Origin: Flavobacteriales bacterium
GTDB taxonomy: Bacteria > Bacteroidota > Bacteroidia > Flavobacteriales_C > GCA-002722245
Direction of reading: 5' to 3'
Length of the DNA stretch: 64,000 bases
Assembly (NCBI GenBank): GCA_023251095.1
Contig: JAHEZL010000006.1
Location: forward strand, 1 to 64,000
Positions 1 to 64,000 of the stretch are shown piece by piece (position 1 is the first letter of the stretch; the number at the start of each line of letters is the position of its first letter). The notes below the pieces were generated by a model, which was not told the DNA's origin, searched no databases, and saw only the letters and a list, made by a program, of their open reading frames with translations. A program made the position numbers and the translations under genes.

Positions 1-52
1 CTTTTTATTACATTTGCGTGCTTATAATAAAAGGCCATATAATTTGGAAAAA

Positions 53-898
53 ATGGGATGGTTTAAAAGAATCAAAGAGGGAATAAAAACTCCAACTCAG
101 GGCAAGAAAGAAACTCCTGAAGGACTTTGGTATCAATGTCCGAAATGCGGAAAGGTAGTTGCATCCGAAGACCACAAAGAAACCCTGTGGGTTTGTGAAG
201 GATGTGCTCATCACGAAAGAATCAATGCTAAAGAATATTTTCATGTTCTTTTCGACAACGATAAATACACAGAAATCGCTCCCAATATATTTTCAGGAGA
301 TCCGCTGAATTTTACCGACACAAAAAAATATACCGACCGACTGGAAGATTCCATCAAAAAAACCGGAGTGAATGATGCAGCTGCTGCAGCTTTCGGTAAA
401 ATTGACGGAATTGATGCAGTGGTAGTTGCCATGAATTTCAATTTCATTGGTGGTTCCATGGGATCAGTAGTTGGTGAAAAAATATCAAGAGCGATTGATC
501 ATTGTTTGAAACATGGCAAACCATTAATCATCGTCTCTAAATCAGGCGGTGCCAGAATGATGGAAGCAGCATTTTCATTAATGCAAATGGCAAAAACATC
601 TGCCAAACTAACTTTACTCGCAAAAGAAAAAATCCCATATATCTCTTTAATGACAGACCCCACAACAGGTGGTGTTACCGCGTCTTTCGCCATGCTGGGC
701 GACGTGAACATTGCCGAGCCGGGAGCTTTGATCGGTTTTGCCGGTCCGCGCGTTGTTAAAGAAACTATTAAAAAAGATCTTCCGAAAGGATTTCAAACTG
801 CAGAGTTTGTATTGGATCAAGGATTTTTGGACTTCATCGTTGAAAGAAAAAATTTAAAAGCAAAAATTGCACAAACCATAAGGTTATTTCTTAATTAA
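53..898 (+). CDS. accD: Acetyl-CoA carboxylase carboxyltransferase subunit beta
   Basis: AccD pairs with AccA to move the carboxyl group from biotin-BCCP to acetyl-CoA, giving malonyl-CoA for fatty acid synthesis in the cytoplasm. The 281-residue product has the N-terminal four-cysteine zinc ribbon (C29, C32, C48, C51). A crotonase-like carboxyltransferase domain follows, with the SGGARMMEA and GGVTASFAMLGD segments expected of the family. I chose the ATG at 53, which gives the usual MGWFKRIKEGI start; an upstream TTG at 14 is in frame but adds residues not typical of the family. fbaA follows 16 bases downstream on the same strand, so the two are probably co-transcribed. Confidence 0.97.
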   Translation: MGWFKRIKEGIKTPTQGKKETPEGLWYQCPKCGKVVASEDHKETLWVCEGCAHHERINAKEYFHVLFDNDKYTEIAPNIFSGDPLNFTDTKKYTDRLEDSIKKTGVNDAAAAAFGKIDGIDAVVVAMNFNFIGGSMGSVVGEKISRAIDHCLKHGKPLIIVSKSGGARMMEAAFSLMQMAKTSAKLTLLAKEKIPYISLMTDPTTGGVTASFAMLGDVNIAEPGALIGFAGPRVVKETIKKDLPKGFQTAEFVLDQGFLDFIVERKNLKAKIAQTIRLFLN

Positions 899-914
899 TT
901 AATCCCCTATCAAA

Positions 915-1991
915 ATGAGCGAAACTGCTACACAAATCAAACCGGGCGTAATCACAGGAGACGGCGTTCAACAAGTTTTTCAATTGGCTAAAGCGAAAAA
1001 ATTCGCTCTTCCTGCTGTAAACGTTACAGGTTCAAATACTATTAATGCTGTTTTGGAAACTGCTGTTGCAGTGAACGGACCGGTAATTATCCAATTCTCT
1101 AACGGTGGAGCTATCTTCAACGCAGGTAAAGGATTGAAAAACGAAAACCAACGCGCTGCTATCGCAGGCGCTGTTTCAGGTGCTCACCACGTTTGGCAAA
1201 TGGCTGAATTGTACGGAGCAAGAGTAATTCTACATACCGACCACTGTGCAAAAAATCTTTTGCCATGGATGGACGGAATGTTAACTGCCGGTGAAGCTTT
1301 TTACAAAGCCAACGGTGTACCTCTTTTCTCTTCTCACATGATTGACCTTTCTGAAGAACCTTTACACGAAAACATCGAAATCTGTAAAAAATATTTAGAG
1401 AGAATGTCGAAAATGGGTATGACTCTGGAAATTGAATTAGGTGTTACAGGTGGTGAGGAAGATGGCGTTGACAACTCTGATGTTGACAGCTCTAAATTAT
1501 ACACGCAACCTGAAGAAGTAGCTTATGCTTACGAAGAATTGAAAAAAGTGAGCGACAAATTTACAGTAGCTGCGGCCTTCGGTAACGTACACGGTGTTTA
1601 CAAACCGGGTAACGTGAAACTGACACCGAAAATTTTGGACAACTCTCAAAAATACATTGAGAAAAAATTCAACCTGGGTCCTAACCCTGTTGACTTCGTG
1701 TTCCACGGCGGATCAGGTTCATCAGTAGAAGAAATCCGTGAAGCGATTTCTTACGGAGCCATCAAAATGAACATCGATACAGATTTACAATGGGCTTTCT
1801 GGGATGGTATCAGAAAATTCTACGAAGCGAAAAAAGGATATTTGCAAGGACAAATCGGAAACCCTGAAGGTGAAGATGCTCCAAACAAAAAATATTATGA
1901 CCCACGTGTTTGGATGCGTAAAGCTGAAGAGTCTTTCAAAGAAAGATTAACTCAATCTTTCCAGGATTTGAACAACGTGAATACTTTGTAA
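915..1991 (+). CDS. fbaA: Class II fructose-bisphosphate aldolase
   Basis: This enzyme cleaves fructose-1,6-bisphosphate to dihydroxyacetone phosphate and glyceraldehyde-3-phosphate in glycolysis, and runs in reverse in gluconeogenesis. The product is 358 residues, the usual length of the zinc-dependent class IIa (FbaA) type. Visible family motifs are TDHCAKN (catalytic Asp and metal His), the glycine-rich phosphate-binding HGGSGSS, and KMNIDTDLQWAF near the C terminus. It lies 16 bases after accD and is followed by a strong hairpin terminator, so accD-fbaA looks like a two-gene transcription unit at least. Confidence 0.97.
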   Translation: MSETATQIKPGVITGDGVQQVFQLAKAKKFALPAVNVTGSNTINAVLETAVAVNGPVIIQFSNGGAIFNAGKGLKNENQRAAIAGAVSGAHHVWQMAELYGARVILHTDHCAKNLLPWMDGMLTAGEAFYKANGVPLFSSHMIDLSEEPLHENIEICKKYLERMSKMGMTLEIELGVTGGEEDGVDNSDVDSSKLYTQPEEVAYAYEELKKVSDKFTVAAAFGNVHGVYKPGNVKLTPKILDNSQKYIEKKFNLGPNPVDFVFHGGSGSSVEEIREAISYGAIKMNIDTDLQWAFWDGIRKFYEAKKGYLQGQIGNPEGEDAPNKKYYDPRVWMRKAEESFKERLTQSFQDLNNVNTL

Positions 1992-2010
1992 TCACAAAAT
2001 ATAATCAACA

Positions 2011-2045
2011 AAAAAGGGACTGCTTAAAAACAGTCCCTTTTTTTA
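2011..2045 (+). terminator. Rho-independent terminator after fbaA
   Basis: A ten-base stem (AAAGGGACTG paired with CAGTCCCTTT) with a short loop is followed directly by a run of T. It starts about 20 bases after the fbaA stop codon. The A tract before the stem means it may also work for the convergent methyltransferase gene on the minus strand. Confidence 0.9.
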
Positions 2046-2058
2046 TGTTCGTAATTCT

Positions 2059-2922
2059 CTAAGTTGTTCCAAACTCCTTATGAACACTCTTTAAATTACT
2101 CATTACTTCCTCAGCATTCTTTTCTTTTTCAAACTCAACGAATAAATGCCCGTCGACCATTATTTTAGGATTAATGCTTAAGCGGAAAATTTCTTTGTAC
2201 ACTTCTTTTTGAAAGGCCGCATCATAGCCTTTGTTTTTATTGACGTTCTTGCGATAAGTAATGTAATTCGACAAAAATATCAAAGGATAAGTCAGCACTA
2301 ATAGCAATAGCGACGTGGTTTTTAAACGCGTAAACTGAATATGCTTTATCTTAAATCCAGAGAGTTTGGCCAACACCCGCAGTTTTTGAATGCCTATCAA
2401 AAAAACATGTCCGAAATAAATCTCCGAACTTATGTCCTGCTTACTCATCCAAATGGAATCAATCTCATTGGGCGGCATGATAGAATTAAAACGTTCGCTT
2501 TCCGAAAGGAAATAACTGAACCTCGCTCTTAAATTTGAATAATTGGGGGTGGTAATAATTAACGATCCTCCTGGCTTCAATACTCTGTTGAATTCTTTCA
2601 GTGCTTTGAACTGATCTGAAAAATGCTCAATTCCTTCCTGACAAATTAAAAAATCGGCATGATCATTTTTCAAGGGGATTTCCTCAAAAACATTGGCTCT
2701 TTCACAAACTATTCCTTCCACATTGAAATACTCGGGAAATAAATCGTAGGCCAAAGGACGTCCGCCCAAATCCTTAATTATCTTACTAGTAACACCATTT
2801 CCTGCCGGAAGATCAACAAAAAATTTCCCCTCAATTCTTTTTTTATTGGCAGTGAGATACTTTTTAACGTGATACTTAATGCTTTTAGGATTGTCTTCGT
2901 ATGCAATTTTGTTGTTTCCCAT
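2059..2922 (-). CDS. Class I SAM-dependent methyltransferase
   Basis: The 287-residue product has a Rossmann-type SAM-binding domain. Motif I is near residue 38 (VDLPAGNGVTSKI), and a Methyltransf_11-like block follows (LICQEGIEHFSDQ, then VLKPGGSLIITTPN). The C-terminal part contains a hydrophobic stretch (LLLLVLTYPLIFLSNYI) that could bind a membrane. Proteins like this often methylate a lipid or glycan, but the substrate cannot be read from the sequence. It is convergent with fbaA and downstream of the cold shock gene, from which it is separated by a terminator. It looks monocistronic. Confidence 0.85.
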   Translation of the reverse strand: MGNNKIAYEDNPKSIKYHVKKYLTANKKRIEGKFFVDLPAGNGVTSKIIKDLGGRPLAYDLFPEYFNVEGIVCERANVFEEIPLKNDHADFLICQEGIEHFSDQFKALKEFNRVLKPGGSLIITTPNYSNLRARFSYFLSESERFNSIMPPNEIDSIWMSKQDISSEIYFGHVFLIGIQKLRVLAKLSGFKIKHIQFTRLKTTSLLLLVLTYPLIFLSNYITYRKNVNKNKGYDAAFQKEVYKEIFRLSINPKIMVDGHLFVEFEKEKNAEEVMSNLKSVHKEFGTT

Positions 2923-2954
2923 AAACTCTTTTCAGAAGGACACGAATATAAACA

Positions 2955-2986
2955 AAAAAGCCTCCGTCAACTGACGGAGGCTTTTT
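2955..2986 (-). terminator. Terminator of the cold shock gene
   Basis: A perfect 15-base inverted repeat (core GCCTCCGTCA / TGACGGAGGC) is flanked by A and T runs. It sits about 20 bases past the stop codon of the cold shock gene on the minus strand. It also separates that gene from the methyltransferase downstream. Confidence 0.9.
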
Positions 2987-3004
2987 CATTTAATGATGAC
3001 TGGG

Positions 3005-3196
3005 TTACGCCAATTTAACGTTTACAGCATTCGGGCCTTTTTTGCCGTCTTGAACTTCAAAAGTTACATTGTCGTTATCACGAATTTTATCTTTCAATCC
3101 AGATACGTGAACAAATACTTCTTGTCCGCTTCCGTCTACTTTGATAAATCCAAAACCTTTAGTTTCGTTAAAAAATTTTACTACTCCGTTTTCCAT
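3005..3196 (-). CDS. Cold shock domain protein
   Basis: A 63-residue single cold shock domain, a small five-stranded OB-fold protein that binds single-stranded RNA or DNA and melts RNA secondary structure. The two RNA-binding motifs are clear: KGFGFI (RNP1) near residue 13 and VFVHVS (RNP2) near residue 27. The length is normal for the CspA family. It is a single-gene unit with its own terminator. The roughly 160 bases between it and the divergent epimerase gene are AT-rich and could hold a long 5' leader, as csp genes often have, but no defined thermosensor structure can be shown by eye. Confidence 0.95.
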   Translation of the reverse strand: MENGVVKFFNETKGFGFIKVDGSGQEVFVHVSGLKDKIRDNDNVTFEVQDGKKGPNAVNVKLA

Positions 3197-3363
3197 TGTT
3201 GATAATTATTAATTGTTATTATGGGGCTAAGTTAGTCATTTTCAGGTAAAAGAAAAATTTTTTTGAATTTATATATTTTGAATTGTTAATTACTTCGTTA
3301 CTTTTCGCTTAGTTTCTATGCCTTTTGGCTATAATTATTATCTTAGCAAACTCAATAAAAACA

Positions 3364-4323
3364 ATGGCTTCGTACTTAATTACCGGTTGTGCCGGCTTCA
3401 TAGGTTCTCATCTCACAGAAAAGCTTCTGGAACAAGGAAATTATGTGGTAGGGATTGACAATTTCGACTCTTTTTACGGAAGATCCATAAAAGAAAGAAA
3501 TCTCAGCACTGCGCTTAAAATGCAAAACTTCACATTTTATGAGCTCGACTTAAAAAATGCGGAAGCCCTGAATAAAATTGAAGACCGCGTTGATGTAATC
3601 ATACATTTAGCTGCAAAAGCAGGTGTTCTACCCTCATTAAAAGATCCTATCGCATATATCAACGATAACATCATTGCTACTCAAAACCTATTGAACTTCT
3701 GTAAAGAAAGGGCCATAAAGAAATTCATCTTTGCTTCCTCGTCCTCTATATACGGGAACAACAAAAGCATTCCTTTCAGGGAAACTGATTCTGTTGAACA
3801 GCCCATCTCTACTTATGCAGCAACAAAAAAAGCTTGTGAGTTATTAACGCACACCGCTCATCATCTTTATAAAACAGATGTCATCAATTTACGGTTTTTC
3901 ACTGTTTTCGGTCCGAGACAACGTCCGGATTTAGCCATTCATAAGTTTGTGAAATTGATTGACGAAGGGAAAGAAATTGCAATGTATGGCGATGGATCAA
4001 CAGGAAGGGACTACACTTTTGTGAATGATACCGTGCAGGGCATTATCGGAGCCTGTCAATATATTCATGATAACTCCTCTGTTTATGAAATTGTAAATCT
4101 AGGAAACAATCAACCGGTGAAACTTTCCGAACTGATTGCAACCATTGAAAAAGTAATGAATAAAAAAGCAGCCATCAAACAAATGGCTATGCAACCCGGT
4201 GATGTTGATATTACTTTTGCCGGTATTGAAAAGGCAAAAAAACTCTTCGGCTACTCCCCTGCTACTTCTTTAGAAGAAGGGATCTCTCATTTTGTAAAAT
4301 GGTACAATGAGCAAAAAGCCTAA
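3364..4323 (+). CDS. NAD-dependent sugar-nucleotide epimerase, UDP-glucuronate 4-epimerase type
   Basis: An extended short-chain dehydrogenase of 319 residues. It has the N-terminal NAD-binding TGCAGFIGSH motif, the SSSIYG segment and the catalytic YAATK (YxxxK). The C-terminal GDVDITFAGIEKAKKLFGY block resembles UDP-glucuronate/galacturonate 4-epimerases. These act on UDP-sugars for surface polysaccharide synthesis. I took the ATG at 3364, which places the glycine motif right after the first strand; an upstream in-frame start adds 13 unlikely residues. The gene overlaps the next glycosyltransferase by 17 bases, so the two are translated together. Exact substrate is inferred, not shown. Confidence 0.88.
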   Translation: MASYLITGCAGFIGSHLTEKLLEQGNYVVGIDNFDSFYGRSIKERNLSTALKMQNFTFYELDLKNAEALNKIEDRVDVIIHLAAKAGVLPSLKDPIAYINDNIIATQNLLNFCKERAIKKFIFASSSSIYGNNKSIPFRETDSVEQPISTYAATKKACELLTHTAHHLYKTDVINLRFFTVFGPRQRPDLAIHKFVKLIDEGKEIAMYGDGSTGRDYTFVNDTVQGIIGACQYIHDNSSVYEIVNLGNNQPVKLSELIATIEKVMNKKAAIKQMAMQPGDVDITFAGIEKAKKLFGYSPATSLEEGISHFVKWYNEQKA

Positions 4324-5503
4324 AATACTTTATCTGTCTTACGACGGACTGACTGACCCTTTAGGGCAATCACAAATACTGGCTTACCTTTCCAGAATCA
4401 ATAAAGAACATGGGATCGAAATCACCATTATCAGTTTTGATAAACCCGATGTTTTTATTAAAAATGAAAAAAGGGTTCGTGAAATCCTAAGCACCACCAC
4501 CATACAGTGGCATTCATTGGTATACCACAAATCCCCTCCCATCCTATCCACTATTGGTGATCTTAGGTCCGGATGGAAAAAAATTAAAGCCCTTTATAAA
4601 AAAGAAACTTTTGATATCGTTCATTGCAGAGGATACATGTCGGCAATACTCGGACAAAAAGTAAAAAAGAAGTTCGGCACTAAATTCATCTTTGATATGC
4701 GCGGTTGGTGGCCGGATGAAAAAAAGGAAAGCGGACTTTGGGAAAACGCTTTATTTAAACCCGTTTACAAGTACTTCAAAAGGAAAGAAAAGCAATTCTT
4801 TGAAGAATCCGATATTAGCGTGTCTTTAACCTATGCCGGACAAAAAGAAATAACACAGAACTTCCATCAACCTGAATCGAAAGTAAGGGTCATTCCTACT
4901 TGTGTTGATTTTGACGTATTCAAAGCCTTTGATGAAAATACACGGAACAATATCCGTCAGGAATTGGGCATTCCTAAGGACGCTTACGTTGTGATATACA
5001 GTGGATCCATCGGCGCAAATTACCCTCCTAAAGATATTTTGAAAATCTACCAATCTGTTAAAAGCGACAAAGAAAGACACTTATTGATCCTCTCCAGAGA
5101 ACCTCACTCTTTAATTACAGATGCCGCAAAAGAAATGAATATCAATGAACAAATTCATTTTGCTTCAGCCGAATACAGTAAGGTTTATCAATATCTTCAG
5201 GCTTCCGATCTTGGTATTATCTTATACAAAATGGCTTTTTCAACTATAGGTAGGAGTCCGACCAAACTAGGTGAATACTGGGCCTGCGGTATTCCCGCCA
5301 TTTCCATCAAAGGGATAGGCGATCTCGATTATATACGTGATAAATTCAATGGAACAGGATTGATTTTAATAGATTCTGATTTTAAAACTGATGGAATTAT
5401 TCCTTCAGACGACAAAGCGATTTTAAGAAAAAACGCTTTAACCTATTTTGATATAAATAGCGGAGTTGAATTTTACACAAAAAATTACATATCCCTTCTC
5501 TAA
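4307..5503 (+). CDS. Glycosyltransferase family 4 protein
   Basis: A 398-residue GT-B fold enzyme that should transfer a sugar from a nucleotide donor to a growing glycan. The N-terminal half has the LSYDGLTDPLGQSQ acceptor-side segment often seen in GT4 enzymes of Bacteroidota. The C-terminal donor domain has VIYSGSIGANYPP and, near the end, the SPTKLGEYWACGIP block with the conserved glutamate. No signal peptide or membrane span is obvious. Its start codon lies inside the epimerase gene, so it probably uses the sugar that the epimerase makes. Its 3' end overlaps the convergent membrane protein gene by four bases. Confidence 0.88.
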   Translation: MSKKPKILYLSYDGLTDPLGQSQILAYLSRINKEHGIEITIISFDKPDVFIKNEKRVREILSTTTIQWHSLVYHKSPPILSTIGDLRSGWKKIKALYKKETFDIVHCRGYMSAILGQKVKKKFGTKFIFDMRGWWPDEKKESGLWENALFKPVYKYFKRKEKQFFEESDISVSLTYAGQKEITQNFHQPESKVRVIPTCVDFDVFKAFDENTRNNIRQELGIPKDAYVVIYSGSIGANYPPKDILKIYQSVKSDKERHLLILSREPHSLITDAAKEMNINEQIHFASAEYSKVYQYLQASDLGIILYKMAFSTIGRSPTKLGEYWACGIPAISIKGIGDLDYIRDKFNGTGLILIDSDFKTDGIIPSDDKAILRKNALTYFDINSGVEFYTKNYISLL

Positions 5504-6900
5504 GTCACTAAAGTTTTTGGCGATATTACTACCTTCTCCTGTAAAGGAACTTTAGTGTAATTACTTAAAATATACACCATTGATAAGTAAAATGGCATTA
5601 ATGGGATTTTATACCGTACCAATGCACCGAAATTCGCAGTAGTTAATCCTACCGAAAAGGCGAAAAACAAAGAAAAGATAAACGAAAAAAACAATAAAGG
5701 ATTTTGAAGAAGAATACCTTGTAGCTTATGTAGTTTAATTCTGAAAAGTGCAATGACAGTAAACACAATTATAATTGTTGATTCCAAAGCCGACATCATA
5801 ATAAATATATTATCTGCCTCCCATATAAAAGGCCTGTATAATGTTGTGGCAATGGCTATGGGAGCTTTCGATAACAACCCTCCTACAGTTGGCTCAAAAG
5901 AGCCTATATCAAAACGATGTCCGCCATAATAATCCTGTTTTAAATCATTTTGTACCAAAACAGCCTCATCCATTACTTTATCTAAGGAATATTGCCCTGT
6001 TTTATCCGAGAATGCGTCCAAACTAAGAAAAATAAGTCCTGCCGACATTGCTAATAAAAAAGGGAAAATCAATCCTTTAAAAATCACCGACTTAATTTTA
6101 ACCAAATAATTGGATAGCATCCAACATCCCATAGCAATAATAAAAGCATTAAAAATATATGGCTTTACGGCAAGAATTAAATACCCTGACACAAAACACC
6201 ATATGAAAGAAGACAACACCTTTCTTCTTTTCATGAGAGAATGGAAGTAATAAACCAAAAAACAAAGAGCTCCTAGCGTAATTGGATCTTTTAAAATCCC
6301 TGATCCCCAAAAAACCGCTGAAGGAACAAACAAAATAGTATAGGCAAGTTGCTTTTTAAATACTGAATAATATTCAATAAAAAGAAGATATACCTTCCAT
6401 AAACCATTGTAGCAGAAAAAAGAAAAAATTAAACCTGTAGCAACGAAAGAACCTCCTGTTAAAATTAAAAAAACGCTAGCTAAACGAACCACAAACATGG
6501 CTCTTTCATCGCTTCTGAATACAAAGAAATCCAATCCAATTTGCCTGAATTTAAAATAACTCTTCCAAACCACTACAACTCCATTTTCTGTCATCCCATT
6601 GAATAAAAAATCAAAGTACAAAGCGGGATCTCTCCAAAAAGCTTTTTGCAAAAGCAATGCATCATGAAAATAAGTCATCGTATCTCCTCCTCCGTAATAA
6701 AATATGTAAATTAAAGGGAGCGCAATGGATGCTATTATTTTTAATTTCAGGCCATTATAATATGACTTGGAGCTTTCGATATCTTCGGTTTTAATATATT
6801 TTTTGCATATAAAATATATTAACGCAATAAAAATCAAAGTTGCCGGATATTCTACTTCTGCAAAAATTTCATTTTGTATACCTATCTCTCCTACTAACAT
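5500..6900 (-). CDS. Polytopic membrane protein, possible polysaccharide polymerase
   Basis: A 466-residue, very hydrophobic protein with roughly ten predicted membrane segments. I do not recognise a named family. The loop after the first helices carries YYGGGDTMTYFHDALLL, a Gly-Gly-Asp-Thr pattern that I associate with Wzy-like polymerases or lipid-linked sugar-transfer proteins of Bacteroidota. The neighbouring glycosyltransferase and epimerase, convergent on the other strand, fit an O-antigen or exopolysaccharide role. The gene is followed upstream by rlmH only nine bases away on the same strand, so rlmH may be the promoter-proximal gene of the unit. Confidence 0.6.
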   Translation of the reverse strand: MLVGEIGIQNEIFAEVEYPATLIFIALIYFICKKYIKTEDIESSKSYYNGLKLKIIASIALPLIYIFYYGGGDTMTYFHDALLLQKAFWRDPALYFDFLFNGMTENGVVVVWKSYFKFRQIGLDFFVFRSDERAMFVVRLASVFLILTGGSFVATGLIFSFFCYNGLWKVYLLFIEYYSVFKKQLAYTILFVPSAVFWGSGILKDPITLGALCFLVYYFHSLMKRRKVLSSFIWCFVSGYLILAVKPYIFNAFIIAMGCWMLSNYLVKIKSVIFKGLIFPFLLAMSAGLIFLSLDAFSDKTGQYSLDKVMDEAVLVQNDLKQDYYGGHRFDIGSFEPTVGGLLSKAPIAIATTLYRPFIWEADNIFIMMSALESTIIIVFTVIALFRIKLHKLQGILLQNPLLFFSFIFSLFFAFSVGLTTANFGALVRYKIPLMPFYLSMVYILSNYTKVPLQEKVVISPKTLVT

Positions 6901-6909
6901 TTTCTTCGC

Positions 6910-7380
6910 TTAATGATGATATTTTTCTCTCGCTAAAATTGTAAACACACGATACAACTGCTCTACAAACAACAACCTAACCATCTGATGGGTAAAAGTC
7001 ATTTTTGAAATGGCTATTTTATTTTTAACAAATTCTTTAACGGAATCACTAAAACCGTAAGCCCCGCCAATCACAAAAAGTATTTCTTTTTTGCCGGTTA
7101 AAGTCTGTTTCTCTATAAATCCCGAAAACTCCACTGAAGTATACTCCTTACCCTTTTCGTCCAACAAAAAAATATTGCTTTGATTTGTCCCCGAAAAATA
7201 CTCCATCAAAAGCTTCCCTTCATTTTCCCTTATGGAGTCCAAGTCGTGCCCCTTTGATTTCAAATTAAGAGTTACTATTTCCAAAGAACAATAATGATTG
7301 ACTCTCTTCACATACTCGTCAATCATTTCCTGTAATTCTTTTTTTTGGGTTTTACCTATTTCAATAATTTTTATCTTCAT
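6910..7380 (-). CDS. rlmH: 23S rRNA (pseudouridine(1915)-N(3))-methyltransferase RlmH
   Basis: RlmH is a SPOUT-class (trefoil-knot) methyltransferase that modifies pseudouridine 1915 of 23S rRNA in helix 69 of the assembled ribosome. The 156-residue length is typical. Family signatures are visible: LLDEKGKEYTSVEFS, the SAM-binding knot FVIGGAYGFSDSV, and the invariant C-terminal QLYRVFTILAREKYHH. The membrane protein gene starts nine bases downstream, so it may be read through from the rlmH promoter. Confidence 0.97.
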   Translation of the reverse strand: MKIKIIEIGKTQKKELQEMIDEYVKRVNHYCSLEIVTLNLKSKGHDLDSIRENEGKLLMEYFSGTNQSNIFLLDEKGKEYTSVEFSGFIEKQTLTGKKEILFVIGGAYGFSDSVKEFVKNKIAISKMTFTHQMVRLLFVEQLYRVFTILAREKYHH

Positions 7381-7539
7381 TTCTTAAGTACAGCCAAATG
7401 TAATTAAAAATGACCTTTTATTATGACGGTGGTGTTTTTTTGTAAAAAATCACGTAGGTTTGAGTAATTTAATTTTTGGTTTAGTTTTTGTAAATTGAAT
7501 ATCGATCAGCTTACTTGAGAAATTAAATTTTAAGAAAAC

Positions 7540-7923
7540 ATGAAAGGAATTATCAGTATTATTTTGGCTAGCATGCTTCTAACTTCCCCGGGAGTGCAGG
7601 ACAACATTAACAATGCCATTAAATCATCAAATACGCAAGCCTTAGCACAGTACTTCAATAACAGTATCGATTTATCTGTTCTTAGTAAGGAAAGTGTATA
7701 CAGTAAAGCTCAGGCTGAGTTAATACTCAGAGAGTTTTTCGCAAAGCATAAACCTACCTCTTTTAAAATTGCGCACGAAGGAACTGCTACCGATAACAGC
7801 ATGTACTTTATAATCAAATTGGGGACGGCCAATGGTAATTTCCGGATTTATTATCTGTTAAAGCAAAATGGAAATCAGACTCTGATTTATAAGTTTAGAA
7901 TTGACACAGACAATGACGAATAA
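7540..7923 (+). CDS. DUF4783 family protein
   Basis: A 127-residue protein with a short N-terminal signal peptide-like stretch and a small alpha+beta, NTF2-like body (NNAIKSSNTQALAQYFNNSIDL near the start, FRIYYLLKQNGNQTLIYKFRID at the end). It matches the DUF4783 family, a Bacteroidota family commonly encoded just before nadC. Its function is unknown. The stop codon overlaps the nadC start region by 11 bases, so it is the first gene of a DUF4783-nadC-yihY operon. Export to the periplasm is inferred from the N terminus. Confidence 0.85.
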   Translation: MKGIISIILASMLLTSPGVQDNINNAIKSSNTQALAQYFNNSIDLSVLSKESVYSKAQAELILREFFAKHKPTSFKIAHEGTATDNSMYFIIKLGTANGNFRIYYLLKQNGNQTLIYKFRIDTDNDE

Positions 7924-8770
7924 AGCGGATCATTTTGCGAATTTTATTAAAACTGCTATTGCAGAAGATATAGCAGAAGGCGATCACTCTTCTTTATCTA
8001 CCATTCCCGAAACAAGCACAGTAAAAGCGCTCATCATATCCAAAGACACAGGAATAATCGCAGGTGTTAACCGTGTTGGCGATATTTTTCATTCTCTCGA
8101 CAAATCCATTCAAATCACCACTCACGTTAAAGACGGCAACACAGTTCATCCAAAAGACAAACTGATTTCTCTGGAAGGAAATGCACGAAGCATACTGATG
8201 ATGGAAAGAATAGCACTCAACTGCATGCAACGCATGTCGGGAATTGCTACCTACACCCACTCGCTCACAAAAAAAATAAGTCATACCTCCACCAAAATTT
8301 TAGACACCCGAAAAACCAGTCCGGGCTTGCGTTTTATAGAAAAGGAAGCCGTTGTCATTGGCGGCGGCGTTAACCATCGGATGGGATTGTATGACATGAT
8401 TATGATCAAAGACAATCACATCGACTTTTCGGGAGGAATTGAAAACGCCATTTTGAATGCCAATCAATACCTTGCCGACAAAAAACTCAACCTTAAAATT
8501 GAAATTGAAGTCCGCAATTTTGAAGAATTGGACGAAGTATTAAAAACAGGTAAGGTCCATCGCATTATGTTGGATAACTTTAGTGTTTCCGATTTAAAAA
8601 CAGCTCTTCAGAAAATCAGCAAAAAATTTGAAACCGAAGCCTCCGGCGGCATCAACGAAAACAATCTGGTTGCTTACGCCGAAACGGGAGTCGATTATAT
8701 TTCCATAGGAGCATTAACGCATAGCGTAAAAAACTTCGACATCAGTTTAATTGCTCAAAAAAATGACTAA
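7913..8770 (+). CDS. nadC: Nicotinate-nucleotide diphosphorylase (carboxylating)
   Basis: NadC (quinolinate phosphoribosyltransferase) turns quinolinate and PRPP into nicotinate mononucleotide in de novo NAD synthesis. The 285-residue product shows ARSILMMERIALN, the LDTRKTSPGLR loop, GGGVNHRMGLYDMIMIKDNH, and ASGGINENNL near the C terminus, all typical of the family. I chose the ATG at 7913; an in-frame TTG at 7901 would add four residues. nadA and nadB are not in the window. The gene overlaps DUF4783 upstream and yihY downstream (8 bases). Confidence 0.97.
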   Translation: MTNKADHFANFIKTAIAEDIAEGDHSSLSTIPETSTVKALIISKDTGIIAGVNRVGDIFHSLDKSIQITTHVKDGNTVHPKDKLISLEGNARSILMMERIALNCMQRMSGIATYTHSLTKKISHTSTKILDTRKTSPGLRFIEKEAVVIGGGVNHRMGLYDMIMIKDNHIDFSGGIENAILNANQYLADKKLNLKIEIEVRNFEELDEVLKTGKVHRIMLDNFSVSDLKTALQKISKKFETEASGGINENNLVAYAETGVDYISIGALTHSVKNFDISLIAQKND

Positions 8771-9698
8771 AAGAAGTTTAAAAGATATTGCGCTTTCTTT
8801 CCGATTAGTCAGAAATTTGATTGCCTTCGCACAACAACACAGTTTCCCCGGTTTTCAAAAAATACCGATGTATGAGGTGGGAAAGCACATGTACGAAGGA
8901 ATTAAAAACGGAACTTTCTCCACCCGGGCTTCTTCATTGGCATTTAAGTTTTTCTTTGCCATTTTCCCCGGAATCATTTTTTTGTTCACCTTAATTCCTA
9001 TCATTCCTATCGACGGTTTCCAGCAAACACTCATCGAATTCATTAAAGATGATTTACCTAAAGGATTAAATGAAATTGCCATCTCTACCATTGAAGATTT
9101 AATCAGTACTCCCCGCGGCGGCTTGCTTTCTTTCAACTTTTTACTGATGCTCTATCTTACCACCAACGGCGTACATTCCCTGATGACTGAATTCAACAAC
9201 AGTTATCACGTGAAAGAAACCCGAAATCCTTTTAAACAAAGACTGGTTTCTTTTATTCTGGCTATTGTTCTAACCGCCTTATTAATGCTGAGTATTTCTT
9301 TAATTATTGCCACACATATCCTGGTGGATCTGGCCGAACAAAAAAGAGATCTTACTGATGGCTTCAGTAGTTTTTTAATTCACACGGGAAAATGGGTAGT
9401 GGTATTTGCGCTGTATTATTTTGCTATTGCTTTGTTGTACTATTACGGTCCGGCAAAAAGAAAATTCTTTAAGTTTTTCTCTCCCGGCTCCTTCTTAACT
9501 ACCCTTTTGTTGTTGCTTACTTTATATGGGTTTTCAATGTATATACAGTATTTCAGCACTTACAACAAAATTTACGGTTCCATTGGAACCATCATGCTCA
9601 TAATGCTGTGGTTTTACCTCAATTCCTATATATTATTGCTGGGATTTGATATTAACGCCAGTGTGGCTACAGCGAAACAGAACCGCACCTTAGACTAA
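8763..9698 (+). CDS. YihY/virulence factor BrkB family membrane protein
   Basis: A 311-residue inner membrane protein of the YihY/UPF0761 family, with about six membrane segments. Typical sequence features are the N-terminal STRASSLAFKFFFAIFPGIIFL block, TNGVHSLMTEFNNSY, and the C-terminal YGSIGTIMLIMLWFYLNSY stretch. Older annotations as RNase BN are wrong for this family; the molecular role is unknown. The ATG at 8763 overlaps the nadC stop by eight bases, giving translational coupling. The 3' end overlaps the convergent wecB gene by nine bases. Confidence 0.9.
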   Translation: MTKRSLKDIALSFRLVRNLIAFAQQHSFPGFQKIPMYEVGKHMYEGIKNGTFSTRASSLAFKFFFAIFPGIIFLFTLIPIIPIDGFQQTLIEFIKDDLPKGLNEIAISTIEDLISTPRGGLLSFNFLLMLYLTTNGVHSLMTEFNNSYHVKETRNPFKQRLVSFILAIVLTALLMLSISLIIATHILVDLAEQKRDLTDGFSSFLIHTGKWVVVFALYYFAIALLYYYGPAKRKFFKFFSPGSFLTTLLLLLTLYGFSMYIQYFSTYNKIYGSIGTIMLIMLWFYLNSYILLLGFDINASVATAKQNRTLD

Positions 9699-10784
9699 AA
9701 AACGATGGATCGCTTCCACAATTCTTTCTGTTGATTTACCGTCCCAGTTTTCAGGAATAGTGCCTTTTTTGTAAGACCCCGAAAGTATACTGTTCACATA
9801 TTTCAAAATAACAGTTTCCTCCAGTTCCAGCAAAGTGTTGGTTCCAACATCAATAGTTACCGGTCGCTCCGTATTCTGACGAACCGTTAAACATGGCACA
9901 CCAAGGAAAGTGGTTTCTTCTTGTATTCCTCCCGAATCCGTTACCACTCCTTTGGAATAGGTGATCAGTTTCATAAAATCAAAATAACCCTGAGGTTCGC
10001 ACAACACAATGTTTGGCGATGATAAAAGATCTTTAAATCCGCAGGTCTCCGCATTTTTAATCGTTCTCGGATGGATAGGAAAAATGATTTTTATGTCTTT
10101 GGAAATCTTATCAATCAACTGAAAAATGAGTTTTAAATTTTTCTCATTATCAACGTTGGCCGGACGGTGAAAAGTCATCACCAGGTACTTTCCTTTTTCA
10201 AGATCGTACTTTTGTAAAACCGAGCTCTCTTCTATTTTCGTTTTAAACTTAATCAGCGAATCAATCATGGTATTCCCTGTAAACACCACGCTTTTAGGAT
10301 TCTTACCTTCTTTCAGGAGATTTTCATTACCCGATTTCTCAGTAGTAAAAAACAGAGCCGCCAGATCATCCACCATAATACGGTTGATTTCCTCAGGCAT
10401 TGATTTATCGAAACTTCTCAATCCGCTTTCAATATGCGCCACTGGGATATTGTATCGGGAAGCCACAAAAGCACAAGCGAAAGTTGAATCCACATCTCCC
10501 GGCACTACTACTAAATCCGGACGGTCACTTTTAATTTCTTTCTCAAATTGCAGCATAATGTCGGCAATCGGAGTCATCGTTGTATCTCTTTTCAGCTCAA
10601 ACAAAACATCGGGTGAAGGAATACCCAACTCTTCAAAAAACACCTTGCTCATTTTATAATCGAAATGCTGGCCGGTATGCAACAACTTAAATTGCAGATC
10701 GGGATATTTAGCAAAACATTCCTTGAGACGGGTGATTTTAATGAGATTCGGACGAGTACCAACACAAACCAATACTTTCTTCAT
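9690..10784 (-). CDS. wecB: UDP-N-acetylglucosamine 2-epimerase (non-hydrolysing)
   Basis: This enzyme interconverts UDP-GlcNAc and UDP-ManNAc, a precursor for surface glycans. The 364-residue product has the family's TRPNLIKI start, TGQHFDYKMS, VVPGDVDSTFA, ESGLRSFD, PEEINRIMVD, FPIHPRT and SDSGGIQEE-like (TDSGGIQEE) segments, and the RQNTERP motif. These cover the GT-B-like fold and both uridine nucleotide sites. It stands alone, convergent with yihY and divergent from the M1 peptidase gene. It probably serves the glycan locus at 26-37 kb, but that link is inference. Confidence 0.95.
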   Translation of the reverse strand: MKKVLVCVGTRPNLIKITRLKECFAKYPDLQFKLLHTGQHFDYKMSKVFFEELGIPSPDVLFELKRDTTMTPIADIMLQFEKEIKSDRPDLVVVPGDVDSTFACAFVASRYNIPVAHIESGLRSFDKSMPEEINRIMVDDLAALFFTTEKSGNENLLKEGKNPKSVVFTGNTMIDSLIKFKTKIEESSVLQKYDLEKGKYLVMTFHRPANVDNEKNLKLIFQLIDKISKDIKIIFPIHPRTIKNAETCGFKDLLSSPNIVLCEPQGYFDFMKLITYSKGVVTDSGGIQEETTFLGVPCLTVRQNTERPVTIDVGTNTLLELEETVILKYVNSILSGSYKKGTIPENWDGKSTERIVEAIHRFLV

Positions 10785-10850
10785 TTTTCGCTGTTTGAGG
10801 TTAACGGGCCAAATCTAAATATTTATGACGGCTTTTTTAAAAATTCATTC

Positions 10851-10879
10851 TTGTCTTTTTTATTTAGATTGTATATTTG
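10851..10879 (+). promoter_or_regulatory. Bacteroidota-type promoter for the M1 peptidase gene
   Basis: A TATATTTG box at 10872-10879 matches the Bacteroidota -7 consensus TAnnTTTG, and a TTG lies 18 bases upstream at 10851. The ATG is 19 bases after the -7 box, so the leader would be short. Confidence 0.5.
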
Positions 10880-10897
10880 AGCGAATCATTTTTAAAT

Positions 10898-13800
10898 ATG
10901 CGATTTTCACACCTTATTATAGCCTTGCTGATATCAGAATTTGCCCTTGCTCAAATTTACGATCCGCTGCATTCCCCTAACTCTTACAGAAATTCGAACA
11001 ATCCCGAATACTGGAAAAACCGAAAGCCTTTTGAGGGTTACTGGCAACAGGATGTACATTATACCATTCAGGCTTCGTTGGATGAAAGAACCAATATCAT
11101 TACGGGCAAAGAATTTCTGACTTACTGGAACAACTCTCCCGATTCTCTTTCCTGCGTATATTTTCACCTTTATCAAAATGCTTTTCAACCAGGTTCATAC
11201 TATGATAACCTATTAAAAGAAAACGACTACACTACCCGCTACGGCAGATATGAAGCTCAAAAAAAAGGAACCGAAATCATCTCCATTAAAATAAACGGCG
11301 AAGTAGTTAAAACCGAATTAGACAATACCATCCTTAAAGTATACTTACCCGAAAGCATTAAAGCCGGAGGAAAAGCTGCTTTTGAAATTGAATTCAAAAC
11401 TTACTTCGACACAGGTTCTTCCCGACGCAGAATGAAAACATTCAGGGTTGGTCACAACTACAAACATTTTGATGGAGTACACTGGTACCCCAGGATTAGC
11501 GTGTACGACAGGAAATTCGGCTGGGACACCGATCAGCATCTCGATAAAGAATTTTATGGCGACTATGGTACTTATGACGTAGAGCTCACATTAACTTCCA
11601 ATTATGTTGTGGAAGCCACAGGCTATCTACAAAACCGCTCGGAAGTATTGCCTGATGACCTGCGTAAAAAACTGGATCTCAAAAATTTCATCCATCGTCA
11701 ACCTAGCGACACCATTACTATTATCACTCCTTACAATCCAAAAGAAACCAAAACATGGATCTATCATGCGGAGAACGTTCACGACTTTGCGTTCACTGCC
11801 GATCCAACCTATCGCATTGATGAAAAATACTGGGGCGAGATTCAGTGTGTAGCCATGGTGCGCGAACAAAATGCACCTAAATGGGCCAATGCCGCTGAAT
11901 ACACAGCAAAAGTGATTAAAACTTATTCGCAAAGTTTCGGACAATATATTTACCCTAAAATGGTGGTGGCCGATGCCGACGATGGTATGGAATATCCAAT
12001 GTTAACGCTGGATGCCGGACAGGATCCTAATTACAGAAGTTTACTCGCACATGAAATTGGCCACAACTGGTTTTTCGGAATGGTTGGAAGCAACGAAACT
12101 TACCGTGCTGCACTCGATGAAGGGTTTACTCAATTCCTGGATTCATGGGCTTATAAAGCCATCGACGGGGATACTGTTTACCATCTTCCCTCCTCTTCTG
12201 CTTACCACAGAAAATTCAGAAAAGAAACATTGATCAGAAACTCAAGGGTTTATGATAGTTATATATATGCTGCTGCACAACGCGACGACAGAGCTTTGAA
12301 TACCCACTCCAGTGATTTCGACGGCGGATCTATCCGTCACGATGGTGGTTACGGACAAGTATATTACAAAACTTCCACCATGTTGTACAACCTGCAATAT
12401 GTTTTAGGAGATTCCCTTTTTCTTTCCGCAATGCAGCATTATTTCAATCAGTGGAAAACCTGTCACCCTTACTTTGAAGATTTCAGAGCTTCCATCATCA
12501 ACTACACCCACGTTGATCTGAACTGGTTTTTTGATGAATGGCTGGAAACTAAAAAGGTAATCGACTACTCTTTTAAATCTATAAAAAAAGGGAAAGAAAA
12601 AGATCAGTACATCATTACCTTCAAACGTACAGGCGAAATGCAAATGCCTTTGGATTTTCAAATCATCAGTAATAGCGACAGTACCATCAACTACCATATT
12701 CCCAATACCTGGTTCGTTAAACAAACTTCTGCCAACGTATTGCCTAAATGGTACGGATGGGGAAATCTTGAGCCGGAATACCAAGCTGTTGTTACTGTTC
12801 CTAACGGAATTTACAATGTGATTATCGATCCTTCCAATCGTTTGGCGGATGTTAATATGCTGAACAACTCTAAAAGATTTGCTTATACTGCCGACTTTGA
12901 TGCACGCCTCAACAATCCTATGGACCGCACCAAATATGAGCTCAACTGGAGACCCGACATTTGGTACAATAGATACGACGGTGTGAAAACAGGCTTCCAT
13001 CTGAATGGAAATTACCTGAGAAATTTTCATGTGTTTGACGTGAATTTCTGGTTCAATTCCGGACTCGCTCAGGCCAAATTTCCCAGCTCGGTTTTCATCA
13101 ATAAATTTGATGCTTTTTCCTACCGCTTAAACTACAACACGATGCTTCCTCGTTTGAGTAAAAACACCCGAATAGATATTCATTCAAGTTTTCTGGAAGG
13201 TTTACAACACTATGAACTGGGATTGAGTAAAACATCAAAAACCAAAAATGATAAAGTACGCATCTACATCAAAGCTCTTTACAGAAAAGATGCAAATGCC
13301 CTTGTTTATTTGCTTCACCCCGATGAATGGCTGGCCAACAAATGGAACAATACTTTAAATATTGATTACACCCACAATTACCATTATTCCTCAGGAACAG
13401 GAGAAATTAAAATCGGATTGCGATCTTCTGTTTTGGGAAGTAACTACGATTACTCCGTTTTAAAAATGTCGGTAGTCAACCATTCCCGCATCCACAAAAT
13501 GATTTTCAGCACGCGCTTCTTTTTGCAGTATGGTGCCGGAAGCAATATCGCCCGTGAATCGTCTCTTTTTGTAGCAGGCGCCAATCCTGAAGAAATGATG
13601 GATAACAAATACACCCGATCCATTGGCGTTTTCTCTGCTGCCGATGCGGCATTCGGTAACACTACCAATATTTTTCAGGCCGGTGGCGGATTAAACCTCA
13701 GAGGTTATGCCGGTTATCTTTTGGCCGAATCGAATTCAAAGGATGCTTATTTTCCGGGATACAAAGGTATTTCAGGAACTTCCTTCAGCGCCGAACTGGA

Positions 13801-14104
13801 ATTCGGCGATTACTTCCGTTGGTTCCCTACACGCCTTCGTCAGTATGTTGAATTTGATACTTACCTCTTCTCCGATGCAGGAATACTTTTGGTTCCAACA
13901 GGAAGCATACAAAACCAATGGGGAACTTTTACTGCCGATGCCGGTGTGGGAACTACTTTAAAAATCAAGAAATTCGGAAGATTGGAAACTGTAAAACCTT
14001 TGGTGTTGCGCATTGATTTCCCTCTGTTCCTGAATCGTACTCCATACGTGTCTCCTGATAATTTTCAGTTCAGATGGGTGGTGGGTATCAACAGAGCGTT
14101 TTAA
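10898..14104 (+). CDS. M1 family metallopeptidase with C-terminal barrel-like region
   Basis: A 1068-residue exported zinc peptidase. A signal peptide (FSHLIIALLISEFALAQ) is followed by an M1 aminopeptidase-like domain. The zinc site is HEIGHNW (H385, H389) with the third ligand E408 in LDEGFTQF. DDGMEYPM upstream fits the exopeptidase loop. From about residue 650 the sequence changes to alternating polar/aromatic strands ending in a terminal Phe (FRWVVGINRAF), as in outer-membrane beta-barrels. M1 enzymes are usually 600-900 residues, so the extra 400 are notable. The start at 10898 places the signal peptide at the N terminus; an upstream TTG at 10877 is in frame but less likely. The surface location is inferred. 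Confidence 0.88.
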   Translation: MRFSHLIIALLISEFALAQIYDPLHSPNSYRNSNNPEYWKNRKPFEGYWQQDVHYTIQASLDERTNIITGKEFLTYWNNSPDSLSCVYFHLYQNAFQPGSYYDNLLKENDYTTRYGRYEAQKKGTEIISIKINGEVVKTELDNTILKVYLPESIKAGGKAAFEIEFKTYFDTGSSRRRMKTFRVGHNYKHFDGVHWYPRISVYDRKFGWDTDQHLDKEFYGDYGTYDVELTLTSNYVVEATGYLQNRSEVLPDDLRKKLDLKNFIHRQPSDTITIITPYNPKETKTWIYHAENVHDFAFTADPTYRIDEKYWGEIQCVAMVREQNAPKWANAAEYTAKVIKTYSQSFGQYIYPKMVVADADDGMEYPMLTLDAGQDPNYRSLLAHEIGHNWFFGMVGSNETYRAALDEGFTQFLDSWAYKAIDGDTVYHLPSSSAYHRKFRKETLIRNSRVYDSYIYAAAQRDDRALNTHSSDFDGGSIRHDGGYGQVYYKTSTMLYNLQYVLGDSLFLSAMQHYFNQWKTCHPYFEDFRASIINYTHVDLNWFFDEWLETKKVIDYSFKSIKKGKEKDQYIITFKRTGEMQMPLDFQIISNSDSTINYHIPNTWFVKQTSANVLPKWYGWGNLEPEYQAVVTVPNGIYNVIIDPSNRLADVNMLNNSKRFAYTADFDARLNNPMDRTKYELNWRPDIWYNRYDGVKTGFHLNGNYLRNFHVFDVNFWFNSGLAQAKFPSSVFINKFDAFSYRLNYNTMLPRLSKNTRIDIHSSFLEGLQHYELGLSKTSKTKNDKVRIYIKALYRKDANALVYLLHPDEWLANKWNNTLNIDYTHNYHYSSGTGEIKIGLRSSVLGSNYDYSVLKMSVVNHSRIHKMIFSTRFFLQYGAGSNIARESSLFVAGANPEEMMDNKYTRSIGVFSAADAAFGNTTNIFQAGGGLNLRGYAGYLLAESNSKDAYFPGYKGISGTSFSAELEFGDYFRWFPTRLRQYVEFDTYLFSDAGILLVPTGSIQNQWGTFTADAGVGTTLKIKKFGRLETVKPLVLRIDFPLFLNRTPYVSPDNFQFRWVVGINRAF

Positions 14105-14172
14105 AAATCAGAGTGGGAGTGAGATTTGAGAAGTAGCATCAAAACTCACTCCCACTCTCACTCTGATTTTAT
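14103..14172 (+). terminator. Long inverted repeat after the M1 peptidase gene
   Basis: Two arms beginning AAAATCAGAG and sharing TGGGAGTGAG face each other around a 20-base centre; one arm carries a six-base insertion. The hairpin starts at the stop codon and ends in a T-rich run, so it probably terminates the peptidase transcript. Confidence 0.6.
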
Positions 14173-14180
14173 TATCTTTG
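14173..14180 (+). promoter_or_regulatory. Possible -7 box for the ABC-F gene
   Basis: TATCTTTG matches TAnnTTTG and lies 20 bases before the ATG. No convincing -33 box is visible because the upstream sequence is the terminator hairpin. Confidence 0.4.
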
Positions 14181-14200
14181 CCCCTTAATTTAATGTAAGG

Positions 14201-15835
14201 ATGATTTCGATAGATGCTCTTTCCGTTCAGTTTGGCGGAACTAATTTGTTCAGTGGTGTTTCTTTTGTAATTAATGAAACCGATAAAATAGCCCTCATGG
14301 GCAAAAACGGCGCAGGAAAATCTACTCTGCTTAAAATCATTGCCGGTCAGTACAAACCTTCATCCGGCTCGGTGTCAGCTCCTAAAGATTTTGTAATTGC
14401 TTATCTCCCGCAGCATCTTTTAACGCACGACAACTGTACTGTTTTTGAAGAAACTTCAAAAGCTTTTGCTTCAGTATTCGAAATGAAAAATGAAATTGAG
14501 GCTTTAAACAAACAGCTGGAAACCCGCACCGATTATGAATCTGAAGAATATTCAAAAATCATTGAACGCGTTTCTGATTTAGGAGAAAAGTTTTATTCTC
14601 AGGCGGAAGTAAACTATGAAGCAGAAGTTGAAAAAGTATTGAAAGGCTTGGGTTTTTTGCGCGAAGATTTCACGCGTCCTACTTCTGAATTCAGCGGTGG
14701 ATGGAGAATGCGCATTGAGCTGGCTAAAATATTATTGCAAAAACCCGATTTGATTTTACTCGATGAGCCTACCAACCACATGGACATTGAATCCATCCAA
14801 TGGCTGGAAGATTTCCTTATCAACAGCGCCAAAGCAGTAGTGGTTATTTCCCACGACAGGGCTTTTGTTGACAATATTACCAACCGCACCATTGAGGTAA
14901 CAATGGGCCGTATTTACGATTACAAAGTAAATTACACCCGCTACCTTGAACTGCGCAAAGAACGCCGCGAACAACAACAAAAACAATATGAGGAACAGCA
15001 AAGAATGATTGCCGATATTCAGCAATTCATTGATCGCTTCAAAGGAACTTATTCCAAAACGTTACAGGTACAATCGCGTGTAAAAACACTGGAAAAAATT
15101 GAATTGATACAAGTAGACGAAGTGGATTCATCGGCCCTGCGATTGAAATTCCCTCCTTCCCTCCGCTCAGGAAATTATCCTTTAATCGTAAAAGAATTAT
15201 CGAAAAAATACGGCGATCATGTTGTTTTTAACGACGCATCTTTAACCATTGAACGCGGACAAAAAGTGGCTTTCGTTGGCCGTAACGGTGAAGGAAAATC
15301 AACTTTGGTAAAAGCTGTTTTAGGTGAAATTGATTTTGACGGATCACTGGAAATAGGACACAATGCGCAAGTAGGTTACTTCGCACAAAATCAGGCTTCA
15401 CTGCTTGATGAAAGTTTGTCGGTTTACGAAACCATCGACCGCATTGCGGTTGGCGATATCCGCAGCAAAATAAAAGATATGCTGGGTGCCTTTATGTTCA
15501 GTGGCGATGATATTCACAAAAAAGTAAAAGCATTATCGGGTGGAGAAAAAACCCGTTTGGCCATGATCAAACTCTTGCTGGAACCGGTGAACTTTTTAAT
15601 TCTGGATGAGCCTACCAATCATCTCGACATGAAAACCAAAGACATTATTAAAGATGCTTTGAAAGATTTCGACGGCACTTTAATATTGGTTTCTCACGAT
15701 AGAGATTTTCTGGACGGACTCATCACTAAAGTTTATGAATTCGGCAACAAACGCGTGAAAGAACATTTTGAAGACATCAACGGATTTTTAGCACGCAAGA
15801 AAATGGAAAACTTAAAAGAGATAGAGAAAAAATAA
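14201..15835 (+). CDS. ABC-F family ATPase
   Basis: A 544-residue soluble protein with two tandem ABC domains and no membrane part. This is the ABC-F layout, whose members bind the ribosome E site and affect translation. Walker A motifs are GKNGAGKST (residues 34-42) and GRNGEGKST (about 360). Signatures are SGGWRMRIELA and SGGEKTRLAM, and Walker B motifs are LILLDEPTNHMD and FLILDEPTNHLD. The charged linker between domains (ELRKERREQQQKQYEEQQ) is the P-site-tRNA-interaction segment of the family. The length and linker best fit the YbiT-like housekeeping group rather than an antibiotic resistance type, though this is not certain. Confidence 0.93.
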   Translation: MISIDALSVQFGGTNLFSGVSFVINETDKIALMGKNGAGKSTLLKIIAGQYKPSSGSVSAPKDFVIAYLPQHLLTHDNCTVFEETSKAFASVFEMKNEIEALNKQLETRTDYESEEYSKIIERVSDLGEKFYSQAEVNYEAEVEKVLKGLGFLREDFTRPTSEFSGGWRMRIELAKILLQKPDLILLDEPTNHMDIESIQWLEDFLINSAKAVVVISHDRAFVDNITNRTIEVTMGRIYDYKVNYTRYLELRKERREQQQKQYEEQQRMIADIQQFIDRFKGTYSKTLQVQSRVKTLEKIELIQVDEVDSSALRLKFPPSLRSGNYPLIVKELSKKYGDHVVFNDASLTIERGQKVAFVGRNGEGKSTLVKAVLGEIDFDGSLEIGHNAQVGYFAQNQASLLDESLSVYETIDRIAVGDIRSKIKDMLGAFMFSGDDIHKKVKALSGGEKTRLAMIKLLLEPVNFLILDEPTNHLDMKTKDIIKDALKDFDGTLILVSHDRDFLDGLITKVYEFGNKRVKEHFEDINGFLARKKMENLKEIEKK

Positions 15836-15850
15836 ACATCTTTCATCCGC

Positions 15851-16951
15851 ATGAAATTTTTAAAAATCGCCTTTAAAACCATCATCATCCTGCTTGCTTT
15901 AGTAGGATTATTTTTCATTGGAACTTACGTTGCCATGCAGTTTAAACTCACCAACGACAAAGGCAGTGTTGACCGTAACGACAGATACTTCAATGAAATA
16001 AAAGACAAATACAATCAGTCTTTTAAAAAAGACACCTCTACCTTTCAAAAACAAGAATTTGAAGCCCTCCACCGCATTTTAATATTGAATAAATATTGTC
16101 CGAAAAACGCGGAAATGATTTTGGACGTGTATTCAAAAAGCAACAACGAGGTTGAAGTACTGCGAATGCTGGATGCCGTTGACATGCAATTACAAAGCAA
16201 TCCGCAATACCTCTCCGAAATAGCCAAACATCACGAAGGCAAAAAAAGCGTTCCACCCACTTATATCCATGGCAGCGTTTTTGATTGGATGAACATATCA
16301 GAATGGACCGATTTTAAAATAGCCGTGGCAAAAGACAAAACCCTCATAGATTCCGTAGCCAAATTAACAGGTGTTGAACCAAGGTTAATTGTTTCTGTTT
16401 TGGTGGGCGAACAAATCCGCTTGTTCAACTCCAAACGCGAAGCCTATAAAAAATGGATAGGCCCCTTAAAAATACTCTCTGTTGAAAGCAAGTTTTCCTT
16501 AGGCGTAACAGGTATTAAAGAATTCACCGCTCAAAGAATTGAAACTACCATTAAAGACAGCACTTCAAAATATTATCTCGGAAAACAATATGAGCATTTA
16601 CTGGATTTCCAAACCGACTCTATCAATAGAGAGCGCTTCGACAGGCTCACCTCTTTCCGAAGTCATTATTACTCGTATATGTATGCCGCTTTGTTCATCA
16701 AACAAATGAAAGTACAATGGGAAAAAGCGGGGTTCCCTATTACCAACCGACCGGAAATACTTGCCACTTTATTTAATGTGGGCTACGAACAATCACAACC
16801 CAAAAGCAATCCGAGAGTGGGCGGTTCCAGCATCACTATTGATGATAAAGTACATTCCTTTGGTTCCATCGCTTATGAATTTTATTACTCGGGCGAGCTC
16901 TACGATCTTTTTCCTTTTAAACCGAAAAAATTCGATTGGGATGTGGAGTAA
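15851..16951 (+). CDS. Membrane-anchored lysozyme-like (transglycosylase-type) protein
   Basis: A 366-residue protein with one N-terminal membrane anchor (FKTIIILLALVGLFFIGTYVA) and a periplasmic body. The segment from about 165 (LTGVEPRLIVSVLVGEQIR), then SLGVTGIKEFTAQRIE, and LATLFNVGYEQSQPKSNP with a late FGSIAYEFYYSGEL resembles lytic transglycosylase-like (DUF1402-type) folds, where a glutamate near a helix start cuts peptidoglycan. E189 in LVGEQIR is the candidate. This is fold recognition by eye and should be treated as tentative. The next gene starts inside its last codons, so the two are coupled. Confidence 0.6.
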   Translation: MKFLKIAFKTIIILLALVGLFFIGTYVAMQFKLTNDKGSVDRNDRYFNEIKDKYNQSFKKDTSTFQKQEFEALHRILILNKYCPKNAEMILDVYSKSNNEVEVLRMLDAVDMQLQSNPQYLSEIAKHHEGKKSVPPTYIHGSVFDWMNISEWTDFKIAVAKDKTLIDSVAKLTGVEPRLIVSVLVGEQIRLFNSKREAYKKWIGPLKILSVESKFSLGVTGIKEFTAQRIETTIKDSTSKYYLGKQYEHLLDFQTDSINRERFDRLTSFRSHYYSYMYAALFIKQMKVQWEKAGFPITNRPEILATLFNVGYEQSQPKSNPRVGGSSITIDDKVHSFGSIAYEFYYSGELYDLFPFKPKKFDWDVE

Positions 16952-17780
16952 AAAAAACGCAATATTAACCTTTGTTTTTTTTTCTGCCTTGTTTGGCTGT
17001 GCTCAGGACAGCGCGAAAATTTCACTTACCTGGCGAAAATTATATGACGGAATGGAGTACTGTGAAGCAGATGCTCCCTTTAAATCTATCCTCAACAATT
17101 CCAAAATAAGCATCCTTAAAATCAATCCCGAAAAATTTGAGTTTCAGCTTTTAACATCCTCTGAACACGACAGCACTCAAACTGCAGTGGAATGGGCCGA
17201 TAACTTCGGAATGAATGTTATCATCAATGCCGGCATGTATGATCTTACAAAAAAGCTCATCAACAAAGGCTACATGCAAAACTACAAACACCTGAATAAT
17301 GCTGAACTCAATCCTTCCTATGGCGCTATGATCGCTTTTAATCCCAGCGAAAAAAAGATTCCAAATTTTAAAATCATCGATTTAAATTGTGAACGATGGG
17401 ATTCTATAAAACCTTACTACAACTCTTACTCCCAAGGAATGAGAATGCTGGACTGCAATGGAAAACCATTGACCTGGAACAAAAAAAACCAATCGTGCAG
17501 TATGTTATTGGCTTCTTGTGATGAAGAAGGAAATATCTATTATGTTTTTTGCCGCTCACCTTACACACACAATGAAATGATTCAGTTTTTACTGGCCATG
17601 CCTTTTAAACTGGTAAATGCAGTATATCTGGAAGGCGGACCCGAAACGAGTTTGTATATTAACATCGGAAATACTCAGATTAAAAAAATCGGAAGTTATA
17701 TTTCCAACTCCTATCCGAATGACGACAACGATCACTTTTGGAAACTCCCGAATGTAATTGGGTTAAAGCCGAAAAAGTAG
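16941..17780 (+). CDS. Phosphodiester glycosidase (NAGPA) domain lipoprotein
   Basis: A 279-residue protein of the NAGPA/DUF2233 family, whose best-known member removes N-acetylglucosamine from phosphodiester-linked glycans. The N terminus is a lipoprotein signal with cysteine after a hydrophobic run (FFSALFGC), so it should be membrane-anchored. Family segments include VNAVYLEGGPETSLYI near the end, VIINAGMYD, and the YSQGMRMLDCNGKP region. The ATG at 16941 overlaps the previous gene by 11 bases; earlier in-frame starts lie deep inside that gene. A role on phosphodiester-linked cell wall sugars next to a lysozyme-like protein is attractive but inferred. Confidence 0.83.
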   Translation: MWSKKNAILTFVFFSALFGCAQDSAKISLTWRKLYDGMEYCEADAPFKSILNNSKISILKINPEKFEFQLLTSSEHDSTQTAVEWADNFGMNVIINAGMYDLTKKLINKGYMQNYKHLNNAELNPSYGAMIAFNPSEKKIPNFKIIDLNCERWDSIKPYYNSYSQGMRMLDCNGKPLTWNKKNQSCSMLLASCDEEGNIYYVFCRSPYTHNEMIQFLLAMPFKLVNAVYLEGGPETSLYINIGNTQIKKIGSYISNSYPNDDNDHFWKLPNVIGLKPKK

Positions 17781-17800
17781 AAAAACTACTCACTACCCAT

Positions 17801-17918
17801 TACGTCATTGCGAAATTTCTGTACTCAAAAATGCAGCAATCCCCTCATCAATTTCTTTAATTACTAATCCAAAATGAGTTTGCTTCATTTTTGAGTACAA
17901 AAATTTCGCAATGACGTA
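17801..17918. repeat. Inverted pair of a dispersed repeat
   Basis: Two 33-base arms (17801-17833 and 17886-17918) are reverse complements with a single mismatch; the core contains TTTGAGTAC and CGCAATGACGTA. A third copy of the same unit, including part of the inner flank GGATTGCT, is at 51433-51478. It lies between two convergent genes and may act as a bidirectional terminator or REP-like element. Confidence 0.75.
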
Positions 17919-17938
17919 CAGAGGGATGACATACCGGA

Positions 17939-20455
17939 TTACTCCACCCCTATCACCGGATGGATTTTATTCTCTTCCTCCTCCAATTTTTTACGAAGTT
18001 GTTTTTTCAAGCTTTTCGTTCTCAGTTCAACTATTCCGAAGAACAAAATCACCAATAAAACAATGGCAGTTATTTTGAACCATAAGGCCTGATACCAATG
18101 AGGTAAAATGATGATTTCAAGCTTTCCGGAAGACAAAATTTCCTGTCCCGCCATATTCGTTGCCTTCACCGAAAAAGTATAAGTTCCAGGAGATAAGTTG
18201 GTGTAAAACGCCTTGCTTTCATCACCCGATTTTTGCCAGTTTTCATCAAAACCCTCCAGTTTGTAGTAATAAACATACTGGCCTCTGTTAGAAGGATCCA
18301 GCGTAATAAAATCAATAGCAAAGTTATTCTGATCTTCTTCTAAGGTAACCGACGATACCAAATGCAATTGTTTTTCCAATCCGTTTTTACTTTCCAGAAA
18401 GGGGTCAATTGCATTGTTGTTGATAGTTAAGGAAGTAAATACAATTTTTAAACCTTTAACATCAGGCTTAACAAAATCGGGACTCACCCGCGTATATCCT
18501 TTAGAATGTCCGAAATACAAATCACCATTTTCATCTGCAAAAACTCCGTTTTCAGTATAGGTAGGCACCTCCAGATTCACACTTTGCAACAAAGTCATTA
18601 CACTGTCTTTCTGAGAATCATATTGAACAACGTTGCTTCCCACAGAGATCCATAAAAATCCATCTTCATCTGCAGCAATTCCTTTTATTGAACCTTGTAA
18701 TAAGGGTTGTGCATTGGCAACAAATGAACGACTGGAGTAATTGTATAAACATAAACCCTCCATTGTTCCTATCCACAAACCGTGGAATTCATCTTCATTC
18801 ACACAAGCCGAATAATTTGAAATAATGGAATTCTTTTTGGTTGGATCATTAAAAAAGGAATGCAGCTTTTTCTTGTCATACATAAACAAACCTGTACTGG
18901 TAGCCAGCCAGATATAGCCTTTAGAATCTTTAAAAATAGAGTTGATCCATAAAGGTTCTTTTAAATTGAAAGGTGGTTTTTGTGCACTTGTAGCATTGAT
19001 AAACTGTTTGTTTTTAAAATCGTAAATATTTACGCCGTCTCCATAGGTTGCAATCCAAAGATAGTTGCCGTCAAAAAACAAACCCTTCAAATTAAAATGA
19101 GTTACCGTTCCGGGAACGTTTGGAGAGTAATTGGTAAACTTTTGTGTTGCAGGATCAAATACATCAACACCACCGCCCCATGTAGCCATCCACAAGGTAC
19201 CGTCGGGAAGCTCAACAATCCCTTCTACCGCATTGCTTTTCATTCCGTTTGCGGTACTGTAATTTTTCCAGGTTTTAGTTGCAGGATCATAACAATTAAC
19301 ACCGCAGCCATCTACTGTTGCCCATAATTTTCCGCTGCGGTCTCTGCAAAATCCCGACACTGGTTTATCGCACAACACCAAACCGCTGCTTGTGCTGTTT
19401 GAAACCGACATGATCCCGGCAGGATATTTTTTGATAATGAAAATTCCTTCGTTATGCGTTCCCAGCCAAACGTTGCCATTGAGATCTTTATAAAATCCTG
19501 AGATGGAAATTTTATTGTTTTCATTAGGATCGGGAACCAGATTGATCCTTTGAAAGGATTTTGTGTTGAAATTAAACTCATGTAATCCGCCATTGATTGT
19601 TCCAACCAGCATTGTACTATCGCTTCTTTTTTGCAAACTAAAAACAAAGTTGGTACTTATTGAATTAGGATCGCCATCCACTTGCGCGTAACGGTAAGCC
19701 TCATGAGTATTGATGTTGAGCAACACCAGGCCTTCTCCTTCATTGGCCAAAACCAAAATACTGTCATTCAGCTGATCAATGTCTTTGATGTTTAATTTTA
19801 AATCGGGAGCATTAGTGATATTTAAAGTGAATTGTTCAAAGGCCAGCGACTTATCATTGTACTTAAATAAACCCGCTCCTTTTTTGAGTCCCAGCCATTT
19901 ATTGCCTTCTTTGTCGATATGTAAAGTACTGCAATAAGCGATTTCCCGGTTAACCGTTTTTGTAAAATTGATGTGCCAGGTTACTTTCTTTTCAGTGCTG
20001 TTGTATATTCCAACGGCATGAGGTGTAAGTACCCAGATATTTCCGTTTTTGTCTTCATTGATATTTAAAACCACTTTTCTTTCCACATCAATATCCGGAT
20101 CGGTAAAAACGGGGAGTTGCTCAAAAACATCTTTTTCATAATTGTATTTCACCAAACCGAGTCCGTCGGTTCCTGCCCAGAAATTACCTTGTTGATCGAG
20201 ACACAAAGCAAAAATCCCTTTGCTGTAAATAAACGATTTATCGAGGGCGACTATTCTCCCTTTTTGAAATTTCTTACCATCGAATTTATTGAGTCCGTTT
20301 TTGGCACCCACCCAGATATATCCGGTGGAATCCCTACCGATACACTCGATCAGATTGGCGCTTAGTCCGTCTTTTACCAGATATTGTTTAACAGTATAAT
20401 CCTGTGCGCTCAAATTAAGCGACGCTGCGAGAAATAAAAAAGCGATTAACCTCAT
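17939..20455 (-). CDS. Two-component regulator propeller protein without a kinase domain
   Basis: An 838-residue sensor-type protein. A signal peptide (IAFLFLAASLNLSAQ) is followed by many Reg_prop repeats of the form DxxGxxWxGTxxGL (for example DSTGYIWVGAKNGL, DQQGNFWAGTDGLGL), making two seven-bladed propellers. A Y_Y_Y domain follows (LEGFDENWQKSG ... LSPGTYTFSVKATN). One membrane helix (ITAIVLLVILFFGIVEL) and a short charged coiled-coil tail end the protein. Family members normally continue into a histidine kinase, GGDEF or LuxR output; here the stop comes about 30 residues after the membrane helix. It is monocistronic. The output partner, if any, is elsewhere. Confidence 0.88.
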   Translation of the reverse strand: MRLIAFLFLAASLNLSAQDYTVKQYLVKDGLSANLIECIGRDSTGYIWVGAKNGLNKFDGKKFQKGRIVALDKSFIYSKGIFALCLDQQGNFWAGTDGLGLVKYNYEKDVFEQLPVFTDPDIDVERKVVLNINEDKNGNIWVLTPHAVGIYNSTEKKVTWHINFTKTVNREIAYCSTLHIDKEGNKWLGLKKGAGLFKYNDKSLAFEQFTLNITNAPDLKLNIKDIDQLNDSILVLANEGEGLVLLNINTHEAYRYAQVDGDPNSISTNFVFSLQKRSDSTMLVGTINGGLHEFNFNTKSFQRINLVPDPNENNKISISGFYKDLNGNVWLGTHNEGIFIIKKYPAGIMSVSNSTSSGLVLCDKPVSGFCRDRSGKLWATVDGCGVNCYDPATKTWKNYSTANGMKSNAVEGIVELPDGTLWMATWGGGVDVFDPATQKFTNYSPNVPGTVTHFNLKGLFFDGNYLWIATYGDGVNIYDFKNKQFINATSAQKPPFNLKEPLWINSIFKDSKGYIWLATSTGLFMYDKKKLHSFFNDPTKKNSIISNYSACVNEDEFHGLWIGTMEGLCLYNYSSRSFVANAQPLLQGSIKGIAADEDGFLWISVGSNVVQYDSQKDSVMTLLQSVNLEVPTYTENGVFADENGDLYFGHSKGYTRVSPDFVKPDVKGLKIVFTSLTINNNAIDPFLESKNGLEKQLHLVSSVTLEEDQNNFAIDFITLDPSNRGQYVYYYKLEGFDENWQKSGDESKAFYTNLSPGTYTFSVKATNMAGQEILSSGKLEIIILPHWYQALWFKITAIVLLVILFFGIVELRTKSLKKQLRKKLEEEENKIHPVIGVE

Positions 20456-20535
20456 AGTATTATTTAATAAACCTAAAGTAATCTAAATAGAGAAAATAAG
20501 TGTAAAAAAACAAAGATTTCCTTGTAAAAAACCAA

Positions 20536-21327
20536 TTAAACAGTCAAACAAACTCTGCTGATTGTTTCCATCACGCCATTGTTGTTATTGTCGAACTGAG
20601 TAACGAAAGCCGCCGTTTTTATGATCTCGGGATGTGCGTTTTTCATGGCATAACTGTGTTTGCCCGCCTGCATCATTTCGGTATCATTTAAAAAATCGCC
20701 GAATACCATCGTTTCATCAAAGGAAATCCCAAGCTCTTCCTGTATTTTTTTAATGGCCGTTCCTTTGTTGGCAGAAACATTGGTCATATCGAGCCATATT
20801 TTACCGGCCACCGCTACTTTATAGTCGTTTTCATAGGCTTTAAAATGATGATAGGCATTGTGCTCGGCTCCTTTAAAATCGCAAACGGTAACTTTTAGTA
20901 CGTCATCCTCCACTTCAGTTAAATCATTAACAGATTTAATTCTTTTATAGAACTGTCGGGCTTCCGCTAAAAATTTCGAATCGCTGGATTCCACATAAGC
21001 CGAATTTTTTCCACACAAAATAAGATGCGTGTCTTGAATTTCCCTGGCTATTTTAATGAATTTATGGGCCGAGACTTTATCGAGAGGATTGACATGAATT
21101 TCTTTTCCTTTGTAAAAAACATAGGTTCCGTTCTCTGCTAAAAAAAGCATGCGGTCTTTTATTTTATCAAATTTCTCAATGAGATTGTAGAACTGGCGGC
21201 CACTGGCAACAGAAAAAATAATTCCTTTATCGGCGAGTTTCTCTTCTATTTCCCAAAAATTATGGCCCAGACTTTTGGAGTCGTCCAAAAGCGTTCCGTC
21301 CATATCGGCCATTATCAATTTAATCAT
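20536..21327 (-). CDS. Cof-type HAD-IIB family hydrolase
   Basis: A 263-residue HAD phosphatase of subfamily IIB. The catalytic motif I is ADMDGTLLDD (nucleophile Asp at about residue 8), and motif IV is MVFGDFLNDTEMM near the C terminus, with a cap domain between. Such enzymes remove phosphate from small sugars, nucleotides or flavin-type substrates in the cytoplasm; the exact substrate cannot be told. The glycosyltransferase gene follows upstream on the same strand with a 23-base gap, so the four genes from the LRR kinase through miaE to this one could share a transcript. Confidence 0.9.
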   Translation of the reverse strand: MIKLIMADMDGTLLDDSKSLGHNFWEIEEKLADKGIIFSVASGRQFYNLIEKFDKIKDRMLFLAENGTYVFYKGKEIHVNPLDKVSAHKFIKIAREIQDTHLILCGKNSAYVESSDSKFLAEARQFYKRIKSVNDLTEVEDDVLKVTVCDFKGAEHNAYHHFKAYENDYKVAVAGKIWLDMTNVSANKGTAIKKIQEELGISFDETMVFGDFLNDTEMMQAGKHSYAMKNAHPEIIKTAAFVTQFDNNNNGVMETISRVCLTV

Positions 21328-21350
21328 AGGGGTATTTTGAGGTGAAAATA

Positions 21351-22580
21351 CTAAACTTTATTCTTCTCCTCTATCCATTTCGACAGAAACTTTGTGCTTT
21401 GCATAGTGTGATGCAACAGCATGGCACCGATGAAATTGTTCTCGCGATGCTGAACTAAATTTTGCTGAATTTCCGAAATACGGCGGATAAGATTCAGCTC
21501 TTCTATGCGATCGGAATAACGCTCATTGATCAGCGTAAACCCATTTTGCTGAGCTTGTTCCCACAGTGTTTTTTCATTGTATAATTTCACTGCAGCAGAA
21601 GCAAAATCTACAGCTTTATCGGCAATAATTCCGTTCCATTCAAAATTTCCCTGCATTCCTTCTGCGCCTATTGAGGTGGTCACACTTGGCGTTCCGCACA
21701 ACATCGCCTGTGATAATTTTCCTTTGATGCCCGCACCAAAACGAAGTGGCGCCAAACAAACACGTGCTTGCTTCACTACCAATTCAGCATCCTCTGCCCT
21801 GCCCATAATGAAAAATCCTTCTTTGGGATTGTGCAATTGAGTGACCTTCGGACTGCCATACGAACCATAAATATGCAACTCGGCATCGGGCATTTTAGCA
21901 CGAATCAAAGGCCAGATAGTTTCTTTTAAATAGCGCACCGAATCCCAATTGGGTTCATGTTTGAAATTACCAATAGTGACAAAGTTTTTGCGGTTTTCAA
22001 AAGAAGGTAAATTATCGGGAGGCAAAGCAGAAAGTAAAAACGGTAAATAAAAAATCAAATCTTCGCTGATGTTAAATTCCTTTTTTAAAATCGCTACTTC
22101 CGCTTCTGAAATAATCAGCGACAAATCCGAACGCAAAATCGCCGCTATTTCACGCTTCGCAATTTCAGAAGTCATTAATGCCGAATGAAGATATTGGCCG
22201 CTTTTTAAAACATGCTGACGCGCAGTGCGCAAACAATGTAAATCAATGGTTTCTATGATGCGCAGCGCATCAGGACAACTTTGCGCTACCCTCCAGCCAA
22301 ATTGTTCTTCCACCATAAAGCGATCGAAAATAAAAACAGCGGGATTCAATTCTTTTATGAAAACATCAAAGCTTTCATTGTTCAGTTCAATCACTTTTTT
22401 TTCAACACCCAACGATTTTAAGTCGGCAGAGAATTCACTTTCCGCAGCAACACTGGCAAAAGTAATTTTGAAATTTTGCGCTAAAAACAAATTAATCAGT
22501 TGCATCATTCGGATGCCTCCTGCTGAAGAATTTGGTTCGGGCCAAACCGACCCGATGAATAGAACAGATGGCTTACCCAT
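21351..22580 (-). CDS. Glycosyltransferase family 4 protein
   Basis: A 409-residue GT-B type glycosyltransferase. The N-terminal half has VLFIGSVWPEPNSSAGGIRMMQLI, a nucleotide-sugar binding entry. The C-terminal donor domain has VTIGNFKHEPNWDSVRYL and LAPLRFGAGIKGKLSQAMLCGTP, which is characteristic of GT4-like proteins in Bacteroidota. I chose the ATG at 22580, which overlaps the miaE stop by eight bases (ATGGGTAA). A longer in-frame start exists within miaE but is less likely. The pairing with a tRNA hydroxylase gene is odd functionally and is probably just operon packing. Confidence 0.85.
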   Translation of the reverse strand: MGKPSVLFIGSVWPEPNSSAGGIRMMQLINLFLAQNFKITFASVAAESEFSADLKSLGVEKKVIELNNESFDVFIKELNPAVFIFDRFMVEEQFGWRVAQSCPDALRIIETIDLHCLRTARQHVLKSGQYLHSALMTSEIAKREIAAILRSDLSLIISEAEVAILKKEFNISEDLIFYLPFLLSALPPDNLPSFENRKNFVTIGNFKHEPNWDSVRYLKETIWPLIRAKMPDAELHIYGSYGSPKVTQLHNPKEGFFIMGRAEDAELVVKQARVCLAPLRFGAGIKGKLSQAMLCGTPSVTTSIGAEGMQGNFEWNGIIADKAVDFASAAVKLYNEKTLWEQAQQNGFTLINERYSDRIEELNLIRRISEIQQNLVQHRENNFIGAMLLHHTMQSTKFLSKWIEEKNKV

Positions 22581-23154
22581 GAATTCTTTCCTGATTTCCA
22601 TAGCTGGCAATAATTGCAGCTTCCGCTTCCAGCCATTCTTTCCAGCGCTGATTTACATCCACATCAGTGGCATATTTTCTCGCATATCCTAAAAACAAAG
22701 TATAGTGTGTGGCTTCGCTCACCATTAATTCGTGATAGAATTTTGCCAGTTCGGGATCTTTGATGTTTTCCGACAAAACCCTGAAACGCTCACAGCTGCG
22801 GGCTTCTATCATGGCTGCAAACAACAAACGATTCACCAATTGCTCGTTTCTGCTTCCACCTTTTTTCATGAATTTGTAAAGCTCATTCACATAATCGTCT
22901 TTGCGCTCTCTGCCTAATTTTAATCCGCGGGCTTTGATGATATCGTGTACCATTTCAAAATGCGACAATTCTTCTTTTGCCAGCGCGAGTAAATCCGTTA
23001 CCATATCCGTCAATTCCGGATTGTAAGTAATCAACGTAATGGCATTGGTAGCGGCCTTTTGCTCGCACCAAGCATGATCCGTTAAAATTTCTTCAATATT
23101 GCTTTCCACAATATTTACCCAGCGGGGATCGGTTGGCAGTTTGAGACCTAGCAT
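22573..23154 (-). CDS. miaE: tRNA-(ms[2]io[6]A)-hydroxylase
   Basis: MiaE is a non-heme diiron monooxygenase that hydroxylates the isopentenyl group of ms2i6A37 in tRNA. The 193-residue product shows the ferritin-like helices with the iron-binding pattern: EKAATNA-like (CEQKAATNAITL), EELSHFEMVHDII, EARSCERF and EATHYTLFLGYA. Acidic and histidine ligands are all present. The length matches the family. It sits between the LRR kinase (9 bases upstream) and the glycosyltransferase (overlap 8 bases). Confidence 0.93.
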   Translation of the reverse strand: MLGLKLPTDPRWVNIVESNIEEILTDHAWCEQKAATNAITLITYNPELTDMVTDLLALAKEELSHFEMVHDIIKARGLKLGRERKDDYVNELYKFMKKGGSRNEQLVNRLLFAAMIEARSCERFRVLSENIKDPELAKFYHELMVSEATHYTLFLGYARKYATDVDVNQRWKEWLEAEAAIIASYGNQERIHG

Positions 23155-23163
23155 AACAATGAT

Positions 23164-24453
23164 TTATTGGGTGAAATTACGAAGTCTTTTAAAAACATCG
23201 GCGAAGATCGGACGATTCTCTGTTTTCTCCTGCATGCATTCTTCTTTCAATTGCAGCAAAGCAGGATGATTCTCCTTCATATGATTCAGCAAATCTTCCA
23301 GCAAACAGCCGAAAGCTCTTACTTCAATGCGTTCATTCGCGGGAGCCATGTGACTATTTAAATTATAAAAAGAAGCTGCTCCAAAATCGCCAAGCAAGGC
23401 GTGCGCAGCATCATTTACCAAAGTGTTGTGCGCATACAAATCGCCATGCATAATGCCGCGTTCATGCAAATGCACACAAAGGGACGCAACACCTGTTGCT
23501 ATTTCTAAAACCTCGCTTAATGAAAAAATAGTTCCCTCAGGAAATACATCGCGGGAGCAGGTATCCAAACTAGGTGGTCCGCCCAAATTGCGGTAATTCG
23601 GCGGAATCAACTCCATCACCAAAGCTTGTTTTTGCTCAGGATGATTGGAAACTCTACCCAACACTTTTACTAAATTATCATGAGATCCCGCGGCCAGACA
23701 GGTATTCATTTCATCCTCCGGCAAACCGTCGCTGGTGACTGCTCCTTTAAAAACTTTTACTGCAACTGATTTTTGCTGAGTGATCCATTGCGCCTGAGAG
23801 ATGAAGCCCGAAGCACCTTCGCCTAATTGTTGTTGAATTTTAAATTCCATCCAATCCATTTCATTCAATTCATTACTTAAGGCAACTTCATGACTGCAAG
23901 GATTTCCCGAATAGGCTATCCACGACAAACGCGGCAAAGAAAAAAGCCATTCGGGTAAAACCTTTATGTTGTTGGCTGAAATGCGCAACAACTCAAGGTT
24001 TGTACACGCCGCCATTTCTGCAGGAAGTTCTTCGAGCAGATTTCCGGCCAGCGCACATTTTTGAAGTTTAATGCACCCGCCGATACTTACAGGCAGTTTT
24101 TTTATTTGATTATCAGTGAGTATCAACCAGCGCAAATGCGGGGGAAATGCATTTTCGGGAACAAAACTGATTTTATTCGACTTGAATCCTATCATCGTCA
24201 ATGAAGGAATATTGGAAAGCGTGCCTGGAAATTCCGTGAAATTATTATTCGCCAGAAACAATATTTTTAGTTGGGTGAAGCGTTGTAAATCGTTGGGCAA
24301 TTGCGACAAAGAATTCCCTGATAAATCTAAAATCTCCAGAGAATCGGCCAATGAATAAATCTCTTCGGGAAAAGCCATTAATCCGCAAGAGAGCTGTAAA
24401 CGCTTGATTCCTTTGAGTTCTCCGGTTTGAAGTTGTTGAAGTGTATGCATCAT
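23164..24453 (-). CDS. Leucine-rich repeat protein kinase
   Basis: A 429-residue protein with two parts. Residues about 20-205 are leucine-rich repeats (SLEILDLSGNSLSQLPNDL, LKILFLANNNFTEFP, LRWLILTDNQIKKLP). From about 212 a eukaryote-like Ser/Thr kinase domain follows, with a glycine loop LGEGASGFI, a lysine in VAVKVFKG, the catalytic loop HGDLYAHNTL and DFGAAS. The usual HRDLK Arg and Lys positions are Gly and Tyr, but the catalytic Asp, the Asn and DFG are kept, so it should still be active. No signal peptide or membrane helix is visible. The ATG at 24453 is chosen over an upstream TTG. It is divergent from the DUF2461 gene. Confidence 0.88.
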   Translation of the reverse strand: MMHTLQQLQTGELKGIKRLQLSCGLMAFPEEIYSLADSLEILDLSGNSLSQLPNDLQRFTQLKILFLANNNFTEFPGTLSNIPSLTMIGFKSNKISFVPENAFPPHLRWLILTDNQIKKLPVSIGGCIKLQKCALAGNLLEELPAEMAACTNLELLRISANNIKVLPEWLFSLPRLSWIAYSGNPCSHEVALSNELNEMDWMEFKIQQQLGEGASGFISQAQWITQQKSVAVKVFKGAVTSDGLPEDEMNTCLAAGSHDNLVKVLGRVSNHPEQKQALVMELIPPNYRNLGGPPSLDTCSRDVFPEGTIFSLSEVLEIATGVASLCVHLHERGIMHGDLYAHNTLVNDAAHALLGDFGAASFYNLNSHMAPANERIEVRAFGCLLEDLLNHMKENHPALLQLKEECMQEKTENRPIFADVFKRLRNFTQ

Positions 24454-24519
24454 AAATTCTTGTGGGCGCAAGTTACTGAAATGCGCTCCAATATTTTTAT
24501 CTTGTGAAAAATTCAGTTT

Positions 24520-25197
24520 ATGATCTCTAAAGCCAATCTCAAATTTTTAAAAGACCTCTCTAAAAACAACAATAGAGAATGGTTTACCGAACATAAAAAA
24601 GAATATGAAGGGCATTTGGCCGAAGTAGTTTCAGTGGCAGATGAAGTGTTATCGTTAATGAACAAACACGATAAAATTGAAAATGAATCGGGCAAAAAAT
24701 CAGTGATGAGAATTTACCGCGATGTTCGTTTTTCTAAAGATAAATCTCCTTACAAAAACCATTGGGGCGGCGGATTTCAAAGAGCCACCAAGCAATTACG
24801 CGGCGGCTATTATTTTCATATTCAACCCGGAGCTTCCTTTGTTGGAGGAGGATTTTGGGCACCCGAGCCTTCGGATTTAAAATTAATAAGAGATGCTATT
24901 GCCGCCGATGAAAAAGGATTCCGTAAAATTATTTCAAGCAAAAACTTTAAAGATGTTTTTGGTGAACTGCACGGCGACAAACTAAAAACAGTTCCAAAGG
25001 GTTTTGATAAAGAAGACAGTGCCCTGGATTTACTGCAATTCAAACAATTTCTGATCAGCCATGAATTTTCCGATGAAGAAGTGATGAGCAAAGATTTCCC
25101 TAAAAAAGTGAACGAGGCATTCAAAGCCATGCGTCCCTTCTTTGACTGGATGAGCTACGCCCTCACACACGACAAAAATGGCGCACCTTTGCGATAG
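24520..25197 (+). CDS. DUF2461 domain-containing protein
   Basis: A 225-residue protein matching DUF2461, a widespread family of unknown function. Conserved stretches are FLKDLSKNNNREWFTEHKKEYE near the start, MRIYRDVRFSKDKSPYKNH, and the GGYYFHIQPGASFVGGGFW block. No export signal is seen, so it should be cytoplasmic. It is alone, divergent from the LRR kinase and followed by about 110 bases without features before the metallophosphoesterase. Confidence 0.93.
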   Translation: MISKANLKFLKDLSKNNNREWFTEHKKEYEGHLAEVVSVADEVLSLMNKHDKIENESGKKSVMRIYRDVRFSKDKSPYKNHWGGGFQRATKQLRGGYYFHIQPGASFVGGGFWAPEPSDLKLIRDAIAADEKGFRKIISSKNFKDVFGELHGDKLKTVPKGFDKEDSALDLLQFKQFLISHEFSDEEVMSKDFPKKVNEAFKAMRPFFDWMSYALTHDKNGAPLR

Positions 25198-25305
25198 AAA
25201 AGTCAGTGACTCATTCAGAAGCGCTATTCACCGCCTTTACTATTCCTTTCACCTTTTTTATGTTGCAATAACTTGCTTTGCATACTAGCTTTATAAAAAA
25301 AGCTT

Positions 25306-26493
25306 ATGCTACGTTTATTGCCTGTTGTCATTATTTGGTTTCTTCTGGATCTCTATGCTTTCCAAGGAATCACCACTCTTACTTCCTCCGAATTAATTTA
25401 CAGCGCTTACTGGCTCGTTGACGGAATACTGATCAGCACTATTTTGTTTTTATTGCTTTCGGGACAACTCAACAGAAACTCTACTATTGTTAATCCTTTG
25501 ATGGGCCTCACCATTCTTTCCATCGTTCCTAAACTGGTAATGCTTCCCATTTTATTCCTGGAAGATATAATCAGAATTATCCGCTCTGCTTTCACAGGAT
25601 CTATGCCTTTGCGAATTGAAGGCATTAGCGAATTGGCTTTGGTATTGGCCGCCATTACAGCGATTGGAATTGTTTATGGTTTAATAAAGGGAAAACATGC
25701 TTACCGCGTACACCGCGTAAAATTGCCCTTTAAAGATTTACCTAAAGCTTTTGAAGGCTTTACCATTACTCAGCTATCAGATATTCACTCAGGAAGTTTC
25801 AGTGATGCCGCTGCCGTATTAAAAGGTGTTGAACTGGCCAACAAACAAAAAAGCGACATCATTGTTTTCACCGGAGATTTGGTGAACAATACTGCCGATG
25901 AAATGAATCCGTGGATCTCTGTTTTCTCAAAACTGAAAGCGCCATTTGGTAAGTTTTCTATTCTTGGAAATCACGATTATGGCGATTATGTAGCCTGGGA
26001 AAGTACTCACGCCAAAGCTCAGAATTTACAAAATCTGAAAAATGTTCATCCCGAAATAGGCTTCCGTTTGCTGTTAAATGAAAATGTGAAAATTGAAAAA
26101 AACGGACAATCCATTTCTCTCATCGGCGTTGAAAACTGGGGCAAAAGAGGTTTTACAAAATACGGCGATTTAAACAAAGCTTTGATGGGCACCAACGATA
26201 GCGATTTTAAAATTCTGCTTTCTCACGATCCATCACATTGGGAAGCCGAAACTTTACAACACTCCACTCCTATTCATTTAACGCTGGCGGGGCATACCCA
26301 TGGTATGCAATTCGGACTCGAAATTTTCGGATTCAAATGGAGTCCCATAAAATACATCTACCGCCAATGGGCCGGTGCTTATGAAAAAGCGGGGAAATAC
26401 ATTTATGTGAATAGAGGTTTTGGCTTTTTAGGATTTCCGGGAAGAGTTGGGATTTTACCCGAGATAACGGTGATTGAGTTGGTGAAGAGGTAG
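25306..26493 (+). CDS. Metallophosphoesterase, YkuE-like
   Basis: A 395-residue protein. The first about 140 residues hold several membrane helices (LLPVVIIWFLLDLYAF and further). From about 150 a calcineurin-like phosphoesterase domain follows: ITQLSDIHSGSF (D and H metal ligands), FTGDLVNN, LGNHDYGDY, LLSHDPSHW and LAGHTHGMQFG, all five expected blocks. Such proteins hydrolyse phosphoesters, often on lipids, at the membrane; the substrate is unknown. The gene is monocistronic and followed by an inverted repeat. Confidence 0.93.
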   Translation: MLRLLPVVIIWFLLDLYAFQGITTLTSSELIYSAYWLVDGILISTILFLLLSGQLNRNSTIVNPLMGLTILSIVPKLVMLPILFLEDIIRIIRSAFTGSMPLRIEGISELALVLAAITAIGIVYGLIKGKHAYRVHRVKLPFKDLPKAFEGFTITQLSDIHSGSFSDAAAVLKGVELANKQKSDIIVFTGDLVNNTADEMNPWISVFSKLKAPFGKFSILGNHDYGDYVAWESTHAKAQNLQNLKNVHPEIGFRLLLNENVKIEKNGQSISLIGVENWGKRGFTKYGDLNKALMGTNDSDFKILLSHDPSHWEAETLQHSTPIHLTLAGHTHGMQFGLEIFGFKWSPIKYIYRQWAGAYEKAGKYIYVNRGFGFLGFPGRVGILPEITVIELVKR

Positions 26494-26501
26494 AAGGAAT
26501 C

Positions 26502-26587
26502 GTCTGAACCTTGATTCACATGATGAAAGGATTGAAGGATGTGTAATCAAGGAAATCTTTTAATCAAGTGAATCATGGTTCAGACAA
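26502..26587. repeat. Imperfect inverted repeat between convergent genes
   Basis: Two arms of about 32 bases (starting GTCTGAACCTTGATTCACAT on the plus strand) pair with about 26 matches. They sit between the metallophosphoesterase and the glycosyltransferase stops. It may work as a two-way terminator and looks like the intergenic palindromes common in Bacteroidota. Confidence 0.65.
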
Positions 26588-26588
26588 T

Positions 26589-27332
26589 CTATTTAAACAT
26601 CTTCTTCACTACACGACCAACAACAAAAATATGATTGTATAAGTTTTTAAGCAATCCGAAATGCTGATTGTACAACACGAATCTTTCGCTTACCGCCCTC
26701 CATCTGTTCTGACTGGAGATACCGCCCACTAAAAATTTGGAAAGGCAAAAAGAGAGTTTAATATTGGAAGTACTTTTCTTCAAACACTTGATCACCCAAT
26801 CAATATCGGCACTGATTTTAAAACGCAATTCAAATGGCGGCGCAATACTTCTTCTCACAATAAAAGATTGATGACACACTGCCATCCCTCTGCTCATTGC
26901 ATCAGGGGTAAGCGGATCGGGCGCAGTGTTGTGACTCGTTTCACTCAGCAGGGAAAGAAATTTCCCGCTTTCATCAATCAAAGCTGTATCGCTGTAATAG
27001 ATGTCGGCAGAGGTATTGTTTTCAAAAATTTTCTCAACCGTTTTTTCATCGTTGATCTGATCACCGCAATTCATAAACCACACATAATCTCCTGTTGCGA
27101 GCTTCAACCCTTTGTCCATGGCATGATACAAACCATCGTCTTTTTCACTGATCACTGTCGCGATTTTGCTTTTGTATTTCTCTACAATTTCCAACGTATT
27201 GTCGGTAGATTTCCCATCAACAATAATGTATTCAATGTTGCTATAAGTTTGCGACAGCACACTTAAAATAGTTTTTTCCAACAGCGCTCCTCCGTTGTAA
27301 ACTACAGTGATTATGCTGATTTTAGGCGTCAT
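26589..27332 (-). CDS. Glycosyltransferase family 2 protein
   Basis: A 247-residue GT-A fold enzyme, last gene of a six-gene operon for surface glycan assembly. It has the GT2 start SIITVVYNGGALLEKTILSV, IIVDGKSTDNT, a DxD-like site in the TGDYVWFMNCGDQI block and CHQSFIVRR followed by ISADIDWV. It resembles the WcaA/PGL_WbtQ-type transferases that add sugars to lipid-linked oligosaccharides. The start codon directly abuts the stop of the upstream glycosyltransferase gene, which suggests translational coupling. Confidence 0.9.
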   Translation of the reverse strand: MTPKISIITVVYNGGALLEKTILSVLSQTYSNIEYIIVDGKSTDNTLEIVEKYKSKIATVISEKDDGLYHAMDKGLKLATGDYVWFMNCGDQINDEKTVEKIFENNTSADIYYSDTALIDESGKFLSLLSETSHNTAPDPLTPDAMSRGMAVCHQSFIVRRSIAPPFELRFKISADIDWVIKCLKKSTSNIKLSFCLSKFLVGGISSQNRWRAVSERFVLYNQHFGLLKNLYNHIFVVGRVVKKMFK

Positions 27333-28547
27333 CTACTTAACAATGCTTTTAAAAAATTCCAAATGCTTGCCGGCAATTACCGAATTTTCATAACGCTGTA
27401 AAGCGCTTTTTCTTGCGCTCTCCGCATTCGGATTTTTCAGTACTTCTACAATTCCTTTTGCTAAATCCTTCGCATCTTTAGGCTGCGCCAGATAGCCATT
27501 CACTCCCGTTTCTATCATTTCTTTAATGCCGCCGATAGCAAAGCCAACGCTTGGTGTTCCGCAAGCCAGGGCCTCTAAAATAGTATTGGGTAAATTATCT
27601 TCCAGCGACGGAATCACAAACACAGAAGCCGCGTTGTACACTGTTGCCGCTGCTTCTTCCGATTTGATGAATCCTACGTAATTCAATTTCAAAGGAAGGT
27701 TTTCAAATTCCTTTTGTTCTTTTCCCATCACAATCAATTCAACACCTTCACACTGCTCTTTCACTATTTTAATGGCTTCCACGAAATAAGAAAAACCTTT
27801 TCTCACGTCGTTTGGATTGGCGGCCGAGAACAACAAATATTTTTTATCGGGATTCAATCCCAGTTTTTTGCAGGCTTCAACTTTTGAAACAGGTTGAAAA
27901 ATCTCGGTATTCAAAGTATTGGGAATGCTTTGCACATTGGCCGATTGCGTTAAGCTTGCCGTTTTACACAATTCACCCAGCCATTTGCTCGGAGTGATAA
28001 CATTCAGTTTTTTACCCGTGAAAATTTCTTTTTTCTTGAGCCATATTTCATGCGCAACGCCATCAAAATTCAACATCGGACAAACATCGCAATCCTTCTC
28101 ATACTTCAAACAATCTCCCGAATAATGGCAGCCTCCTGTGAACATCCACATGTCGTGCAAAGTCCAAACGATGGGTTTATTCAGCGCATATAATTTTTGA
28201 ATGTCATTCAAAGACAGAAATCCGAAATTGATCCAGTGAATATTAATCACATCTGCTTCCTTCACCAGATAATGGTTAGAAACATCTACTCCTACTTTAT
28301 TGGTAGAGAACATGGCCACGCTTTTGTCTTTCAACAAAAAGCGTCGCTGAAAAACATACTCCACATAAGTTCGTCCCTTGAGGAAAAGTCCGCCCTCCAC
28401 CTGCTCTATTGTATCCGAAGAAGTGACTTTATTCACCACCAGCATTTTCGACTCTACCCCGTTTTTATTCAAAGCATCATTTAGCCTTCGGGCCGCTATT
28501 GCAGCGCCTCCTCCACTATCTGTATTGCTTAAAATTACAATCTTCAT
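27333..28547 (-). CDS. Glycosyltransferase family 4 protein
   Basis: A 404-residue GT-B enzyme. The N-terminal domain has LSNTDSGGGAAIAARRLNDAL, a pattern seen in GT4 proteins of capsule loci, and VWTLHDMWMFTGGCHY with a run of cysteines (DCLKYEKDCDVCPML). The C-terminal donor half has AANPNDVRKGFSYFVEA and PNTILEALACGTPSVGF with the conserved glutamate. It should add a sugar to an intermediate in the glycan locus. The start overlaps the FkbM methyltransferase stop by four bases. Confidence 0.9.
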   Translation of the reverse strand: MKIVILSNTDSGGGAAIAARRLNDALNKNGVESKMLVVNKVTSSDTIEQVEGGLFLKGRTYVEYVFQRRFLLKDKSVAMFSTNKVGVDVSNHYLVKEADVINIHWINFGFLSLNDIQKLYALNKPIVWTLHDMWMFTGGCHYSGDCLKYEKDCDVCPMLNFDGVAHEIWLKKKEIFTGKKLNVITPSKWLGELCKTASLTQSANVQSIPNTLNTEIFQPVSKVEACKKLGLNPDKKYLLFSAANPNDVRKGFSYFVEAIKIVKEQCEGVELIVMGKEQKEFENLPLKLNYVGFIKSEEAAATVYNAASVFVIPSLEDNLPNTILEALACGTPSVGFAIGGIKEMIETGVNGYLAQPKDAKDLAKGIVEVLKNPNAESARKSALQRYENSVIAGKHLEFFKSIVK

Positions 28548-29338
28548 TTGTAGGCAAAAATATTGATTTGCATATCCATCGGTCCGGGATTTCCTTTAGT
28601 AACAAAAGGCTGACTCAACACTACTTCTTCTTTCAAATAATAGCGAAAACCATTGTTGGCAAGAATAGTGAGTAACTCATGTAAATGCTGTGCTTTCTCT
28701 GCAAAAGAATGGTATTCAATAAATACATTTTCACATTTATGTAAATCAGCTTTCACTGATCTGATCACTTCCACTTCTGCTCCTTCAATATCCATTTTAA
28801 GCAAAGCGATGGAGGAATACTTATTCATTTCCTCTTTCAACGCCACACTTTCAACAGCCGTTCCTTCGGTACACACAGCACCTCCATCAGCGCCTTCCGA
28901 CAAAAAAGTAATTCCTGCATTGCTGATCCACACTGCTTTTTGAACAGCCTCCACATTTTGCATTTGATTTGCTTTTATGTTTCCATTTAAGTATTTATAA
29001 ATATTGGCATCGGCTTCATAAGCCACCACTTTTGCGGAAGGATAATATTCAGAAAAAAACAAAGCACTCAAACCCACGTTGGCACCGCAATCCAGAATAA
29101 CAGGGTTTTTACTTTCGGTTTTAAACTGATAGCACTTGTCCACATAAATTTGCTTGTACTGCCAAAAGAAGGATTTGAAATCGGCTACGATAAAAATGCG
29201 ACCTTTAAACTTCACTTCCTTTTTTTCATAGCGCTTACTTCCTCCGTATTTCAAGGCCAATAACAATAAAGTGCGGTATTCCTTTATCGTCAAGAATCGT
29301 TTTATTTCATTAAAAACTATATACAAAAAGCTCTTCAT
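28544..29338 (-). CDS. FkbM family methyltransferase
   Basis: A 264-residue SAM-dependent methyltransferase of the FkbM type, which often O-methylates sugars in surface polysaccharides. Motif I is VILDCGANVGLSALFFSEYY, with the acidic VVAYEADANIYKYL after it, and the C-terminal MDIEGAEVEVIRSV block typical of the family. The operon context makes glycan methylation likely. It abuts the upstream glycosyltransferase with no gap and overlaps the next one by four bases. Confidence 0.9.
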   Translation of the reverse strand: MKSFLYIVFNEIKRFLTIKEYRTLLLLALKYGGSKRYEKKEVKFKGRIFIVADFKSFFWQYKQIYVDKCYQFKTESKNPVILDCGANVGLSALFFSEYYPSAKVVAYEADANIYKYLNGNIKANQMQNVEAVQKAVWISNAGITFLSEGADGGAVCTEGTAVESVALKEEMNKYSSIALLKMDIEGAEVEVIRSVKADLHKCENVFIEYHSFAEKAQHLHELLTILANNGFRYYLKEEVVLSQPFVTKGNPGPMDMQINIFAYK

Positions 29339-30538
29339 CTACATCGAAAGTTTATTTTTATTTTGAGTCACGAAATTAAAAGCGTCCAAATAGCCTTTAA
29401 TAACGGTGTTTACATTGATTTCATTTTTTATAATCGACAAAGAATTTTTACCCAGCTCCACATTTCTCTCATCATTGGAAATTACGAAATCAATTTGATT
29501 GGCCAAATCCTTATGATCGTCGCTGATGAAATACTTGCCATTGAATCCGTCGCGCAATAATTTTTTTTCTGTACCGTCGCATTCTGCAACTACCACGGGC
29601 AATGAATAGCACATGGCTTCATTGATAGACAAACCGCCCATTCCGGCCAATACGTATACCGATGAACCCAAAAAATATTTACCCAGCTCGGCATCGTAAA
29701 TTTTACCTAAAAAATTTACGTTTTTGCTGATACCCAATTCCTCTGCCAGTTTTTTTAATGCGGTCATTTCCGGTCCGTCACCAATAATTTGCAATTCAGC
29801 ATCGGGATGTTTTCTCACCAATTCAACATGTGCCCGAATAAGTAAATCCACTTTTTTCCATTTTATCAATCGGCCAACATGCAGCACTGTTTTTTTAAGC
29901 GGCTTACGCTCTGCATTGGCTATTTCTTTTAGCAATGCATCGGTATCAATGGAATTGTAAGTAATGAATATTTTCTCTTTCGGAACACCATAACTCCCCA
30001 AAATTTCAAAGGCAGAATCCACGTAATTCACATGCGCATCGGCCAGATTGAAATAACCTTTGTACAAAATCCCCAGCAACTTCAACTGAGTTTTACTCTT
30101 AGGAACTTTTGAATAAGAGTTCTCTTCAAAGTAAGCAATCTCTTTCCCCGAGAGGATGTCATCGTACTTGGGAATATTGAAAGGAATTTCTTTGCAGATG
30201 AGTTTGATGTTGTTTCTGCGCAGAAAAGATCTTAAAAAAGGATTGCACCAGAAAAAAATAATATAGGGCCATCCCACCACCACAGCATCGGGATTAATTT
30301 CTTTTATTTTGCTTTGAATGCCCTTGAAAAATGGCTTTTTTAATATAGTTGAATATTCTTCGAGACGGTGAACTTTAAAAGAAATTCCCTTTTCCGATTG
30401 ATGCACTCCGGCACCAACTGTGGAACTTTTTGCAGTAGGAACAATGACCTCAATTTCCAGATTCGGCACATTGTTCAGTCTGTTTAAAATCGCATTGTAA
30501 TAATGCGGCAAACCTCCAAAAACAAAAAGTACTTTCAT
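29339..30538 (-). CDS. Glycosyltransferase family 4 protein
   Basis: A 399-residue GT-B enzyme. The start LFVFGGLPHYYNAILNRLN belongs to the acceptor side. The donor domain has VLHVGRLIKWKKVDLLIRAH, QIIGDGPEMTALKKLAEEL and, close to the end, GGLSINEAMCYSLPVVVAECDG, a clear GT4 donor-binding block. The gene lies seven bases after the methyltransferase upstream and abuts the FkbM gene downstream, so all six genes between 33.6 and 26.6 kb should be one operon. Confidence 0.9.
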   Translation of the reverse strand: MKVLFVFGGLPHYYNAILNRLNNVPNLEIEVIVPTAKSSTVGAGVHQSEKGISFKVHRLEEYSTILKKPFFKGIQSKIKEINPDAVVVGWPYIIFFWCNPFLRSFLRRNNIKLICKEIPFNIPKYDDILSGKEIAYFEENSYSKVPKSKTQLKLLGILYKGYFNLADAHVNYVDSAFEILGSYGVPKEKIFITYNSIDTDALLKEIANAERKPLKKTVLHVGRLIKWKKVDLLIRAHVELVRKHPDAELQIIGDGPEMTALKKLAEELGISKNVNFLGKIYDAELGKYFLGSSVYVLAGMGGLSINEAMCYSLPVVVAECDGTEKKLLRDGFNGKYFISDDHKDLANQIDFVISNDERNVELGKNSLSIIKNEINVNTVIKGYLDAFNFVTQNKNKLSM

Positions 30539-30545
30539 TCCGAAA

Positions 30546-31190
30546 TTATATATTCAAACAATTGTTGCTCCTGTACAAAATGGATGTTGCAGTGCGGTGA
30601 ACTGAGATGGGAGCCATTCCAACAAAATCTATTTTTTTGAAATGATGTACGCTGCAAAATTCATCGATCTTTGCAGCATATTGCTTTAATTCACTATTGT
30701 CGAAAACAAAAACGCCTCCTTCTTTGAGCGCTTTCAATGAATTAAGCAAGCAGTTAATTCTATCTCTTCCGTCTATGATAATAATATCGTATTTATCCTC
30801 TTTCGCCTCTCTGCAATATTCACCGTTGTATTCCAGTTCTTTATATACAATCTCTATGTTTCCCGATAATTCCTTTCTTACTTTTTCATACCAGGCCTTA
30901 TCATGTTCCACACATTTTATTTTAGTTACTTTTTTAGAATACCAAAGTGTAGAATTCCCACTTCCAAATTCCAAAACAGAAAATTCTTTTCGTAATCTTG
31001 ACTCAATAAATTCGATAAAGGGATAGGTACACCATGGAATCGGATTTCCGTTTTTATCTATAGAAGATTTTATTTGAAAGCTTTTAAACCAGCCGTAATC
31101 CGAAAGAATACTATTCATTTTTAATTGAATAAGACTTCCCCAACCGAGTTTATTCAACAATCCTCTGAATACATTTTTTATCGGTTTCAT
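30546..31190 (-). CDS. Class I SAM-dependent methyltransferase
   Basis: A 214-residue protein with a SAM-binding core: FSVLEFGSGNSTLWYSKKV (motif I), IKCVEHDKAWYEKV, YDIIIIDGRDRINC and LKEGGVFVFDN. It resembles the FkbM/Methyltransf_24-type proteins of glycan loci. The target is not visible. It overlaps the YfhO gene stop by four bases, so its expression is tied to it. Confidence 0.85.
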   Translation of the reverse strand: MKPIKNVFRGLLNKLGWGSLIQLKMNSILSDYGWFKSFQIKSSIDKNGNPIPWCTYPFIEFIESRLRKEFSVLEFGSGNSTLWYSKKVTKIKCVEHDKAWYEKVRKELSGNIEIVYKELEYNGEYCREAKEDKYDIIIIDGRDRINCLLNSLKALKEGGVFVFDNSELKQYAAKIDEFCSVHHFKKIDFVGMAPISVHRTATSILYRSNNCLNI

Positions 31191-33622
31191 GCTGTTTTTC
31201 TTTTGTAAATAGCCACACCTATTGATGAAATAAGTATTGCCAATATTAAGAGTGAACTTATACCGCTGATTTTACTGCCAACAACAAAAGCCTCCGGTGC
31301 AAAAACAAATTTTATTTCATGCTTACCCGCCGGAATTTCCAATCCGCGCAATATGTAATTCACACGCACATGATCCACCTCTTTTCCATCCAGATAAGCT
31401 TGCCATCCGTCTTTATAATAAATCTCTGAAAACACTGCAAATCCAAGCATCGGATTGGTAGAAGTATAAATCAATTCATTTGGTTTATACGACGTCAGTT
31501 TAATTTCTCCGGTATCTGCAAACACTCCGTTTTTAGCCGACAATTGTGTGTAAAAACTATTGTCGATAACCGCTTGCGTTTTTGAATTGAATGGTGGATT
31601 CAACGCGTCAATTTCTTCGTTGGGCGTTTTCACCACTTTCAAAGTATCAATGAACCATGCATTTCCCAGCGCGTTATCATTTTTTATCACCGCTAATTGT
31701 CCCTGCTGATTTTGAATAATATATTTTGTATTCAACATGTTGAGCACCGATAAATTATGACGGGCAATATGTCGATCAATCATGTCCTGATATCTCTTCA
31801 GTTTAGCAGCATGATAACCACCTACCGATTTATGGAAATACGAAGTATAGGCATCATTGTAGGTATTTACCGCTTCATTCAACACGCGGTAATTGGGATC
31901 TTTGTCTTCTAAAATCTGATTGTCGGCAGACGTTGGCTCAATGTCAATGCTCTTTTTAACTCGTTGGAATTTATCTTCAGTGAAAAAGTTTTTATCGAAT
32001 TTGTAAAGATCAATCAATGAAAGCAAACAAAGAGCAACTATCGCATATTCTGCTTTCAACACTTTTTTGTAAAAGAGGAAGAGCGCTCCAAAGGCGAGAG
32101 AAATAAACACAAAGGACTTCAAGGCATCCGATTTCAACATATCAGCTCTGTCCTCAATCAATGCATCTATCAGCCATTGTGGATATCCACCCTTCACTGA
32201 ATCGGCATCATTTGGAGAAGAAAAATCAAACAATTCCGAACCGAACAATCCGAAAAACAAACACAATCCGCCCACAGCAGCATAAGAAATCATCAGGGCT
32301 TTTTTGTTTTTCTCATCAGGATTTGAAAAATACTCATGCAAGCCTAAAACCGCAGAGATCACGGCCAGCAAACTAGTAAGCGCGAGCCACATCGACACCG
32401 AACGAAACTTGTTGTAAAGAGGCAAATGATCGAATAAAAAATAATTGAGTCCGGGTAAATTTCTTCCCCACGCCAAAGCAATACTCAATACCGTTCCCGC
32501 TATCAACCACCATTTCAAAGGACCTTTAATCAATACAAATCCGAGAATAGAAAGAAACACAACAATACTTCCAAAATAAATTGCTCCCGATGTAAAAGGC
32601 TGATCGCCTCTATAAGTTGGAACCGCTTTTACAATTTCTTTAGCCTGTTCAACACCTTTCTCTTTCAGCACTTCGTAGGCGTTGGAATTCTCGCCAACGT
32701 TCTCATGACTGCTACCGCCCATGAAACGGGGAATCAAAACAGTAAAGGTTTCCGATTTTCCCTGACTCCAATCAAAAGCATATTTTTTTTCCAATCCGCT
32801 AGGCTTTTCTGTTTGTACTTTCACTGAATCAGCCACCAAGTCCGATCCGCCACGCATCGTTTCTTTTTGGTACTCATAGGTAGTCCACAGGTGAGAAGTA
32901 TTTGGCAAAACAGCGAACACCGAAGCGATCACCACCACACCTGTTCCTTTGAACCACTGCATAATTTCTTTCTTTTGAATGGCATATACCAACCATGCCA
33001 GTAAAAGCAATCCTACGATAATTCCTGTGTAATAAGTAATTTGAAAGTGATTGGTGTACAACTGTATACCCAAACCCAGACAAGTTAAAATTCCTCCCAG
33101 CAAATATTTGTTTCTTAAGGCCAGAATAACACCTGATAAAATCAGCGGAGTATAACCGATGGCATATGCTTTAGTGATATGGCCGGCTTCAATAATAATA
33201 ACATTGTAAGAACTCAGAGCAAACATAAGGGCGCCAAACAAAGCCTCCAGCGGCTTCATTTTTAAAACAATGAATAGCACATAAAGAAAAAGGAAATAGG
33301 TAAACATAATACCTACTGTTGTGAAGGGAAGTCCGAACTTCAATCCCGAATACAAATAACCAAAGATATTATTGTCCTGATTGCCCTTGATCATATAAGT
33401 TGGCATTCCACCAAACAAGGAATTTGTCCATAATGAAGTTTCTCCTGTTTTTTCTTCAAAATCAGTTACCTCTTTCGACATGGCGATAGAACTCGAGTTA
33501 TCCGACTGCGATAAAGTTTTGCCACTAATAACAGGAGCAAAAAACAAAACCCAGCTCAGAATTAGTCCGATGGCTATCATCCCGAGGTGGATCAATATAT
33601 TCTTTGTAAAAAAATCTTTCAT
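31187..33622 (-). CDS. YfhO family membrane protein
   Basis: An 811-residue integral membrane protein of the YfhO family, which is linked to lipid-linked sugar transfer (for example glycosylation of lipoteichoic acid in Firmicutes). The N-terminal half has about twelve membrane helices with the family's SSIAMSKEVTDFEEKTGE and SLWTNSLFGGMPTYMI loop. A periplasmic C-terminal part follows, ending with one helix (ISSLLILAILISSIGVAIY). It is the first gene of the six-gene glycan operon. The exact sugar donor is unknown. Confidence 0.92.
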   Translation of the reverse strand: MKDFFTKNILIHLGMIAIGLILSWVLFFAPVISGKTLSQSDNSSSIAMSKEVTDFEEKTGETSLWTNSLFGGMPTYMIKGNQDNNIFGYLYSGLKFGLPFTTVGIMFTYFLFLYVLFIVLKMKPLEALFGALMFALSSYNVIIIEAGHITKAYAIGYTPLILSGVILALRNKYLLGGILTCLGLGIQLYTNHFQITYYTGIIVGLLLLAWLVYAIQKKEIMQWFKGTGVVVIASVFAVLPNTSHLWTTYEYQKETMRGGSDLVADSVKVQTEKPSGLEKKYAFDWSQGKSETFTVLIPRFMGGSSHENVGENSNAYEVLKEKGVEQAKEIVKAVPTYRGDQPFTSGAIYFGSIVVFLSILGFVLIKGPLKWWLIAGTVLSIALAWGRNLPGLNYFLFDHLPLYNKFRSVSMWLALTSLLAVISAVLGLHEYFSNPDEKNKKALMISYAAVGGLCLFFGLFGSELFDFSSPNDADSVKGGYPQWLIDALIEDRADMLKSDALKSFVFISLAFGALFLFYKKVLKAEYAIVALCLLSLIDLYKFDKNFFTEDKFQRVKKSIDIEPTSADNQILEDKDPNYRVLNEAVNTYNDAYTSYFHKSVGGYHAAKLKRYQDMIDRHIARHNLSVLNMLNTKYIIQNQQGQLAVIKNDNALGNAWFIDTLKVVKTPNEEIDALNPPFNSKTQAVIDNSFYTQLSAKNGVFADTGEIKLTSYKPNELIYTSTNPMLGFAVFSEIYYKDGWQAYLDGKEVDHVRVNYILRGLEIPAGKHEIKFVFAPEAFVVGSKISGISSLLILAILISSIGVAIYKRKTA

Positions 33623-33750
33623 TGAGGTATACTTTTAATAGCAACGAAAATAACACTATTTGTTGAAAGGGAATAATATACATCTGACAATGTATTTATT
33701 TACAGAAAGGTTTGAGGCAATCAAAATGCCCCCATTAAAGGCAAGTCTGT

Positions 33751-34470
33751 TTATTTTTTCTTAATCAACAAACAAGTCAGGTGATGCAAATCCGTTTTAT
33801 CAACTTTTTTAGATGGCTTTATGAGCTTTCCAAAACTCCATAGCGGCCCTTCGAAAATTTGATAATATTCCTGATCAATCACTTCACAATCTGTTCCTAA
33901 CAACCATTGTTCTATTTGTTTGCGGGAGTAGATCTGAGTAATGAATGTTGATTTTACATCCGACCTGAAATCAGGATGTTTATAGATATTTTCGTGATAT
34001 ATATTTTCGTTGTAAGGACAGGTTAAAAGCAAATGACCACCCGGCTTCAACATATTCATCATACTTTTCATCGCTCCATCGTGATCGGGAATATGCTCTA
34101 AAACACTGATACAGGTAATTAGTTCGAATTTTTCTTTGATTTTTTTTGGTGTGATGACATTGTCATTAATCACTTTGAAATGGCGATTAAAAAAAGTACC
34201 GCTCCAATACCCGTCAATCAAATCAATTGCTGTTACCTGGTATCCGCAATTTGCCATAATATGTGGCCATGAAGAAATACCGGTTCCAACATCTAAAATA
34301 TTTGAAGGATATATTTTTTGCAACTGCCTGAAAGCGTAAGCATATTCAACTGTTCTTTCGTTAACATTAGGAAATCTTGGATATTTCTGTTCAAGAAGCA
34401 AGACAGGTGAGAGAACAATTTTACAAAAAAATTGATATACGCTTAAGATGGCTTTTTTTACTTTCTTCAT
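33751..34470 (-). CDS. Class I SAM-dependent methyltransferase
   Basis: A 239-residue protein with a SAM-binding domain: SNILDVGTGISSWPHIMANC (motif I), VTAIDLIDGYW, ITCISVLEHIPDHDGAM and MLKPGGHLLLTCPYN. This is a Methyltransf_11/23 type. The start at 34470 was chosen because residues before it, in the upstream frame, form an unrelated hydrophobic extension. The gene lies about 130 bases before the YfhO operon, so it may be separately promoted. The substrate is unknown. Confidence 0.85.
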   Translation of the reverse strand: MKKVKKAILSVYQFFCKIVLSPVLLLEQKYPRFPNVNERTVEYAYAFRQLQKIYPSNILDVGTGISSWPHIMANCGYQVTAIDLIDGYWSGTFFNRHFKVINDNVITPKKIKEKFELITCISVLEHIPDHDGAMKSMMNMLKPGGHLLLTCPYNENIYHENIYKHPDFRSDVKSTFITQIYSRKQIEQWLLGTDCEVIDQEYYQIFEGPLWSFGKLIKPSKKVDKTDLHHLTCLLIKKK

Positions 34471-34591
34471 TAAATCAATGATTAATACACATAGTGTAAA
34501 CGTAAATATAAACCCTAAATCTCGCAAACATTTTAACTGAGGAGCACATAGTTTTTGAAGATATTTATTAGTGCACTGAGCTTACATTACA

Positions 34592-34599
34592 TATCTTTG
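34592..34599 (+). promoter_or_regulatory. Possible -7 box for the LamG gene
   Basis: TATCTTTG matches the Bacteroidota -7 consensus TAnnTTTG, 18 bases before the ATG at 34617. No clear -33 box is seen at the expected distance. Confidence 0.45.
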
Positions 34600-34616
34600 G
34601 TCAAATTCAAAACCCA

Positions 34617-35672
34617 ATGAAAAAGTCATTTCTTCTAATTGCCACAACCCTTTTCTCAATTACAGTTTTTGCTCAAACACCAAACAAGGGATTGATAGGC
34701 GACTATTATTTTAACAACAATGCCAACAATTATATAGGAAACAATATCGACGGAACGGTTCATGGCTGTACTTTAACCGCCGATCGTTTTGGAAATCCCA
34801 ATGCCGCTTATCTTTTAAGCAGCGCTGCCGATTACATCGAATTCCCTTACCCTAATTTTGTACTCAATGAATATAGTTATGTTTTATGGGTTTCCCCCAG
34901 CTCCTTGCCTTCCAATGGAAACTGGCAATGTGTTTTAGAGGTTGGTGGTTATGGCGGAGACCAGCAAATTGCTCTTGAAAACAATGTACACACTCCACTA
35001 GACACTATGATTTTGAATGGCTTCTCTGTTGGACCTTACAATCAGGGGATACCTAAACAAAACTTTATTTCCGCGCAGAGTACACCTTCTGTTGGAAAAT
35101 GGTATTTTTTGACTTTCACCAGAGATTCATCCACTGTTAAATTTTATGTGAATGGAATTTTAATCAACAATGTACCTGTGAACTCCTTGGCTTACTACGG
35201 CCTTAATTCACAAAAAGCATATATCGGTCAGCGCTACAACGGTACCGTCCCTTTCCTTGGAAAAGTAGATGACGCAAAAATGTACAACCGGGCTATCACG
35301 CAGGAAGAGGTAACTGCTTTATTCTATGAAAACGTATGTACTCAAAACGTTACCGTTACCGATACTTTGGTGATTAACGTTAATGTGATTTTCAACGGAA
35401 CAAATCCTCCAATTACCTTTAGCGGAACCATTAAAGCTTATCCTAATCCTGCCAAAGACCATCTCATCATTGATTGCGGTGATGATTTCAATTCTTTAAG
35501 TAGCTATACCATTAAAGTCATGAATTCCCAGGGCCAATCTTTATACGCTCAGCAAATTATGCAACAGCTTAGCAACATCGACTTATCCGGATGGGCAAGC
35601 GGCATTTATTTCATTCATGTCATCGACGCTAAAAACAACACTTTAGATGTTCGGAAAATAGTGCTGAAATAG
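34617..35672 (+). CDS. LamG domain protein with T9SS C-terminal sorting domain
   Basis: A 351-residue secreted protein. The signal peptide is LLIATTLFSITVFAQ. A concanavalin/LamG-like domain covers about residues 25-225 (GLIGDYYFNNNANNYIGN, WYFLTFTRDSSTVKFYVNG, GKVDDAKMYNRAITQEEV). The last 80 residues form a type A sorting domain (IKAYPNPAKDHLIID ... ASGIYFIHVIDAKNN ... RKIVLK), so it is exported by T9SS. A carbohydrate-binding role is likely from the fold. It stands on the plus strand between two minus-strand glycan genes. Confidence 0.9.
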   Translation: MKKSFLLIATTLFSITVFAQTPNKGLIGDYYFNNNANNYIGNNIDGTVHGCTLTADRFGNPNAAYLLSSAADYIEFPYPNFVLNEYSYVLWVSPSSLPSNGNWQCVLEVGGYGGDQQIALENNVHTPLDTMILNGFSVGPYNQGIPKQNFISAQSTPSVGKWYFLTFTRDSSTVKFYVNGILINNVPVNSLAYYGLNSQKAYIGQRYNGTVPFLGKVDDAKMYNRAITQEEVTALFYENVCTQNVTVTDTLVINVNVIFNGTNPPITFSGTIKAYPNPAKDHLIIDCGDDFNSLSSYTIKVMNSQGQSLYAQQIMQQLSNIDLSGWASGIYFIHVIDAKNNTLDVRKIVLK

Positions 35673-35688
35673 AAGAGATTTACTGCTT

Positions 35689-37173
35689 TTATCTTCTGAA
35701 AACTTTTTTCATAGTTTGCTGATAAAAGGCATTTATATCTTCTGATACTTTAAAAGCAATAACTGTTGTTCCAAACAACACAGCAACCAAAATCCCTTTA
35801 AAAGCAATTGAAATATAGGGATTTGAAAAAGCCGGCACATTCATCACCACCAGCAGGGTTAAAGCTCCTATGATTACGCATTTAAGAGAATTCCATGTAA
35901 AGGGTTGCATTTTATATTTGTAATAAATAGTGAAAAAACGATACGCATTATAAGCGCTGTAGGCAATTAAATTTGAATAGGCAGATCCTATGATCCCGAA
36001 TTGTTTCACAAAAAAATAATTAGTGGGTATCGACAATGCGATCAAAACGATATGAGAATAAAACGATACTCTCCAAACACTTGAAGTCACCAGTATTTCA
36101 CCATTTGCTCCTGTTGACATATCAATGATAGTTGAAATACTCATGATTAAAACAACGTACTTTCCCTGAGCATAAACCGGCGGCAGAAAACCAAATAAGG
36201 CATCAATATTTACCCATACCAGTAAAAAAAGAAAAATGCTGGTCAGCATTAAATTGATAGATGATTTTTTATACATGCTATCAATCAAAGCTATGTTTTT
36301 ATCCTTCCAGGCCTGAGCGATAATCGGCGTTAAAATATTTGTAATACTTCTTTTAGGTAATTGAATAACAGTGGCAACATAACTGGCTACAACAAAAATG
36401 GCAGTGCTTTCCAATCCCGCTATTCCGGCAATCATAAAAGCATCAACATTCTCTGCAAGGATACCGAACAAACTTCCGCCAAACATTAAAGCGCCGTAAT
36501 TGATAATTCGTTTGTACAGGCGCTTGCTCACAAAACTCACGGAAGTCACATAACTCAAGTGTTGCATACGATAGATATACATCAACATGATCGCTACGGC
36601 GATAAAATAATAATTACAAAAAATCACAATAAAGGAATCAAAGCTTACCAGTTTCATCACAAACAAAGCGATAAAAAAAGTAGTGAAGGCGCGATAGCCT
36701 AAATCACGCAAAGCCGATGGAACAACTGTTTTCAGCAAACTACGGGAATATGTTTCAAAAATGGTAAAGAGCGTTAGTGAAAAGGCCAGCGGATAAATCA
36801 AATAAAAATAGTGAACGAAAAGCGAAGATCTTTTAGAATAATTTTCCAGAAAAACATCCTTCAGCAAATAAGAAACAACGCATAAAATAACGAAGCCCAG
36901 TATAGGAAGCAGCGTGGCCAGAAACAAAAAATCATTTTCTTTTTTGTGTAATCTGTCTTTGTAAAAAGGAAAAAACTTGATCATCATCTGATGCGTTCCC
37001 ATGAGGGCCAATCCAGAAAAAGTACTGGCCACTGCAAAAAGCAAGCGGGTTAATCCGAATTCTTCTGTGGTAAAAAAGCGGGGAAATAATACCAGGATAT
37101 TAAAGGCACCAATAGCAAATCCGGCGTATAAAATTATTGAGGATTGTATGCCTTGTTTTTGAACTACGCCCAT
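35689..37173 (-). CDS. Oligosaccharide flippase (Wzx-like) family protein
   Basis: A 494-residue polytopic protein with about 12-14 membrane segments, of the polysaccharide export (MATE/MVF-like) family. The N terminus SIILYAGFAIGAFNILVLFP and the FTTEEFGLTRLLFAVAS stretch are typical of flippases that move lipid-linked oligosaccharides across the inner membrane. This fits the locus of glycosyltransferases and a YfhO protein downstream. It has no nearby genes on the same strand, so it is expressed separately. Confidence 0.9.
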   Translation of the reverse strand: MGVVQKQGIQSSIILYAGFAIGAFNILVLFPRFFTTEEFGLTRLLFAVASTFSGLALMGTHQMMIKFFPFYKDRLHKKENDFLFLATLLPILGFVILCVVSYLLKDVFLENYSKRSSLFVHYFYLIYPLAFSLTLFTIFETYSRSLLKTVVPSALRDLGYRAFTTFFIALFVMKLVSFDSFIVIFCNYYFIAVAIMLMYIYRMQHLSYVTSVSFVSKRLYKRIINYGALMFGGSLFGILAENVDAFMIAGIAGLESTAIFVVASYVATVIQLPKRSITNILTPIIAQAWKDKNIALIDSMYKKSSINLMLTSIFLFLLVWVNIDALFGFLPPVYAQGKYVVLIMSISTIIDMSTGANGEILVTSSVWRVSFYSHIVLIALSIPTNYFFVKQFGIIGSAYSNLIAYSAYNAYRFFTIYYKYKMQPFTWNSLKCVIIGALTLLVVMNVPAFSNPYISIAFKGILVAVLFGTTVIAFKVSEDINAFYQQTMKKVFRR

Positions 37174-37224
37174 CGTGTAAACTTACAGGATTCGGGCGGT
37201 ATTGGCAAAAAATTCAGGAAATGG

Positions 37225-37300
37225 TATTTGTAGAGACGGAAGATTTTCCGTCTCCGGCAAACCACATCCCGAGACGCAAAATTTTGCGTCTCTACAAGAA
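37225..37300. repeat. Two-hairpin palindromic repeat, copy 1
   Basis: TGTAGAGACG at the left and CGTCTCTACA at the right close two inner hairpins: one around GACGGAAGATTTTCCGTC, the other a perfect palindrome around GACGCAAAATTTTGCGTC. A near-identical copy is at 58181-58268. Each copy sits just past the 3' end of a minus-strand gene (DUF4834 here, a permease at the other site). Confidence 0.8.
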
Positions 37301-37304
37301 AAAA

Positions 37305-37568
37305 CTACTTCACCTCCTCATAATCCACATACTCCCCGTCTTTCGCCGGATCCTTGGAAATACTCACTTTCCCTTTTTGTTTTTTGAGTTGCTCCGCTTC
37401 CTGTTCAAAAACAGCATTTTGTTGTTTTTTGATTTCGCGCAATTTATTGTCCATGTAATTTTTCATCATCATGGGAAAAACATAACGAACCAAAAACTTC
37501 AATCCATAGTAGATGACCAGTATAATTAATATTGTCCGGAATAAACTGGAAATATTGAGGAATACCAT
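37305..37568 (-). CDS. DUF4834 family protein
   Basis: An 87-residue small membrane protein: one N-terminal helix (ISSLFRTILIILVIYYGLKF) followed by a basic, charged tail rich in Lys and Glu. It matches the DUF4834 family, found almost only in Bacteroidota, with unknown function. The gene overlaps the carB stop by one base and probably shares its transcript. The C-terminal Asp/Tyr-rich end (KDGEYVDYEEVK) is typical of the family. Confidence 0.85.
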   Translation of the reverse strand: MVFLNISSLFRTILIILVIYYGLKFLVRYVFPMMMKNYMDNKLREIKKQQNAVFEQEAEQLKKQKGKVSISKDPAKDGEYVDYEEVK

Positions 37569-40384
37569 TATCTGCTCAGATATATATTTCTTTCAGAGTA
37601 AATTTTACGGAAATACGAATCCGTCAAATCATCAATGAAGTAAATTGCTTCACCTGTAGATTTCATTTCCGGACCGAGTTCCTTATTCACATTAGGGAAT
37701 TTATCGAAAGAGAAAACCGGAACTTTAATCGCATATCCTTTTTTATGCGGATTAAAATTGAAGTCTTTCACTTTTTTCTCTCCTAACATAACTTTAGTAG
37801 CATAGTTTACATAAGGCTCACGGTAAGCTTTAGCGATGAAAGGAACGGTACGTGATGCACGCGGATTCGCTTCAATCACATATACTTTATCGTCTTTGAT
37901 GGCAAACTGAATATTCAGTAAACCAACAGTTCTCAAAGCCACTGCAATTTTCTTGGTGATGTCCTCAATCTGATGGATGATCAAATCTCCCAGGTTGTAC
38001 GGAGGCAATACCGCGTACGAATCTCCCGAGTGGATACCTGCAGGCTCAATGTGCTGCATGATACCGATGATGTAAACATCTTCGCCATCGCAAATAGCAT
38101 CGGCTTCCGCTTCAATGGCGCCATCTAAATAATGATCTAATAAGATTTTATTTCCAGGAATATCTTTAAACAAATTCACCACGTGGTGTTCCAGTTCTTC
38201 TTCGTTGATAACGATTTTCATGCCTTGTCCGCCTAATACATAAGAAGGACGCACCAACAACGGGAAGCCCAACTCTTTTGCCAAAGCATTTGCTTCTTCA
38301 GCTGTTTCAATTACTCCGAATTTAGGGTAAGGCACATTGTTCTCGGCCAGCAAAGTAGAGAAAGAACCACGATCTTCAGCCAAATCCAAAGCTTTGTAAG
38401 AAGTACCTATGATTTTAATTCCGTATTTATCCAGTTTTTCAGCCAGCTTCAAAGCCGTTTGTCCGCCTAACTGAACAATCACGCCTTCCGGTTTTTCATG
38501 AAGGATGATATCGTAAATATGCTCCCAGAAAACAGGTTCAAAATACAATTTATCGGCAGTGCTAAAATCGGTAGAAACCGTTTCAGGATTACAGTTGATC
38601 ATGATGGTTTCGTAGCCTGCTTCTTTAGCGGCCAATACGCCATGAACACAAGAATAATCAAATTCAATCCCTTGTCCGATACGGTTAGGACCTGAACCCA
38701 ACACTACTATTTTCTTTTTATCGGTTCTAATGGATTCATTCTCCAATTCAAAAGTGGAATAGTAGTAAGGAGTTTTCGCTTCAAACTCAGCAGCACAAGT
38801 ATCAACCAGTTTGTAAACTCTCTGGATACCCATGTCGTGTCTTTTTGAAAACACTTCACTTTCCAAACATTTCAGCAAATGCCCAATTTGTCGGTCGCCA
38901 TAGCCTTTTTGTTTGGCTTCAAAAAGCAAGTCTTTAGAGATATTGGCAATGGTATATTTTTCAATTTCTTTTTCCAGAGCGATCATTTCTTCAATCTGGT
39001 TGAGGAACCAGAAATCGATTTTGGTTTTATCGTAAATCGTTTTCATTGGAATACCCAACTTGAAGGCATCATAAACATGGAACAAGCGGTTCCACGACGG
39101 ATGCTCCAAACTGTGGAGGATAGTATCCTGATTGCGCTCTTCTTTACCATCGGCACCCAATCCGTTACGATTGATTTCCAGCGACTGACAAGCCTTTTGC
39201 AAAGCCTCCTGGAAAGAACGACCGATACCCATTACCTCTCCTACCGATTTCATTTGTAAACCCAACTGACGATCGGCTCCGGGGAATTTATTGAAGTTCC
39301 AACGCGGAATCTTAACGATTACATAGTCTAAAGTCGGCTCAAACAAAGCAGAAGTAGATTTGGTGATTTGATTTTGCAACTCATCCAAAGAATAACCAAT
39401 GGCCAGTTTTGAAGCAATTTTAGCAATCGGGTAACCCGTAGCTTTTGAAGCCAGTGCTGATGAACGGGAAACTCGGGGATTGATTTCGATAGCAATAATA
39501 TCTTCAGCAGGATCCGGACTCACAGCAAACTGCACGTTACAACCTCCGGCAAAATTACCGATGGAACGCATCATGTGAATAGCGTGGTCACGCATGCGTT
39601 GGTAAGTTCTGTCGGAAAGAGTCATCGCAGGAGCCACAGTAATTGAGTCTCCGGTATGAACCCCCATCGGGTCAAAGTTCTCAATAGAACAAATGATCAC
39701 TACGTTGTCGTTTTTATCACGCAGCAACTCCAGCTCATATTCCTTCCAACCCAACACCGCTTTGTCAATCAATACCTCATGAATAGGTGAAGCGTGCAAA
39801 CCGCGGGTTAGCAAAGTATCAAAATCTTCTTTTTTATGAACGAAAGCTGCACCTGTGCCTCCTAAAGTATAGGAAGGTCGGATCACTAATGGAAAACCAA
39901 TCTCTTGTGCAAACTCTTTTCCCTGAAGGAAAGATTTCACAATTCGGGAAGGTGCTTGTCCGATACCGATTTGATCCATCAGCTGACGGAACTTATCTCT
40001 GTTCTCTGTAATTTCAATGGCGTCAATGTCCACACCAATCAATCGAACACCGTATTTTTGCCAGATGCCTATTTTATCACACTCTATACAAAGGTTCAAA
40101 GCCGTTTGTCCGCCCATGGTAGGCAAAACAGCATCAATCTTTCTTTCTTTTAATATATGTTCAATGGATTCCGGGGTAAGCGGCATAAGATAAACATGCT
40201 CAGCCGTAACGGGATCCGTCATAATAGTAGCCGGATTCGAATTGATGAGAGAAACTTCAATTCCTTCTTCTTTTAATGAACGCGCGGCCTGCGACCCTGC
40301 ATAGTCGAATTCACAAGCTTGTCCGATAACGATTGGTCCACTTCCTATAATGAGGACCGACTTGATGGATGTGTCTTTTGGCAT
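37568..40384 (-). CDS. carB: Carbamoyl phosphate synthase large subunit
   Basis: CarB makes carbamoyl phosphate from ATP, bicarbonate and ammonia for arginine and pyrimidine synthesis. The 938-residue protein has two ATP-grasp halves. The N-terminal half starts VLIIGSGPIVIGQACEFDY and carries the PSYTLGGTGAAFV loop; the second half has VLGSGPNRIGQGIEFDYSC, VRPSYVLGGQGM and VIEANPRASRTVPFIAK. The C-terminal end stops where the MGS-like allosteric domain would begin, so it is about 130 residues shorter than E. coli CarB, a known Bacteroidota form. carA is not in the window. rpmH lies upstream with a terminator between. Confidence 0.97.
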   Translation of the reverse strand: MPKDTSIKSVLIIGSGPIVIGQACEFDYAGSQAARSLKEEGIEVSLINSNPATIMTDPVTAEHVYLMPLTPESIEHILKERKIDAVLPTMGGQTALNLCIECDKIGIWQKYGVRLIGVDIDAIEITENRDKFRQLMDQIGIGQAPSRIVKSFLQGKEFAQEIGFPLVIRPSYTLGGTGAAFVHKKEDFDTLLTRGLHASPIHEVLIDKAVLGWKEYELELLRDKNDNVVIICSIENFDPMGVHTGDSITVAPAMTLSDRTYQRMRDHAIHMMRSIGNFAGGCNVQFAVSPDPAEDIIAIEINPRVSRSSALASKATGYPIAKIASKLAIGYSLDELQNQITKSTSALFEPTLDYVIVKIPRWNFNKFPGADRQLGLQMKSVGEVMGIGRSFQEALQKACQSLEINRNGLGADGKEERNQDTILHSLEHPSWNRLFHVYDAFKLGIPMKTIYDKTKIDFWFLNQIEEMIALEKEIEKYTIANISKDLLFEAKQKGYGDRQIGHLLKCLESEVFSKRHDMGIQRVYKLVDTCAAEFEAKTPYYYSTFELENESIRTDKKKIVVLGSGPNRIGQGIEFDYSCVHGVLAAKEAGYETIMINCNPETVSTDFSTADKLYFEPVFWEHIYDIILHEKPEGVIVQLGGQTALKLAEKLDKYGIKIIGTSYKALDLAEDRGSFSTLLAENNVPYPKFGVIETAEEANALAKELGFPLLVRPSYVLGGQGMKIVINEEELEHHVVNLFKDIPGNKILLDHYLDGAIEAEADAICDGEDVYIIGIMQHIEPAGIHSGDSYAVLPPYNLGDLIIHQIEDITKKIAVALRTVGLLNIQFAIKDDKVYVIEANPRASRTVPFIAKAYREPYVNYATKVMLGEKKVKDFNFNPHKKGYAIKVPVFSFDKFPNVNKELGPEMKSTGEAIYFIDDLTDSYFRKIYSERNIYLSR

Positions 40385-40452
40385 TTCTGTTAGTTTCTAC
40401 AAAATTATTTTTTTCGATTGTTTATTTGCGAAGGAGTTTTCCAAAGTTGTAC

Positions 40453-40488
40453 ACAAAAAAAAAGGAAGTTTTGAAACTTCCTTTTTTA
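40453..40488 (-). terminator. Terminator after rpmH
   Basis: A stem of AAAAGGAAGTTT-type with its complement AAACTTCCTTTTT, followed on the minus strand by a run of eight or more T. It lies between rpmH and carB, so it ends the rpmH transcript and separates it from carB. Confidence 0.88.
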
Positions 40489-40511
40489 AATATATTACTT
40501 GAAACGGCATC

Positions 40512-40670
40512 TTAGCGTTTGTGTCTTCTTTCGTCAGATACAGTTAATTTTTTTCTGCCTTTAGCTCTTCTTTTAGCTAAAACTCTGCGGCCATTAGCAG
40601 TTTCCATTCTTGAACGGAACCCGTGCTTATTTTTTCTTTTCCTTACGGAAGGTTGGAATGTTCTTAACAT
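40512..40670 (-). CDS. rpmH: 50S ribosomal protein L34
   Basis: A 52-residue basic ribosomal protein read on the minus strand; it is short but unmistakable. The start [18 protein letters not shown], the middle [20 protein letters not shown] and the Lys/Arg-rich end fit L34 of the large subunit. In many bacteria rpmH sits next to rnpA near the origin; here it is followed by a terminator and carB instead, and upstream comes a repeat-rich intergenic space. No rnpA or dnaA is visible. Confidence 0.97.
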
Positions 40671-40778
40671 TGCTATAAATTTTATTACCGAACTTTATCG
40701 GGTTGCAAATATAGAACTATTTTGAATAGTTGTGCAAATAATTAGAAAAAATTTCTTTTCTCCACAAACTTTTCACGC

Positions 40779-40966
40779 AACGGGCAGGTAACTTCGTGCG
40801 GGGGCCCGAGCCAAGAGGTTTGATATTAAGAGGAGAAGCGTAGCTTCGGTCTTCTCTTCGTGTGAAAGGATTTTCGTGTGAAGGCAGCAATCTCTTCGCT
40901 CTTGAATTTTTTGGATACTTTTTGTTTCAAGACAAAAAGTATCGATTTGCTTCTTTTAAAAGAAGA
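40779..40966 (+). repeat. Structured intergenic element, copy 1
   Basis: One of four copies in the window. The 5' box TAACTTCGTGCG...GCCCGAGC leads into a first stem arm at 40808-40817, whose partner is at 40892-40901 (one mismatch). Then come CTTGAATTTTTTG, a perfect 11-base hairpin (40914-40924 with 40933-40943), and the 16-base palindrome CTTCTTTTAAAAGAAG at 40950-40965. Confidence 0.85.
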
Positions 40967-40969
40967 CAT

Positions 40970-41003
40970 AAAAAAAACCTCTCCTTTTCAGAAGAGGTTT
41001 TCA
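40970..41003 (-). terminator. Terminator of the MFS transporter gene
   Basis: An AACCTCT / AGAGGTT stem with an 11-base centre CCTTTTCAG-type loop, preceded on the plus strand by a run of A (T on the minus strand). It lies just beyond the MFS stop. Confidence 0.75.
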
Positions 41004-41021
41004 ATTCTATAAGAAGATTTC

Positions 41022-42491
41022 TTAATGTCCTCCTCCTAATTTTTTATCAAAGCTAATTCCCTGACTTTTCAATATTCCACTTACTCTCCATGCATAAAAA
41101 GCTAAGTAAGCAAAACAAGCAACACCAACGATATAACTCATTTGAATTGAAGTTTCGTCGGCAACAACACCTTGCAACCAGCTAACGATACCACCACCCA
41201 TGATCATCATGATTAAGAAGTTACTTCCCTGTGCAGTTTTGTTTCCTAAGCCGCTAACAGCCAAGGTGAAAATACAAGGCCACAATGTGCTGCAAAACAA
41301 ACCAACGCTGGTGAATGCATAAACACTTGTATCTCCTGAGGTAAACATTCCCGTGAAAAGAGCTGCAATCCCTACAATTGAAAAGATCAATAACATACGT
41401 GCAGGATTTCCTTTACTTGCGATATCCGCAGCGATAAGCGCTAAAATCACAAAAGCATACACATAAAATGGAGCCAGGTCGTGACCGGCAATAGCGTTAA
41501 CTCCTAAGAATACAGCGAAAGCGATATAAGGAGCAAAGATTTTCATTACTTTTTCAACACCTGCAGAAAGGTTAAAAGCCTCAACAGCACCAGTCCAGCG
41601 ACCAATCATCAAACTCGCCCAGTACAAAGAAACGTAAGGAGCGATGTCTTTTAATTTATATCCCAAATCTTTTTCCATGTAAGCCGGAAGGTTACTTGCA
41701 GTAGATACTTCAACACCCACGTAAACAAAGATCGCTATCATCCCCATTACCAATTGAGGGTATTGTAAAGCTGATGTTTTGGCAACATTCACCGCATCCA
41801 GAATTTGAGAATTTGATCCCACTTCGTCTTTTACAGCTTCTTCTTCAATAGCCGGTTTATCAGGCAAAGAAGAGAATTTTAAAATCACGGCAACAATTAA
41901 AAAGGCCAAGCCTAAAATTAAGTATGGAATTTTAACGCTTTCAATGCTCGCTTCAGTGTTTTCAGCAGAAGGAGAACCGAATATCGCAAAACTCACAATC
42001 AGTGGCCCGATGGTTGTTCCGAAATTGTTGATACCACCCGCGAGGGTTAAACGTTGTGAGGCGGTATGACGTGAACCCAAAGCAATCGCCAAAGGATTGG
42101 CAACCGTTTGTTGCAGTGAAAATCCTAATCCCACAATGAATAAACCCGAGAGCATCAAAGGGAAAGAACCGCTATTGGCAGCAGGATAAAACAATAGAGT
42201 ACCCAAAGCAGAAATGCTGAGACCCAAAGCCAATCCGTTTTTATATCCTATTTTATTGGTGATATCTTCTTTAATTAATGCGGAAACTGCCATGTATATA
42301 AGAGCACCAACAGTATACGCTACATAAAAAGCAACCGACACCAGCTGACTTTCACCCTGAGATAAATCAAAAGCTTTTTTGAAAACCGGAATTAAAATAT
42401 CGTTACTTGCAGCAACAAATCCCCAGAAGAAGAATACGGATACTAATGGAAGGAACTGTCCCCATTTGGTTTGTGAATTTTCAGAACTCAT
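41022..42491 (-). CDS. Sugar MFS transporter, FucP-like
   Basis: A 489-residue major facilitator with about 12 membrane segments. The N-terminal part FFFWGFVAASNDILIPVFKKAF and GLGFSLQQTVANPLAIALG, followed by LAGGINNFGTTIGPLIV, match the FucP/GluP group of H+-sugar symporters (fucose, glucose, galactose). A roughly 35-residue acidic cytosolic loop in the middle is usual in Bacteroidota members and lengthens the protein. It stands alone, preceded by about 300 bases that include its promoter. The sugar is not readable. Confidence 0.9.
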   Translation of the reverse strand: MSSENSQTKWGQFLPLVSVFFFWGFVAASNDILIPVFKKAFDLSQGESQLVSVAFYVAYTVGALIYMAVSALIKEDITNKIGYKNGLALGLSISALGTLLFYPAANSGSFPLMLSGLFIVGLGFSLQQTVANPLAIALGSRHTASQRLTLAGGINNFGTTIGPLIVSFAIFGSPSAENTEASIESVKIPYLILGLAFLIVAVILKFSSLPDKPAIEEEAVKDEVGSNSQILDAVNVAKTSALQYPQLVMGMIAIFVYVGVEVSTASNLPAYMEKDLGYKLKDIAPYVSLYWASLMIGRWTGAVEAFNLSAGVEKVMKIFAPYIAFAVFLGVNAIAGHDLAPFYVYAFVILALIAADIASKGNPARMLLIFSIVGIAALFTGMFTSGDTSVYAFTSVGLFCSTLWPCIFTLAVSGLGNKTAQGSNFLIMMIMGGGIVSWLQGVVADETSIQMSYIVGVACFAYLAFYAWRVSGILKSQGISFDKKLGGGH

Positions 42492-42795
42492 GTTTGTTTG
42501 GTTAAATGATTAAAACAAGTAAAATTTTTCGTGAATATACATTTAAAATAAAAATTACAAAAAAAGGAGTTTTACATAGTTATACACGAAAAACGTTTTT
42601 AATGAATCTTTGTACTCTCAAATGAATTAAAATCCAAATATCCCTTATTAATATTGATCTCTAAGTCATTACTAATAACCTTAGCAGAACAACTTATTAG
42701 TGTAAATACAACACTTAATTAATATTTGTTTCTCGAAAGGACTTTAAAAACAAATAAAACAGAATTTCGTATATTTGATTATAAATAATTGCTTT
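42492..42795. other. AT-rich 304-base intergenic region
   Basis: Divergent region between the MFS gene and toxin-antitoxin module 1. Apart from the TATATTTG promoter box of the module at 42770-42777 I see no gene, hairpin or repeat in it. Confidence 0.6.
42770..42777 (+). promoter_or_regulatory. -7 box of toxin-antitoxin module 1
   Basis: TATATTTG, a match to TAnnTTTG, 18 bases before the antitoxin ATG. The sequence around it (GAATTTCGTATATT) is nearly repeated before module 2, which suggests a shared promoter or operator. Confidence 0.55.
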
Positions 42796-43014
42796 ATGAA
42801 TATTCAGGCAAGAAAATTAAACATCATTCAATACCTCTCCCAAACCACGAATGCGTCGGTAGTTGACTTAATTGAACGTATTATCAAAAAAGAAGATGCC
42901 GATTTCTGGAATGAGCTATCTGCTTCTGAAAAAAAGGAAATCCTTGCAGGAATTGATGAATTGGATAAAGGAGAAAAAGTTGATTACCTTAAATTCATGT
43001 CTAAGCATCGGTAA
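42796..43014 (+). CDS. Antitoxin of toxin-antitoxin module 1
   Basis: A 72-residue small protein preceding a ParE/RelE-like toxin with a one-base overlap (TAATG), the usual type II toxin-antitoxin layout. It starts MNIQARKLNIIQYL and is mostly helical and acidic toward the end. The N terminus matches that of module 2 (QARKL), so the two belong to one family. I chose the ATG at 42796, where the alignment with module 2 begins; an in-frame start at 42775 is inside the promoter box. Such antitoxins bind the toxin and usually repress the operon. Confidence 0.82.
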   Translation: MNIQARKLNIIQYLSQTTNASVVDLIERIIKKEDADFWNELSASEKKEILAGIDELDKGEKVDYLKFMSKHR

Positions 43015-43319
43015 TGATCAGGAAAATTTCACTTTCCAAAAGAGCTTCTATAAAGCTCGATAAAATTCTCCATTACCTCCAAAAAGAATGGTCAATCAAA
43101 GTAAAAAATGAATTCATTTCTAAGCTTGACCACTCCATTAACATTATCGCTGAAAATCCCGATGCTTTTCCTGAATCCAATATTCAAAAAGGAATTCACA
43201 AATGTGTTGTCACAAAACAAACAACCCTTTATTATCGCATAAAATCTTCCGAAATTCAAATCATCTTTATTTTTGAAACCCGTCAAAGTCCAAAGAAAAT
43301 AAAGAAAGGATTAAAATAA
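43014..43319 (+). CDS. ParE/RelE-family toxin of module 1
   Basis: A 101-residue protein of the RelE/ParE superfamily. The pattern LSKRASIKLDKILHYLQKEW (helix pair), INIIAENPDAFPES, HKCVVTKQTTLYYRI and the C-terminal FIFETRQSP fit the fold, with the last beta-strand and a basic tail KKIKKGLK. RelE members cut mRNA in the ribosome; ParE members poison gyrase. Which applies here cannot be told, though the sequence looks more ParE-like. The start overlaps the antitoxin stop. Confidence 0.85.
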   Translation: MIRKISLSKRASIKLDKILHYLQKEWSIKVKNEFISKLDHSINIIAENPDAFPESNIQKGIHKCVVTKQTTLYYRIKSSEIQIIFIFETRQSPKKIKKGLK

Positions 43320-43370
43320 TTCGTAGAGACTCCGATAAAATCTCATCTATAATTCAGAATACCTACTTCA

Positions 43371-43545
43371 CAGAATGGGTCACTAACTTCGTGCGAAGGC
43401 CCGAGCTAAGAGGCGGGCGTGTGTTAGGTTTTTCGTGTGGCGTCAGCATCCCTGCCTGCCGGCAGGCAGGTCTTAGCTCTTGAATTTTTTGGATACTTTT
43501 TGTTTCAAGACAAAAAGTATCGATTTGCTTCTTTTAAAAGAAGAC
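43371..43545 (+). repeat. Structured intergenic element, copy 2
   Basis: Shares the 5' sequence ATGGGT.ACTAACTTCGTGCG with copies 3 and 4. The closing stem pairs 43403-43411 (GAGCTAAGA) with 43471-43479 (TCTTAGCTC). The second hairpin is 43492-43502 with 43511-43521, and CTTCTTTTAAAAGAAG follows at 43528-43543. It carries an inserted 20-base palindrome inside the closing stem. Confidence 0.87.
43451..43470. repeat. 20-base perfect palindrome nested in copy 2
   Basis: CCTGCCTGCCGGCAGGCAGG is a perfect, GC-rich palindrome inside an AT-rich element. The other three copies lack it, so it is a later insertion of a separate small repeat. Confidence 0.8.
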
Positions 43546-43650
43546 CCAAACTCCCTTTTGCAAAAACCGCAAGTATTTCCCCCTCCTTTAGTTTAAATCA
43601 ATTGAATTAAGCCTGCCTTTCGGTTTTCCTTTGTCGCATAAATTATTCAC

Positions 43651-44292
43651 ATGAAAAAACTATTTTATTTCGCGCTAAGCATTGTATTCCTGAGCTCTTG
43701 CAGCTCTAATTATCTCTCTAAAAATCATTATGATTTAAGATTGGTGAAACGGGAGTTAAAAGAAGAAGTAATAAAAACATCTCATTCCACCTCTTCTAAA
43801 GAAACAAACACCTTATCTGTCCGACAATTTATCAATGAAAATTTCAGTGATACTCTTCGTCAAAACGATAGCAATATTATAGATACAGTCGAAACAAAAA
43901 TAGATACTCAAAACCTACTCCAACCTGAAGAAACTCCTTTAGGAAAGGAAAGCAAGACAACAATTCAAGCAGTAGATGAAAAGGAAATCAACAATGAAGA
44001 TTTATCTTCTTTCTATCTCATACTTGGAAGCGTTCTGTTAACAATTGGAATCCTCCTAATACAATTTATACCTATACTTGCTTTTCTGGCAGCTCTATTG
44101 GCTTTGATTTGTGCGGTATTAGCACCCACGTTAACTAAAAGCAAAACAAAAAAGAATTTATCCCGATTATTAAAGATTTTGTGTGTTATTATTTTAGTAA
44201 TTACTGCTTTCTGGATTGTGGTCAATTTCTTAGATGCTATTACTAAAGGAATAGATTTTGGAATTGGAATGGGAAACAGTTATTGGCTGTAA
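43651..44292 (+). CDS. Hypothetical membrane lipoprotein
   Basis: A 213-residue protein that I do not recognise. It begins with a lipoprotein-type signal (FALSIVFLSSCSSN, cysteine at about 17). A polar, Ser/Thr/Asn/Glu-rich stretch of about 90 residues comes next. Two or three long hydrophobic segments near the C terminus follow (FYLILGSVLLTIGILLI, IPILAFLAALLALICAVL, ILCVIILVITAFWIVV). A lipidated N terminus on a protein with several C-terminal helices is unusual but is found in Bacteroidota. It is alone on the plus strand and shares its terminator with the duplicated fragment that follows. Confidence 0.7.
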   Translation: MKKLFYFALSIVFLSSCSSNYLSKNHYDLRLVKRELKEEVIKTSHSTSSKETNTLSVRQFINENFSDTLRQNDSNIIDTVETKIDTQNLLQPEETPLGKESKTTIQAVDEKEINNEDLSSFYLILGSVLLTIGILLIQFIPILAFLAALLALICAVLAPTLTKSKTKKNLSRLLKILCVIILVITAFWIVVNFLDAITKGIDFGIGMGNSYWL

Positions 44293-44297
44293 AACAA

Positions 44298-44330
44298 AAA
44301 AACCTCTCCTTTTCAGGAGAGGTTTTTTCT
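44298..44330. terminator. Bidirectional terminator, first copy
   Basis: An AACCTCTCC / GGAGAGGTT stem around TTTTCA, with A and T runs outside. It can end the hypothetical lipoprotein gene on the plus strand and the 3' fragment on the minus strand. A second copy is at 45088-45122, with one A-T pair replaced by C-G. Confidence 0.85.
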
Positions 44331-44346
44331 TTATATCAGTGTGAAA

Positions 44347-44456
44347 TTATTTCACCATCAATTTTTCTGTGTGTGATCCAGAAGCACCTGCGATGTTTAC
44401 AAAGTACATACCTTCAGAGAAGTTAGATACATTGAATTTCAGGTTTTGAGTGCCGG
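44347..44456 (-). pseudogene. 3'-end fragment of a T9SS protein gene
   Basis: The last 36 codons of the T9SS gene at 45140-46024 are repeated here, with the same encoded residues (from AGTQNLKFNV to TEKLMVK and stop). The homology continues through the terminator. It starts abruptly at about 44456, next to toxin-antitoxin module 2. It has no start codon or signal peptide and cannot be functional by itself. Confidence 0.85.
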
Positions 44457-44479
44457 CTAGCAAATTAATCGAATTTTCG

Positions 44480-44487
44480 TATATTAG
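44480..44487 (+). promoter_or_regulatory. -7 box of toxin-antitoxin module 2
   Basis: TATATTAG, close to TAnnTTTG, in the context GAATTTTCGTATATT shared with module 1. It ends only four bases before the ATG, so the mRNA would be leaderless or nearly so. Confidence 0.45.
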
Positions 44488-44491
44488 TACA

Positions 44492-44716
44492 ATGGATTTA
44501 CAAGCAAGAAAATTAAGTATAATTGACTGGGTACTACATCTTCACGATGAGGATTCATTAAAACAATTGGAAAAAATTTGCAGTAAGTATTCTTACATCC
44601 ACCCACCATCTATTTCCAATGAAGAAATGTATTCAAGACATTTGAAGTCTGTGAAAAACATTGAAAAAGGAAAGTTGACCAGCCATAGTGCCGCAAAAAA
44701 ACGCTTTGGTGTATAA
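44492..44716 (+). CDS. Antitoxin of toxin-antitoxin module 2
   Basis: A 74-residue small protein. Its start MDLQARKLSIIDWVLHL parallels the antitoxin of module 1 (MNIQARKLNIIQYL), and the rest is helical with a basic end (LTSHSAAKKRFGV). It overlaps the toxin by one base, as in module 1. The ATG at 44492 is chosen from that similarity; an in-frame start further upstream lies within the duplicated gene fragment. Antitoxin function is inferred from layout and paralogy. Confidence 0.78.
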   Translation: MDLQARKLSIIDWVLHLHDEDSLKQLEKICSKYSYIHPPSISNEEMYSRHLKSVKNIEKGKLTSHSAAKKRFGV

Positions 44717-45027
44717 TGGGTAAATTCACAATAGATTGGACCAACTTTGCTCTTAATTCCTTAGAAAACATACATTTTTTTATTTCCAAAAAAGCACAAT
44801 CAGTAGTACCCGCCAATAAATTGGTGAAGAAAATATTCAAGAGTGTTGATATATTAAAAACAAATCCTACTTCATTCCAAGAAGAACCATTTCTAAAAGG
44901 AAAAGGATTGTCGGCAAGGTACTTAGTGGTTGGTATGTATAAAGTTATTTATGTCATTAAAAACAAAAACATCATTATTACCGACGTATTTAACACTTCT
45001 CAACATCCTTCTGAAATGAATAAATAG
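44716..45027 (+). CDS. ParE/RelE-family toxin of module 2
   Basis: A 103-residue protein of the RelE/ParE superfamily: IDWTNFALNSLENIHFFISKKA (two helices), FKSVDILKTNPTSFQEE, SARYLVVGMYKVIYVIK and the last strand IIITDVFNTSQHP. It is only distantly like the module 1 toxin while the antitoxin N termini are close. It overlaps the antitoxin stop by one base and sits between two copies of a T9SS gene's 3' end, which suggests insertion or recombination. Confidence 0.83.
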   Translation: MGKFTIDWTNFALNSLENIHFFISKKAQSVVPANKLVKKIFKSVDILKTNPTSFQEEPFLKGKGLSARYLVVGMYKVIYVIKNKNIIITDVFNTSQHPSEMNK

Positions 45028-45087
45028 GCCCTCCGATAAGTATAAAGAGACTCATCGTTACTGTTCTAAACACGAAATATCCTAAAA

Positions 45088-45122
45088 ACAAAAAACCCTC
45101 TCCTTTTCAGGAGAGGGTTTTT
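45088..45122. terminator. Bidirectional terminator, second copy
   Basis: ACCCTCTCC pairs with GGAGAGGGT around TTTTCA, flanked by A and T runs. It ends the T9SS gene at 45140 on the minus strand and the toxin-antitoxin module 2 on the plus strand. It is the partner of the copy at 44298-44330. Confidence 0.87.
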
Positions 45123-45139
45123 CTTTATATCAGTGTGAA

Positions 45140-46024
45140 TTATTTCACCATCAATTTTTCTGTGTGTGATCCAGAAGCACCTGCGATGTTTACAAAGTAC
45201 ATACCTTCAGAGAAGTTAGATACATTGAATTTCAGGTTTTGAGTACCAGCAGCAACGTTTTGAGAAAGAACAACTCTTCCAGTGATGTCAGTTAAAGAAA
45301 CAGTTACGTTTTCTTTAGCAGCGAAATTAACGTTTACAACGTCGTTAGCCGGAGAAGGGAAAATGTTTAAAGCTCCAGAAATTACTTGAGAATCAAAAGT
45401 TGACAACCATCCACCTGTTTGGCTTCCAATTTTAATGTAGTCAATTTTAAAAGTACCTGAAATCAAAGCAACTCCTCCTTTGTCAACATCATCCCAATTA
45501 GTTCTAAATCCAACCACTACAAATCCAATCTTTGTAATATCTACCATTTTATTATCCCAAGTATGATAATCAGTAATTGTTTTTGTGAAAGTATTATCAC
45601 CTACAGTTAATGCTTGTAGTATAGGATTCATGTCTGTATAACCAACTCCATCACCAACAGCCACTAACATTTGAGGAACGGCAACGGAAGAATTTACTTT
45701 AACTTCAACAGTGATACCTCCAGTAAGATTTATTGTGTCCAAATTACAATCCGGATCAACCAATGACATAGCAAAATTTTCAGCGTTTGCCGTTTGTTTT
45801 GAGCCATCTTTATCAATTACAATAGAACCAGCAGTAACATCAGTCAAAGTAAGAGAAGGCACACTATAAACTGGAATTCTAGTAGGGCAATTGTCGGCTG
45901 CTGCACCTGCAAATTCAAATTTATAACCAGTTTTAGTAACATTTGCCACATTGTGATTATCTTGGGCAAAAGTGGAAGTAGCAATAGCTGAAATAGCTAA
46001 TGTTGAAAGTAAAATTCTTTTCAT
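45140..46024 (-). CDS. Secreted protein with T9SS C-terminal sorting domain
   Basis: A 294-residue exported protein. The signal peptide is LLSTLAISAIATSTFAQ. The middle (about 25-215) is a beta-rich domain resembling a carbohydrate-binding or jelly-roll fold (GGITVEVKVNSSVAVPQML, VVGFRTNWDDVDKGG), of unknown ligand. The C-terminal 80 residues are a type A sorting domain (LNIFPSPANDVVNVNFAAKE ... SEGMYFVNIAGASG ... EKLMVK). Its last 36 codons and terminator are repeated 0.8 kb downstream. It is monocistronic. Confidence 0.88.
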   Translation of the reverse strand: MKRILLSTLAISAIATSTFAQDNHNVANVTKTGYKFEFAGAAADNCPTRIPVYSVPSLTLTDVTAGSIVIDKDGSKQTANAENFAMSLVDPDCNLDTINLTGGITVEVKVNSSVAVPQMLVAVGDGVGYTDMNPILQALTVGDNTFTKTITDYHTWDNKMVDITKIGFVVVGFRTNWDDVDKGGVALISGTFKIDYIKIGSQTGGWLSTFDSQVISGALNIFPSPANDVVNVNFAAKENVTVSLTDITGRVVLSQNVAAGTQNLKFNVSNFSEGMYFVNIAGASGSHTEKLMVK

Positions 46025-46255
46025 TTTAGTAGTTTTAAAAAATTAGTAATAATAGTTGCGCATGTAAATTACGTGATAATCTTTCGAAAAGTCAAAAAAA
46101 TATATCAACGCACAACTATAGATCCGAACAAAATCAACATTTATTCGATCTTACTTATTACTAATTTTAAAACTCTGTTAATAAACCAAATTTATTTCCC
46201 TTTTACTGAGTTTTCACAATCTTAAAAATTTCATCACCATTAGTGTCAGTAATTT

Positions 46256-49078
46256 TTACAATTTAACAATTTTCTTATTTGATTCTCCACTATCACCAAT
46301 TACTTTTAAAAGATAAACCCCACTTTCAAAAGCAGAAATATTGGCATTATATGTACCATCTGAAAAAACATTCTCAGAAATAATCATTTCACCTACAGCA
46401 TTGTAAATCTCAACTTTTACATTTCCTCCATTTAACCCCGCAATAGTAAAATTGAATTCCCCTGATGTTGGGTTTGGTGAAACGTTGATTTCAATTGAAG
46501 AAGACAGCATGCGCACATTGGTTTTTTCTGAATAATCATAAATCTTCCCTAAAAAAGCAGACGGCTTAGTGTAATCAAATTGTTTTTTTTCATTTTCTTT
46601 TTTGTAGGAATTAGGAGTAGCCCCCAGCAAAACTGTTTTAATGTCAATCGGCTGTGTTTTAATATGTACTTCCGATCCATTTTTTGCACCAAAACCAGGA
46701 AGAAGATCAACTGTTTTTCCCGCGACAATATTCACATCAGAGCCAGGATTAAAAGTAAAAGAGTTCCCATTTCCTGTATTTCCAAAAGAAATAGTTTCTG
46801 TAACAGTATAGGCAACTTTACCTTTTATTTCCTGGTTAAGAGTTTGTCCACTTCTAACAATCGGACGAACAGTGTTTTTTATGTAATTATCAAATTGCTG
46901 AATCACATAATCTTTAGAATCAGGAGTGATTCTAACATGCTCTTCATTTGTTTCCATACCGTGAATTTCATCAAATGGAGTTTTGATTTTTCCACTAGCA
47001 TTGTCATTAACATTCGTGTATTCCTGCCAAGTTGATTTAACTGATGTACGGGAAACAACACAACCTAAAGCAGATGGTGTTGGAATAAAACAAGCCATAT
47101 TTATAGGAATACTATCTGTATTATTCTCATTATCATCACTTCGAGAGTTATTTGAATTAAAATTCAAACTATACAAAGCCGTATTCCAGCCACCAGCGCT
47201 ATTATCTAATGCTATTTGAGTATTTGTTGTTATTTTTTGCTTGTCGTCAGAACTACTACCTTCAAAAACCGTTGACGATCCATCTGAATTCCAATTTCCC
47301 CATCCATCTAAAGTTAATTTTAATAATTTAAAATTCACTGTTTTTTGAGCATTGGAAGAATAAAGAATATTTCTACCTCCATTAGTGATCCCATAATTCT
47401 TTGAATATTTTGGATAGCCTAATGCATCTAATGTATCATATAAGGTATAATGATTAGTAGTTGGATTACTTGATCCATTTGACTGAGTATGATGAAACAA
47501 TAACAATTGTTGGGCACAAGGTGAATTTACAGCTCCTAATTTACCTTTAAACACCCATCCTACCGGCGGTGTTAATCCAGCAGCATATGCTATTGCATGC
47601 TGCAGAGATAGAGGGATATTAGCTCCTTTATGAGGCGAATCAAATGGAATCCACATTTTCACATAATGTTCTTCATGCGCTCTTTCCATTTTTGTCAATG
47701 CCATCCTTGTTACCAAACCACCCATACTTGGCCCTACCAATATTATTTCTTCCGTTTTATTGTCTCTGTATTCCTTATTAATAATATCATTTAAAAAGCC
47801 CCGCATTGCATTAGCGTTAATAAAAACATCACCCGCTCCATCTAAAAAATTCACAAAGACTAAATCATAACCGTCATTTAAAAGAGCTGGTATTAATTCT
47901 CCACTTTCTTCCTTTTTTGCAATATTCCATGGTGACATGCTTCCATTCGCCATTTCATATAACCCTCTAATATCTTTTTCCATTGGTAAAGCAGTCAGAC
48001 TACCAATCCAACTTGAATTCTTGTGATAATAGTTTCTTTGATCCTCATAATCAAATCCGTCACAAACAATGAAGGGCCTACGTAATTTCCCGCTCGTGTT
48101 TTTTGGATTAAACAGAAAAGTATATTCCAATTTCTCTACAGTAATTGGCTTATTATGAAAACAATGTGGAGAAGCAAGCAAATACGAATAACAAGTAAGT
48201 TTTAAAGAATCATTTCCAACAGGATAATACTTTGTAAATGTTGGCTCAGCTGCACTTCCTCCATTATGATTAATCGGGCCAATTATTGGTGAAGGCTTAG
48301 GGACAACCGATGTCCCCTTTCGCAGGATTGTACTATGCGAATACAAAGTCGATTGCCCGGAAGGCGCATTAGTTAAATTTACTTTAACTACAATTTCAAT
48401 ATTTTCAACAACAGATCTATATGAAACATTTATTATCTCATCTAAAGTCACAGACTTAAATCCTTCTCCATTCCCAAAATCCACCTGAATGGATTGGATT
48501 TTTTGGTTAGTATTAGTAATATAAAGCCAACTTGGAATAATAAAATTCACTTTATCTCCATATATATTATCATCTAAACAACTTGCTGCAAAAGCTTTTT
48601 GAGACAGGTAAGAATTAGGAGTGACATTGTTGCCTTGCAAATAATCAGGAGCTTGAATGAATGTCCCATTAGCTAATCCCGATGAAGGAATTTGTTTAAA
48701 ATCAAAATGTAAAATCCCTATTGGAAAAGCATTTTTCCATCTGCCGAATGCCTGTACTTCTTTTGAAAACTCAGTCATATCAGGCAAAAAAGAATTGTCG
48801 TAATTGGCCAACTTAAGATCAAAATACATTCTTCGCCAATCAAAGGTTGAAATAGTGGTCACTAAATTTGTACCGTTAACTTTTAAAATAGCACCACCAA
48901 ATAAGGTGCGATCAATAAGAACCTGTGATTTTATTTTTGAGGTATCAAGTTTTGAAAGATATTTAACAGGATCATCAAGATAGGCTTCATTAGTTATTGA
49001 ACTTCCCGAGTAAGCCGATTGTGCATAAGTATTCGCACATAAAACAAACGTTAGTATTATTAGAGTAATTTTTCTCAT
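46256..49078 (-). CDS. Large secreted alpha/beta hydrolase with T9SS sorting domain
   Basis: A 940-residue exported protein with a signal peptide (LIILTFVLCANTYAQ). In the middle an alpha/beta hydrolase core is visible: the nucleophile elbow ILVGPSMGGLVTRMAL, then KMWIPFDSPHKGANIPLSL. This resembles PGAP1-like esterases and lipases. A likely catalytic His is later in DEIHGMETNEEHVRI. The C-terminal ~75 residues are a type A sorting domain (INVSPNPTSGEFNFTI ... ESGVYLLKVIGDSGE ... KKIVKL), so it is exported by T9SS. It is next to a lipoprotein and a coiled-coil surface protein on the same strand. The substrate is unknown. Confidence 0.85.
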   Translation of the reverse strand: MRKITLIILTFVLCANTYAQSAYSGSSITNEAYLDDPVKYLSKLDTSKIKSQVLIDRTLFGGAILKVNGTNLVTTISTFDWRRMYFDLKLANYDNSFLPDMTEFSKEVQAFGRWKNAFPIGILHFDFKQIPSSGLANGTFIQAPDYLQGNNVTPNSYLSQKAFAASCLDDNIYGDKVNFIIPSWLYITNTNQKIQSIQVDFGNGEGFKSVTLDEIINVSYRSVVENIEIVVKVNLTNAPSGQSTLYSHSTILRKGTSVVPKPSPIIGPINHNGGSAAEPTFTKYYPVGNDSLKLTCYSYLLASPHCFHNKPITVEKLEYTFLFNPKNTSGKLRRPFIVCDGFDYEDQRNYYHKNSSWIGSLTALPMEKDIRGLYEMANGSMSPWNIAKKEESGELIPALLNDGYDLVFVNFLDGAGDVFINANAMRGFLNDIINKEYRDNKTEEIILVGPSMGGLVTRMALTKMERAHEEHYVKMWIPFDSPHKGANIPLSLQHAIAYAAGLTPPVGWVFKGKLGAVNSPCAQQLLLFHHTQSNGSSNPTTNHYTLYDTLDALGYPKYSKNYGITNGGRNILYSSNAQKTVNFKLLKLTLDGWGNWNSDGSSTVFEGSSSDDKQKITTNTQIALDNSAGGWNTALYSLNFNSNNSRSDDNENNTDSIPINMACFIPTPSALGCVVSRTSVKSTWQEYTNVNDNASGKIKTPFDEIHGMETNEEHVRITPDSKDYVIQQFDNYIKNTVRPIVRSGQTLNQEIKGKVAYTVTETISFGNTGNGNSFTFNPGSDVNIVAGKTVDLLPGFGAKNGSEVHIKTQPIDIKTVLLGATPNSYKKENEKKQFDYTKPSAFLGKIYDYSEKTNVRMLSSSIEINVSPNPTSGEFNFTIAGLNGGNVKVEIYNAVGEMIISENVFSDGTYNANISAFESGVYLLKVIGDSGESNKKIVKL

Positions 49079-49090
49079 GACATTTGGGGA

Positions 49091-49768
49091 TTAATAATAA
49101 ATAGTATCGGTATAAAATTGCAGTGAAGGAATGAAAACACTATCAATCTTGGTTTTCCATCCGTTAGCACTGGTGTATTGTAACTTATAGCGAAGAAACC
49201 TGTCCCCTATCACGTCAATTCCATCAAAAAATCTAACAGAACCTTTCCCGTTAAAACGCTCCGAACTTGTATATAAATTTCCCTCTATATTATCATACGG
49301 CAATATTGTAATAATTAAAGAATCTTCATCTTTTTGAATTTCCGAAATCTTTTTAAAGGGGGAATAAAAAAATGCTTTTGCCTTCATTTCCAGGATAATA
49401 TTTTTATTCAGCTCATTCCCTTTAATTATTATGGACTCTGCCCAATCCGGCGCTCCTAGTATTTCTAAAATGCTATAATTTTCTTTTGTGACCCAAATCC
49501 AAAGACTACTTATTGGTGTATGAACAGGGAATTGATAATATCCATTCTTATCTGAATACACCGAATCTTCTATTTCTCCCACCGCAGAATCCTCTCCATC
49601 TATTTCATAATAAAAATGAACGACGGCAGAATCTATAGGTGATTTTGATCCCCAATTAATTACTCTTCCACTAACAATTTTCAGGTCTTTCTTATCTGAT
49701 GTAATGGAATCTTTTTTACACGAAAAACAGACTGAAAGTATAATTGCGATGACTAAATATTTTTTCAT
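49091..49768 (-). CDS. Hypothetical lipoprotein with a carboxypeptidase-regulatory-like fold
   Basis: A 225-residue lipoprotein. The signal (VIAIILSVCFSCKK) ends in a lipobox cysteine at about 17. The next 90 residues look like a CarboxypepD_reg-like beta-sandwich (IVSGRVINWGSKSPIDSAVVHF ... DKNGYYQFPVHTP). The rest is beta-rich with no family I recognise. It lies 12 bases upstream of the large hydrolase gene and 31 bases after the next gene, so the three are probably one operon producing exported or surface proteins. Confidence 0.78.
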   Translation of the reverse strand: MKKYLVIAIILSVCFSCKKDSITSDKKDLKIVSGRVINWGSKSPIDSAVVHFYYEIDGEDSAVGEIEDSVYSDKNGYYQFPVHTPISSLWIWVTKENYSILEILGAPDWAESIIIKGNELNKNIILEMKAKAFFYSPFKKISEIQKDEDSLIITILPYDNIEGNLYTSSERFNGKGSVRFFDGIDVIGDRFLRYKLQYTSANGWKTKIDSVFIPSLQFYTDTIYY

Positions 49769-49799
49769 AACTCAATTTTTAATTTATTTAATTAACAAA

Positions 49800-51023
49800 T
49801 TATTTATTCTCTGCTTTTAATTCGTCCAATTCTTTTTTCAATTGAATGATATACAAAGTCAACTCTTCAATTTTTTCCATTTGTTTCACTTGCATTTCAC
49901 CAAGACTTAATCCATTTTCTTTGACATCAGCAGCAGTATTGATATTTGGAAGATGTTTGTTTTGGGTAATGAAATTTTCTAATTCATTCAAAGGCATTAA
50001 TTTGTAATCCTTTGCGAAAACGTAATCAGGAAAAGTACCAGCAGTGACTTTGATTTCGCGAGCGTAGGTAACGCCATCTTTGGAACTTACCCTAAAATAA
50101 CTTTTGCCATTTTTAGAAGCATCCAAAATAGGAGAAGTAGTATCTGACACTTCAATTTGAACTCCCCCATTTGGATTAAAAGTTGCTCCGCCAATAAATG
50201 CTCTAGAATATGCAAGTTTAAAACCAACAGCATTCGGAACCGACTCATTCTGAATTTCAAAATGGTCACCCCGAGTTGGGCTCCAGGATTTTCCTATATA
50301 GTACTTATTGCCTCCCTCAAAATTTATTCTTGAATAATAAAAGGTCACAGGAACACTATTAGGACCATACGTACCTGATGTCCCACTACTTTTCAAAGTG
50401 ATCTGAGCTTGTACAGCATTAACCTGCAATGAAGTTGTCGGCGCATCAGTCCCAATCCCAACATTCCCTCCTGAATAAGAAACATTATTCGTCGTCGTAT
50501 TTTTAATCCAATTTGGAGCTTGCCACGTTGCATTTCCACTAGCATCTTTAGCAGTTAAAATATATCCGGCATCTGTTGTACCATTCCCATCAAACCTAAG
50601 GCTCCCGTTCACATGCAGTTTCGCTGACGGATTAGTAACAGCAACCCCAACATTTCCATTGTTCTTTAAAACCAACATTCCTCCATTGCCTCCTTTGGTC
50701 CTTAAAGCAATGTCTGCGTTGCCTTGTGCGTCAAACAAAACATCACCAAAGCCATCATTAAAATCAGTTATATTGAGCAATAATCTTGCGCTTAAATCCG
50801 GCGCGCCCAATCTTTCAAAACTCGCTACCAATTGACTGTTTGAGTAAGTTGATGTACCGTCATTTACTACAGTAAGCGGAATGTACAAATATGGAGATGC
50901 CGTGCCAATTCCAACCGCAGTTGATGTAGTGGTGGTTTTGGTTGCACTTGTCCAGTTGGTTTGCGCATTAACAGAAAAATTTAATGCAAAAGCAGATAAA
51001 CAAAAAAGTAATTTTTTCATCAT
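49800..51023 (-). CDS. Surface protein with beta-rich repeats and C-terminal coiled coil
   Basis: A 407-residue secreted protein. The signal peptide is LLFCLSAFALNFSVNAQ. Repeats like VGIGTASPYLYIPLTVVN, NVGVAVTNPSAKLHVNGSL and NVGIGTDAPTTSLQVN are tail-fibre-like, and the C-terminal part (LNELENFITQNKHLPNI ... GLSLGEMQVKQMEKIEELT) ends in a coiled coil. Such proteins are common Bacteroidota surface proteins and contain the LPNI motif near the end. No T9SS domain is seen. Phage origin is not implied; no other phage gene is near. It is the first gene of an operon with the lipoprotein and hydrolase genes. Confidence 0.8.
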   Translation of the reverse strand: MMKKLLFCLSAFALNFSVNAQTNWTSATKTTTTSTAVGIGTASPYLYIPLTVVNDGTSTYSNSQLVASFERLGAPDLSARLLLNITDFNDGFGDVLFDAQGNADIALRTKGGNGGMLVLKNNGNVGVAVTNPSAKLHVNGSLRFDGNGTTDAGYILTAKDASGNATWQAPNWIKNTTTNNVSYSGGNVGIGTDAPTTSLQVNAVQAQITLKSSGTSGTYGPNSVPVTFYYSRINFEGGNKYYIGKSWSPTRGDHFEIQNESVPNAVGFKLAYSRAFIGGATFNPNGGVQIEVSDTTSPILDASKNGKSYFRVSSKDGVTYAREIKVTAGTFPDYVFAKDYKLMPLNELENFITQNKHLPNINTAADVKENGLSLGEMQVKQMEKIEELTLYIIQLKKELDELKAENK

Positions 51024-51218
51024 AAAGGTATTTAGTTATAAAATTAGGTTTGCGCCGAAGCGCGGAAACGAAAATAAATTTTAAGTATCAAAAAATAATC
51101 TGAGGCGAAACTAAATTTAAAAAACAGGATGCTCTTATTGATGTTTAATAATGTGAAAAAATAATTTGCGGATTTTGCAAAAACAAGACGGAATGTACTG
51201 TAAAACACAACATTTATG

Positions 51219-51412
51219 ATCTTCTTTTAAAAGAAGCAAATCCTCTTACTTTTTCCTTGATGAAAAAGTAACAAAAAATCAAGCGCCAGGATATGCTTCA
51301 GCGCGCGTCGCGAAATTTTTTATCCGTCGGTGACGGAAAAATTTCACTCCCGCCATCGCTGGCCCGCATCCTGGCTCGGGCCTTCGCACGAAGTTAGTTA
51401 CCCATTTCCTGA
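51219..51412 (-). repeat. Structured intergenic element, copy 3 (minus strand)
   Basis: Reads on the minus strand. It has the 5' sequence ATGGGTAACTAACTTCGTG, a closing stem of 8 bases (GCCAGGAT at 51285-51292 with ATCCTGGC at 51368-51375), a second hairpin (51246-51255 with 51262-51271) and CTTCTTTTAAAAGAAG at 51221-51236. The interior differs from the other copies, but the stem is conserved. Confidence 0.85.
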
Positions 51413-51432
51413 TAATTATTGATAAAAACTAA

Positions 51433-51478
51433 GGGATTGCTTCAATTTTTGAGTACAAAAATTTTCGCAATGACGTAG
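51433..51478 (+). repeat. Third copy of the TTTGAGTAC repeat
   Basis: GATTGCTTCAATTTTTGAGT and CGCAATGACGTA repeat the right arm of the 17801-17918 inverted pair with only small changes and two short insertions. Confidence 0.8.
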
Positions 51479-51495
51479 GGTCGCAACAATGAACT

Positions 51496-51630
51496 TCAGG
51501 GAATGAGTTACTAACTTCGTGCGAAGGCCCGAGCTAAGAGGCGGGCGCGCGAAAGATTTTTCGTGTGGGAGCAGCATCTCTTAGCTCTTGATTTTTTGTT
51601 ACTTTTTCATCAAGGAAAAAGTAAGAAGAC
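51496..51630 (+). repeat. Structured intergenic element, copy 4
   Basis: Same 5' sequence (GAGTTACTAACTTCGTGCG). The closing stem is perfect for ten bases: GAGCTAAGAG at 51531-51540 with CTCTTAGCTC at 51578-51587. The second hairpin is 51599-51608 with 51615-51624. The final palindrome is absent; AAGAAGAC follows directly. Confidence 0.85.
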
Positions 51631-51730
51631 CTGTCCCCCAATTTGTCCCCCGACACTCAATAATTACGGCATAGTAATTGAAAAGTATCCCCCGTCCGCT
51701 ATTGGACTACTATTAACTAATTACACTATT

Positions 51731-52438
51731 ATGAAAAAAACAATTTTACTCGCCTTTTCGGCGTTTGCTTTGTTGGGTACTGCCTTGGCCCAAAATTCAA
51801 ACGTATCGGTTTCCAACCTTAGCAGCAACAGCTATTTTGGTGGTTACAACAACAACACAAAAATGATCACAGGAATTAATTTTGAAATTCTGGCCGATTT
51901 AAAAACCAGCTCCTTAGCTACTTTAGATGATTTTGAAGTGAGCCTTTATTTATGGGATGGAAACAATCCTATAAAAATTAAAACTTACACTATTTCAGGA
52001 ATGCACCAAGCTTCAGCGATGGATTACACAAACGAAAGCGTTGACTTGAGTCAGGTTAGCAATCTGGCCGACGGACAATACCGCTTGGGAGTATGGGCCA
52101 ACTCCGACATTGGTATTCCTCAACCTCCGGATGATGGTAGCGACAATGCCTTTTTAATTAAAGTTGACGATGATTTAAACAAAAGCTACATCAACTTTAC
52201 AGCCGGCGGCGGATCGGGAAATGGAATTGAAGTTACCACAAAAACAGGGATCTCTATGCCAAATCCTTTATCGGCAGATCAACTTTCATTAATCATTCAA
52301 AGCAATTCTTTGACCTCGGTAGCAGTTTACAACGTGATTGGAAAACAACAGGATCTATCTAATTTGAGTGAGGGTATTTACTTTGTTAACTACATTAAAA
52401 ACAACGAACAATATTCAGTTAAATTGAATATCCAATAA
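51731..52438 (+). CDS. Hypothetical secreted protein with a T9SS-like C terminus
   Basis: A 235-residue protein with a signal peptide (ILLAFSAFALLGTALAQ). The central region is beta-rich, of unknown family. The C-terminal part (SMPNPLSADQLSLIIQSN ... LTSVAVYNVIGKQ ... SEGIYFVNYIKNNEQYSVKL) looks like a shortened type A sorting domain, so T9SS export is likely. I took the ATG at 51731, where the signal peptide starts; the frame extends upstream into copy 4 of the repeat, which is not part of the gene. It is followed by a strong terminator. Confidence 0.75.
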   Translation: MKKTILLAFSAFALLGTALAQNSNVSVSNLSSNSYFGGYNNNTKMITGINFEILADLKTSSLATLDDFEVSLYLWDGNNPIKIKTYTISGMHQASAMDYTNESVDLSQVSNLADGQYRLGVWANSDIGIPQPPDDGSDNAFLIKVDDDLNKSYINFTAGGGSGNGIEVTTKTGISMPNPLSADQLSLIIQSNSLTSVAVYNVIGKQQDLSNLSEGIYFVNYIKNNEQYSVKLNIQ

Positions 52439-52460
52439 TTTTTGATGTTGAATAATTGAG

Positions 52461-52490
52461 AAGGGCCGGAGTAATCCGGCCTTTTTTGTT
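52461..52490 (+). terminator. Terminator after the hypothetical secreted protein
   Basis: GGCCGGA / TCCGGCC stem with a GTAA loop and a run of six T. It follows the stop codon at a 23-base distance. Confidence 0.88.
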
Positions 52491-52502
52491 TTGATCTTCC
52501 GT

Positions 52503-52566
52503 AGGGGGGCGCCTTGCGGGTGCCCAACCATATACAGGGTGTGGGTACCCGCAAGGGGTACCCCTA
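52503..52566. repeat. GC-rich inverted repeat
   Basis: Arms of 26 bases (GTAGGGGGGCGCCTTGCGGG.. and ..CCCGCAAGGGGTACCCCTAC) pair with about five mismatches. This is a REP-like palindrome between convergent genes, GC-rich in an AT-rich genome. Confidence 0.7.
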
Positions 52567-52582
52567 CAAATGCATTCACGAA

Positions 52583-53596
52583 TCAATACTGCGATAAAGC
52601 ACTCTTATGCTTTTCCTTAATAATGCCTTTAAGTTTCTGTGGTTTTAGCACCTTCACATTATCTCCATAACTCAATATTTGCTCCACCAGTTCATGCGTG
52701 AGTGTAACATTTAATTTTACTGTTACAGGAGATGCTTTGGTAATTTCCTGACTGCTATGCAAAGGCTGACTCTTTATATATTCGGCCTGAGTGCCTTTAA
52801 ATTCAAGCTCCACAGCGATTGGTTCTTCATCAATTTGAGTGATGCCGAAAGAATATTTAAAAAATAAAGAAGGATCAAAATTTTTCAAAACTTTATATAC
52901 TTCGGGTTTGCTTTCCAGCTTCACCACCCTATCCAATCCGTAAGTAATTACTTTTTGTTTTGCTTCGTTGTAGCAGATTAAATACCAGCGGTGTTTGTAT
53001 TCCTTCAAAAGATAAGGATGCACAATATTATCCGATGCTTTATCTTTTCCGAAGGCTTTGTACTGAATAAATAATTTTAATTTTTCCTTAATAGCCGACA
53101 AAATAGTTGGCAGATATTCGCTTCCCGATGCAGTATCCATCTGATCAAACTGAACATACTGAACAATGGCTTCATCCTTCACTTCGGAAGAAATATTCAT
53201 GCGGTTAAAAATCTTGTCGATAGCGAAACGAAATTGTTTAAACATATCGTTGTCGCGAAATTGATACAAGGTTCTTGCAGCAAACTGAATGGCCGACAAA
53301 TCATCGTCGTTCAGCGGAATATCGTCGATAGAATATTTGGGATCTTCATAAAAATATCCCTTCTCTCTTTTGCTGAATTTAATAGGTGCATGATACGCCA
53401 GCTCGTCGTCTTCACGCATGGCGCGCAAATCTTTTTCAATGGTGGATTTTGAAATAGCATCGCCCATATCCGAGCCGTACAGCGCCTCTTCGCAGGCAGC
53501 CATCAAATCATCAATCGTCGGATAAGGTTTGTATTTATTCCTCAGCCGCTTGTCGATGATGCGGTAACGCAGCAATGCATGTTTGTTAGATGCCAT
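52583..53596 (-). CDS. WYL domain-containing transcriptional regulator
   Basis: A 337-residue protein. The N-terminal part (KHALLRYRIIDKRLRNK ... TIEKDLRAMREDDELAY) is a winged helix-turn-helix, and the C-terminal two thirds a WYL domain (LKLFIQYKAFGKDKASD ... HPYLLKEYKHRWYLICYNEA) that senses nucleotides or other ligands. Regulators of this kind often control DNA repair or defence genes. It is the last gene of an operon with a CoA-binding protein, recF and a DciA-like gene, with one-base spacing to the previous stop. The target is not shown. Confidence 0.9.
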   Translation of the reverse strand: MASNKHALLRYRIIDKRLRNKYKPYPTIDDLMAACEEALYGSDMGDAISKSTIEKDLRAMREDDELAYHAPIKFSKREKGYFYEDPKYSIDDIPLNDDDLSAIQFAARTLYQFRDNDMFKQFRFAIDKIFNRMNISSEVKDEAIVQYVQFDQMDTASGSEYLPTILSAIKEKLKLFIQYKAFGKDKASDNIVHPYLLKEYKHRWYLICYNEAKQKVITYGLDRVVKLESKPEVYKVLKNFDPSLFFKYSFGITQIDEEPIAVELEFKGTQAEYIKSQPLHSSQEITKASPVTVKLNVTLTHELVEQILSYGDNVKVLKPQKLKGIIKEKHKSALSQY

Positions 53597-53887
53597 TTAC
53601 CAAACCTGAATTTCCTGAATTAAATTTTGTTTTAATTCAGCATTAATTTTTTCTATGATTTTTGATTTCATCATCATGAGCTCATGCTTCAATGGCGCCG
53701 ATTTTACTTTGATGTGCAACACTCCTTTTTCCAGTTTCAACTTCTCGGTTTCCTTAGCGATATAAGGTCCCATCATATCCTCCCAAATCTTTTTTATTTC
53801 CACCTGATTGAGGCCTGCACGCAAGCGGTAAGCATCCAGCAATTCCTGAATCGCCTCCTTGATGGTTGATTCATTTTTTCTCTTCAT
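53597..53887 (-). CDS. DUF721 family (DciA-like) protein
   Basis: A 96-residue protein of the DUF721 family, which includes DciA, the ancestral loader of the replicative helicase DnaB. The core LRAGLNQVEIKKIWEDMMGPYI followed by AKETEKLKLEKGVLHIKVKS fits the KH-like fold. It overlaps the recF stop by 17 bases, so the two are translationally coupled, and the recF neighbour supports a role in replication or repair. Bacteroidota use DciA rather than DnaC, but its action here is inferred. Confidence 0.85.
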   Translation of the reverse strand: MKRKNESTIKEAIQELLDAYRLRAGLNQVEIKKIWEDMMGPYIAKETEKLKLEKGVLHIKVKSAPLKHELMMMKSKIIEKINAELKQNLIQEIQVW

Positions 53888-54992
53888 GCCACACTCTTTT
53901 TACACTGCCTTTTTCAATTTCAAACATTTTGTGTTCGCCTTTTACTGTGCGCAACAACTGCTCAATTCTTTCGGGATGGGTGTCGGTAATGAATATTTGT
54001 CCGAACTTGCGCGAGTTCACCAGATCCAATAAATGCATCACACGATTTTCATCCAGCTTATCAAAAATATCATCGAGCAATAAAATGGGATTTACTTTTT
54101 TGATCTGTTTTAAAAATTCCATTTGCGCTACTTTCAACGCAATGAGATATGATTTTTGCTGACCTTGTGATCCGAATTTTTTCAGCGGATGTCCGCCTAT
54201 ATTAAATTGCAATTCATCTTTATGAACACCAACGGTACTGAACTGTTTTCGCAAATCTTCATCTACTGAATTTTGCAGTGCTTCTATAAAATCAATAGCT
54301 GCCAGTTGCGACTGGTACTCCAGCTCCACCGTTTCTTTTTTGCCCGAAATAATTTGAAAATATTCCTGAAAAATAGGCTCGAAACTTTTGATAAATGCCG
54401 CTCTCTTTTCAAAAATATATTTGCCGTGATTAGAAAGTTGTTCATTCCATATCTCCAGTGATTCGGCATCAAAGCGACGTTCCTTAAAAAACAATTTCAG
54501 CAAAGCGTTGCGTTGCGCCAAAGCTTTATTGTATTGAATAAGATGATCGAGATATTCTTTGTCGTACTGCGAAATAATTCCATCGATAAACTTTCTTCTT
54601 TCTTCACTTCCTTCGTAAATCAAAATACTGTCGGAAGGAGAAATCATCACCAGCGGATAACCACCGATATGATCGGCCAAACGATCATACTCCGCTTTAT
54701 TTTTTTTGAAAATCTTTTGCTGACCTTTCTTTACTCCGCAGTAAATTTTATCGGTCTCCCCTTCTTTTTCAAACTCGCCCTGAACGAGGAAAAAGGATTC
54801 ATCGTGCAGCACATTCTGACTGTCGGAAGGATTGAAAAAACTTTTGCAAAATGAGAGGTAGTAAATAGCGTCCAATATATTCGTTTTCCCTTCGCCATTG
54901 TTACCCACAAAGCAATTCACCTTATCGTGAAACTCAAACTCAGCTTCGCGATAATTTTTAAAATTAACGAGGGATAAATTTTTTAAAAACAT
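53871..54992 (-). CDS. recF: DNA replication/repair protein RecF
   Basis: RecF is an SMC-like ATPase that loads RecA at single-strand gaps with RecO and RecR. The 373-residue product starts FLKNLSLVNFKNYREAEF and carries Walker A GNNGEGKT (residues 30-37), the SGKKE-like coil region, the SQGQQKSYLIALK signature and Walker B ILLLDDIFDKLDENR. Length and motifs are typical. It is downstream of a CoA-binding gene (1-base gap) and overlaps the DciA-like gene. dnaA and dnaN, its usual neighbours elsewhere, are absent from the window. Confidence 0.96.
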   Translation of the reverse strand: MFLKNLSLVNFKNYREAEFEFHDKVNCFVGNNGEGKTNILDAIYYLSFCKSFFNPSDSQNVLHDESFFLVQGEFEKEGETDKIYCGVKKGQQKIFKKNKAEYDRLADHIGGYPLVMISPSDSILIYEGSEERRKFIDGIISQYDKEYLDHLIQYNKALAQRNALLKLFFKERRFDAESLEIWNEQLSNHGKYIFEKRAAFIKSFEPIFQEYFQIISGKKETVELEYQSQLAAIDFIEALQNSVDEDLRKQFSTVGVHKDELQFNIGGHPLKKFGSQGQQKSYLIALKVAQMEFLKQIKKVNPILLLDDIFDKLDENRVMHLLDLVNSRKFGQIFITDTHPERIEQLLRTVKGEHKMFEIEKGSVKRVWHEEKK

Positions 54993-54993
54993 A

Positions 54994-55356
54994 CTAATAT
55001 TCTCCGGTACTCAGCATTACCAAAGTACAGCCTTCCACCACTTCAACACCTGCTTTTTCCAGCGTACTTTGAAACTCCGGATTTTCGGTGCCGGGGTTGA
55101 ACAACACTCGTTTCGGATGTAAACCCAAAATGTATTGATAATAGGAAGGTTGATTTTGCGGACCAACATACATCGTCACCGTATCCACCCCCTTCACCTC
55201 GGGCATCCCAGTTAGTATTTGTAAACCATTGATTTCACCTTCTTTAATTCCTACCGGAACCACCTCGTGGCCGTAGGATTTCAACTTTTCCGTCGCTTTG
55301 TATGAATAGCGGTCAGTATTAGTTGATGCGCCTATAACAACTGTTTTTTTACTCAT
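54994..55356 (-). CDS. CoA-binding domain protein
   Basis: A 120-residue protein with a Rossmann-type CoA_binding_2 fold: VVIGASTNTDRYSYKATEKL at the start, HEVVPVGIKEGEING and PKRVLFNPGTENPEF later, and the final EVVEGCTLVMLSTGEY. The fold binds CoA or a related nucleotide and matches the YccU family. The physiological role is unknown. It is the first gene of the operon with recF, the DciA-like gene and the WYL regulator. Confidence 0.9.
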   Translation of the reverse strand: MSKKTVVIGASTNTDRYSYKATEKLKSYGHEVVPVGIKEGEINGLQILTGMPEVKGVDTVTMYVGPQNQPSYYQYILGLHPKRVLFNPGTENPEFQSTLEKAGVEVVEGCTLVMLSTGEY

Positions 55357-55399
55357 GCACTAAAGATAGTAAATAGGCAATAGTGACAGAAGAAAAACT

Positions 55400-56740
55400 T
55401 TAGAACAATAAAGAATTTAAATGATACCTCAGCGACAAAGAAAAATTAAGGTTTTTGTCGTTAGCGCTATTCATGAAATAAGCATTTTTGGTAATGTCGT
55501 TTAAGCCGACCACAGCCCTCGCTCCTAGAGAAAAAGAAGACGATATTCGGTAATCCACTCCTACAATAGCATTGAACCAAAATCGATTTAAACCATTGAA
55601 ATCGTTTTTTTGCACCGTGTTTTTTTCATCTGAAATCCACCCGCTTACATTTGTGCTTTCATAAACCTCCACCTGATTATACAGCAAGTATTCCATGCTC
55701 ATTCCCGCTATCCATTGGATGCGCTTGCATTGAAATCTTAATTCTACAGGAATCAAAACAGAACCCGATAAAACATTTTTCTCGGTTCTTGTATGTCGGC
55801 CTGTTACCGTGTTTTTAGCACTTGGCGCTCCAAAACTCAGAGTATCGGTATACAAAGAACTGGAATCGCTCACATAAGTTAAATTACCATTCACAAAGCC
55901 CGCAGAAACCAAATTTTGATTTTTAACCGTGTTGTAATACTGAACCACCGTATCGGCGTTGTTGGTGGTATAATCCTGATGCTGACCCTGATCATACAAT
56001 CCTCTGTAATAGTTGTACTGCGCACCAATAGCAATAGAAATTCGTGGAGCTATTTTTCGGGAAACAGAAAATCCCGCATTTCCCGAAAGCAACCAAACTC
56101 TATCGGCATCTCCATATCCGTAATTGGGATGCACCATAGCTGAAGCATACACTTCAACATTGGGCAGCGCATTTTTGAAGCGTAAATTTTCGCCGGCAAA
56201 AATATTTTCGGCAACAAAATCACTTTCATTAAGAATAGATTTTCCGACAAGAAGAATTCCGCTTTCGAATTTTATTTTATTCAAATTAGTTTCCGAATTT
56301 TCCTCTTGAAAAAAATATTTCTCATCAGATTTTTCAAAACCAAAAACACTTTTATTTTCTTTACTTTCAGCATCAAACCTAAGCAGACTGCTTTTCTTCA
56401 AACTCTTTTCAGAGGCGAAATTTGTTTGCTTTTTATGCTCTGACTTAATTTCCACTTCGCTCTTTTTTTCAATTTCAATGTTTTGTGACACCTCAACTTT
56501 GTTTGCGATTTCAACAGTGTTTTTTGATTGCGCTACAGCATTTGTGTTTTCGTTTTTCGTTTCAGATGTGAAATAAATAGCGCTTCCCGCCAACAAAAGC
56601 AGTATGGCTCCAAGTCCCGATGTTCTGAACCAAAACACAGCTCTTCTTCGCTTCTCCTCTTTATAGATAAGCGCTTCAGCATCTTTCCAATATTCAGCTT
56701 TGTATTCAAACGCTGAAGTATTTCCCTCTTCCTTCTTCAT
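55400..56740 (-). CDS. Anti-sigma-like membrane protein with an outer-membrane barrel region
   Basis: A 446-residue protein. A cytosolic start of about 35 residues (AFEYKAEYWKDAEALIYKEE) precedes one membrane helix (SGLGAILLLLAGSAIYFT). A long, low-complexity Lys/Glu/Ser region follows (residues about 60-120). From about 150 the sequence is beta-rich (PNVEVYASAMVHPNYGYGD ... ISIAIGAQYNYYRGLY ... FSLSLRYHLNSLLF), like a PorT-type barrel. The start overlaps the ECF sigma factor gene by four bases, which suggests an anti-sigma factor, but the family is not certain. A lone helix with a barrel-like C terminus is unusual. Confidence 0.6.
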   Translation of the reverse strand: MKKEEGNTSAFEYKAEYWKDAEALIYKEEKRRRAVFWFRTSGLGAILLLLAGSAIYFTSETKNENTNAVAQSKNTVEIANKVEVSQNIEIEKKSEVEIKSEHKKQTNFASEKSLKKSSLLRFDAESKENKSVFGFEKSDEKYFFQEENSETNLNKIKFESGILLVGKSILNESDFVAENIFAGENLRFKNALPNVEVYASAMVHPNYGYGDADRVWLLSGNAGFSVSRKIAPRISIAIGAQYNYYRGLYDQGQHQDYTTNNADTVVQYYNTVKNQNLVSAGFVNGNLTYVSDSSSLYTDTLSFGAPSAKNTVTGRHTRTEKNVLSGSVLIPVELRFQCKRIQWIAGMSMEYLLYNQVEVYESTNVSGWISDEKNTVQKNDFNGLNRFWFNAIVGVDYRISSSFSLGARAVVGLNDITKNAYFMNSANDKNLNFSLSLRYHLNSLLF

Positions 56741-57309
56741 TTAAAAAATAATATAAACGTAAATATCCCTGCAACATATTTTTTCAGTAACTCCCGGGCA
56801 TTTGACACGTGCCATTTGGAAGTACCTGTACTAATTTTCAGCATTTCACTGATCTCCTGATGTGAAAATCCTTCGAGCGCAAATAAGCTGAACACTTTTC
56901 TCGACACCGGTGGAAGCTGATCCAAAACCTTTGTCACCTGCTCGCTCTCCAACTGCTCAATGCCCTTGTTTTCCGAATGAACGGCATACTGATATTCTCT
57001 AGATTCCAGCTCAATAGAAGAATCAATCACCTTTCTCAGTCTTTCTTTTTTGCGATATTCATCAATCAAAGTATTAATAGCAACGCTTTGTGACCATTTT
57101 TTAAAACATTTGTTTTCATCGTATTTATCCAGACTGAAAATAATTTTCACAAAAGCCTGATTGAATAATTCCCGGGCCATTTCCTGCTGACGAACATATT
57201 TATAACACAAAGGCATTAAAAGATGAAAACAGAGCTCATGCAATTTTGCCTGAGCTCTGCGATCTTTCGCGACACAACCTTGTATTATTTCTTTGCCTAC
57301 AACCGTCAT
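56737..57309 (-). CDS. RNA polymerase sigma factor, ECF family
   Basis: A 190-residue ECF sigma factor. Region 2 is LHELCFHLLMPLCYKYVR with ARELFNQAFVKIIFSLDKYD and FKKWSQSVAINTLIDEYRKK. Region 4 is LDQLPPVSRKVFSLFALEGFSHQEISEMLKI with TSKWHVSNARELLKKY. The end (VAGIFTFILFFK) is hydrophobic. It should redirect RNA polymerase in response to an envelope signal. It is followed at once by a probable anti-sigma/barrel gene, and a terminator lies upstream, after the Kazal gene. Confidence 0.9.
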   Translation of the reverse strand: MTVVGKEIIQGCVAKDRRAQAKLHELCFHLLMPLCYKYVRQQEMARELFNQAFVKIIFSLDKYDENKCFKKWSQSVAINTLIDEYRKKERLRKVIDSSIELESREYQYAVHSENKGIEQLESEQVTKVLDQLPPVSRKVFSLFALEGFSHQEISEMLKISTGTSKWHVSNARELLKKYVAGIFTFILFFK

Positions 57310-57320
57310 TAGAAATGATA

Positions 57321-57352
57321 AAAAAGAGAGGGGAATTATCCCTCTCTTTTGT
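57321..57352 (-). terminator. Terminator of the Kazal lipoprotein gene
   Basis: AAAAGAGAGGG pairs with CCCTCTCTTTT around a six-base centre, with A/T runs at both ends. It lies just past the stop codon of the Kazal gene on the minus strand and just before the sigma factor start. Confidence 0.87.
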
Positions 57353-57384
57353 TAAAATATGTGTTCAGCAAATACCAATCAAAT

Positions 57385-58083
57385 TTATTTCACTTCGTCG
57401 TACAGATAAATAGTAGAATCAAGAGGCAAAATAGTATAGCAAGGGCCGTTAGTAAATGATTTCACTCCTGCAGCCATAGCGTCACAGCTGTTACTATAAG
57501 TAACGCCATTACATCCGCAAACCGGTTGATATATTGCCAAACAATCAACAGCGTAATTTATTTTTGCGGTATCAATGCATTCGTCGATATAAGTAGTGTC
57601 TTTATGGCAAGGACCGAAAGTATAATTTTTTACGCCATAAGTATAAGTTGCTTCTTCCGGACTGTAATAAGTCACATTGTCGCAGCCACAAACCGGATTG
57701 TAATCGGGAGCTCTGCAAAACATTACACTGCCAATTAAATCAGGATCAAAACAATCATCTTCTTTGTCTTTATGATGACATTTTTTATCACAGTTATGTT
57801 TGTGTTTTTTCTTTTTATCACATGGGCCCGGCGTGTAGCTAATCACCCCATTTTCATAGCGGGCAATATCTTTATTCATGTAAGTTTGTCCATCACAGCC
57901 GCAAACAGGGTCGTTGTACATCCACGCCCCTTTATTAGAAGAGACTCCTATTAAAGTACTGTCGTGGCAAAGATCCACAATAGGCTTATCGTTTGGCACA
58001 TGTATTTTAGGATCGGTACAGGAAGTTAATCCGCTTATCAGCGCCAGCGCGAGAAGGGTAAAAATTTTAAAGTGTTTTTTCAT
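57385..58083 (-). CDS. Lipoprotein with three Kazal-type domains
   Basis: A 232-residue lipoprotein. The signal (LLALALISGLTSC) ends with a lipobox cysteine at about 22. Three Kazal-like modules follow, each with the PVCGCDG/N-type motif: DPVCGCDGQTYMN, NPVCGCDNVTYYS and QPVCGCNGVTYSN, with conserved cysteines before and after (GPC ends). Between modules one and two a His/Lys-rich segment (KKKKHKHNCDKKCHHKDK) is seen that might bind metal. Kazal domains inhibit serine proteases; some bacterial ones protect from host or predator proteases. The fold is clear, the target is not. It has its own terminator. Confidence 0.87.
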   Translation of the reverse strand: MKKHFKIFTLLALALISGLTSCTDPKIHVPNDKPIVDLCHDSTLIGVSSNKGAWMYNDPVCGCDGQTYMNKDIARYENGVISYTPGPCDKKKKHKHNCDKKCHHKDKEDDCFDPDLIGSVMFCRAPDYNPVCGCDNVTYYSPEEATYTYGVKNYTFGPCHKDTTYIDECIDTAKINYAVDCLAIYQPVCGCNGVTYSNSCDAMAAGVKSFTNGPCYTILPLDSTIYLYDEVK

Positions 58084-58180
58084 ATTACAATAGTTGGTTT
58101 ATATAATGGGGTACGCCGCTGATTTTTGAATGGTTGGGTGATGAGGGAAATTATTTTGCTATCATCGATCAATGCACCGG

Positions 58181-58268
58181 TATTTGTAGAGACGAAAGAT
58201 TTTCCGTCTCCGACAAAACAGATCAACAATTATTTGAGACGCAAAATTTTGCGTCTCTACAAGAAAAA
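58181..58268. repeat. Two-hairpin palindromic repeat, copy 2
   Basis: Second copy of the 37225-37300 repeat. TGTAGAGACG and CGTCTCTACA again enclose two hairpins, the first with GACGAAAGATTTTCCGTC (one stem mismatch relative to copy 1), the second with a perfect palindrome. The spacer between the hairpins is longer. Confidence 0.8.
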
Positions 58269-58279
58269 AGATTAAATGA

Positions 58280-59560
58280 TTATTTTTTCTGTCTTGGATC
58301 CAACGCATCCGTCAATCCTTCTCCAATGAGATTAAAGAAAGTCACCACAATAAATATGGCAATACCGGGAGTTAAAATCAACCAATGCGCATTTTGATTG
58401 CTTCGTCCGGCATTGAGTAAAGAGCCCCAGGTAACATCTTCGGGAGCAACGCCGATTCCAAGGAAAGACAAAGTAGATTCCGTTAATATCGCTCCTGCAA
58501 TTCCAAAGGCAGCGGCAATGAATACAGGGGTCATACAATTGGGCAAAGCATGTTTTACAATACTGCGGAAATCCGAATAACCAAAAGCTTTTGCAGCTTC
58601 CATAAATTCCATTTTTTTCACGCGCAGCATCTCCGCACGCACAAAACGCGCAATACCCGTCCACCCCATCAACCCTATCAATATCATCACCACAAAAACC
58701 GAAGGCTTGGCAATCACTGCCACCACGGCCATAATTAAAATCAATCCCGGAACGCTCACCACCACTTCAATAATGCGATTGATAATTAAATCAATCGGGA
58801 AAGCGACCTTAGTACCTAAAAACGAAATTTTCTTCAAAGGCCAGATCAATACATTCAGAATGAACATCACCAATAAAAAAACAAGAAAACTTAAAAATAT
58901 TTGAACAAATCCGGAATAGGCCGATTCTGCAAAAGCATCGGAAATACTGTAACTTCTCACCTGAAATCCATAAAAAAAGGCCATAGGCAGAAAAATAAAA
59001 TTAATCCAAAAACGAACACGTGAAATCTGCAAATCATGATCACCGTAATAGCCCGCAACGGCTCCCAAAAAAATTCCAATTAATAAGGTAATTCCCACAG
59101 AAACGATACCCACTACAAACGCGGTTTGTGTTCCATGAATCACTCCCGACAAAACATCTCTCCCCTGCTCATCCGTTCCCAACCAGTGGTGCCAGCGCGT
59201 ACTTTTTACATCCTGCTCATCCATCGGACTCTTATACCTGTCGTTCATATAATCAAACTCCGTGGAACCATAAGGAACCGGAGCCCACACAACAGATTCA
59301 TACTCTTCAGTTTTCCAGCTGATGTTCAGTAATTCCTTTGGCCATTTTACAATTCCCATATCCACCGCATATTCCCTGAAAGCAGGAAAATAAGTATCTC
59401 CTTTATACTTGCAATACAAAGGTTTTTCATTCGCTAAAATACTTGCACAAAGGGCAATCACAGCCATCACACTGATGAAACGAAAAGCAAAAAGAGCAGG
59501 TTTGTTTTTCTTAAACTGCTGCCAGACGTGCTTGCGGTATGAAAATTTATTTTCGCTCAT
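58280..59560 (-). CDS. Peptide/nickel ABC transporter permease, OppC-like
   Basis: A 426-residue inner membrane permease. An extended periplasmic loop comes after the first helix (residues about 35-130), then HHWLGTDEQGRDVLSGVIHG marks the usual DppC/OppC start and the C-terminal half carries the EAAKAFGYSDFRSIVKHALPNC EAA motif for the ATPase contact. About six helices follow. OppC is normally about 300 residues, so this is long. It overlaps the OppB start by one base. No ATPase subunit is beside it. Confidence 0.93.
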   Translation of the reverse strand: MSENKFSYRKHVWQQFKKNKPALFAFRFISVMAVIALCASILANEKPLYCKYKGDTYFPAFREYAVDMGIVKWPKELLNISWKTEEYESVVWAPVPYGSTEFDYMNDRYKSPMDEQDVKSTRWHHWLGTDEQGRDVLSGVIHGTQTAFVVGIVSVGITLLIGIFLGAVAGYYGDHDLQISRVRFWINFIFLPMAFFYGFQVRSYSISDAFAESAYSGFVQIFLSFLVFLLVMFILNVLIWPLKKISFLGTKVAFPIDLIINRIIEVVVSVPGLILIMAVVAVIAKPSVFVVMILIGLMGWTGIARFVRAEMLRVKKMEFMEAAKAFGYSDFRSIVKHALPNCMTPVFIAAAFGIAGAILTESTLSFLGIGVAPEDVTWGSLLNAGRSNQNAHWLILTPGIAIFIVVTFFNLIGEGLTDALDPRQKK

Positions 59561-60969
59561 TATTTCTTCCCATAAGATATTCTCGGATCAACAATAGCAT
59601 ACAAAATATCAGCAACCAGATAACCAATTAAAGTCAGTGCCGCTGAAAAAAGCATGATGATATATATCACCGGATAATCTTTTGACACTTCTGATTCATA
59701 AGCCAATAAGCCCATTCCTGGCAGTGTAAACAAATACTCTATCACCACGGAGCCTGCAATTAATGACGGGAAAACAGAAGACATCAGAGTAATGAGAGGC
59801 AACAAAGAATTTCTGAGGGCATGCTTCCAGTATATTTTTCTTTCTGAAAGTCCTTTGGCCCATGCTGTGCGGATATAATCCTGATTCAATGTTTGAATCA
59901 TGCTGCCGCGCATTTGCCGGGAAATAAAAGCGAAGGAGCTATAAGTATAACAAAAAAGAGGCAGTACCATATGATCTACATAATTCGACAAGCGCTCAAA
60001 AAATCCGGCCTGATCGTCGAAATCCTTTAAGCCCGTACTAGGAAACCAATCGAAAAAAATAGGATTGGTAAAATAATTAATCAGCAAAGTTCCTATCCAG
60101 AAAGAAGGAAGGGAATACAAAATAAAAAGTAAGATGGTAATCACTTTTTCTTTTTTGGTTCCCCTTGTCACAGCAGCACTTACCCCCAAAGGAATACTTA
60201 CCAGAAAGGCTATGATAATAGATAAAAAACTGTAGACAATAGTGGGCATTATTCTTTCCGAAATCAAATCAAGTACCGAGCGCTTATGGTAATAAGAAGT
60301 ACCGAAATCACCTTTAAATAAATTCGTGAGCCAGATGTGATATTGATTTTGATAGCCATTCCAATGAAAAGAAGGAAGGTAATTTTTCCATGTCGCAAGA
60401 TGAAGCACCATATCATCATAGCTTACAAGCAAGCTATGGTCATAATCAAAAGATGGATTTATTTTATGAAGCGCTTCACTTATCTTTTTGTGTTTTTCTC
60501 TGAGCACCACCTCATCATATTTATAATACAACTCAGAAATCAATAAGCGGGCTTTGATCAGTTCATCCTTCAAGCTATCGGGCGCCGAAATTTGATCGAC
60601 TTTTTTTTCTGTCCCTTCTATTTGATGATAATATGCAGAAACCAATGGCCAGTTGCCATACATGCTAACCAATCTATCCAGATTTTCGCGATGTAATTTT
60701 TTAGGAATTTTATACAGCGTATCAGGCTCTGCCAAAGAAGAAATATCGAAATAAAAAACAGGAAGATTAAGATGCAGCTTTTCACGCATGGCATCATATT
60801 CTTTTTGTTTGGCCTGCTTATCAGCATTTTGTCCGCTTTCCCCTGCAGTGTTAAGCATAATATCCACCGGATCGCCGGGAGAGTTAACACTTAAAGAAAA
60901 AGTAAGCAGAGAAATGATCCAGATGGTTGGAACAAAAAACAGAATACGCTTTAGCAGATATTTCAGCAT
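59560..60969 (-). CDS. Peptide/nickel ABC transporter permease, OppB-like
   Basis: A 469-residue permease, pair of the OppC. It starts with one helix (ILFFVPTIWIISLLTFSLSV), then has a large periplasmic insertion (residues about 40-215, with charged helices such as SAPDSLKDELIKARLLISEL). Further helices follow (IPLGVSAAVTRGTKKEKV, FISRQMRGSMIQTLNQDYIR), and the EAA-like ARAKGLSERKIYWKHALRNS motif (TAWAKGLSERKIYWKHALRN) is present. Typical OppB is about 310 residues, so the insertion is a lineage feature. Separated by seven bases from the binding protein gene. Confidence 0.93.
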   Translation of the reverse strand: MLKYLLKRILFFVPTIWIISLLTFSLSVNSPGDPVDIMLNTAGESGQNADKQAKQKEYDAMREKLHLNLPVFYFDISSLAEPDTLYKIPKKLHRENLDRLVSMYGNWPLVSAYYHQIEGTEKKVDQISAPDSLKDELIKARLLISELYYKYDEVVLREKHKKISEALHKINPSFDYDHSLLVSYDDMVLHLATWKNYLPSFHWNGYQNQYHIWLTNLFKGDFGTSYYHKRSVLDLISERIMPTIVYSFLSIIIAFLVSIPLGVSAAVTRGTKKEKVITILLFILYSLPSFWIGTLLINYFTNPIFFDWFPSTGLKDFDDQAGFFERLSNYVDHMVLPLFCYTYSSFAFISRQMRGSMIQTLNQDYIRTAWAKGLSERKIYWKHALRNSLLPLITLMSSVFPSLIAGSVVIEYLFTLPGMGLLAYESEVSKDYPVIYIIMLFSAALTLIGYLVADILYAIVDPRISYGKK

Positions 60970-60975
60970 TGAAGC

Positions 60976-62727
60976 CTATTGAGTTAATTTAAACATTGAA
61001 GGATCAAACCCCGGACGCAAGCCGGAAACAACAACATTCGTCCAATCTTTATTTATTCCGATTCTTTCTTTTTGTGAAAACAAAAAGATGTAAGGCACTT
61101 CTTCACTAATGATCATCTGCAACTCTTTATTATATTGCGTTCTTTGATTGTGATCCATTGTTACCCTCATTTTTTCAATTAGGGCATCCGACTTAGCCGA
61201 ACCAAAACCAACATCATTGCTTCCTCCGTTATAAGAAGAAGAATGCCACACCTGGTAAGGATCACTTTCCAAAGGAGAAGAAATCCATCCTCCTACATAC
61301 AACTCAAATTCATGTTTGTTTTTTTCATCCAGCATCTTGCTCCATTCTTTAGGCTGAACGTTTACTTTTACACCTGCAGCTTTTGCACCTTCCAAAAAAT
61401 AAATGCAAACTTTTTTTCTTCTTTCATTACCATTATTGAACATGATATTCACTTCCATTTCCACCTTCTCTCCATCAATGGTTTTATCCACTACACCATC
61501 TCCATTACTGTCTTTCCACCCTGCTTCGGTCAATAGTTTTTTTGCTTTTTCAATATTAAAATCAGGCAAAACCAGTTTTTCATTGTACTGATCTTTTACT
61601 GAAGGATGCACAAAAGTCCCCACTCTTTCTCCCAAACCGTAACACACCGCTTCCACTATTTTATCCACATCCAATAAATGTGAAAAAGCTCTTCTTACGC
61701 GCACATCCTGGAATTTTTTATTTTTCATATTAATTCCCACAAAGTCATAAGAAAACATTGGAGGAGTGTATAAATTCAATCTTTTTTCCATTTCAGGATT
61801 CCCCTGTAAATCCTGCACAAAATCTCTGGCCGGAATACTATAAACCACATCTATCTTACCTCCTTTAAGCTTTACCAATGCATTGTTAAAATCATTGATG
61901 GTTTCATAAATCAGCTTATCGGGATTGGCAGAAAAAATTTTCTCTTCGCCTTTCATTTTAGAGCCCCACCAGTTTTGTTTCTTTTTCAAAGTAATGTTTT
62001 GCATGGTTTCCCATTTTTCAAATTCATATGGTCCGCTGCCTGCTCCCGAAGGAATAACAGTGTTAAATGATTCATTGAAAAATTTGGCGTATTCTTCCAG
62101 CACTTTAGTATCGGAAGGTTTAAGCGCTTTGTATTTCGACAACTGCTTAACCGTGTAAGAGGTTAAAACTCCTTTCGGATCAAATACTTTTGGATTCAGA
62201 AAGGTGAGTCCGTTGATGGACAGTTCTGCCATGTTATAAAACTTATTACAATGCACGGTGAACTTTCTAACATTAGATGAATCAACCGTAATGTCATCAA
62301 ACATTTCATAACTGCTTCGCATCGACGGACAATCGATGGCCGGAATCCAATACATCTTCAAAGCAAATGCAGCATCATTAGCGGTGATGGGAGAACCGTC
62401 ATCCCATACTGCTGCTTCTCTTATTTCATAGGTAAATGTCATGGTGCTATCCGCAGCGTTACTTGTTACCACCGGTGAACTTTTGGCGAGCACGGGAACA
62501 AATTTATAAGTCTCCCTGTCGAGAGTTAACAACGACTGGAAAATATTACCGTCGATGTATCCTGTTTCGGCACCCGATTCATTGATAGGATTTAAAGTTT
62601 TAGGATCCGACAGATCATGAATGCGCACTTCATTTTTTCTTTTCTCTTTACCGCTTTCTTCTCCACCACCGCAGGCAGCAAAAAAGCCTGCTGCTATAAT
62701 CCCTAAAAACAATTGATTCACTTTCAT
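60976..62727 (-). CDS. Peptide ABC transporter substrate-binding lipoprotein
   Basis: A 583-residue OppA-type (SBP_bac_5) protein. The signal (LGIIAAGFFAACGGGE) has a lipobox cysteine. The mature part contains VWDDGSPITANDAAFALKMYW, the GSGPYEFEKWE region, VRRAFSHLLDVDKIVEAVC and ending VSGLRPGFDPSMFKL. It should bind oligopeptides outside the inner membrane and feed the two permeases. I took the ATG at 62727; a TTG two codons earlier is in frame. The two permease genes follow directly. No ATPase gene follows in the window. Confidence 0.93.
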   Translation of the reverse strand: MKVNQLFLGIIAAGFFAACGGGEESGKEKRKNEVRIHDLSDPKTLNPINESGAETGYIDGNIFQSLLTLDRETYKFVPVLAKSSPVVTSNAADSTMTFTYEIREAAVWDDGSPITANDAAFALKMYWIPAIDCPSMRSSYEMFDDITVDSSNVRKFTVHCNKFYNMAELSINGLTFLNPKVFDPKGVLTSYTVKQLSKYKALKPSDTKVLEEYAKFFNESFNTVIPSGAGSGPYEFEKWETMQNITLKKKQNWWGSKMKGEEKIFSANPDKLIYETINDFNNALVKLKGGKIDVVYSIPARDFVQDLQGNPEMEKRLNLYTPPMFSYDFVGINMKNKKFQDVRVRRAFSHLLDVDKIVEAVCYGLGERVGTFVHPSVKDQYNEKLVLPDFNIEKAKKLLTEAGWKDSNGDGVVDKTIDGEKVEMEVNIMFNNGNERRKKVCIYFLEGAKAAGVKVNVQPKEWSKMLDEKNKHEFELYVGGWISSPLESDPYQVWHSSSYNGGSNDVGFGSAKSDALIEKMRVTMDHNQRTQYNKELQMIISEEVPYIFLFSQKERIGINKDWTNVVVSGLRPGFDPSMFKLTQ

Positions 62728-62774
62728 ACGCAATATCTATTTTAAGCTTCTCCCAAATGTAATGACTTTAAACA

Positions 62775-62806
62775 AAAAATCCTGTCCGAATTCGAACAGG
62801 ATTTTC
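62775..62806 (-). terminator. Terminator of the def-TPR operon
   Basis: An almost perfect palindrome: AAAATCCTGTCCGAA and TTCGAACAGGATTTT with one mismatch, with A/T runs. It lies 16 bases past the TPR gene stop on the minus strand and upstream of the binding protein gene. Confidence 0.87.
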
Positions 62807-62821
62807 TTTATCAGAATATCA

Positions 62822-63373
62822 TTATTTAATTGCTGCTAAAGAATCTTCCGATTTCTTCAGTCTTACTTCAACATCATTAAAAAATTTCTCTTTGTCTTTT
62901 AAAAACATAATAGATCCTTTGGCATAAGAAGCCCACTGACTTTGAGGATATGTTTTACGCAATTGTTTGTAAGCCTCAACTGCTTTATCGGCGTTCATGA
63001 GTATATTTTCGTAAACAATCCCGATTTGGTACATCGCTTCAGCAGCATCTCCGTTGGCAGGAAATAACTCCACTAATTTTGAATAATAACTTATTGCTTT
63101 TTCACCGTATTTCATTTTATATGCAGTTTCACCTGAATTAAAAAGTATCAAAGGGAGGTCTTTCGACTGTGGATATTCTTTCATAACTTCTTCTGCCAAC
63201 AACAATATAGTATCGCTCTGAGATTTCAGATTTTCAACCTTTCCTGAGTTCCAGTCGCGGTCGAACTCATCCAATCTTGAATTGAAATCAGTTACTAAAT
63301 CAACTTCTGATTTCTTTGATCCGCCGCATGCAGCAAAGGAAATTATAACAATAAGTGCGAATAAATGCTTCAT
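62822..63373 (-). CDS. Tetratricopeptide repeat lipoprotein
   Basis: A 183-residue lipoprotein. The signal (LFALIVIISFAACGGS) ends with a lipobox cysteine. TPR-like helix pairs follow (LILFNSGETAYKMKYGEKAI, AMYQIGIVYENILMNADKAV, and YAKGSIMFLKDKEKF), of the tol-pal/outer membrane assembly-scaffold kind. The partner is unknown. It lies eight bases after peptide deformylase in the same operon, a pairing often seen in Bacteroidota. Confidence 0.87.
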   Translation of the reverse strand: MKHLFALIVIISFAACGGSKKSEVDLVTDFNSRLDEFDRDWNSGKVENLKSQSDTILLLAEEVMKEYPQSKDLPLILFNSGETAYKMKYGEKAISYYSKLVELFPANGDAAEAMYQIGIVYENILMNADKAVEAYKQLRKTYPQSQWASYAKGSIMFLKDKEKFFNDVEVRLKKSEDSLAAIK

Positions 63374-63381
63374 GTATTTAA

Positions 63382-63951
63382 TTATTTGATTCTTCTAAGT
63401 AACGGAAATTTCATTTTGTAACCAACTTTCACCTCACCTTTTGATATATCTTCCATTTTTTTCTTCACCATTCTCTTGCGCAAGGCACTGATCCTGTCGG
63501 TAAAAAGAATGCCTTCAATATGATCGTATTCATGCTGAATGATTCGGGCAACCATGCCGTCGTATTCTTCCTTGTGCTCTTTAAAATTCTCATCTAAATA
63601 AGTAATTTTCAACTGAGCATTTCTTTTTACATCCTCACGAACGCCGGGTATACTTAAACAACCTTCATTGAACACCCACTCTTCTCCGTATTCTTCAGTG
63701 ATCTCAGGATTGATAAACACCTTTTTAAAATCAGCCAGTTTAGGATCCTCATCTGCAAAAGCACTGGCATCCACCACAAACAAACGAATGGCTCTGCCCA
63801 CTTGCGGAGCCGCCAAACCAACGCCTTCGGCATTGTCCATTGTTTCCCACATGTTTTGAATAAAGTCAGCCAGACCTTCATAATTTCGGTCTATCTCCTC
63901 TGTTTCTTTCCTCAACACAGGGTCTCCATATGCTACGATAGGTAATATCAT
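63382..63951 (-). CDS. def: Peptide deformylase
   Basis: Def removes the formyl group from the N-terminal methionine of new proteins using a metal ion. The 189-residue product has all three motifs: GVGLAAPQ, EGCLSIPG (metal-binding Cys) and IQHEYDHIEG (two metal His and catalytic Glu). Length is normal. The TPR lipoprotein follows eight bases later. The gene that would precede it lies outside the window. Confidence 0.97.
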   Translation of the reverse strand: MILPIVAYGDPVLRKETEEIDRNYEGLADFIQNMWETMDNAEGVGLAAPQVGRAIRLFVVDASAFADEDPKLADFKKVFINPEITEEYGEEWVFNEGCLSIPGVREDVKRNAQLKITYLDENFKEHKEEYDGMVARIIQHEYDHIEGILFTDRISALRKRMVKKKMEDISKGEVKVGYKMKFPLLRRIK

Positions 63952-64000
63952 GCAACGAAAATAACAATAAGTGTTTAAAGTTCAAGAGGGAGGCCCCAAA

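Follow-up and report, generated by a model that had tools for sequence, protein, structure and literature searches.

A unit of about 0.6 kb carrying a toxin-antitoxin (TA) pair was most probably inserted into the convergent 3' region of a lipoprotein-like gene and a T9SS-secreted protein gene, with duplication of about 170 bp of the target and joining of the ends without a dedicated recombinase. The unit and its flanking repeats (Table 1) are located in the window, which is the whole 64,000-nucleotide stretch of Flavobacteriales DNA analysed here. As a reading of the window, the insertion and target-duplication step is well supported. Insertion of a TA unit extending from promoter to stop codon at a gene end is seen directly at two other loci, those of an enoyl-CoA hydratase gene (L144) and of asnS, and is strongly indicated in the window. 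The analysis turned up no recombinase, no fixed site and no terminal motif, and the route of DNA cutting and joining is therefore inferred to be general repair.

Table 1. Positions of the TA unit, the duplicated target and the neighbouring genes in the window
Feature	Position	Strand	Remarks
Lipoprotein-like gene	43651..44292	+	Stop codon overlaps start of outer copy; own genome only, apart from a 26% match in G004
Outer copy (U) of duplicated target	44291..44463		Hairpin terminator and T9SS 3' end, no longer part of a gene; derived changes relative to G003/G004
Terminator hairpin, outer copy	44297..44328		Now behind lipoprotein gene; fold -19.1 kcal/mol, z -4.6
Inserted unit (promoter, antitoxin, toxin, 57-nt tail)	44464..45084	+	Between repeat copies; homology with L023/L066 at 44461-45027 only
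Likely -7 promoter element TATATTAG	44480..44487	+	Read from sequence; compare TAnnTTTG
Antitoxin, 74 aa	44492..44716	+	ORF; MDLQARKL... family; relatives 77-82% in L021-L023
ParE/RelE-superfamily toxin, 103 aa	44716..45027	+	PF05016 (ParE_toxin) 32.7 bits, cut-off 23
Unit tail, 57 nt of unique DNA	45028..45084	+	From toxin stop to inner copy; not common to related modules
Inner copy (D) of duplicated target	45085..45255		Within intact T9SS gene and its terminator
Terminator hairpin, inner copy	45091..45122		Between convergent toxin and T9SS genes; fold -21.5 kcal/mol, z -5.5
T9SS-secreted protein gene, intact, 294 aa	45140..46024	-	Type A C-terminal sorting domain; PF18962 61.1 bits, TIGR04183 51.1 bits

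The two copies of the direct repeat (173 and 171 nt) show 96.5-97% identity (E about 1e-77) and differ by four substitutions and two 1-nt indels. The repeat contains 116 coding nt (38 codons including the stop codon) of the T9SS gene and the hairpin terminator. A preliminary description of this DNA had reported that the end of the T9SS gene and its terminator are repeated beyond the TA pair, and the 97% repeat bears this out, although the true repeat is slightly longer than was given. Two further points of that description also hold: the encoded residues are identical between the copies, only synonymous differences being found in the stretch before the repeat end that encodes the T9SS C-terminus, and the homology stops just before the antitoxin promoter, with 28 nt, TATATTAG included, between the repeat and the antitoxin ATG. 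The outer end of the repeat reaches into the lipoprotein stop codon upstream. When a 1-kb query that included the inner copy was searched against the window's whole genome, two copies and nothing else were recovered, so the repeat is not a dispersed one.

The lipoprotein and T9SS genes are convergent with adjoining 3' regions. The outer hairpin occupies the position of the lipoprotein terminator because the outer copy starts inside the lipoprotein stop codon, and after the duplication each of the three transcription units has its own terminator hairpin. The stem pair 44302/44323 is A-T in the outer copy and C-G in the inner copy, which is a compensated change. Since the change is compensated, selection may still act on the outer hairpin as the terminator of the lipoprotein gene, or this hairpin may have been corrected from its own other arm. 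In a separate comparison, the T9SS gene and its counterpart in G003 (L055:5578-6594), a genome of the same genus, were found to have the 5' signal region and the C-terminal domain in common (about 90%) and an unrelated middle, as though conserved ends had received a different cargo. T9SS genes can thus exchange their middles, the G003 gene matching that of the window only at its ends.

The segment 44492-45027 is an intact predicted type II TA operon, in which the antitoxin gene comes first and its stop codon overlaps the toxin ATG at TAATG (44714-44718). The antitoxin matches no model in Pfam or NCBIfam, and its relatives (77-82% identical) sit upstream of the same kind of toxin. Comparison with solved structures gave no sequence match at E <= 0.01 for the toxin and a chance-level match only for the antitoxin. 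The two genes are the only open reading frames of the unit, with ParE_toxin as the sole Pfam match, and no integrase or transposase was found among the open reading frames of the window. No relatives of the toxin were found on plasmid, phage or viral records, which speaks against carriage on known plasmids, phages and viral contigs.

TAnnTTTG is the pattern of the Bacteroidota -7 promoter element and is present in many related modules; TATATTAG is a likely promoter element of this kind. A similar sequence, TATATTTG, is found in a second TA pair of the window (TA1, 42796-43319), which also has a ParE-type toxin and whose upstream block has TTTCGTATATT in common with the pair between the repeats (TA2). 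No flanking repeat was detected around TA1. Another locus of the same genome (L069) contains two TA-like pairs with a common 59-bp promoter block.

Related genomes had been named in the preliminary description as the place to look for an allele with one gene end and no module. Single gene ends without the module are present in G003 and G004. In G003, the same transporter and T9SS genes occur together with one gene end and terminator, an unrelated small gene between them and no toxin, and in G004 the gene end is likewise single and no TA pair accompanies it. The exact lipoprotein/T9SS junction is absent from all relatives, and the lipoprotein gene is without a good relative in the family; the empty site of the window is therefore one-sided. 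When both copies were aligned with G003 and G004, all of the polarisable differences fell in the outer, non-coding copy, the derived changes including the replacement of C-G by A-T at the stem pair and two one-base insertions. Two substitutions near the repeat end are not polarisable with these genomes.

In L023 and its near twin L066, related TA units occur at unrelated loci, and their match to the window is confined to 44461-45027. It begins at the inner edge of the outer repeat and ends with the final base of the toxin stop codon. The neighbours of these units are, on our own reading of the open reading frames, presumably a receptor gene and a porphobilinogen synthase gene. Because the match has these limits, the unit predicted from the repeats is the unit common to the loci, to which the window adds the 57-nt tail. 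Owing to this tail, the right boundary is less tight in the window than in most other cases.

Complete empty sites were identified elsewhere. In G348 (L144), a TA unit lies inside a 126-bp duplication (94%) of the start of a gene that we take, from its translated start MAHQNLLIADDNGTRTITINRPDQLNALN, to be the 5' end of an enoyl-CoA hydratase gene. This gene is present without a matching toxin in 27 of the 30 loci listed for the genus, and in L188 and L189 both flanks and a single repeat copy align continuously across the junction. Two other loci, L192 and L202, contain a toxin with the same right junction and no detectable upstream copy, as would be expected if one old insertion had lost its useless copy. 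L144, L192 and L202 belong to three species of one genus and have the same neighbouring genes and right junction with diverged TA sequences, which suggests one old insertion with a decayed outer copy or a hotspot of insertion. In two Flavobacterium genomes (L024 and L025), the duplication at asnS is 26-32 bp long and the last 24-28 coding bases are repeated behind the toxin. None of 30 loci in the family has the toxin at this place, and rpoN directly follows asnS in most of them. Duplicated gene 3' ends were also found at L119, L094, L288, L327 and L328, and duplicated terminators at L084, L151 and L330. At L185 (2886-3873, minus strand), the repeat takes in the last 34 bp of the toxin gene, and the toxin 3' end is also present upstream of the module. 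Simple target duplication does not account for this repeat; its 34 bp of toxin sequence require a tandem duplication or a nested event, and the locus may be a remnant of a tandem duplication or of an earlier insertion.

To determine the frequency of the footprint, a profile of these toxins was run against 395 genomes of the class, and 119 usable antitoxin-toxin modules were located. For each module, 700 nt upstream were aligned with 700 nt downstream, and a repeat score of at least 44 was counted. A flanking direct repeat was present in 25 of the 119 ParE-type modules (21%), compared with 1 of 595 swapped flank pairs and 3 of 172 pseudo-modules in the same loci. VapC/PIN modules, which have an unrelated toxin family, gave 18/68 (26%), whereas acetyltransferase genes of similar size in the same class gave 0/66 and non-TA open reading frames adjoining TA modules gave 12/198. 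The combined value for type II TA modules, 43/187 (23%), differs from 0/66 (Fisher p 7e-7) and from 12/198 (p 2e-6); it describes best-scoring matches, not a random sample, some of which may share one insertion by descent. The figure of 23% is probably a lower bound, since L192 and L202 fit an old insertion with the upstream copy lost.

The positions of the repeats follow the gene boundaries. Both copies lie close to such boundaries in 24 of the 187 TA modules, 0 of the 66 acetyltransferase genes and 2 of the 198 neighbouring open reading frames. In 25 of 43 cases, the start of the downstream copy falls within an interval from 34 bp before to 20 bp after the final base of the toxin gene, and the end of the upstream copy is most often found 28-60 bp ahead of the antitoxin, immediately outside the promoter. 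The duplications elsewhere range from 26 to about 170 bp and more, and inspection of the list of unit ends by eye revealed no common recognition motif. About 13 of the surveyed repeats fold strongly. Some of these (L101, L104, L114, L289) could be dispersed palindromes, terminators or attC-like sites instead of target duplications; further genomic copies were checked for the window repeat alone. When all of the strongly folding repeats are removed, that of the window included, about 30/187 remain. At L104 and L101, the TA modules are flanked by long palindromic repeats with paired ends (TAAC...GTTA at L104), which might represent attC-like sites of integrons or else large dispersed palindromes.

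The preliminary description had left the choice between insertion at a gene end and replacement, by the TA module, of most of one of two tandem T9SS genes, with its 3' end left in place. Replacement would draw on a large stock of genes, since T9SS genes with similar C-terminal domains give 33 matches in the window's genome, and it is in keeping with the G003 gene, which shares with the window gene only the signal region and C-terminal domain. It is nevertheless disfavoured and highly improbable, because G003 and G004 each have a single gene end, the outer copy begins at the stop codon of the lipoprotein gene, and the same footprint occurs at the single-copy asnS and enoyl-CoA hydratase genes, for which empty sites exist and a replaced tandem copy is implausible. 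Insertion at the gene end agrees with the single ends in relatives, the changes in the outer copy, the same unit at other loci and the footprints at asnS and enoyl-CoA hydratase.

Two other routes to the arrangement were considered. Homologous recombination with a fragment or circle from a relative, carrying the TA pair and one gene end, would yield a TA pair between two repeats. The slight differences between the copies, including synonymous changes near one end, are compatible with such an exchange, direct repeats would ease excision and reintegration, and L185 has repeat-plus-toxin-end DNA twice. This route is unlikely, however: the family yielded no relative with this arrangement, and a process that spreads an existing insertion and creates none leaves the first insertion and the clustering of boundaries at the toxin stop unexplained. 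Site-specific recombination, either of an integron cassette or of an integrative element at a gene-end attachment site with the enzyme supplied in trans, would account for the many downstream copies that start near the toxin stop, like attC in cassettes, for the long palindromic repeat and TAAC...GTTA ends at L104, and for the same-looking junctions in L144, L192 and L202. Against it, there is no integrase in the unit or window, the targets are diverse, with many ordinary gene ends among them, the lengths range from 26 to about 170 bp and more, and the attC core (RYYYAAC...GTTRRRY) was found on neither strand of the window repeat and in no other surveyed repeat. The integron cassette reading was rejected on this negative search, although L104 and L101 are palindromic, and site-specific recombination as a whole is very improbable.

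In the preferred reading, insertion with target duplication, a TA unit consisting of promoter, antitoxin, toxin and short tail would have entered the convergent 3' region, and about 170 bp of the target would have been copied, leaving the T9SS gene whole. Most likely, a TA fragment was captured at a staggered break or by template switching, and fill-in copied the target on both sides. Selection would keep those insertions by which the neighbouring gene or terminator is rebuilt. Precise loss should be possible by homologous recombination between the repeats. Cells without the pair are expected to be penalised by the toxin, an effect that would favour retention of the pair. More generally, though still tentatively, type II TA pairs of Bacteroidia may be minimal mobile units (promoter to toxin stop) that move recurrently without an enzyme of their own and duplicate tens to hundreds of target bases, selection keeping the insertions that rebuild a gene or terminator.

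Insertion of restriction-modification (RM) systems with long target duplication was reportedly described by Nobusato et al. in 2000 and by Furuta et al. in 2010. RM systems, as outlined in two reviews (PMC3874152, PMC3031569), are kin to TA pairs and can insert with a long, variable target duplication (order of 100 bp) without a transposase of their own. The relevant part of PMC3874152 assigns this mode to RM systems and does not report it for TA pairs, and PMC2654758 cites the work on RM insertion when comparing the apparent mobility of RM systems and TA pairs. A non-exhaustive search of the open-access literature revealed no description of target duplication, empty sites or direct repeats for TA pairs.

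The window resembles these RM insertions in having an addiction-type unit without transposase between long, variable target duplications, and differs in that the cargo is a type II TA pair, the host belongs to Bacteroidia and the right boundary usually coincides with the toxin stop codon. It thus works like an insertion with long target duplication and is not a member of that class in the narrow sense, because the cargo is a TA pair and not an RM system. TA insertion as a whole behaves in the same way, since there is no integrase, no fixed site and every length of duplication. Among type II TA systems, the pair fits the ParE/RelE superfamily in its two-gene operon with the antitoxin first, overlapping open reading frames and a toxin domain above the curated cut-off, whereas its antitoxin is matched by no family model. 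Integron TA cassettes share with the window a small promoter-plus-TA unit with a repeat close behind it and another upstream, but the repeat in the window contains no attC core sites, no integron integrase was seen, and this repeat is the end of a neighbouring gene. The likeness to integrative elements drawn in the preliminary description applies loosely, in that a gene end was the site of insertion and was restored; it does not extend to an integrase, a fixed attachment site or a constant duplication length, and the unit is only about 0.6 kb with a duplication far longer than an attachment core.

These observations bear on the spread of chromosomal TA pairs that are not carried by a plasmid, phage or transposon, for which a footprint is visible here and the ends of the unit can be defined. 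The footprint recurs in about a quarter of the sampled modules, which represent two toxin families unrelated to each other, compared with about 0-6% of controls, and groups TA pairs with RM systems among the addiction units whose insertion involves long target duplication. It hints at how addiction genes move without a visible transposase, and target duplication explains how TA pairs can land at essential genes without destroying them. Flanking repeats combined with empty sites provide a simple genomic assay for dating and mapping TA insertions.

Two intergenic stretches (40862-41056 and 43437-43610) have overlapping content with near-identical short open reading frames (ALEFFGYFLFQDKKYRFASFKRR), and the second adjoins the palindrome GCCTGCCGGCAGGC. 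Together they look like a dispersed intergenic repeat.
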